36,514 nucleotides of DNA from Bacilli bacterium (GTDB lineage: Bacteria; Bacillota_I; Bacilli_A; RF39; UBA660), in the NCBI GenBank assembly GCA_028703035.1, contig JAQVNR010000003.1, positions 1 through 36,514 on the forward strand, written 5' to 3'. Positions 1 through 36,514 of the stretch are shown one piece after another; the first letter of the stretch is position 1, and every line of letters begins with the position of its first letter. Made by a program: the position numbers and the translations under genes. The notes beneath the pieces are model-generated. The model saw only the letters and a program-made list of their open reading frames with translations. It was not told the origin of the DNA and did not search any database.

Positions 1-148
1 TATGCAATCATTAGAAGCTGTGCTTCCACATATTCTAAAAATGACATTAATTTATTTGATGCTTTTAAGAATGCTTTAAATAATAATCCTATTATTATTT
101 GATTTGATTACCTAAACTGTAACTAAAAAAGAAGCTATTTCTAATTTA

Positions 149-463
149 GTGATTATTGATGAAAAAATAGCTGTTACTTATCTGTCTTTTACAGATATAA
201 CAAGTCATCCATATGATGTCCCTAATGATTTTGTAAATCTTGGAAGAAATATTAAAAACATTGAAATAAGTGTAATCTTTATTGAAGAAAAACCAAATAC
301 TTATAAGGTTAGTCTAAGATCAAAAGAATACTTTGATGTTGCAAATGTAGCTAAGAAATTTGGTGGTGGTGGCCATAAATTTACTTCTGGGATTAGATTT
401 AAAAATAATTATGAGAAAACAAGAAGAGCTATCATAAATGAAATAAAAAGAAATTTAGAATAA
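149..463 (+). pseudogene. C-terminal remnant of a DHH/DHHA1 family phosphoesterase (NrnA-like)
   Basis: DHHA1 glycine motif 'KKFGGGGHKFTSG' near the C-terminus. No DHH domain; the upstream 148 bp carries stops in this frame. Confidence 0.6.
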
Positions 464-523
464 CTTTACTTTTTTGAGTTAATGTTATAGAATATATATA
501 GATGAAAATTAACAGGTGATTAT

Positions 524-1477
524 ATGAAAAAAACCGTTGGTGATAATTTAAAACTATATAGAATGAGATCAAATCTTTCAATGTCAGCAGCTGGGAAAAT
601 ACTTAATATGTCGGCTCCGGCAATTTTAAAATATGAAAGAAATCAAATTATTGCCTCTTTAAAAAGGCTTGAAGATTTTGCTTTGGCTTACAATACTACT
701 ATAGAAGATCTTCTTGATGTTGAAGATACTATTGAACTTAAATTCACTAATTTTAAATGCAAACCAAATACATCTGAAATAAAAAAATTAAAGATTAAAG
801 ATTTAATTATCTCAAAAGTAGATGCTTATTTTAACTTACTTAAATTATCAGAGATAACTTTTCAAAATAAATTTGGGGTTCATATGGTTGGTACTTTAAA
901 AGAAGCTGAAAGCCTTGCCACTAAATTAAGAATATTTTTTACTGTTCCAATTAAAGATCCAATATCTAATCTTGTTTACTTACTTGAGAATAACAACATG
1001 ATGATTATTACAATTCCTAGAAATGATGTTGCAAGTGATTTTATTGGTTTTTACGAAACAGTCAATAATGTTCCTGTTATAGCCGTGCCTGAGGCAGAAG
1101 ACAGTTATGAACAGCGATTTAGCATTGCTAAATACTTAGGAGAATTATTAATTATTAATGATTATAATAAAGATGCTTTAACTACTCAGTTTGCTTTATC
1201 ACTACTTATCCCTAGAGAATCAATAATTGAAGAATTTGATGAAAAAAGAATTAGAATAAGTTTTAGAGAAATTGAAATTTTTAGTAATAATTTTAGAGTA
1301 AGTTATAAACATATTATTAGAAGATTAAAGGAAATCGGAATTATTACTTCTAGCAATGCCAAATATTTAAATATTCATATTAATAAAAATAATATTAAAG
1401 AAAATGAGTACTATGAAGTTCCTTATTTCTATGAAAAATTAAAAGCCAAATTAACAGCAAGAGGAATTATTAAATAA
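524..1477 (+). CDS. XRE-type HTH regulator with ImmA/IrrE-like (DUF955) domain
   Basis: N-terminal HTH (VGDNLKLYRMRSNLSMSAAGKILNMSAPAILKYER) and IrrE-like C-terminal region (RFSIAKYLGELLI ... FALSLLIPRESI). SD-like 'aggtgat' before ATG. Confidence 0.75.
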   Translation: MKKTVGDNLKLYRMRSNLSMSAAGKILNMSAPAILKYERNQIIASLKRLEDFALAYNTTIEDLLDVEDTIELKFTNFKCKPNTSEIKKLKIKDLIISKVDAYFNLLKLSEITFQNKFGVHMVGTLKEAESLATKLRIFFTVPIKDPISNLVYLLENNNMMIITIPRNDVASDFIGFYETVNNVPVIAVPEAEDSYEQRFSIAKYLGELLIINDYNKDALTTQFALSLLIPRESIIEEFDEKRIRISFREIEIFSNNFRVSYKHIIRRLKEIGIITSSNAKYLNIHINKNNIKENEYYEVPYFYEKLKAKLTARGIIK

Positions 1478-1627
1478 TGTAATATATTATTATTATTTCT
1501 TAAACGTTAGGTTTATTTGTTGTATTATTTTTTTGCATATCAGAAAGAAAATATTGAAAAAAAGTAGATGCTTATTTAGAATCCAAGAAATGTGCGACTC
1601 AAGTAATAAAACAAACTTTTTTTAATA

Positions 1628-2272
1628 TTGGCAGGTTGTGGAAGTAATAACGCTAACTATGATTATAGTAATACTGGAAGCGGAAAAAATACTAATTCTA
1701 ATGAAAACAGTTCTAAAATTAGTGATTTAGAAGATAATATTATTATTAGTGGAGAAATTACAGAACGAGGTAAATTAGTCATTTTAGCAAAAAATACTAA
1801 TAATGCCGTCGTAGATATGGATTTTGAAGTAGAGTTTTACGATGTTAACGGAACAATTGGTGGTAGTGACAGTGACAGTTTACAAGCTGTTGGAGCCAAT
1901 ACTGAGGTAGCTGTAGAAATATATTCAACACCAGATAATTTTGATAATTATAAAATATATATTGATGTAGAACCGTCGGATGTAATTTCATATTTTGACA
2001 AAGTTGAATTAACACACAATAATACTGGAAAAGAAATAGCTGTTCAAGTTAAAAACAATTCACAAGATATGATTGAATATATTACTGTTTCCATTGTTTT
2101 CTATAAAAACAACAAGGTTGTAGGTATCGAAGAGGATATTGAGTCAGACATCAAATCTAGTCGTTCTGCAAATTTTGTTTTAAACTATCCATATAAAAAA
2201 ATCGGTTATGATAAAGTCGATTTTGATTCCTATAAAGTTTTTATAACTGAAGCTTATTCATATAATTGGTAG
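1628..2272 (+). pseudogene. Lipoprotein-like protein lacking an intact signal peptide (FxLYD-like)
   Basis: Lipobox-like LAGC at the very start of the ORF; the in-frame upstream stretch is only 'stop-NKLFLI', too short for a signal peptide. Confidence 0.5.
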
Positions 2273-2289
2273 ATTATAAAACTTGCCTG

Positions 2290-2312
2290 AAAGCGAATTT
2301 ATCGCTTTTTTT
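2290..2312 (+). terminator. Intrinsic terminator
   Basis: AAAGCGA-ATTTA-TCGCTTT followed by a T run. Confidence 0.7.
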
Positions 2313-2687
2313 ATTGCTTTCAATAAGACCTTAGCTCATCTCAATACCACGGCTCATTTTCTTCTTTTAAAATATGATTCATATGATAAGATTAGGTAAG
2401 TTTTTATACCACATCCATGTATATGCCATTATACAAAGTATTAAACTTTGAGACGGATAGTAAAAATTACTTTGCACTTATATTAATAGGCTAACCTATT
2501 TTAAACTCAATATTAAATAGGAATGTTCACGAATCAATCAGACAAAGAATAACTAAAACATTATTAACAAAAGCTCAGCTGTTGCTTATAAAAAGTAAAA
2601 GAAGTAATCGATAGTGATATAGTAGATGCATTAATCAATTATAGGTTAATTTAAAGTTTTAGTAAAATAGAACAATAAATTTATTTC

Positions 2688-2746
2688 TGAAAAGTGTATA
2701 TTAAAACTCTTGAAAAGTGTATATTAAAACTCTTAAAAAGTGTATA
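2688..2746 (+). repeat. Direct repeats: two identical 23-bp units plus a partial third
   Basis: TGAAAAGTGTATATTAAAACTCT at 2688-2710 and 2711-2733, then TAAAAAGTGTATA at 2734-2746. Confidence 0.85.
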
Positions 2747-2782
2747 ATGATATGGTATTATGTAAGAAAAGGAGATGAAAAA

Positions 2783-4066
2783 ATGAGTTAAAAAAAAGAA
2801 GGTTACAGTCCTCGTCTTATTGATGAAAAAATATTCAAATACTTAAATATATTTGGGGCTTTATCAATTACTGGACCAAAATGGTGTGGTAAAACTTGGA
2901 CTAGCTTAAACCATGCTAAAAGCGTAACATATTTAACTGAAAAAAGTTCAAGGGATTTAGCTAAAATAGATCCGCAATATATATTTACTGAATCTAGACC
3001 CCAGCTAATTGATGAGTGGCAACTAGTGCCTAGTATTTGGGATTCAGTGAGACACGAATGTGATAGTGATAAAAAAAAAGGGAAATTTATATTAACTGGA
3101 TCAACTTCGCTTGAAAAAGAAGACAATGAAGAAGAAGTCTTCCACTCCGGAACAGGGAGAATTGCTAATTTGAAAATGTATCCAATGAGTTTATATGAGT
3201 CTGGTGACTCTACAGGAGAAGTTTCTATTACAGATATGTTAAAAAAAGAGGTTATTCCTAAGTATATTGGAAAAGTTGGGTTAGATGAAATTGCGAACTT
3301 AATAATTTGTGGAGGTTGGCCTGAGGCAATCAATATGAATTCATCTGAAATAGGAATAATTCCCAAAATATACTTGGAGAGTGTAATTAATAATGGTATA
3401 AATGAAAGAAAGTCGGTAAAAAGAGATAGTAATAAAATGAGAATGTTTATTAGATCATTATCTCGAAATGAATCTTCTGTTGCTGGTGTAAATACAATAT
3501 TAAAAGATATAGCTGAGTTTGAAATAGAAGAGAAATTATTACAAAGTAGAGTTACAGTTGCTGAGTATACCAATGTTCTAGATAATTTACATCTAATTAA
3601 TAATCAAGAAGCGTTTTCTATAAATTATCGCTCTTCTAAAAGGGTTGGTAAATCACCAAAAAGACATTTAGTAGACCCGTCGCTTGCGTGTGCTAGTTTA
3701 GATTTATCGGTAGATAAATTATTATATGATTTAAATACTTTTGGAATTATGTTTGAGTCTCTTGTTGTAAGAGACTTAACTATTTATATGGATTATCTAG
3801 ATGGTCGTATATTTTATTTTAGAGATAATACATCTGGTGATGAGGTTGATGCAATACTTGAGTTTAGTGATGGAAGTTATGCGGCAGTCGAAGTTAAACT
3901 TAGCTCATATTCAATTGAAGAAGCTAAAATCAGTCTTCAAAAATTTTATAATAATGTTTCAAAAAAACCAAAATTTATGTGTATTATAGTTGGGCATTAT
4001 GAAGCTGTGGTTTATGATAAAGAAAATAATATATATATTATTCCTATTACTTCATTAAAACCTTAA
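2783..4066 (+). pseudogene. AAA ATPase, DUF4143 family, with in-frame TAA at codon 3
   Basis: Reads ATG AGT TAA AAA AAA GAA..., then an open frame: SPRLIDEKIFKYLNIFGALSITGPKWCGKTWTS (Walker A) ... IDEWQLVPSIWD ... FILTGS ... DEVDAILEFSDGSYAAVEVKL. SD AAGGAG lies 8 nt before the ATG. The ORF track only shows 3026-4066. Confidence 0.75.
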
Positions 4067-4078
4067 AATATAGGTTAT

Positions 4079-4098
4079 AAAGGCGATATGCCTTTTTA
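4079..4098 (+). terminator. Intrinsic terminator
   Basis: AAAGGC-GATAT-GCCTTTTT. Confidence 0.55.
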
Positions 4099-4142
4099 TT
4101 ATGCCAAAATAATGATATAATGTAAGCAGAGAAAGTAGGAAC

Positions 4143-6221
4143 ATGATGGAATATTTAGACAAATTAAATAAAGAACAAAAAGAGGCGGTTACCCATAAAG
4201 ATGGCCCAGTTTTAGTTATGGCTGGAGCTGGCTCTGGTAAAACAAAAGTATTAACTACGAGAATAGTTTATTTAATTAATGAGGGAGTTCCTGATTATAA
4301 TATTTTAGCTATTACTTTTACTAATAAAGCTGCTGCTGAAATGCGGAGCAGAGTATATAACATGATTGGCCCAGTTTCTTCATTTATTGGAACATTTCAT
4401 TCCTTTGGATTAAGAATCATTAGAGAGAATTATAAGGAATTAAATTTATCTAGTAATTTTACAATTATTGATAGTGATGATGTATTATTTATAATAAAAA
4501 GAATTTTAAAAGAAAAGGATTTAGATTCTAAACAATACAGCCCTTTTTATATAAGAAATAGAATAAGTTTTATTAAAAATCAAATGTTAAGTGATCGTGA
4601 ACTTGATACTTTATTTAATACGGAGTTAGATAAAGTAATAGTTGATATATATAATGTTTATAAACAAAAATTAATTAATAATTCTAGTGTTGATTTTGAT
4701 GATTTATTACTTATGCCCGTTCAATTATTTTTAAAAAATAAAGAAATACTAGCCCACTACCAAGAGAAGTATAAATATATTTTAATAGATGAGTATCAAG
4801 ATACTAATCCTGTTCAATATAAATTATCAGTGTTGTTATCAAATAAGCATAAAAATATATTTGTTGTTGGGGATATGAATCAAAGTATTTATGCTTTTAG
4901 ACAAGCTGATTATCGTAATATTATTAATTTTGAAACAGATTTTAAAGATTGCACAGTTATTAAACTTGAACAAAACTATCGCAGTACTAATACGATATTA
5001 GATGCCGCTAATGAAGTAATTAAGCATAATAAAGAAAGAAAAGATTTAAGACTATATTCAGAAAAAGGTGGAGGTCTTAAAATTAAATATTTAAGAAGTT
5101 ATGATGAAAAACACGAGATATCTTTAGTAATAGATGAAATTAAAGACTTATATAATCAAGGTACTGAATATAGTGAAATGGCTGTTTTATATCGCACTAA
5201 TGCTCAAGCTAGAGTTATCGAAGAAGTTTTTTTAGGAAAAGGTATTCCTTGTAAAGTGTTTGGTAGTTATTTCTTTATTGATCGAAAAGAAATCAAGGAT
5301 TTAATTGCTTATTTAAGACTTATTTATAATGAGAATGATGAGGTTAGTTTAAGAAGAGTTATCAATGTTCCTAAAAGAGGTATTGGTGAAGTTGCAATTA
5401 AGACACTTGAGGCGACCGCTTTAAATAATAGCCAATCTATGTTTGATTCTCTTACAACTAGAAAAGAATTAGAATTTAAAGATATTATTCTAAAACTTAA
5501 AAAAGTGAGTGAAAATTCCAGTTTAACTGAGCTTATTGATTCAGTTATTAAAATTTCAGGCATGAAAAAAGCTTTAGAAGAATCTAAAAATTTAGAAGAT
5601 GAATTAAGAATTGATAACTTAGAGGAATTTAAAAGTATTAGTACTTCTTATGAAGAAAGAACTGGTTCAGTTCATTTAGGAGATTTCTTAGAAGAAATAA
5701 CTTTAATGAGTGATGTTTCCAATCATAAGAGCGATGGTAATGAAGTAACACTTATGACCCTTCATAGTGCGAAAGGTTTAGAATTTAAAATAGTTTTCTT
5801 AGTTGGAATGGAAGAAGGATTATTTCCTCATGATATGTCATTAAGAGAAGGTAATCTTGAAGAAGAAAGAAGACTTTGTTATGTTGGTATTACTAGAGCA
5901 AAAGAAAGATTATATTTAACTAATGCTAAAAGAAGACTTTTATACGGTAGAATTCAGCAAAATATGCCATCAAGATTTATATCAGAAATAAATGCTAAAC
6001 ATATAGAAACTAATGAGGTATTTAACGAAGTTAAACCTTTGACTATCGAAGAAATGTATACTGAAGATAATGATGATATAAAAGTAGGAACAGCTGTAAA
6101 ACATGATTTCCATGGTTTAGGTGTTGTTGTAAAAGAAGATGGAAATTTAATTGATATAGCATTTAAAAGTGAGACTAAAAAATTTATGAAAAACCATAAA
6201 AGTATTAAAAAAGTTATATAA
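4143..6221 (+). CDS. pcrA: ATP-dependent DNA helicase PcrA/UvrD
   Basis: LNKEQKEAV, Walker A AGAGSGKTKVL, IDEYQDTNPVQY, GDMNQSIYAFRQAD, VTLMTLHSAKGLEFKIVFLVGMEEGLFPH; Tudor-like C-terminus. Confidence 0.97.
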   Translation: MMEYLDKLNKEQKEAVTHKDGPVLVMAGAGSGKTKVLTTRIVYLINEGVPDYNILAITFTNKAAAEMRSRVYNMIGPVSSFIGTFHSFGLRIIRENYKELNLSSNFTIIDSDDVLFIIKRILKEKDLDSKQYSPFYIRNRISFIKNQMLSDRELDTLFNTELDKVIVDIYNVYKQKLINNSSVDFDDLLLMPVQLFLKNKEILAHYQEKYKYILIDEYQDTNPVQYKLSVLLSNKHKNIFVVGDMNQSIYAFRQADYRNIINFETDFKDCTVIKLEQNYRSTNTILDAANEVIKHNKERKDLRLYSEKGGGLKIKYLRSYDEKHEISLVIDEIKDLYNQGTEYSEMAVLYRTNAQARVIEEVFLGKGIPCKVFGSYFFIDRKEIKDLIAYLRLIYNENDEVSLRRVINVPKRGIGEVAIKTLEATALNNSQSMFDSLTTRKELEFKDIILKLKKVSENSSLTELIDSVIKISGMKKALEESKNLEDELRIDNLEEFKSISTSYEERTGSVHLGDFLEEITLMSDVSNHKSDGNEVTLMTLHSAKGLEFKIVFLVGMEEGLFPHDMSLREGNLEEERRLCYVGITRAKERLYLTNAKRRLLYGRIQQNMPSRFISEINAKHIETNEVFNEVKPLTIEEMYTEDNDDIKVGTAVKHDFHGLGVVVKEDGNLIDIAFKSETKKFMKNHKSIKKVI

Positions 6222-6255
6222 TTAGGTTATAATAAAATTAGAAAGGCTTTTAAGT

Positions 6256-8781
<2,526 letters not shown>

Positions 8782-8819
8782 AAAACAAAAAAAATATTAG
8801 AACATGATATAATGTCTAG

Positions 8820-8910
8820 AAATTTACGGCACATTTTAAGCAAGCTTAAAATGTGTTATAAATTTATTGTACCTAATTGCGGATATAGGGGAAAGTATCT
8901 TTTTTATTTT
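8820..8910 (+). ncRNA. Candidate small RNA 1
   Basis: Extended -10 TGATATAAT (8805-8813); 12-bp hairpin CACATTTTAAGC-AA-GCTTAAAATGTG (8830-8855); ends in GATA..TATC + T run (about 8900-8910). No plausible ORF. Confidence 0.35.
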
Positions 8911-8942
8911 CTTCTTTTTATAAAAATGTGTATAATATAAAT

Positions 8943-9006
8943 AACACATGAGCGAAAGTTTTGTTTCGTTTGATAGTTACATATACTACCGCTCATGTGT
9001 TTTTTT
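8943..9006 (+). ncRNA. Candidate small RNA 2
   Basis: TATAAT at 8931-8936; outer stem ACACATGAGCG (8944-8954)/CGCTCATGTGT (8990-9000) followed by TTTTTT; smaller internal pairings (CGAAA/TTTCG, TAGT/ACTA). Confidence 0.45.
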
Positions 9007-9035
9007 GTGAAGTGTTTAAATCAATTTTATTAAAA

Positions 9036-9060
9036 ATCAGTAAAAATTTTTTTTACTGAT
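9036..9060. repeat. Inverted repeat, possible bidirectional terminator
   Basis: ATCAGTAAAAATTTTTTTTACTGAT. Confidence 0.5.
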
Positions 9061-9136
9061 TATAGATTTTGCGTCAGCGATTTGGTATAATGTTTTCAAA
9101 CGGAAGCCGTTATGTGTGAAAAGGAGGAATTATTTT

Positions 9137-9745
9137 ATGAATGAACATATTCAGATTGCGCTGTTTTTCCCAGAAAGAATTATTTATGACCCAACAAGAG
9201 TCGCAAATGCTTTTTTGGAAAAACTGCCGGAGTTAAAACAACCAATTATATTACCGTTTGATATAGGGCCAAACCAAGAGGGGAGCGGAATTCCTGTTGT
9301 GGTTTTCGATCAATCTTCGGATATTAAATTAACGTTAACTTTTAACAATTTTGTTTTGACTTTATTTAACGATAAAAGAAAAGAAAAAAAAGAAATAATA
9401 AAGAAAATTTTTAATGTAATTAATGTTTTTCAGTTAAATTTTTCTAGAATTGGCTATGTTAACAACACACTTATGCCTGAATCAGATGTTTTAAAATTTA
9501 AAAGTGATAAGTTTAAAGACCCAGAAATTATAAAGGCTGAAGAGTTTCAACTTGGTTGGTATAACAAAATCACGATTGATGAATTAACAGTAAATTTTTG
9601 GCAAAGGTTTAATACTAACAAGTCAATATCAAATAATGTATTTGTTAGTTATGATTTAAATACCTTAATTGAAAACATACATGAAGTTGATTATAAATTT
9701 GCAATTAACTTTATTAATAATGTAGACAATTGGTTAAGTAAATAA
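9137..9745 (+). CDS. Uncharacterised protein (faint TIGR04255-like impression)
   Basis: ATG 9137 preceded by AAGGAGG; ORF track start 9116 is the earlier GTG. Extended -10 TGGTATAAT at 9083-9091. Confidence 0.6.
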   Translation: MNEHIQIALFFPERIIYDPTRVANAFLEKLPELKQPIILPFDIGPNQEGSGIPVVVFDQSSDIKLTLTFNNFVLTLFNDKRKEKKEIIKKIFNVINVFQLNFSRIGYVNNTLMPESDVLKFKSDKFKDPEIIKAEEFQLGWYNKITIDELTVNFWQRFNTNKSISNNVFVSYDLNTLIENIHEVDYKFAINFINNVDNWLSK

Positions 9746-9773
9746 TAATTCAAAAAATATTGGAGGTGATGGT

Positions 9774-10268
9774 ATGTTTGAATTATGTTACAATCCAACT
9801 TATACTACCGATAGCGTTACCGAATTTGACCAAATAAATAATCAAATTACTATCTGTAATGCTCCTAAATACAAAAGTTTAGAGGTAATATCTTTGAGTA
9901 TTTATAGAATGACTAAAAGACAAAATACTGAATATAATATAAAAGAAGTATTGACTAAGACCGAAGGGAATTTAGAAAATATGAAAAATGAATATTATAC
10001 TAGCTATAAATCAATTATTATAGATGGTAAACCAGTATTTTTATTAAAAGATACAATTTTTCTTGTAGAACAAACAAACGATGGATATTATTTCACTAAT
10101 AAAGATTTAAATATTATTTCTAGTGGTAAAAAATTTGAAGATGCTGAACAAAATATGTATGAAGAATTTTTAATTCAATGGGAGTTATATGCTGTTGAAA
10201 AAGATGAAAATTTAACAAAAAGAGCTCAAATTATTAAAAAACACCTCCTAGAAAGTGTGAAATTATAG
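9774..10268 (+). CDS. Uncharacterised protein with HicB-like C-terminal segment
   Basis: GGAGGTGAT SD; 'YYFTNKDLNIISSGKKFEDAEQNMYEEFLIQWELY' resembles the HicB-type 'SGxTxEEAxxNxxEA' segment. Confidence 0.5.
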   Translation: MFELCYNPTYTTDSVTEFDQINNQITICNAPKYKSLEVISLSIYRMTKRQNTEYNIKEVLTKTEGNLENMKNEYYTSYKSIIIDGKPVFLLKDTIFLVEQTNDGYYFTNKDLNIISSGKKFEDAEQNMYEEFLIQWELYAVEKDENLTKRAQIIKKHLLESVKL

Positions 10269-10295
10269 TGGCAATAAAAACACAAAAAATATTTA

Positions 10296-10484
10296 TTGAT
10301 TATAAATGGAAAAAAGACAGGAATTGATACTCATACAAGCCACGGACATAAAGAAACGGATGATATAATGTTAAATACAATGGCAAAACAAATGAAGATT
10401 ACTCGGTCTGAGTTTAATCTTTTTATAAAATGTACATTAAGTGAAGAAGATTATAAAAAACTGTTGATTGAAAGAATTGATTAG
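10296..10484 (+). CDS. Small uncharacterised protein, possibly a fragment
   Basis: INGKKTGIDTHTSHGHKETDDIMLNTMAKQMKITRSEFNLFIKCTLSEEDYKKLL. Weak TTG start, no SD; a competing frame starts at GTG 10268. Confidence 0.4.
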   Translation: MIINGKKTGIDTHTSHGHKETDDIMLNTMAKQMKITRSEFNLFIKCTLSEEDYKKLLIERID

Positions 10485-10487
10485 TTT

Positions 10488-10527
10488 AAAGATAAATATA
10501 AAAAAATTGTTTATCTTTTTTATTTTT
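10488..10527 (+). terminator. Intrinsic terminator
   Basis: AAAGATAAA ... TTTATCTTT followed by T-rich tract. Confidence 0.65.
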
Positions 10528-10596
10528 GGGAAAAATTCTAAATTGAATTATAAATCTTAATATAGTATAATAAAATTACTTAAGGGAGCTAAATAT

Positions 10597-11070
10597 ATGA
10601 AAAAATTCAAAAAGTTTTATAAAAACAATCGAATCTTTGTAATTCTTATGGGAGTAGCAATATTTTGTATTGCTGTAATTGGAGTAGTTTTTGGTTATAT
10701 TATTTTAACCCAAAATCAAGGTGATTTATATGGTAATAGATTAAATGGGATTGAGACTGTTAAAATAGAAAAAACGCGTCTTACTGAACTAGAAGATACT
10801 ATTAAAGAAGATGAGAAAGTTGAAAAAGTAACAAGTAGAATTAAAGGTAAATTAATATATATCAATATTTATTTAATTGATGGTAAGCTTGATGATGCTA
10901 AAAACATAGCAATTAAAAGTTTAGAATTCTTTACCGAAGATGAAAAAGCTTTTTATGATATTTCTTATTCTATAAATAAAACAGGTAGTGAAGAAGAAGT
11001 ACCGTTTACAGTAATGGGTTATAAAAAAAGTGATAATACTATTATCTCTTGGACAAACTATAGTGAGTAG
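10597..11070 (+). CDS. Hypothetical membrane-anchored protein
   Basis: Single N-terminal TM (IFVILMGVAIFCIAVIGVVFGYIIL); SD AGGGAG. Confidence 0.65.
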   Translation: MKKFKKFYKNNRIFVILMGVAIFCIAVIGVVFGYIILTQNQGDLYGNRLNGIETVKIEKTRLTELEDTIKEDEKVEKVTSRIKGKLIYINIYLIDGKLDDAKNIAIKSLEFFTEDEKAFYDISYSINKTGSEEEVPFTVMGYKKSDNTIISWTNYSE

Positions 11071-11076
11071 GAGACT

Positions 11077-13119
11077 ATGATGAAAAAGAAGAAAAGCAAA
11101 ATAATTGCTATTATAATAATTTTAATCTTAATAATAATATCTCTAACTATCTTCTATAAGTTTTATTATGATGTTAATAAATTAAATATTCAAGAAAAAC
11201 AGTGGCTTGATAATAATAAATCAACTGTTATTAATATTAATGTCCCTAATGATTTAAATGTATTTGGATATAAAGGGGTTGGAGTTTTTTTTGATTTTTT
11301 AGAAGATTTTGAAAAAAAACATTTGGTTTCTTTTAATGAAGTTCCAATAGATACATTAAATGATTCACTTGAACTTGGCTTTGTTGCTTCAAAAGATATT
11401 ACTAGTAGTGATCTTCCAATTTACAAAGATCATTATATTTTAATTGGTAAGAATGAAGAAGTAATTACTGATTACAGTGATATTGCCGGAAGTACGATTG
11501 GAGTATCGGCTACTATTTTGACAAGAATTTCAAATATTTATTCAGATTCAATGGTTTATACAACTTATGAGACAAGAGAAGAATTAATAGAAGGTTTAAA
11601 CAGTGATGCTGTAAAGTATTCAATTGTTCCTAAAACAGAGTATTTAGATGTAATTCTTGCCAATAATTATAAGATAATTTATCACTTTAGTGATTTAAAT
11701 TTAAATTATTATTTAAGATTGGGTAGTGATGAAGTTTTAAATTCTATTTTGACTAAATACTATAATTTTTGGATTGAAAATGATTATGAAGAAATATATT
11801 ACGATTATTTATATAATTTATATGTTGAAAAATTAGGATTAACTCAAGCCGAAACCGATACACTCACTAATAAAAATTATATTTATGGATTTGTTCCAAG
11901 TAGTCCTTATCAAACTCTAGCAAGTTCTAACTATGGAGGCATAGCGATGGCTTATTTAAATGACTTTAGTAAGTTTAGCGGAGTAGAGTTTACTTATAAT
12001 AAATATAAAACACCAGAAAAGTTAGTAAAAGGCTTTAATGATAATAAACTAGATTTAATGTTTGTTGATACAAATATAGAAATAGGTAAAAATAATATAT
12101 ATACTAATTTGAATAATATATATTATATCATTAGCCCACTTGAAAAAGAATTATATTTAGCTGATATTAAAGAAGCCAGCTTTGAAAAAATAACTGTACT
12201 TGAAAACAGTAAACTATATAGTTATTTAAATACAATTCCTGAGGCTAACCTTGAAGTAGTTGCTAGTGAAAAAGAATTATTTAAAGCCGTAAAAAATAAA
12301 AAAACAATTGCAATAGATGCAAATACTTATAATTATTATGTTAATCAAGAAATAAAAGATTATAGCATAGTATATACCGGATTTACTAGTCAAAATTATA
12401 GCTTTGAGTATATTAATAATACTGATGCTTTCTATAAACTATTTAGTACATATGTTACAAGCTTAGATCAAAAAAGTTTAATAAATCAAGGATTAATTAG
12501 TTATAAATCAGCTGACTATAGTGGTAATATTATTGCTAATATTGCTAAATATACACTACTTGTAATTGGATTAGGAACAATTATTTTAACAACAATTCAT
12601 TACACTAAAAATAAAATAATTTTAAACACGAAGATTAAAAAAGATGAGAAATTAAAGTTTGTAGATCTTCTTACTTCTTTAAAGAATCGTAATTATTTAA
12701 ATGAAAAGAAAAATGTTTGGAATCAAAATACTATTTATCCACAAGGAATTATTGTAATTGATTTAAATAAAGTTAAGTTTTTAAATGATACTTATGGGCC
12801 TGATGAGGGCGATAAGCAAATTAAAGCCGCAGCTAATATATTAATTAAGACTCAACTTGATAATTCTGAAATAATGAGGACTGACGGTAATGAGTTTATG
12901 ATTTACTTAGTTGGTTACAGTGAAAAACAAGTTTTAAATTATATGAAAAAACTAGTAAGAGAGTTTAAACATTTACCACATGAACATGGTGCTGCATTTG
13001 GTTTTAGCATGATTGTGGATGATTTAAAGTTAATTGATGATGCTCTTGCTGAGGCAACAATTCAAATGCGTGAAAACAAAGAAAACCTTGGGGTTAAAAA
13101 TGAAGCAAAAGAAAAATAA
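11077..13119 (+). CDS. Tandem substrate-binding-like sensor domains, TM, degenerate GGDEF domain
   Basis: N-terminal TM, two SBP_bac_3-like extracytoplasmic segments, second TM (YTLLVIGLGTIILTTI), LTSLKNRNYLNE ... IVIDLNKVKFLNDTYGPDEGDKQI ... RTDGNEFMIYLVG. Confidence 0.8.
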   Translation: MMKKKKSKIIAIIIILILIIISLTIFYKFYYDVNKLNIQEKQWLDNNKSTVININVPNDLNVFGYKGVGVFFDFLEDFEKKHLVSFNEVPIDTLNDSLELGFVASKDITSSDLPIYKDHYILIGKNEEVITDYSDIAGSTIGVSATILTRISNIYSDSMVYTTYETREELIEGLNSDAVKYSIVPKTEYLDVILANNYKIIYHFSDLNLNYYLRLGSDEVLNSILTKYYNFWIENDYEEIYYDYLYNLYVEKLGLTQAETDTLTNKNYIYGFVPSSPYQTLASSNYGGIAMAYLNDFSKFSGVEFTYNKYKTPEKLVKGFNDNKLDLMFVDTNIEIGKNNIYTNLNNIYYIISPLEKELYLADIKEASFEKITVLENSKLYSYLNTIPEANLEVVASEKELFKAVKNKKTIAIDANTYNYYVNQEIKDYSIVYTGFTSQNYSFEYINNTDAFYKLFSTYVTSLDQKSLINQGLISYKSADYSGNIIANIAKYTLLVIGLGTIILTTIHYTKNKIILNTKIKKDEKLKFVDLLTSLKNRNYLNEKKNVWNQNTIYPQGIIVIDLNKVKFLNDTYGPDEGDKQIKAAANILIKTQLDNSEIMRTDGNEFMIYLVGYSEKQVLNYMKKLVREFKHLPHEHGAAFGFSMIVDDLKLIDDALAEATIQMRENKENLGVKNEAKEK

Positions 13120-13945
13120 AGCCTATTTAAAAAGTAAAAAATTCTTTTTAAATGTCTGGAATATCATGGGGAAACCAGAAATGGCTGTTTTACCTGGTCA
13201 ACTAGCATTCTTTGTTATTCTTTCACTTGTGCCAATTATTACTTTAATTGGTTATGGAGCAAGCTTCTTTAATATATCGGTGGATTCAGTAATGAATTTA
13301 TTAGAAGCAAATTTTAATAAAAGTATTATTGAGTTAATCGAGCCGATAATTAGTGGTAATCCAATTGATTTAAAATTATTAATAATGTTTGGAGTTATGT
13401 TTTATGTAGCATCTAATGGGGCAGATTCAATTATTGTAGCTAGTAATGAAATTTATAATATTAAACAAACCTCTTGGATAAGAAGAAGATTTAAAGCCGT
13501 TTTACTTACTTTTGTAATCGTTATTTTAATCCTATTTGTGATGTTATTTCCAGCTTTTGGTTCTAAAATTATGGATGCAATTGACTATTTTAATATTAAG
13601 TCTACAATTGCAAGTGTTTTAGAAGTTGTGCAAGGACCAATATCATGGTTGATAATTTTTACGTTTTTAAAAATTATTTATACCATATCACCAGATAAAC
13701 CAGTTCCTACTTCTGGAGTAAATATTGGGGCAATATTTTCAACATTTGGCTGGGTAATTGCCACATATGTCTATAGTTACTGGATAAACAACTTTGCTAG
13801 TTATGATATCTTCTATGCAGGATTGTCTAATATAGCTGTTTTAATGTTATGGATATATATATTAAGCTATATATTTGTAGTTGGCATGAGTTTAAATCAT
13901 ATAGCTTTAGAATCAGAAATGGAAATAACAGGTAGCTTAAATTAA
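13100..13945 (+). CDS. YihY/BrkB family membrane protein
   Basis: LPGQLAFFVILSLVPIITLIGYGAS, multiple TMs. Start reassigned from 13034 to ATG 13100, overlapping the upstream gene by 20 nt. Confidence 0.88.
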   Translation: MKQKKNKAYLKSKKFFLNVWNIMGKPEMAVLPGQLAFFVILSLVPIITLIGYGASFFNISVDSVMNLLEANFNKSIIELIEPIISGNPIDLKLLIMFGVMFYVASNGADSIIVASNEIYNIKQTSWIRRRFKAVLLTFVIVILILFVMLFPAFGSKIMDAIDYFNIKSTIASVLEVVQGPISWLIIFTFLKIIYTISPDKPVPTSGVNIGAIFSTFGWVIATYVYSYWINNFASYDIFYAGLSNIAVLMLWIYILSYIFVVGMSLNHIALESEMEITGSLN

Positions 13946-13964
13946 TAAAAATGACACAGTATAA

Positions 13965-14090
13965 AAATATGCACACGAGTATTACTTAGTGCATGATTAC
14001 TGTTTTCGATACAATCCTACTTTAATATAATATAGGACTATTGAGAAGTAATATTTCGGCTCTCCAATTTTAGTGGAGAGCTTTTTTTAC
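13965..14090 (+). ncRNA. Candidate structured RNA ending in an intrinsic terminator
   Basis: ATGCAC/GTGCAT hairpin, TCCTA/TAGGA hairpin, loop TATTACTT (13980-13987) complementary to AAGTAATA (14046-14053), terminator GCTCTCCA/TGGAGAGC + T7 (14059-14088). Confidence 0.4.
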
Positions 14091-14194
14091 TTAATACCAA
14101 CTTCCATAAAGTTAATTTTAGGATTATATTGATAAGTATTTAAAAATGATATATTATATGTAATTGAAAGGATTTTAAAAGGAGTTTATAAAAA

Positions 14195-14833
14195 ATGAAG
14201 AAAAAAGTACTTATTGGTAATTGTTTTATTTGTGGTAAAACTTTTACTAAAACAACAATGAAAAACCATATTTATAAAGAACATAATTCAGGTGATGAAA
14301 AATGTTATTTAATAAAAGCAGAAGGTTATTATAATAAAAGTTATTGGTTATATTCTAGTATATCAATACATGCTAATTTAACAGAAGTGGATGATTTTCT
14401 AAGAGACATTTGGTGTGAATGTTGCCAGCATTTAAGTGCATTTACAATAAATAATCAAGAAATTAGTAAAAAAACTAAAATTGTTATGTTTTCTCTTGGT
14501 GAAAAGGTAGAATATCATTATGATTTTGGCTCGACAACAAAAATAATTCTTACAGTAATTGATGAAATATTTAGACTAAGACAAAGGGAAAAGATATGTT
14601 TAATTGGGCGAAATGTGCCAGAAGAATTTTTATGTAATCATTGTGGTAAACCAGCTGTCTATTGTGATTGCTTTGGAGATGCATTTTTTTGTGAAGAGTG
14701 CAAGATTAAGTGTAATGATGAAGTATATCTATTACCAATTACTAATTCACCACGATGTGGTGTTTGTGGATACTCTGGTGATTATGATAAATGGGATTTT
14801 AAACAAAAGTCATTTAATAGCAAAGAATTATAG
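14195..14833 (+). CDS. Cys-rich protein with pRiA4b ORF-3/IS1096 TnpR-like core
   Basis: YWLYSSISIHANLTEVDDFLRDIWCECCQHLSAFTI; N-terminal C2H2-like finger CFICGKTFTKTTMKNHIYKEH; C-terminal CxxC clusters. Confidence 0.7.
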   Translation: MKKKVLIGNCFICGKTFTKTTMKNHIYKEHNSGDEKCYLIKAEGYYNKSYWLYSSISIHANLTEVDDFLRDIWCECCQHLSAFTINNQEISKKTKIVMFSLGEKVEYHYDFGSTTKIILTVIDEIFRLRQREKICLIGRNVPEEFLCNHCGKPAVYCDCFGDAFFCEECKIKCNDEVYLLPITNSPRCGVCGYSGDYDKWDFKQKSFNSKEL

Positions 14834-14840
14834 TTTTTTT

Positions 14841-14866
14841 AAGAAGCAATTTTATTGCTTCTTTTT
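14841..14866 (+). terminator. Intrinsic terminator
   Basis: AAGAAGCAA-TTTTA-TTGCTTCTT + T run. Confidence 0.7.
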
Positions 14867-14903
14867 AACTCTTGTGATAAAATACTTGCTAGGTGGTTAA
14901 AAG

Positions 14904-15401
14904 ATGAAAAAGATGAAAAACAAAAAATTAAAAAGCCGTGCAAGCGAGGATACTAAAGAAATAAAAACTTTAATTATAATTACTTTAATTATAATTGTGG
15001 TTTCACTTGGATTATATTTTTTATCTGATTCGCTAAATAATAAGAAAAATAAAGATGATATAACCGAGGCTGTCATTAATTATAAAGAAATAACAATCGG
15101 AACAATATTTACTAGACCATATAAGGAATATTATATTTTTGCTTATAAAAACGATGATGATAATGCTTATACGTTTGATAATCTTTTAGCAACATACGAA
15201 GCAAAAGAAAATCATCAAAAGATTTATTATGTTGACTTAGCAAAAAAGTTTAATAACTTCGTATTAAGTGAAGAAGCAAATAAAAAACCAACTAAATCAT
15301 CAGAAGTAAAGATTAAAGATTATGCTTTAATATTAATTAAAGATGGTAAAGTATCTAAATATTATGAAAAAATAAGTGAAATTGAAAAGGTGTTAAGTTA
15401 A
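14904..15401 (+). CDS. Hypothetical membrane-anchored protein, possibly thioredoxin-fold
   Basis: N-terminal TM, then soluble domain with repeated YYIFAYK/KIYYVDL strands. Confidence 0.65.
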   Translation: MKKMKNKKLKSRASEDTKEIKTLIIITLIIIVVSLGLYFLSDSLNNKKNKDDITEAVINYKEITIGTIFTRPYKEYYIFAYKNDDDNAYTFDNLLATYEAKENHQKIYYVDLAKKFNNFVLSEEANKKPTKSSEVKIKDYALILIKDGKVSKYYEKISEIEKVLS

Positions 15402-15412
15402 TGCCTTTTTTC
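15391..15412. repeat. 22-bp direct repeat, left copy
   Basis: TGTTAAGTTAATGCCTTTTTTC, identical to 17479-17500. Confidence 0.9.
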
Positions 15413-15967
15413 ATTCAAATCTAAACAAAATTTTATAAATTCATCTAAATTGGTATCATGACATAGTATTAGTTTATTCATGAAATTTTCTAAATCAATA
15501 TGATTATAATGTTTATATTTTTCATCACTGGGGAATATTTTTACATAATCTTTTTTCTTTTCACATTTAATCCCTGCACTTTCTAAAACAGGTTCTAGTT
15601 TTGGCGAATTGGCATATATATTCATATGCCCAGTGATTTAAAAACATCGTTTTATTTAAATAAGATTCTTTTTATTCTAGAGTGCAGTCATCTGTATCCA
15701 TAATAATAAATATTTTAAAACTGTTAACGATTTTCATTTATCAATTTCTACATCCGGATATTTTTGTAAAAAACTTTTTTGATTTTTAAATACAGCGTTA
15801 TTTAAGATGTTCATAACACTTGTAATTTGAATGCTGCATTCACCTTTCTTTTTACTAACAACATCGATTTTTAGTCTTAATCTTGATCTAATAAAGTTAA
15901 ATATTTGAAGTTCTGATTTTCCGTGAACAAAAACAATAGCTTTTAAATAATTTAATTTAATTCTCAT
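15398..15967 (-). pseudogene. Broken TOPRIM-like nuclease partner of the adjacent ATPase
   Basis: Fragments: KAIVFVHGKSELQIFNFIRSRLRLKIDVVSKKKGECSIQIT (15734-15967); KIVNSFKIFIIMDTDDCTLE-stop-KESYLNKTMFLNHWAYEYI (about 15630-15725); YANSPKLEPVLESAGIKC...LDEFIKFCLDLNEKRH (15398-15625). Two frameshifts and one stop. Confidence 0.7.
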
Positions 15968-15979
15968 AAAACCTCTATT

Positions 15980-17311
15980 CTAATCTAAACTGTCTATTAG
16001 TTCATTAAAATCTATATTGCTTGCAAAAGGAATACCTCCATACATTCCCTTTAAATATTGATTTCTGACATTTAAATTATTTTGAATTCTTCCTTTAAAA
16101 TCAGTGATTGGCAGTAATAATTTATTACCCAAGTTATCAATATTAAAAACATAGATAGAATTTTTAGGAATATCTGTTTCTAAAAGTAAAGTGTTATGAG
16201 TAGTAATAATTAATTGCCCTTTAATACAATTTTTAATGCTATTTAAAATCTGTTCTACCAAGATATCGTGAATGCCAAAATCTAGTTCATCAATAATAAC
16301 AGTTTGCCCTGCACATGCAACAAGTAAACAAGGAAAAATTTTTAAAATGTTTTGAGTACCGGTTGATTCCAATTCAAAATTAATATCAATTAAATTATCA
16401 TAAATTAATTTTTTAAAATATAATTTATATTTTATTTTATTTTCTTCATACTCTCTTTGATAATATACTCCTTTAATATCTGAGTATAAATTTGTGAAAA
16501 ATTCATTTAATAGTGATTCGGCTTGGTTAAGATCTTTTTCTTGTTTAATAGTGATTTCCCCTTCTTCAAGGTTAGTAAGATATTTTAAACCAGTTGTTTC
16601 AAACCTTTTTTTATTTCCAATTTTGGCGATTGTACATATTTCCTGAATATAAGTTAAAAAATTAAATAAAGATTCTGAAGTTCTTTCTTTAACATAATCT
16701 TTTTTCTTATCTTCTATTTCAAAAGATAGTATTGAAAGAAAAGAATGTTTTCCCCAATATTTTTCTAAAATAAGATAAAATTCTGAAAAGAAATTCTTGT
16801 CAGTAAATAAATTATCATTAATTGTTATTTTATTACCTTTAGATAGTTTAAAACAAAAAGTTTTATTTGTATTAATGGCATAGTCTAAACTTTCATTTAC
16901 TATTTCATTATCGTTCATTTCAATTTTATAAACGGCATCTTTATTATTAATTTTAAAGCCAAATTCTAAGACCATATTTTCTTTTGAATCAATAGTCTTA
17001 TAATTAGCTATAATTTCTTCTATGCCCTTATAGCTTTCTTTTAGGTATTTAAAATAATCGTTTATATGCTTTGAAATATGATTATCATCAGAATTATTAA
17101 ATTGTTTCATTATATCTTTTAGCATTTCACTAGATGACATTGTGCGAGTTGTTTCGTAAAGCGTATAAAATGCAGTAGCAAAATTAGATTTTCCAGCTCC
17201 GTTTTCACCATAGATTAATATTAAATCTTTAGGACGGTTTCTTGTTCTCATAAAATCTACTTCTAAATTAGTTAGTGATTTATAATTTTTTAATTTTATA
17301 TATTTAATCAT
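15980..17311 (-). CDS. AAA ATPase, OLD/RloA/AriA-like, defence-associated type
   Basis: MIKYIKLKNYKSLTNLEVDF; Walker A YGENGAGKSNF; Walker B TVIIDELDFGIHD; switch IITTHNTLLLETD. Confidence 0.88.
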   Translation of the reverse strand: MIKYIKLKNYKSLTNLEVDFMRTRNRPKDLILIYGENGAGKSNFATAFYTLYETTRTMSSSEMLKDIMKQFNNSDDNHISKHINDYFKYLKESYKGIEEIIANYKTIDSKENMVLEFGFKINNKDAVYKIEMNDNEIVNESLDYAINTNKTFCFKLSKGNKITINDNLFTDKNFFSEFYLILEKYWGKHSFLSILSFEIEDKKKDYVKERTSESLFNFLTYIQEICTIAKIGNKKRFETTGLKYLTNLEEGEITIKQEKDLNQAESLLNEFFTNLYSDIKGVYYQREYEENKIKYKLYFKKLIYDNLIDINFELESTGTQNILKIFPCLLVACAGQTVIIDELDFGIHDILVEQILNSIKNCIKGQLIITTHNTLLLETDIPKNSIYVFNIDNLGNKLLLPITDFKGRIQNNLNVRNQYLKGMYGGIPFASNIDFNELIDSLD

Positions 17312-17478
17312 AAAATAACCTCTTCCCTACTTATAGTATATCACTTTTTAATAAAATGTATACATATTTATAGATATATTTATCAAAACCGTTACGTTTT
17401 GTAACATTTTTCAAAGAAATAAGTTTAGACAGAAAGCTGAGACTTTGTTAAATTGCCTATGTAATGTGTTTGGTATTC

Positions 17479-17500
17479 TGTTAAGTTAATGCCTTTTTTC
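17479..17500. repeat. 22-bp direct repeat, right copy
   Basis: TGTTAAGTTAATGCCTTTTTTC, identical to 15391-15412. Confidence 0.9.
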
Positions 17501-17547
17501 TATTTGTTATATTTTAATTTTTCAAAATATGATATTATTAGATAGAG

Positions 17548-18753
17548 ATGATAAAAATGAAGAAAACAAAGCCAACATTTGAATTGTGGGAAGTTATTAT
17601 AATTGCATTAATAACTTCAGTAGTGATGAGTGCAACAACTGGGTATGCTCTTTTTACAAATAATAAAGTTAAATCTTGTTCAGCAGTTACTAATAACGAA
17701 AACTTAGGAGAGTTTATTAGTACATATAATTCTATAATTACTGAATATTACAAAGAAGTAGACGAAAAAGGTTTAGTAAATGCGGCAATTAATGGAATGG
17801 TTAATTATTTAGATGATCCTTATACAACATATTTAGACGAAAATAGTAAAGATTTACTTTTAGAATCTTTAAAGGGTGAATATGAAGGTATTGGTGTAGA
17901 GATAACCAAAAGAGAAAATGGAAACATTGAAGTTGTTTCAGTTTTTGAAGATACTCCAGCCTTTGAAGCTGGCTTAATGGTTGGCGATATTATCAAGAGT
18001 ATAAATAATGTTGATGTCACAGAAAAAACTGCAGAAGAAGCAGTTGCAATTATTAAAGATAATAAAAACGTAACCGTTGTAGTCTTGCGAGGAGAAATTG
18101 AGTTATCTTTTAATCTTGAAAAAAAGACATTATATATTCCGGTAATAACTGCTAATATTTATGAAAAAAATGAGCAAAAAGTTGGCTATATTAGAATAAC
18201 CAGATTCTCTGATACAGTTGGAAAGCAGTTTGCTCTAAAACTAAAGCATCTTGAAGAAGATGGTATAACTAGTTTAATAATTGATGTTCGTAATAATACT
18301 GGTGGATATTTAAAAGGAAGCACTGATATTGCCTCAATCTTTTTAGAAGAGGGTAAAGTAATTTACTCACTTCAAAGTAATTTAGATACTAAAAATTATA
18401 AAGATGAAACTAAAGAACAAAAAGATTATAAAGTAGGAATTTTAATTAATAAATCATCAGCATCTGCATCAGAAGTACTAGCTGCAGCTTTAAAATATAG
18501 CTATGGAGCAACCCTAATAGGTACGACTACTTATGGTAAAGGATTAGTTCAACAAACTTCAAATATTAATGATAAATCAATGATTAAATATACAACTGCA
18601 AAATGGCTAACCCCAGCTGGAGATTGTATTGATGGAGTAGGACTAGCTCCTGATATTAATGTAGAGCTTACTTTAGAAGAAGGCGAAATATTGACTGATG
18701 AAAATGATATTCAGTTAGAAAGAGCTATAGAAAATATAACGCAAGTAAATTAA
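17548..18753 (+). CDS. S41 family C-terminal processing peptidase with PDZ domain
   Basis: PYTTYLDENSKDLLLESLKGEYEGIGVEI; PDZ VSVFEDTPAFEAGLMVGDIIKSINN; VRNNTGGYLKGSTDIA; NKSSASASEVLAAALK. Confidence 0.95.
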   Translation: MIKMKKTKPTFELWEVIIIALITSVVMSATTGYALFTNNKVKSCSAVTNNENLGEFISTYNSIITEYYKEVDEKGLVNAAINGMVNYLDDPYTTYLDENSKDLLLESLKGEYEGIGVEITKRENGNIEVVSVFEDTPAFEAGLMVGDIIKSINNVDVTEKTAEEAVAIIKDNKNVTVVVLRGEIELSFNLEKKTLYIPVITANIYEKNEQKVGYIRITRFSDTVGKQFALKLKHLEEDGITSLIIDVRNNTGGYLKGSTDIASIFLEEGKVIYSLQSNLDTKNYKDETKEQKDYKVGILINKSSASASEVLAAALKYSYGATLIGTTTYGKGLVQQTSNINDKSMIKYTTAKWLTPAGDCIDGVGLAPDINVELTLEEGEILTDENDIQLERAIENITQVN

Positions 18754-18790
18754 AAATGGTTATTCCAACCAAAAAAAGGAAAATAAATTT

Positions 18791-18833
18791 AATGTATTAA
18801 TTATCCAAAATATGTTATTATAATTAATACATT
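18791..18833. promoter_or_regulatory. Operator/promoter of the Panacea-HipA operon
   Basis: Perfect 14-bp inverted repeat AATGTATTAATTAT (18791-18804)/ATAATTAATACATT (18820-18833); TATAAT at 18819-18824. Confidence 0.65.
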
Positions 18834-18845
18834 GGGGTGATAAGA

Positions 18846-19343
18846 ATGAATTTAGAAGCAATTTTTAAAGATATTATTGAAAAGTCTAATATAGATACTA
18901 TCAAAATAGCTAATCTTGTTATTGATTATTGTAATAATAATAAAATAGATATAACTAATTTAAAATTACTTAAATTACTTTACTTTATTAATATCGAAAA
19001 TTTAAATAAAACAAATGGTAAACCTATTTTTAAAGAGGAATTTTTAGCATGGCGTCATGGGCCTGTACTTTTATCTGTATATGATTATTTTAAATTTGGT
19101 ATTATTTATCCAAATATAAATGAAGTGGAAAAGATAAAACTAAGTTTTAATCAACAAATATTATCGACGATTGATGAGGTATTAAAAAAACTTGCTAAAG
19201 TAGAAGTTTGGAAATTAGTTGAAAAATCACATGAAGATAATAGTCCTTGGTATAAAGTATATCACGCAAATAAAGATGAACATGGAATATGCGAGGCTCC
19301 TATAAGTCATAGTGACATTTTTAATTATTATAAAGATATATGA
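18846..19343 (+). CDS. Panacea/DUF4065 (SocA-like) domain protein, predicted antitoxin
   Basis: IANLVIDYCNNNKIDITNLKLLKLLYFINIE ... FKEEFLAWRHGPVLLSVYDYFK is the typical Panacea/GepA pattern. GGGGTGAT SD then ATG 18846. Confidence 0.82.
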   Translation: MNLEAIFKDIIEKSNIDTIKIANLVIDYCNNNKIDITNLKLLKLLYFINIENLNKTNGKPIFKEEFLAWRHGPVLLSVYDYFKFGIIYPNINEVEKIKLSFNQQILSTIDEVLKKLAKVEVWKLVEKSHEDNSPWYKVYHANKDEHGICEAPISHSDIFNYYKDI

Positions 19344-20254
19344 AAAAATATCCAATTATAAATATGGATCCAAAAGGTGATTTACCAGAAAATTTAGGGA
19401 CTAAGAAAAAATCTTTTGAAAATGTAAATGGCAAGAGAGCGCTTGTTAAAATGAATGTTTACAAAGAAATGCCAGATGGAAGTTTTAATGTAGAAGATGA
19501 AAGAAATTCGCATAATGTTTCCGAAAAATTTTTTTCTGAAATAGCTTTATTTCTTGGATTTAATTGTGTACACATAGACTTTGTGATAGATTCGAATTCC
19601 TTTAACTGGCTATCAAGTTATGATTTTAACAAAGCAGGAGTAAATACGTTCTCTGGTAAAGCGTTGTATACGATTCACAAACCTGAGATTATAAAAAGAG
19701 ATTCAAAACACGGTATTGATAATGATTATCATTATGAAGATATCTTAAATATTCTTTATCATTATAGTTCCAATAGTTATAAATTAATTAGAAATTTTAA
19801 TAAAATGATGATTATGGATGCTCTAACAGGAGAAAGTGATCGACATTATGAAAATTGGGGTATTGCTAAAGAAAACAACGAGTATTTATTATTACCGATG
19901 TATGATAATTCAGCATGTTTATTACATTCTGCTCGGAATGAACAATCTCTACAAAACATAAAACGAAAAGATTTTGAAAATTATTGTAGAAAATCTATTT
20001 CTAAAATAATGATAAATAATAAAAAAACGACTCATTTTGACTTTTTAAGATTATTATTAAGTAGTTTTGAAAGTCAAGAAAGACAATATTTAATTAGTGA
20101 TATAACGCATTTAACTAAATTAACTAATGAAGTAATTCATGATATAGTAAATAAAGTTCCTGATATTTTTTGTACTAAAGAGCATAAAAAAAATATAATA
20201 AAATATATAATAATAAGAAGAGATTATATATTAAATATTGTGGAGGAAATATGA
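19340..20254 (+). CDS. HipA-like Ser/Thr kinase, short HipT/CtkA-like form
   Basis: LGTKKKSFENVNGKRALVKMN; catalytic GESDRHYENWGI (HxxN) and metal site MYDNSACLL. ATGA overlap with the upstream gene. Confidence 0.82.
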   Translation: MKKYPIINMDPKGDLPENLGTKKKSFENVNGKRALVKMNVYKEMPDGSFNVEDERNSHNVSEKFFSEIALFLGFNCVHIDFVIDSNSFNWLSSYDFNKAGVNTFSGKALYTIHKPEIIKRDSKHGIDNDYHYEDILNILYHYSSNSYKLIRNFNKMMIMDALTGESDRHYENWGIAKENNEYLLLPMYDNSACLLHSARNEQSLQNIKRKDFENYCRKSISKIMINNKKTTHFDFLRLLLSSFESQERQYLISDITHLTKLTNEVIHDIVNKVPDIFCTKEHKKNIIKYIIIRRDYILNIVEEI

Positions 20255-20631
20255 ATAAATTGATTTTAATATGGCATAATGAAGGTTCTAATACAAACGT
20301 AATTGGAGAGTTAATAAAAGAACAAGATTATTATACTTTTAAATATACTAATTTCGAACTAAATGATTTACAACTTTTTTCAGAAAAAGGATTGTTTCCT
20401 GGCTTTTTTGATATTAATACTTTTTATAAAAGTAAATTTCTTTTTCAGAATATAAAAGATAGACTACCTCAGGAAAATAGAGTTGATTATTATAATTTAT
20501 TAGAGCAATATAATATAAAAAATCCAAAAGATGAATTTGAAGTTTTAACAAAAACTGAAGGTAAAATAAATTCTGATAACTTCAAGTTTGTAACTCAAGA
20601 AAAACTATTTGAGTTACAAAAAAATCAATAA
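20251..20631 (+). CDS. Stand-alone HipA N-terminal domain protein (HipS-like)
   Basis: IWHNEGSNTNVIGELIKEQDYYTFKY ... FPGFFD ... LFQNIKDRLPQENRVDYYNLLEQYNI ... FEVLTKTEGKI resembles the HipA N-subdomain. ATGA overlap with the kinase gene. Confidence 0.7.
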   Translation: MNKLILIWHNEGSNTNVIGELIKEQDYYTFKYTNFELNDLQLFSEKGLFPGFFDINTFYKSKFLFQNIKDRLPQENRVDYYNLLEQYNIKNPKDEFEVLTKTEGKINSDNFKFVTQEKLFELQKNQ

Positions 20632-20667
20632 AGTATAAACTTTATAACTAAAACTGATAAAATTATT

Positions 20668-20695
20668 GTCTTTTCACTAGTGAAAAGACTTTTTA
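20668..20695 (+). terminator. Intrinsic terminator
   Basis: GTCTTTTCACTAGTGAAAAGAC followed by T run. Confidence 0.75.
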
Positions 20696-20726
20696 AGTGT
20701 TAGAATATAATTATGAGAGGTATATT

Positions 20727-21104
20727 ATGATTAAGGAATTTAAAGAATTTATTTCTAAGGGAAATGTTTTAGATTTAGCAGTTGGTGTTATTATTGGGGC
20801 TGCGTTTAGTAAAATTGTTTCATCTCTTGTTGCTGATATAATAATGCCGTTCTTTGGAGTTATAACAGGTGGAATCGACTTTACTAGTTATTCTATTACT
20901 TGGAAAGAAGCTAATATAAATTATGGGATGTTTCTTCAAAATATAATAGATTTCTTAATTGTTGCATTCTGTATTTTTATGTTTATAAAAATAATTAATA
21001 AATTTCGTAAAACTGAAGAAGATATAAAAGAAGAAGTTAAGTCTGAAGAAGTTATTCTTTTAACAGAAATAAGAGATAGTCTAAAAAAAATTAATAAAAA
21101 ATAA
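20727..21104 (+). CDS. mscL: Large-conductance mechanosensitive channel MscL
   Basis: [44 protein letters not shown]. Start reassigned to ATG 20727. Confidence 0.97.
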
Positions 21105-21121
21105 TATAGTTTGGGGGAATT

Positions 21122-21868
21122 ATGGAAATATTAGAGTTTAAACATTTGAAATTAAAAATAAGATTAGAACCATTTATTAATATTATTGGGAGTGTTTCAT
21201 CTGGAAAGACAACTCTTTTAAAAATGATGATTAATAAAATTCCAAGTACTAGTGTCTATATAGATAATAAACCATTATCTTCTTATACTAATGATTTTAA
21301 AAAGAAAAACTTAACTGCTTGCTTAAATGATCTAAAATTTAATACTGAATATGTAAATGAAGAACTTTTATTTTATCAAAAAATCTTAAATGTTGAAGTG
21401 AGTACTGCTTATGATAACATTAAAGCTTTTGATATTTTTTTTAAATTAAGTGAGATTCTTGAGACAAAGATAGAATATTTAACAATAAGTGAAAAAGCAT
21501 TAATAAAAATATTATCGTTACTTATCTTAAATCCGCGGATTTTAGGTATAGATACACTACTTTCATATTTACCATTAGAGATGAAGTTAAAAATTATAAA
21601 ATACGCTAAAAACAATAATATCAGCATTATAAATATAACCTCAACGTCTGAAGAATTATTATTAGGTAGTGATATAATAGTTTTAGATGATTATCAAGTT
21701 AAAGAATATGATACTACTAAGAAAATATTGGAAAAAGAAAAACTTTTATTAGAAATAGGTTTTGAACTTCCTTTTGTAATTTCTCTTAGTAGTGGTTTAA
21801 ATTATTATAATTTATTAAATAAAAAATATTATAGTAATAAAACCTTAGTGAGGGCTATATGGAAGTAA
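21122..21868 (+). CDS. Degenerate ABC ATPase, EcfA-like
   Basis: Walker A GSVSSGKTTLLKMM retained; signature (LTISEKALIKI) and Walker B (ILGIDTLLSYL) degenerate; C-terminal GFELPFVISLSSGL resembles EcfA. Confidence 0.7.
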   Translation: MEILEFKHLKLKIRLEPFINIIGSVSSGKTTLLKMMINKIPSTSVYIDNKPLSSYTNDFKKKNLTACLNDLKFNTEYVNEELLFYQKILNVEVSTAYDNIKAFDIFFKLSEILETKIEYLTISEKALIKILSLLILNPRILGIDTLLSYLPLEMKLKIIKYAKNNNISIINITSTSEELLLGSDIIVLDDYQVKEYDTTKKILEKEKLLLEIGFELPFVISLSSGLNYYNLLNKKYYSNKTLVRAIWK

Positions 21869-22476
21869 TGTTTGTTAGAAAAATAGAAAATAATTATTTT
21901 AAAAATAAAAATATAATTGGGCTTATAGGTGAATATTCTGATTTATTATCATTGGTAAACAAACCAGATAAAATAAACACAAATTTTAACCAAACAGTTA
22001 AAAAGTGTCTAGGTAAAGAAACATATTTAATTGAAAACTTTTCTTTAAATAAAGATATAGTAAATAAAAAAATTAAAAATTTATCTCAAACAGAGTTAAA
22101 AATATTAACTTTAATAAAAACAATTGAGATAAATCCTGAATTAATTATTTTAAAAAATTTTGAAATAGGTATTAATGAAAAATATTTAAATACAATAGTT
22201 AAGTTTTTAAAAAATATTAATATTGAAAGAAAAATTAAAATAGTTGTTTTAAGTAATAATCCACTGTTTTTAAATAAAATAACTAAAACAATAATTATTA
22301 TGAAAAATAATATTATTAAATATCAAGGAGAAATAATACCCGCTATTGCTAGTGGATTATTACCTAAGCCTGAAATTATTAAGTTTATTGATTTAGCTAA
22401 TAAAAAAGGTGCTGGTCTTGATTATACATTAGATGGTAAAGAATTGTTAAAAGATATATATAGGAGTGTTTATTAA
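21859..22476 (+). CDS. Degenerate EcfA-like protein without Walker A
   Basis: IIGLIGEYSDLLSLVNK replaces the P-loop; NLSQTELKILTLIKTIEINPELIILKNFEIGI is a relic of signature/Walker B; overlaps its neighbours, then truA. Confidence 0.6.
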   Translation: MEVMFVRKIENNYFKNKNIIGLIGEYSDLLSLVNKPDKINTNFNQTVKKCLGKETYLIENFSLNKDIVNKKIKNLSQTELKILTLIKTIEINPELIILKNFEIGINEKYLNTIVKFLKNINIERKIKIVVLSNNPLFLNKITKTIIIMKNNIIKYQGEIIPAIASGLLPKPEIIKFIDLANKKGAGLDYTLDGKELLKDIYRSVY

Positions 22477-23201
22477 TGATGCGGTTTTTAGCTGGTGTAA
22501 GATATGATGGAAGTAAATATTATGGATTTCAAAAATTAAAAGATAAAAAAACAGTTCAAGGAGAACTAGAAAAAGCAATAAGTAAAATTAATAAAAAGCC
22601 AACCTCTATAAAAGGTGCGGGAAGAACTGATCGAGGAGTTCATGCTTATAAACAGATTATTCATTTTGATTTAGATATTGATATTAGTCCTAAATCACTT
22701 ACTAAAGCAATTAATTCTATTATTGATAAAGGAATATTTGTTAATTACTGCCAGGTTGTTAACAATAATTTTCATTCAAGATTTAAAGTTAAAAGAAAAA
22801 CATATGAATATAGATTAAATATTGGCCCATTTGATCCATTAATCGATGATTATATTTATAATTATAATCACTCTCTAAATATTAATAAAATGAAACAGGG
22901 AGCTAAATATTTATTGGGTTATCATTCTTTTGAAGCTTATGTTTGTGGCAAAAGAAATCATTATAATACAGCTTTATTTTCAATAAAAATAAAAAAGAAA
23001 AATAATATTTTAATTATAACTTTTGAAGGACAAAGTTTTTACCAATATATGGTTAGGAATTTAGTTGGAGCCTTAATTATGGTAGGGGAAGAAAAAATAA
23101 AACCAATAGCTTTAAAAGAAATGTTAATTAAAAGAAAGAATATTTATCATTATAGTAATGCTCCAGCACAGGGGTTATATTTAATTGATATAAAGTATTA
23201 A
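22476..23201 (+). CDS. truA: tRNA pseudouridine(38-40) synthase TruA
   Basis: VRYDGSKYYGFQ; IKGAGRTDRGVHAYKQ; FYQYMVRNLVGALIMVGE. Confidence 0.97.
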   Translation: MMRFLAGVRYDGSKYYGFQKLKDKKTVQGELEKAISKINKKPTSIKGAGRTDRGVHAYKQIIHFDLDIDISPKSLTKAINSIIDKGIFVNYCQVVNNNFHSRFKVKRKTYEYRLNIGPFDPLIDDYIYNYNHSLNINKMKQGAKYLLGYHSFEAYVCGKRNHYNTALFSIKIKKKNNILIITFEGQSFYQYMVRNLVGALIMVGEEKIKPIALKEMLIKRKNIYHYSNAPAQGLYLIDIKY

Positions 23202-23242
23202 ACCTTTATAATAGACAAAACTTAACATAATTCATATTATAT

Positions 23243-23262
23243 ATAATTGAATATTCAATTAT
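23243..23262. promoter_or_regulatory. 20-bp palindrome upstream of cysE
   Basis: ATAATTGAATATTCAATTAT, perfect dyad directly before the SD GGGGGAG. Confidence 0.45.
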
Positions 23263-23272
23263 AGGGGGAGTT

Positions 23273-23788
23273 ATGTTAAAAAAATTAATAGATGATGCTA
23301 AAAATATCCAAATAAAAGATCCTGCGGCTAAAAATATTTTATATGTAATATTTTTATATCCAGGATTTCATATTCTTATTTGGCATAGACTAGCACATTT
23401 TTTTTATAAAATACATTTTTATTTCTTAGCCAGGTTATTATCTCAGTTAGCAAGATTTTTTACTGGAATTGAAATACATCCAGGGGCCAAAATCGGCAAA
23501 AGATTATTTATTGATCATGGAATGGGAATCGTAATAGGAGAAACTGCAGAAGTGGGTGATGACTGCACTATTTATCATAATGTCACTTTAGGTGGTACTG
23601 GTAAAGATAAAGATAAAAGACATCCTACCCTTGGCAATAATGTTATGGTAGGATCTGGTGCTAAAGTACTAGGACCAATACTTATTGGTAATAATGTTAA
23701 AATAGGGGCTAATGCGGTTGTATTAGAAGAAGTAAAAGATAATACTACAGTAGTAGGAGTGCCTGCTAAAGAAGTTATAAGGCATTAA
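23273..23788 (+). CDS. cysE: Serine O-acetyltransferase
   Basis: [68 protein letters not shown]. Confidence 0.96.
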
Positions 23789-23942
23789 TAAATTGATGTC
23801 TTATTTAGTTGAATTTATAATTATTACTAGATTTTAATTAGCAAAGTAAGCCAAAACAAAATAGTCAATTAAATGTATTGAATTACTTTTTTTATATTTT
23901 TATGGTTTTATGAGGTATAATAATACCTAGGGAAGTGATTTC

Positions 23943-24977
23943 ATGGAGTGGACTGTTAATGGTCACCATATTTTACTAATAATTGGAGTTACATTTTTTG
24001 CTAGTTTACTATTAGTACCAATCATAAAAAAAACCGCTCTACATGTAGGAGCAGTCGATGTACCTGATGAAAGAAAGGTTCATAAAAAGCCAATTCCAAG
24101 GCTAGGCGGGCTGGCAATATTTCTTGCTTTTCTAACAGGTTATATATTTTTTGCGGAGCATAATGTTCAAATGTTGTCAATTTTAATAGGAAGTTTTATA
24201 ATTATTTTATTAGGCATATTTGATGATATAAAGCCAATAAAAGCTAGATACAAATTTATTATCCAAATTTTAGCGTCCTCAGTAGTAGTATTATATGGAA
24301 ATATTTCTTTAACAGAAATAAGCGCTTTTGGAATAAATTTAAGTTTTGAAGCTTGGAGCTATCCTTTGACAATAATTTTTATTACCGCTATTATTAATGC
24401 AATTAATTTTATCGATGGCCTAGATGGCCTTGCAGCTGGTGTTAGTACAATTTATTTTGCAACAATTGCAATAATTGCATTTATTTTAAATCGGATCGGC
24501 GGGCTAGATACCATATTATGTTTATTGATGTTAGGATCGACATTAGGTTTTTTAGTTTATAATTTTAATCCAGCCTCAATTTTTATGGGAGATACTGGTA
24601 GTATGTTTTTAGGTTTTATGATTGCAGTTATTGCACTTCTTGGTTATAAAGCTGCAACTGTTACTTCTTTAATAGTACCTATTTTAGTGTTGTTTTTACC
24701 AATAATAGATACCTTTTTCGCTATTTTTAGAAGGATTATTAAAGGAGAAAATATTGGTAAACCAGATAAGGAACATATTCATCATCAATTACTTAAGCTA
24801 AATAAATCAACTAAGAAAACAGTATTCATTATGTATGGAATCAGTTTATTATGTGCTTTAATTTCAATTTTTTATGCTCTGGGTGATAATAATAAGGCGA
24901 TTCTTTTATATATAGGACTATTACTTGTAGTAGCGTTTTTAATATTTAAAACCGATATATTATTTAAACAAAAATAG
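23943..24977 (+). CDS. tagO: Undecaprenyl-phosphate GlcNAc-1-phosphate transferase, TagO/WecA-like
   Basis: VDVPDERKVHKKPIPRLGGLAIF; GIFDDIKPI; NAINFIDGLDGLAAG; FMGDTGSMFLG; HIHHQLL. Confidence 0.93.
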   Translation: MEWTVNGHHILLIIGVTFFASLLLVPIIKKTALHVGAVDVPDERKVHKKPIPRLGGLAIFLAFLTGYIFFAEHNVQMLSILIGSFIIILLGIFDDIKPIKARYKFIIQILASSVVVLYGNISLTEISAFGINLSFEAWSYPLTIIFITAIINAINFIDGLDGLAAGVSTIYFATIAIIAFILNRIGGLDTILCLLMLGSTLGFLVYNFNPASIFMGDTGSMFLGFMIAVIALLGYKAATVTSLIVPILVLFLPIIDTFFAIFRRIIKGENIGKPDKEHIHHQLLKLNKSTKKTVFIMYGISLLCALISIFYALGDNNKAILLYIGLLLVVAFLIFKTDILFKQK

Positions 24978-25065
24978 TAAATTAAAATTATTTTCTTTTT
25001 TGCTTTATAGTTTACAAAAAAAGATAATTATAATGAAAAAGCAATCAAAAAATGATATTATATAG

Positions 25066-25815
25066 ATGGTGAGAAGAATAATGAAAGATAATATTTTGGG
25101 TTTTGACGTTGTTTCATCAAATTATGAATCTTTAATACATAACATATTTATAGATATTAATAATGATGAAAAAATTTTTATAGTAAATATTAATCCTTTT
25201 ATTATTATGAATTATTGTAATAAACCAGATATAATAAAAAAGCTTAATCAAGAGAAGTATCAAATTGCAGATGGTATCGGAATTGTTTGGGCATCAAAAT
25301 TCAATAAAAGACTAATTAAAGAAAGAATTACTGGAATTGACTTCATGATTAAAATGTGTGAGCAAGCAGCAAAAGATTGTAAAAAAATATTTTTATGTGG
25401 GGCTAAGCCTGAGGTTGTTAAGAAAGCCAAAAAAAATTTAGAGATTAAATATAAAAATATAAAAATAGTCGGGACATGTAGTGGATATGTCTCTGAATTA
25501 GAAATGATTAAAGCAATAAATAAAACTAATGCCGACATTGTATTTGTAGCACTTGGTTCTCCAAAGCAAGAAATGTTTATTTTAAATAATAAAGAAAATT
25601 TAAAATATAAAGTTATAATGCCCGTAGGTGGGTCATTTGATGTAATTTCCGGTAATATTAAAAGAGCGCCAAATTTATTTATAAAAACAAATACTGAATG
25701 GTTATATAGAATCATAAAAGAACCAAAAAGAATAATTAGAAACTTTAGTTTAATAAAGTTTGTATTCTTAATTATTTTTAATAAAAAGAAAAAGGAGAAT
25801 AATTATGTTAATTAA
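25066..25815 (+). CDS. tagA: WecG/TagA/CpsF family glycosyltransferase
   Basis: YQIADGIGIVWASK; LCGAKPEVVKKAKKNLEIKY; DIVFVALGSPKQEMFI; MPVGGSFDVISGNIKRAPNLF. Confidence 0.93.
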   Translation: MVRRIMKDNILGFDVVSSNYESLIHNIFIDINNDEKIFIVNINPFIIMNYCNKPDIIKKLNQEKYQIADGIGIVWASKFNKRLIKERITGIDFMIKMCEQAAKDCKKIFLCGAKPEVVKKAKKNLEIKYKNIKIVGTCSGYVSELEMIKAINKTNADIVFVALGSPKQEMFILNNKENLKYKVIMPVGGSFDVISGNIKRAPNLFIKTNTEWLYRIIKEPKRIIRNFSLIKFVFLIIFNKKKKENNYVN

Positions 25816-26614
25816 AAATATATATCATAATTTAGTAAAATATAAATTTTTATTAACAGAACTTGTTAAAAGAGATTTTAAAATAAAATATAAAAGAAGT
25901 GTATTAGGAGTATTATGGAGTATTTTATATCCACTTCTTATGATGAGTGTTATGGCTTTAATTTTTTCCCATATGTTTAAATTTAATATGGAAGGAGTTA
26001 ATTTTTTAGTATATTTAATGACTGGTTTAGTAATATTTAATTATTTTTCTGAAGCAACTAATAATTGTTTAACTGCTATAACTGGTAATTTTAGTTTGAT
26101 TAATAAAGTATATATTCCAAAATATATTTTTCCCCTTGCAAAATGCTTATTCGCTGGAATAAATTTCCTTTTCACTTTAATTCCATTATTCCTAATTGTA
26201 TTTGTAACAGGTAATGAAATAGAAGGAACAAAATGTTATTTAAACATATATTATTTGATCATTCCGTTTATATTTTTATGTACTTTAATGTTTACATTAG
26301 GTGTTGGTTATTTTTTATCTACACTAACTGTGTTTGTAAGAGATGTAATTTATATATGGGGAATATTATTAACCATTTTAAATTATTTTACACCAATTTT
26401 TTATCCAATTGTAATTTTACCAAGTTGGCTTCAGGCTATAATAAAATTTAACCCTTTATATTTATATATAAATTCAATGAGAGAAATAATATTATTTTCT
26501 CAAATGCCAACTATTAAAACAATGATTGCAGTTTTCTTATCAGGATTTATTACTATGATAATTGGAATGTTTATATTTAAAAAGAAACAAGATAAGTTTA
26601 TATATTATGCTTAA
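25805..26614 (+). CDS. Polysaccharide/teichoic acid ABC transporter permease (TagG/Wzm-like)
   Basis: LVKRDFKIKYKRSVLGVLWSILYPLLMMSVMALIFS; six TM helices. Confidence 0.92.
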   Translation: MLIKNIYHNLVKYKFLLTELVKRDFKIKYKRSVLGVLWSILYPLLMMSVMALIFSHMFKFNMEGVNFLVYLMTGLVIFNYFSEATNNCLTAITGNFSLINKVYIPKYIFPLAKCLFAGINFLFTLIPLFLIVFVTGNEIEGTKCYLNIYYLIIPFIFLCTLMFTLGVGYFLSTLTVFVRDVIYIWGILLTILNYFTPIFYPIVILPSWLQAIIKFNPLYLYINSMREIILFSQMPTIKTMIAVFLSGFITMIIGMFIFKKKQDKFIYYA

Positions 26615-26626
26615 AAGAGGTGGATT

Positions 26627-27367
26627 ATGATAAAAATAGAAAATGTATCTATGAAATTTAATTTAGGAGTAGAAACAGATAATTCTTTAAAGATGATATT
26701 TATAAGATTATTTAATCCTAAAAAAAGGAATAAAAAACAATATTTTTGGGCTTTAAAAGATATTGATTTTAATATTCAAAAAGGAGAAGTTGTAGGTATT
26801 GTTGGTGCAAATGGTGCAGGCAAAAGTACAATTTTAAAAGTAGTAAGTGGTGTTATGAAACCTACTAAAGGTATTGTAGAAGCAAATGGGAAAATATCAC
26901 CAATGATTGAATTAGGAGCTGGCTTTGATGGAGAATTAACTGCTAGAGAAAACATTTATTTAAATGGTGCTATATTAGGATATTCAAAAGAAATGTTAGA
27001 TGAAAAATTTGAAGAAATAGTAGAGTTTTCAGAATTAAGAGATTTTTTAGATGTACCCGTTAAGAATTTTTCATCAGGTATGACGGCAAAATTAGCATTT
27101 TCAATATCAACTATTGTAGATCCTGAAATATTAATAGTTGATGAAATATTATCCGTTGGGGATATTAAATTTCAAGAAAAAAGTAAAAATAAAATGATGT
27201 CATTGATTAAAGGTGGTACTACGGTTATATATGTATCACACTCTCTACAGTCGATAAAGGACTTATGCACTAAGGCTATATGGCTTGATAAGGGAGAATT
27301 AGTAATGATGGGAAATGTTAATGAAGTATGTGATGCTTATTATGATAAGCAAATGGAAAAGCAATAA
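26627..27367 (+). CDS. Polysaccharide/teichoic acid ABC transporter ATPase (TagH/Wzt-like, no C-terminal extension)
   Basis: GIVGANGAGKSTILKVVSGVMKPTKG; SPMIELGAGFDGELTARENIYLNG; VKNFSSGMTAKLAFS; ILIVDEILSVGD. Confidence 0.94.
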   Translation: MIKIENVSMKFNLGVETDNSLKMIFIRLFNPKKRNKKQYFWALKDIDFNIQKGEVVGIVGANGAGKSTILKVVSGVMKPTKGIVEANGKISPMIELGAGFDGELTARENIYLNGAILGYSKEMLDEKFEEIVEFSELRDFLDVPVKNFSSGMTAKLAFSISTIVDPEILIVDEILSVGDIKFQEKSKNKMMSLIKGGTTVIYVSHSLQSIKDLCTKAIWLDKGELVMMGNVNEVCDAYYDKQMEKQ

Positions 27368-27401
27368 CAAATGTGATAAAATTTAAATTAGAGGTGAAAG
27401 T

Positions 27402-28376
27402 ATGGTAATAACTAAAACTCCTTTCAGAGTGAGTTTATGTGGTGGGGGAAGTGACCTACCGGCATTTTATGAAAAGCACGGGGGTTGTGTAATAAGTACA
27501 ACAATTAATAAATATATGTACATTACATCTCATCCAGCATTTAATAAAAATAATACAGTAGTAAAATATTCGAAAACAGAAAGTGTTGAAGATATAAATG
27601 AAATTGAACACTCAATTTTTAGAGAATGTTTAAAACAAGAAGGTTTAGAAGGATTAGAGTTAACCTCTATTGCTGATATACCTCAAGGAACAGGACTAGG
27701 ATCATCTAGCTCATTTACTGTTGGGTTAATTAAAAATCTAAAATGTCACAAAAGAGAATATATATCAGATGAAGAAGTAGCAGAAGCAGCTTGTGATATG
27801 GAAATCAACAAATTAGGAAATCCAATTGGTAAACAAGACCAATATGCGGCTGCATTTGGTGGTTTAAACTATTACCAATTCAATAAAGATGGATCAGTTT
27901 TTGTAGAACCAGTTTTAATGTCTCATGATTCATATAAACAACTAGAAAAAAATTTAATTATGCTTTATGTTGGCGGAGAACATAGTGCTTCAGAAATTTT
28001 AAAAGAACAATCAAAAAATGTAAAAAGTGGAGATAAAGAAGCAGGTCAAAAAAGAATAGTAGAATTAACTCATGAATTAAAATACGAGTTAGAACACGAT
28101 AATATTGATTTTGTAGGAAAAGCTTTACATGAAAATTGGTTGATTAAGAAAACATTAGCTAGCGGGATAAGTAATCCAAAGTTTGATGAATGGTATGATA
28201 AAGCTATAAAAAATGGTGCCACTGGCGGGAAAATTTTAGGGGCTGGCGGTAGTGGATTTTTCTTGTTTTATGTACCAGAAGAAAAACAAGATACATTTAG
28301 AAAAGAAATGAATGAATTACCAGAAATGGAATTTAAATTTGATCATCAAGGAACAACAGCAATATTCGTAAATTAA
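27402..28376 (+). CDS. hddA: D-glycero-alpha-D-manno-heptose-7-phosphate kinase (GHMP family, HddA-like)
   Basis: ITKTPFRVSLCGGGSDLPAFYEKHGGCVISTTINKYMYI; PQGTGLGSSSSFTVGL; GATGGKILGAGGSGFFLFY. Confidence 0.88.
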   Translation: MVITKTPFRVSLCGGGSDLPAFYEKHGGCVISTTINKYMYITSHPAFNKNNTVVKYSKTESVEDINEIEHSIFRECLKQEGLEGLELTSIADIPQGTGLGSSSSFTVGLIKNLKCHKREYISDEEVAEAACDMEINKLGNPIGKQDQYAAAFGGLNYYQFNKDGSVFVEPVLMSHDSYKQLEKNLIMLYVGGEHSASEILKEQSKNVKSGDKEAGQKRIVELTHELKYELEHDNIDFVGKALHENWLIKKTLASGISNPKFDEWYDKAIKNGATGGKILGAGGSGFFLFYVPEEKQDTFRKEMNELPEMEFKFDHQGTTAIFVN

Positions 28377-28386
28377 GGAGGAAGAT

Positions 28387-29325
28387 ATGAAAATATTAGT
28401 AACAGGTGGAGCAGGTTTTATTGGAACCCATTTAGTAGAAAGATTATTAAAAGAAAATCATAAAGTTATTTCTGTTGATAATTTCACTTTAGGAAAACAA
28501 GAAAATGTTGATAAATTTAATAACAATAGTAATTTTAAATTTTATAATATTGATATTGATAATACAGAATTATTTTGTGAAACTCTAAAAAGTGAAGAAA
28601 TTGATTATATTTATCATTTAGCAGCAAATTCAGATATACAAAAAGGTGGGAAAAATCCATTAGTAGATTACAATGATACTTTTATGACAACTTTTAGTGT
28701 ACTTGAGTTAATGAGAAGAAAAAATATTAAGAATTTATTCTTTTCTTCTACATCGGCAATATATGGAGATGAAAACGGTGAAAATGTTCATGAGGATCTA
28801 GGTGCTTTATTACCTATTTCTTATTATGGTGGAGCTAAATTTGCTAGTGAAAACTTTATTTCTTCATATGCTTTTATGAATGATTTAAATGTGGTAACAT
28901 TTAGATTTCCAAATGTTATTGGTCCTAATTTAACACATGGAGTAATATTTGATTTTGTTAAAAAATTAAAAAATAATCCTAATGAATTAGAAATATTAGG
29001 AGATGGGACACAAACTAAACCATACATTTATGTACTAGATTTAGTAGATTGTATTATGCAAATGACTGAAAAGATGAAACCTGGTGTTGTTATATATAAT
29101 GTTGGAGTAGAAACAGCTACTACTGTAACTGAAATTGCGGATATTGTATGCGAAGTATTAGGTTACAAAAATGTTAAATATAACTATACTGGTGGATCTG
29201 GTGGTTGGAAAGGTGATGTTCCTAAATTTCAATATGATTTAACTAAAATTCATAATGCAGGGTGGAGAGCAAAATATACATCAAATGAAGCAGTTAGAAA
29301 AACTGCTGAATTAATAGAGGATTAA
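28387..29325 (+). CDS. NAD-dependent sugar-nucleotide epimerase/dehydratase (SDR)
   Basis: ILVTGGAGFIGTHLVERLL; YHLAANSDI; FFSSTSAIYGD; SYYGGAKFASE; FRFPNVIGP. Confidence 0.9.
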   Translation: MKILVTGGAGFIGTHLVERLLKENHKVISVDNFTLGKQENVDKFNNNSNFKFYNIDIDNTELFCETLKSEEIDYIYHLAANSDIQKGGKNPLVDYNDTFMTTFSVLELMRRKNIKNLFFSSTSAIYGDENGENVHEDLGALLPISYYGGAKFASENFISSYAFMNDLNVVTFRFPNVIGPNLTHGVIFDFVKKLKNNPNELEILGDGTQTKPYIYVLDLVDCIMQMTEKMKPGVVIYNVGVETATTVTEIADIVCEVLGYKNVKYNYTGGSGGWKGDVPKFQYDLTKIHNAGWRAKYTSNEAVRKTAELIED

Positions 29326-29327
29326 TA

Positions 29328-30662
29328 ATGAAGGCAGTTATTCAAGCTGGTGGAAAAGGTACCAGAATTAGTTCAATTACTGGTGATACAATTCCTAAAC
29401 CAATGTTGGAAATTTCTGGTTTCCCTATTTTATATCATCAAATTATCAATTTAAAAAGATCAGGTATTACCGACATCCATTTAATTATTGGTCATTTAGG
29501 TGAAGTAATAAAAGATTATTTTAAAGATGGCAAACAATTAGGAATTAATATTACTTATTTTGAAGAAAATCCAGAAAAACCATTAGGAACAGCTGGAGCT
29601 TTGTATCATATGAAAGAAGATCTAAAAGAAGACTTTATATTTTTATTAGCTGATGTATTTATTGATATTGATTTCAAGAAAATGATTCAATTTCATCAAG
29701 ATAAAAAATCTTCAGCCACTTTACTAACTCATCCAAATTCACATCCTTTTGATAGTGATTTAGTTGTAGCTGATGAAAAAAACAAGGTAAATAAATTTGA
29801 TTATAAAACTAATGACCGTACCACTTATGATTATACTAATCTAGTAAATGCTGGAATTATGATATTTTCATCAGAAGCTTTAGATACATTAACTGAAAAT
29901 AAAAAATATAGTTATGAAAAAGACATAATTGTCCCATTAATAAGCCAAGGAAAAGTATTTTCTTATAAATCAACAGAATATGCTAAAGATATGGGAACGC
30001 CAGAAAGATATGAAGGAGTACAAAAAGATTATGATAGAAATGTTGTAAACGGAAGGAATTTACAAAACAAGCAAAAATGTATCTTTTTAGATAGAGACGG
30101 TACTATAAATAAACATATTCCATTTCTTTCAAATAAAAACGAATTTGAATTAATTCCAGGATCAGCTGAAGCGATTCGTAAAATAAATAATTCAGAATAT
30201 TTATGTATAGTAGTAACTAATCAACCAATTATAGCTCGTGGTGAATCTACTGTTGAAAACTTAGAAGATATCCACAAAAGAATGGATACACTATTAGGAA
30301 AAGATGGAGCATTTATCGATGGATTATATTACTGTCCTCATCATCCTCACAAAGGATATGAAGGCGAAATACCAGAATTAAAAATAGAATGTGAGTGTCG
30401 TAAGCCAAATATAGGCATGATAATAAATGCAGTAAAAGATTATAATATAGATTTAACTGAATCGATATTAATAGGAGACACTACTTTAGATATAGAATGT
30501 GCAAATAGAGCTGGAATAAAATCAATTTTAGTAAAAACTGGTGAAGGTGGTTTAGATGGCAAATTTGATTCACAACCAGATTACATAGCTGATAATTTAT
30601 TAGAAGCTGTAAATATAGTTTTAGAAAAGGAGAAAAAACATGGATTTCAAAAAAGCAATTAA
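29328..30662 (+). CDS. Fusion: heptose-1-phosphate guanylyltransferase (HddC-like) + heptose bisphosphatase (GmhB-like HAD)
   Basis: N-terminus AVIQAGGKGTRISSITGDTIPKPMLEISGFPIL; C-terminus CIFLDRDGTINKH, CPHHPHKGYEGEIPELKIECECRKP (GmhB zinc loop), IGDTTLDIECANRAG. Confidence 0.88.
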   Translation: MKAVIQAGGKGTRISSITGDTIPKPMLEISGFPILYHQIINLKRSGITDIHLIIGHLGEVIKDYFKDGKQLGINITYFEENPEKPLGTAGALYHMKEDLKEDFIFLLADVFIDIDFKKMIQFHQDKKSSATLLTHPNSHPFDSDLVVADEKNKVNKFDYKTNDRTTYDYTNLVNAGIMIFSSEALDTLTENKKYSYEKDIIVPLISQGKVFSYKSTEYAKDMGTPERYEGVQKDYDRNVVNGRNLQNKQKCIFLDRDGTINKHIPFLSNKNEFELIPGSAEAIRKINNSEYLCIVVTNQPIIARGESTVENLEDIHKRMDTLLGKDGAFIDGLYYCPHHPHKGYEGEIPELKIECECRKPNIGMIINAVKDYNIDLTESILIGDTTLDIECANRAGIKSILVKTGEGGLDGKFDSQPDYIADNLLEAVNIVLEKEKKHGFQKSN

Positions 30663-31248
30663 GGAATATTATGAAAGAGAAATAAGAGTAATTAATAATC
30701 TAAATTTAGATGAATTAAACGAAGCTATGAACGCTATTTATACAACATATAAAAATAATGGAACAATTTATGTATGCGGTAATGGTGGATCAGCTTCTAC
30801 TGCATCACACATGCAAAATGATTTTAATAAAGGCATAAGTGAATACACTGACTTAAAATTCAATTTTTACTGTCTAAATGATAATGTATCAACTATGATG
30901 GCAGTAGCAAATGATATAGGATATGATGAAGTATTTAGATTTCCTTTATTGAATAAAATAACTGAGAATGATTTATTAATAGGAATATCTGGGTCAGGAA
31001 ATTCTAAAAATGTATTAAATGCTGCAGAATATGCAAAAGAAGTAGGGGCAAAAGTTTTAGGGATGACTGGTTACACAGGCGGCAAATTAAGAGAAATGGC
31101 TGACTATATAATGCATGTAGATGAAATGGATATGCAAATAGCAGAAGATATTCATATGACATTTGATCACATGATGATGAAAATATTTTATAATTTTTTA
31201 ACTAAAGGTGAAATTACAGGGAATAATATTGCAGATGTTCATTGTTAA
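30640..31248 (+). CDS. gmhA: Sedoheptulose-7-phosphate isomerase (SIS domain)
   Basis: TIYVCGNGGSASTASHMQNDFNKG; LIGISGSGNSKNVLNAAEYAKEVGAKVLGMTGYTGGKL; AEDIHMTFDHMM. Confidence 0.9.
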   Translation: MDFKKAIKEYYEREIRVINNLNLDELNEAMNAIYTTYKNNGTIYVCGNGGSASTASHMQNDFNKGISEYTDLKFNFYCLNDNVSTMMAVANDIGYDEVFRFPLLNKITENDLLIGISGSGNSKNVLNAAEYAKEVGAKVLGMTGYTGGKLREMADYIMHVDEMDMQIAEDIHMTFDHMMMKIFYNFLTKGEITGNNIADVHC

Positions 31249-31260
31249 AAAAAATTTTAT

Positions 31261-31315
31261 AAAAAAAGATATTATATGACTTTAATAAACATGATATGAT
31301 TAATATCTTTTTTTT
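31261..31315 (+). terminator. Terminator-like hairpin
   Basis: AAAAAAAGATATTA ... TAATATCTTTTTTTT. Confidence 0.55.
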
Positions 31316-31330
31316 ATTTTATAACTAAAC

Positions 31331-31358
31331 ATAACATATAATTAAAATTATATGTTAT
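31331..31358. promoter_or_regulatory. 28-bp dyad symmetry element
   Basis: ATAACATATAATT-AA-AATTATATGTTAT, perfect 13-bp arms upstream of the 31395 gene. Confidence 0.4.
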
Positions 31359-31394
31359 TATTAATATAGTGAAATTATTAGTTAGGAAATTTAT

Positions 31395-32966
31395 ATGAAA
31401 AAGAAGTGCAATGTAAAAAAAATAAAACAATTTATAAAGAACAATAAAATATATATAATATTATTTTTGTTTATATATTGTATAAGTTGTTGTTTACCTC
31501 TCACAGGAGATGATTGGGGCAATTATCAAAATATAAGTTTATATGATTCTTTTAGGAGAGCTTATTTAGGTTATATGAGCCATGAAAGTAGATGGGTTAG
31601 TAGAGTTTTAATTACTCAACTTGTCTATCATAAATGGCTATGGAATATTTTAAATGCGTTTTGTTTTACTTCTATTTTTTGGTCAATTATAAAATTATTT
31701 GATTTACAAAATAAATTTTCCAAGATGTTATTTGCAATAAGTATGGTAATCATCCCTTGCGCAATGTTTGCTCAGGTATATGCTTGGGTAGTAGGCAGCA
31801 TCACATATTTGTTCCCGGTAGCCATTATACTTTTATATATGACATATTTATTTAAATTAGGAAAAATTATTACGAGAAAGAATTTATTATTTATAATTTT
31901 AACCAATTTTTTAACTTCATTTTTTGTGGATCACATGGCAGTTGTTCTTTTTTTCATAAATTTGATTTATTTTGTTTTCTTAAAAATTAATAAAGAAAAA
32001 ATTACTGTTTATAATTATATTGTAATTTTGGTGTCAATATTATCTATAACAGGAGTTTTGTTTGCTCCTGGCAATTTAAATAGACTTGCAACCAATTCAG
32101 AATTTGAGTCATTATCAATCATAGGAAAAATCTTATTTAATATTCCAAATTTAATTAATTATACTTTTTATGCAAATTTAGTTTTATTATTTTTAATGAC
32201 TATTCCAATAAATTATTTCTTTATAAATATTTTAAAAAGAAATTATGGAATAAAATATATATTAACGACTGTATTTAATATTATACCTATCTATACAATA
32301 ATAAAGCTAAGTTATCAATATAATATATTTTCTAATTTAGAAAGTGCTATTTCTTTTGATTTTTATTTTGAAGAGGCTAATTTTATATTAAATCACAATA
32401 TAGGATATATATTTTACATAATATTTGCACTTACATATTTTATATCTTTATTATATATAATAAAAGATAAGAAGAAAAAAAATAACTACATAATATTATT
32501 ATTAATAGGGTTATCTGCTAATGGAGCTATGCTTATTAGCCCCATTTGGGGATATAGAACTGCTTTTTTCACAACTATTATATTATATGGTTTAACTATC
32601 GCCATTATAAATCATATAATGAATGAGTTAAAATATTGTGGAAAAGATTTAAATTTAATTTTAAAAGTTATTCTAATATCGTTAATTTTATTTTACTCAG
32701 CCTGTTTTGTCCTTATAGCAAGATTCGATCAAAATAGAATTTCTAATATTAGTTTACAATATAAATCGAAAAATGTCAGTCCTAACAATATCTATCTAAA
32801 AATATTGCCACTGAAAATTGTTCATAATTATAATATGTATTGGGAATTTCATCAAGAAACATATAAAGATTATTTATTTCATGCTGGAATTATAAATGAT
32901 GTGAACATTAATATAAATATATTACCATTACAAAGTATAAAGGGGATTTATATGTATGAAGAATAA
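31395..32966 (+). CDS. Polytopic membrane protein, DUF6056/GT-C-like
   Basis: CLPLTGDDWGNYQ ... SHESRWVSRVLITQLVYH; about ten or more hydrophobic segments. Confidence 0.7.
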   Translation: MKKKCNVKKIKQFIKNNKIYIILFLFIYCISCCLPLTGDDWGNYQNISLYDSFRRAYLGYMSHESRWVSRVLITQLVYHKWLWNILNAFCFTSIFWSIIKLFDLQNKFSKMLFAISMVIIPCAMFAQVYAWVVGSITYLFPVAIILLYMTYLFKLGKIITRKNLLFIILTNFLTSFFVDHMAVVLFFINLIYFVFLKINKEKITVYNYIVILVSILSITGVLFAPGNLNRLATNSEFESLSIIGKILFNIPNLINYTFYANLVLLFLMTIPINYFFINILKRNYGIKYILTTVFNIIPIYTIIKLSYQYNIFSNLESAISFDFYFEEANFILNHNIGYIFYIIFALTYFISLLYIIKDKKKKNNYIILLLIGLSANGAMLISPIWGYRTAFFTTIILYGLTIAIINHIMNELKYCGKDLNLILKVILISLILFYSACFVLIARFDQNRISNISLQYKSKNVSPNNIYLKILPLKIVHNYNMYWEFHQETYKDYLFHAGIINDVNININILPLQSIKGIYMYEE

Positions 32967-34002
32967 TAGATTATTATATATAGATATTTTAAAAAGTATA
33001 GCAATATTATTTGTTATCATAATCCATACTACAAGCAACTATATGATGCAAGTATATGGAACTGGTTCATTCAAGATATTTTTAGCATTAAATACTGTTA
33101 TATCTATCGCTGTGCCTTTATTTTTTATGCTTTCTGGTGCTTCTCTTATAAGGAATAATTCTGATATTGACAAAAAAAATACTAAAAGAATAGTGAAAAG
33201 AGTTTATCAATTGTTCTTCTGGACATTTATTTATTTAACTTTTGAAAAATATTATTTTGGTAGCGAGATTAATATATTTAATAATTTAATTAAATCAATA
33301 TTTAAATATCAGGTCTCTCACTTATGGTTTATGTATCCTTTATTAGCCCTTTATATACTTACTCCCATCGTGTCAAAATTATATTATTCATTAAATGAAA
33401 AAAAAATTAATTATCTTCTAATATTTACATTTATAATACCGTTATTTATAAAGTGTTTTATACAATATTTTGATTTTGTTTCTATTCCTATATTTTCGGT
33501 AGGTTTTTCAGAATTCGGATATTTTATATTAGGTAAATATATATATGATAAAAAAGATTATCTTTTACAACGAACACAAAAAAAATTTTGGACTATTTTA
33601 ACCATTATAAGTATATCATTTGTTATAATCTATGCCAAGATTGATCATTACTACTTTGGTTTTTCGGATAAACCTTATTTTGATTATAGCAGATTTCCTG
33701 TAGCTTTATATTGTATATCGTTTTATACTTTATTTATGCTTTTAGAAGATAAATTTAATAAAATTTCTAAAAAAATTTTAAAAGTAGTAACAAATTTAGG
33801 ATCTAACACTGGAGGAATATATTATATCCATATGTTATATATATATATATTATCCAATCTATATGTTTTAGGCATTGGTTTTACCGCTAATAATGGAAAT
33901 ATAATATTTATGCTTTTAGGAGCTTTATTATATTTAGGATTATCATGGGGAACAATAGTTATTTTAAAAAGAATTCCTTATGTAAAAGAATTAATAAATT
34001 AG
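32956..34002 (+). CDS. Acyltransferase family 3 membrane protein (OafA-like)
   Basis: NRLLYIDILKSIAILFVIIIHTTSNY; PLFFMLSGASLI; HLWFMYPLLALYILTPIV. Confidence 0.88.
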   Translation: MKNNRLLYIDILKSIAILFVIIIHTTSNYMMQVYGTGSFKIFLALNTVISIAVPLFFMLSGASLIRNNSDIDKKNTKRIVKRVYQLFFWTFIYLTFEKYYFGSEINIFNNLIKSIFKYQVSHLWFMYPLLALYILTPIVSKLYYSLNEKKINYLLIFTFIIPLFIKCFIQYFDFVSIPIFSVGFSEFGYFILGKYIYDKKDYLLQRTQKKFWTILTIISISFVIIYAKIDHYYFGFSDKPYFDYSRFPVALYCISFYTLFMLLEDKFNKISKKILKVVTNLGSNTGGIYYIHMLYIYILSNLYVLGIGFTANNGNIIFMLLGALLYLGLSWGTIVILKRIPYVKELIN

Positions 34003-34141
34003 AGCAATGGAAAATATTATGTAATTGTGTTAATAAATACTAGATTGATTTAATCAGACTATTAAATATCCTAAATCGTCAAAATAATTAACATTTATTA
34101 AATGAATTCTAATTTATTGTGATGAACTAATATATCAAAGA

Positions 34142-34873
34142 CTATAATTTATATTCATATCTCTTTGATAAGTTACATAAATCGTATAATTTCTTTTTTA
34201 TAATTTTATTCTGATCAAAGAATATCCATTCGTGTGTATAAAACACTATTAATGGATTCTTTTTTTTTAATGCATTTTCTACTTCATAGTTATCTACAAT
34301 ATCAATATTTTCTAATCTAAAATCACTTTTAACAAAATTTATATTTGTATTATTGTCAAAATAGTAATTTAGAGTGTTTAATAAATAACTTTCTTTATTT
34401 GATAGATAGTAATTTTTAGAAATGTTTTTTTCTGATGTTAACAAAATTTTTATTGGATATTTACTTTTTTGTATTTTATTAATGAGGTATAAATCACCAT
34501 AAAAGTTATGAAGACGAATAATTTTAGTTAAATTTTTTTTACTACTTATTCTTTCTAGTTGTTTCGTAGTATTAATATAATCTTCTATAATAATTTTTTT
34601 ACAGTTTCCATCTATTGAATGAAATCCTAATTTTAACCATTTGGAATTTTTTTTAAATTCTTTTTTATATTTATTAGTTAACATACTTAAATTGAAACTA
34701 TTGTCCATATTTTGATAAAAACAATATAAAGAAAAATGAGCATTGAATTTATTATGTAATAATCTTAAAAAATCAATTGTGTCATTTTGGAATATTGATG
34801 TACAATTTTCTTTATATAAATTTTCAAAGATATTAATTGTATCATCTATAGAGATATGAATATTTTTTTTCAT
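34142..34873 (-). CDS. Polysaccharide deacetylase-like protein
   Basis: HISIDDTINIFENL (FDD-like), LKLGFHSIDGN, KIIRLHNFYGD. ATGA overlap with the upstream gene. Confidence 0.55.
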   Translation of the reverse strand: MKKNIHISIDDTINIFENLYKENCTSIFQNDTIDFLRLLHNKFNAHFSLYCFYQNMDNSFNLSMLTNKYKKEFKKNSKWLKLGFHSIDGNCKKIIIEDYINTTKQLERISSKKNLTKIIRLHNFYGDLYLINKIQKSKYPIKILLTSEKNISKNYYLSNKESYLLNTLNYYFDNNTNINFVKSDFRLENIDIVDNYEVENALKKKNPLIVFYTHEWIFFDQNKIIKKKLYDLCNLSKRYEYKL

Positions 34874-36306
34874 TTAGATATTAACTCCGTAATCAGAATG
34901 GTTTTATCATTAGTTTTCTTTTTTATTAATTCTTTATGTTTTAAATAATCAACATATTCTGTGATCATAATGCTATCCACATGAGGCCAAGTATCGTTCT
35001 TATCCAAGATAATGTCTTTATTTTGTTTTATTTTTTTATATAAATATCTATAGTGGTGTTTAAATTTATTTGTAATACTATCTAATCCATAATTTGAATC
35101 TAATACATACAAATATTTCACTTTAATTTGAGTATTACTTAATAATTCGCATAGCCATTTAGAAAACTTATCATCATTATATATTGCAATAGTTTTAATA
35201 TTTTGTTGCAATAAATTTTCTTCTATTTTTTTACTTAAATTATCACATTCTGAAATATCAAAATCGTTATTTTCTTCGATAGATCTTAATGTATTTATTA
35301 ACAATTTTTTATCATCGCTATATTCTTTATTAGATTCAATTAATTTACTTGAATAAAATTCTTTCATTTCTTTTTGTAACCAATTTTCTCTTTCCCTCAT
35401 ATTTTCATAAGTAGGAGTATTTAGCTCTGGAATTACGCCAAAAGTAAGCAAAAAATGTGCCGCAAAACAATGACCAAAAGGGCAATTATTACCTATAGCA
35501 TATGTATGGATAGGTTCATTAATATCTTCAAAGATATTACCTATTTTTGGACCGCCTCCATTACAAATGGATATATCGCCATTTAATAAATATAGGTTTA
35601 ACACCCAATCTCCGCCATAGCAAAATTCACACCTTTTTTTCATCCATTCCTTTGTTTGAAAATTTATTAAATTTGAATCGAAAGACTGCCAAATTTTTAG
35701 GTGTTCTTTTTCATCTAATTTAGTTAATCTTGGAAAATTATCAACAGTTGTGTTTCTAGATTCAATCACATGCGGTAAAAAATTTAAGTTTTCTAATGAA
35801 TCTTTTTTTATATCATCTATAAATGGAATACTTTCATCGTTAACAGTGAGCTCAACTGTGAAAGAAATATTAGAATTTTGAATTTTTTTAATATTATCAA
35901 AAAAATTTTTAGTTAAATTCAATTTTTTTAATTCTAAAAAATGATAAGAAAATTTAATAAATAATTTACTTTTTTGTTTAATTGTAAACTTACATAATTC
36001 TTCAATCTTATTAGTTATTAAACCATTTGTCACAATAGCGACATAGTGGCCATTATTTAACAATCTCTTGACTAAATCAATTAGATAAGGCGCTAATAAA
36101 GTTTCGCCTTCTGCGCATAAATTTATTAAACATGTGCCTCCTAAGCGTTCTTTTGTTAACGCTTTTTGTATATGAGCGTTATCATATTTTAATTTTTCAA
36201 TTTTTCCATTAAAAACATTATTTTGACCTACATAGCAATAATGACATTTAAAGTTACATACTTTTACAGGAACCACACAATTAATAACACGTTTTATTTT
36301 ATCCAT
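34870..36306 (-). CDS. Radical SAM protein with SPASM-like cysteines and C-terminal Rossmann-like domain
   Basis: CNFKCHYCYVG (CX3CX2C); later CEFCYGGDW, GDISICNGGGPKIGNIFED, CPFGHCFAAHF; C-terminus TIAIYNDDKFSKWLCELL. Confidence 0.82.
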   Translation of the reverse strand: MDKIKRVINCVVPVKVCNFKCHYCYVGQNNVFNGKIEKLKYDNAHIQKALTKERLGGTCLINLCAEGETLLAPYLIDLVKRLLNNGHYVAIVTNGLITNKIEELCKFTIKQKSKLFIKFSYHFLELKKLNLTKNFFDNIKKIQNSNISFTVELTVNDESIPFIDDIKKDSLENLNFLPHVIESRNTTVDNFPRLTKLDEKEHLKIWQSFDSNLINFQTKEWMKKRCEFCYGGDWVLNLYLLNGDISICNGGGPKIGNIFEDINEPIHTYAIGNNCPFGHCFAAHFLLTFGVIPELNTPTYENMRERENWLQKEMKEFYSSKLIESNKEYSDDKKLLINTLRSIEENNDFDISECDNLSKKIEENLLQQNIKTIAIYNDDKFSKWLCELLSNTQIKVKYLYVLDSNYGLDSITNKFKHHYRYLYKKIKQNKDIILDKNDTWPHVDSIMITEYVDYLKHKELIKKKTNDKTILITELISK

Positions 36307-36402
36307 TAATATTACCTCTAATATAAGTTTAACACAAATTTTTAATATGTTTTTAAATTTTTCATTTTTGTTGTATAATCAATATAAAGAGAGACCAACT
36401 AT

Positions 36403-36514
36403 AATGTGTCAAGATAAAATTGAAAAAAAATTCAAACACAAATTAGGCACACAAAAAGCTGAGAAGTGGTCTTTAAAAATTTTTCTCAGTAAAATAAAGT
36501 TCTTCGCCTTGCAG
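36403..36514 (+). CDS. Possible truncated ORF running off the window end
   Basis: ATG TGT CAA GAT AAA ATT GAA ... stays open to 36514; no strong SD, family unknown. Confidence 0.2.

Follow-up and report, generated by a model that had tools for sequence, protein, structure and literature searches.

Described split Hip systems and Panacea domains

The closest described relatives of the locus analysed here are the hipIN and hipJS systems. In hipIN, a short kinase gene is followed by the gene for HipN, which consists of a HipS-like part and a HIRAN domain (Gerdes, Baerentsen and Brodersen 2021, PMC8262856). In hipJS, the kinase is followed by HipS. The same authors described hipMP and hipL, the latter with all parts fused. 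They speculated that a loss of HIRAN turned hipIN into hipJS; according to their table, none of the clade XI members had been analysed (PMC8262856). In HipBST, HipS is the antitoxin, and the HipS of Escherichia coli uses a Trp residue to block HipT (PMC10627512). A Trp at the kinase active site is found in many, but not all, HipS proteins (PMC10627512). PADLOC additionally holds PDC-M03, a candidate phage-defence system. Our literature search on PDC-M03 found no paper, and in the papers that we found, no HipI, HipJ or PDC-M03 member had been tested for toxicity or defence.

The Panacea domain can neutralise a wide range of unrelated toxins (PMC8832971, PMC10440598). Panacea is a tested antitoxin domain: in two tested systems, stand-alone Panacea domains directly neutralise their toxins, and a sensor role has been proposed for Panacea where another domain neutralises (PMC10440598). 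A Hip kinase is not named as a Panacea partner in the main texts of these two papers (PMC8832971, PMC10440598); NetFlax states that it missed HipBA and that its scope is two-gene systems only.

A Panacea gene in front of a kinase and a HipS-like gene

We analysed a stretch of DNA of 36,514 nucleotides from an uncultured Bacilli-type bacterium; 'the window' refers to this whole stretch. It carries an operon with the gene order Panacea, kinase, HipS-like, and the following features:

18791-18833, no strand: perfect 14-bp inverted repeat, presumed operator/promoter (repeat search)
18846-19343, + strand: Panacea gene from ATG 18846, with GTG 18837 as alternative start (ORF list, Pfam)
19340-20254, + strand: kinase gene, 304 aa (Pfam HipA_C, PADLOC PDC-M03A, CtkA by sequence and fold, catalytic residues, tree)
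20251-20631, + strand: HipS-like gene, 126 aa (PADLOC PDC-M03B over the first half, alignment with HIRAN-bearing partners, hhalign)
20668-20689, no strand: stem-loop with T run 3' of the operon, terminator-like in both directions (sequence scan)

The three open reading frames lie where the preliminary description had placed them, and both junctions, Panacea/kinase and kinase/HipS-like, are ATGA overlaps, so that the kinase start sits within the Panacea stop. The first protein was confirmed as a stand-alone SocA/DUF4065 protein (Pfam SocA_Panacea, E=8e-17). Its length is 165 aa from ATG 18846 or 168 aa from GTG 18837; the ATG is the likely start, because the GTG falls inside the ribosome-binding-site-like sequence GGGGTGAT. 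In profile searches, none of the three operon proteins matched an HTH family.

The kinase branches within a HIRAN-bearing clade

The kinase matched Pfam HipA_C (E=1.6e-8) and, over nearly its full length, PADLOC PDC-M03A (9e-42). The motifs reported in the preliminary description are intact, with DRHYENWG at residues 167-174 and MYDNSAC at residues 187-193. All Hip catalytic residues (K37, E62, D167, N172 and D189) are present, and these as well as R168 and H169 are invariant or nearly so across relatives. The AlphaFold model was good (pLDDT 89, pTM 0.90). When the kinase was compared by sequence with PDB, CtkA was the only clearly significant solved relative (2e-6). CtkA also came first in the fold search (8.6e-14), followed by HipA and HipT. 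The window kinase is thus of the CtkA type in sequence and fold, and it is short, with the core Hip motifs and without N-subdomain 1, as in hipIN and hipJS. Judged by sequence and predicted structure, it is a short HipA_C/CtkA-like Ser/Thr kinase of the HipI/HipJ type (PDC-M03A).

In kinase trees, the window sequence fell inside a HIRAN-bearing clade with support of 98/94 in one tree and 97/90 in another. In the latter, fused HipL was next outside the window's clade. The branch of the window kinase was long, and the other HIRAN-less pairs sat elsewhere in the tree.

The partner is HipS-like and ends where HIRAN would begin

The 126-aa protein encoded directly 3' of the kinase, at an ATGA junction as expected of hipIN and hipJS, matched PADLOC PDC-M03B (3e-24) over the first half only of a model of ~250 residues. 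At 43 of the 67 kinase loci from genomes and viral contigs, the kinase is directly followed by a HipS-like protein with HIRAN. The first 120 residues of these partners align with the window protein and the last 105 are HIRAN, which Pfam confirmed in three partners (3e-14 to 1e-11). The window protein stops where HIRAN starts in these relatives and lacks the C-terminal HIRAN of hipIN; it corresponds to the N-terminal half of HipN/PDC-M03B.

The preliminary description had likened this protein to the N-subdomain of HipA. Searches of Pfam, NCBIfam and PDB with the protein or its profile gave nothing significant, and Couple_hipA was weakly touched by three of 23 relatives. Aligned by hhalign with a HipA N-domain profile (Couple_hipA domains including that of E. 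coli HipA), the profile of the HipS-like family matched along 93 collinear columns (probability 95.6, P=1.2e-8), compared with P>=0.029 for 40 column-permuted controls and P>=0.2 for other families. The HipN-type profile and the HipA-N profile each hit the proteins of two loci (L194 and L197). Foldseek with the AlphaFold model of the HipS-like protein retrieved no HipS or HipA chain (all E>1). The likeness therefore holds at the level of sequence profiles, where it shows the third protein to be homologous to HipS and HipA N-subdomain 1, and it is not seen by fold search. This protein has a single Trp, at residue 8, and so cannot use a Trp wedge as E. coli HipS does; should it inhibit the kinase, the mechanism must be a different one.

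More distant relatives combine the HipS-like core with a resolvase/HTH-like tail (L003, L004, L005, L020, L023) or have the core without a tail (L021, L072, L076, L239, L241). A tail can thus be HIRAN, resolvase/HTH-like or nothing, so the second module appears exchangeable. With the window kinase placed among HIRAN-bearing relatives in the trees, loss of HIRAN is the simplest history. The window partner has probably lost its HIRAN half in this lineage; the tree is moderate evidence for this, given the long branch. Kinase-HipS pairs with neither HIRAN nor Panacea were found at four loci (L072, L076, L239 and L241), and HIRAN loss therefore does not require Panacea.

Other arrangements were also seen. 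Viral contigs (IMG/VR) contained hipIN pairs (L090 and L329), and another such contig (L328:2227-3687) encodes a HipL-type protein in which kinase, HipS-like part and HIRAN are fused. At L194:1444-2755 (genome G397), the HipS-like gene lies upstream of the kinase gene and overlaps it, with no HTH gene adjoining.

The trio was found in one genome

We surveyed the surroundings of both genes. The Panacea side covered loci from 32 of 147 family genomes, loci from 44 of 397 class genomes and 80 viral loci; among those fetched, no Hip kinase or HipS gene lay within the flanks, the window excepted. On the kinase side, 66 genome loci, four viral loci and the loci fetched from 36 of 289 family genomes had no Panacea gene within the flanks. 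No second pairing of Panacea with a Hip kinase thus turned up at some 140 Panacea and some 100 kinase loci, in surveys that sample species and rely on short patterns and so may miss rare copies. With the kinase as query, phage and plasmid records gave no match, and single-protein scans of viral contigs with the kinase or the Panacea protein returned nothing. As far as these searches reach, the Panacea-kinase-HipS trio is known from one genome, and its new element is the Panacea gene in front. The preliminary description had named a lack of conservation of the trio beyond this genome as grounds for refuting it, and for now this is the situation within the reach of these searches: only the kinase-HipS pair is conserved, and the one other copy of the locus, described below, has Panacea without the pair.

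The partners of other Panacea genes were of a different kind. The nearest Panacea relatives (L136, L137, L138 and L145) have coiled-coil or membrane proteins as partners and no kinases. At these loci and in a Helicobacter rodentium prophage (L246:3007-4312), Panacea is closely followed by a coiled-coil protein of 268-321 aa with hydrophobic, membrane-like C-terminal segments, a recurring type unlike the window kinase. Several genomes of the same class carry many Panacea genes (nine matches in G340, six in G241, five in G293 and three with identical scores in G300), some of which appear to be repeated copies. The window's own genome has further Panacea genes on two contigs, G000:C60 (L101) and G000:C56 (L125); the one on G000:C60 encodes a 320-aa multidomain protein and has a 104-aa gene just upstream.

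A related genome keeps Panacea and lacks the pair and the upstream repeat

We compared the site between the S41 peptidase gene and mscL/ecfA in related genomes (loci L121, L176, L177 and L178). The window interval (18753-21122) contains the trio and mscL. G003, a genome of the same genus, has Panacea alone and mscL: its Panacea is 81% identical to that of the window and runs directly into the sequence found after the hipS stop of the window, the kinase and HipS genes being cleanly missing. No copy of the kinase was found elsewhere in G003. Panacea evolves faster than its neighbours (dN/dS of 0.36, compared with 0.07-0.18); its frame is nonetheless open. The S41 peptidase-ecfA interval is empty in two congeners (G002 and G007), and in a third relative, G001, it is occupied by a pair of genes resembling a toxin-antitoxin system and by a gene for an AbiLi-like ATPase; mscL itself may be present or absent. 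The interval is a variable site that collects defence-type genes. Beyond the S41 peptidase gene, on the side away from the operon, the window carries a gene for an AbiLi/AriA-related AAA ATPase (15980-17311, - strand; PADLOC AbiLi 8e-42, Pfam AAA_21 1.8e-15), and an AAA gene occupies the same position in G003.

Upstream of the operon, an inverted repeat has the arms AATGTATTAATTAT (18791-18804) and ATAATTAATACATT (18820-18833) with 15 nt between them. The right arm overlaps a TATAAT at 18819-18824. No other perfect repeat in the window has arms of at least 13 and a loop of at most 20; this one occurs once in the genome, and shuffling of the intergenic stretch produced a repeat of equal length in 1 of 2000 cases. 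We presume that the repeat is the operator/promoter of the operon. In G003, exactly this 43-bp block (18791-18833) is missing as well, so that a genome that keeps Panacea lacks both the operator-like repeat and the kinase pair. That G003 lost two segments, one on each side of Panacea, seems simpler than that the window gained two.

Repeats of this kind are not general among hipIN loci, in which a 14-bp repeat was found at L044 and an 11-bp repeat at L034. The former (L044:2780-2823) is perfect, has 16 nt between its arms and lies 27 nt before the hipIN kinase start; it resembles the window repeat in shape, differs in sequence, and has no counterpart at most other hipIN loci. The upstream repeats at L043 and L049 look like terminators of the preceding gene.

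How Panacea may act on the kinase

We give even weight for and against the proposal that the operon is a split Hip module of the hipIN/hipJS (PDC-M03) type, with a partner minus HIRAN, that is controlled by the stand-alone Panacea encoded first. The kinase would be toxic, probably with a component of translation as its phosphorylation target, as for HipA and HipT, and the HipS-like protein would keep it inactive. Panacea, as the first product of a shared message, would provide a second control, either as co-antitoxin or, more likely, as a sensor that replaces HIRAN, and a trigger such as phage infection would cause it to release the kinase. The specific version of this proposal, in which neutralisation is by the HipS-like protein, Panacea is a trans-acting sensor in place of HIRAN and the operon is the first link between Panacea and a Hip kinase, we put forward tentatively, as one that we would sooner expect to fail than to hold. 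The preliminary description had Panacea replacing the HTH antitoxin; what it appears to replace instead is the HIRAN half of the partner. A genome such as G003, with Panacea and without kinase, HipS and repeat, is expected if the repeat acts for the unit as a whole and an antitoxin left behind does no harm. Against the proposal we count the occurrence of the trio in one genome, the HIRAN-less pairs that have no Panacea, the missing Trp wedge, the fold search that gave no HipS, the long branch of the window kinase and the persistence of Panacea in G003 without the kinase, which also fits an independent gene.

The strongest alternative, which we consider unlikely, is that a kinase-HipS pair sufficient in itself entered a site that gathers defence genes, behind an unrelated, pre-existing Panacea gene that has no role in kinase control. 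In G003 the corresponding site has Panacea without the pair, the interval varies among relatives, from empty to occupied by toxin-antitoxin and AbiLi-like genes, and kinase-HipS pairs elsewhere need no Panacea. A chance insertion is harder to reconcile with a kinase start that lies within the Panacea stop, and, as G003 lacks both repeat and kinase pair, insertion would have had to occur twice, once on each side of Panacea. A promoter scan of the + strand gave no candidate site before the kinase, a weak argument since the scan also missed the presumed Panacea promoter.

We consider it rather improbable that Panacea is the actual antitoxin and binds the kinase directly, with the HipS-like protein forming part of the structure of the active kinase, in the manner of HipA N-subdomain 1. 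The direct neutralisation by stand-alone Panacea in two tested systems (PMC10440598), the antitoxin-first gene order and the lack of the Trp by which E. coli HipS inhibits would all agree with such an arrangement. Yet a HipS-like protein, with HIRAN, is the sole partner in the sister systems and must be the inhibitor there if those are toxin-antitoxin systems, and related kinases with partners other than HipS exist. That the operon is no toxin-antitoxin or defence system at all, the kinase being a signalling enzyme with regulatory partners and no effect on growth, would fit the papers found, in which no HipI/HipJ or PDC-M03 member had been tested for toxicity or defence (for clade XI, the table of PMC8262856), and is very improbable in view of the patchy presence of the genes, the variable site among defence genes, the kinship with HipA and HipT and the Panacea partner.

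If control by Panacea is correct, Hip kinases join the partners of Panacea, and the control module of Hip systems (HIRAN, resolvase/HTH tail or Panacea) would be exchangeable while the core of kinase and HipS stays. In the systems for which Ernits et al. propose that Panacea serves chiefly as a sensor, Panacea and the neutralising domain are fused and hard to separate; here, the likely inhibitor (HipS-like) and Panacea are separate, and the two roles could be tested gene by gene.

Comparison with known systems

The modular, split-Hip character of the operon, with Panacea as a component, agrees with its anatomy as proposed in the preliminary description; its nearest kind is hipIN/hipJS and PDC-M03, not a rearranged HipBST. 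The position of the HipS-like gene behind the kinase had been taken as a departure from HipBST. We dropped this order as a novel reversal, because kinase-then-HipS has been published as hipIN/hipJS (Gerdes 2021) and the window kinase with its HipS-like partner is an ordinary clade XI arrangement (PMC8262856).

HipBST of E. coli O127 and Legionella pneumophila likewise has three genes, with a split kinase and a HipS-type partner. Unlike HipBST, the window has no HTH protein HipB, its order is Panacea, kinase, HipS in place of HipB, HipS, HipT, its kinase is nearer to CtkA than to HipT, and the Trp wedge of HipS is missing. With PDC-M03 it shares adjacent A and B genes, A being matched nearly in full; B is matched over its first half only, and Panacea is added.

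With hipIN the window shares a short Hip kinase that lacks N-subdomain 1, the HipS-like gene directly downstream and the placement of the kinase within the HIRAN-bearing clade, whereas the partner lacks the HIRAN half and a Panacea gene lies upstream in the same operon. It resembles hipJS in that the kinase is followed by a HipS-only partner of about 100-130 aa, and differs in the upstream Panacea gene and in a kinase that groups with HIRAN-bearing relatives and not with the other HIRAN-less pairs found. As in PanAT systems, Panacea comes first and overlaps a downstream candidate toxin gene. Unlike the PanAT systems in the main texts of the two Panacea papers, which name no Hip kinase as partner, the operon pairs Panacea with such a kinase, and its third gene encodes a second likely inhibitor.
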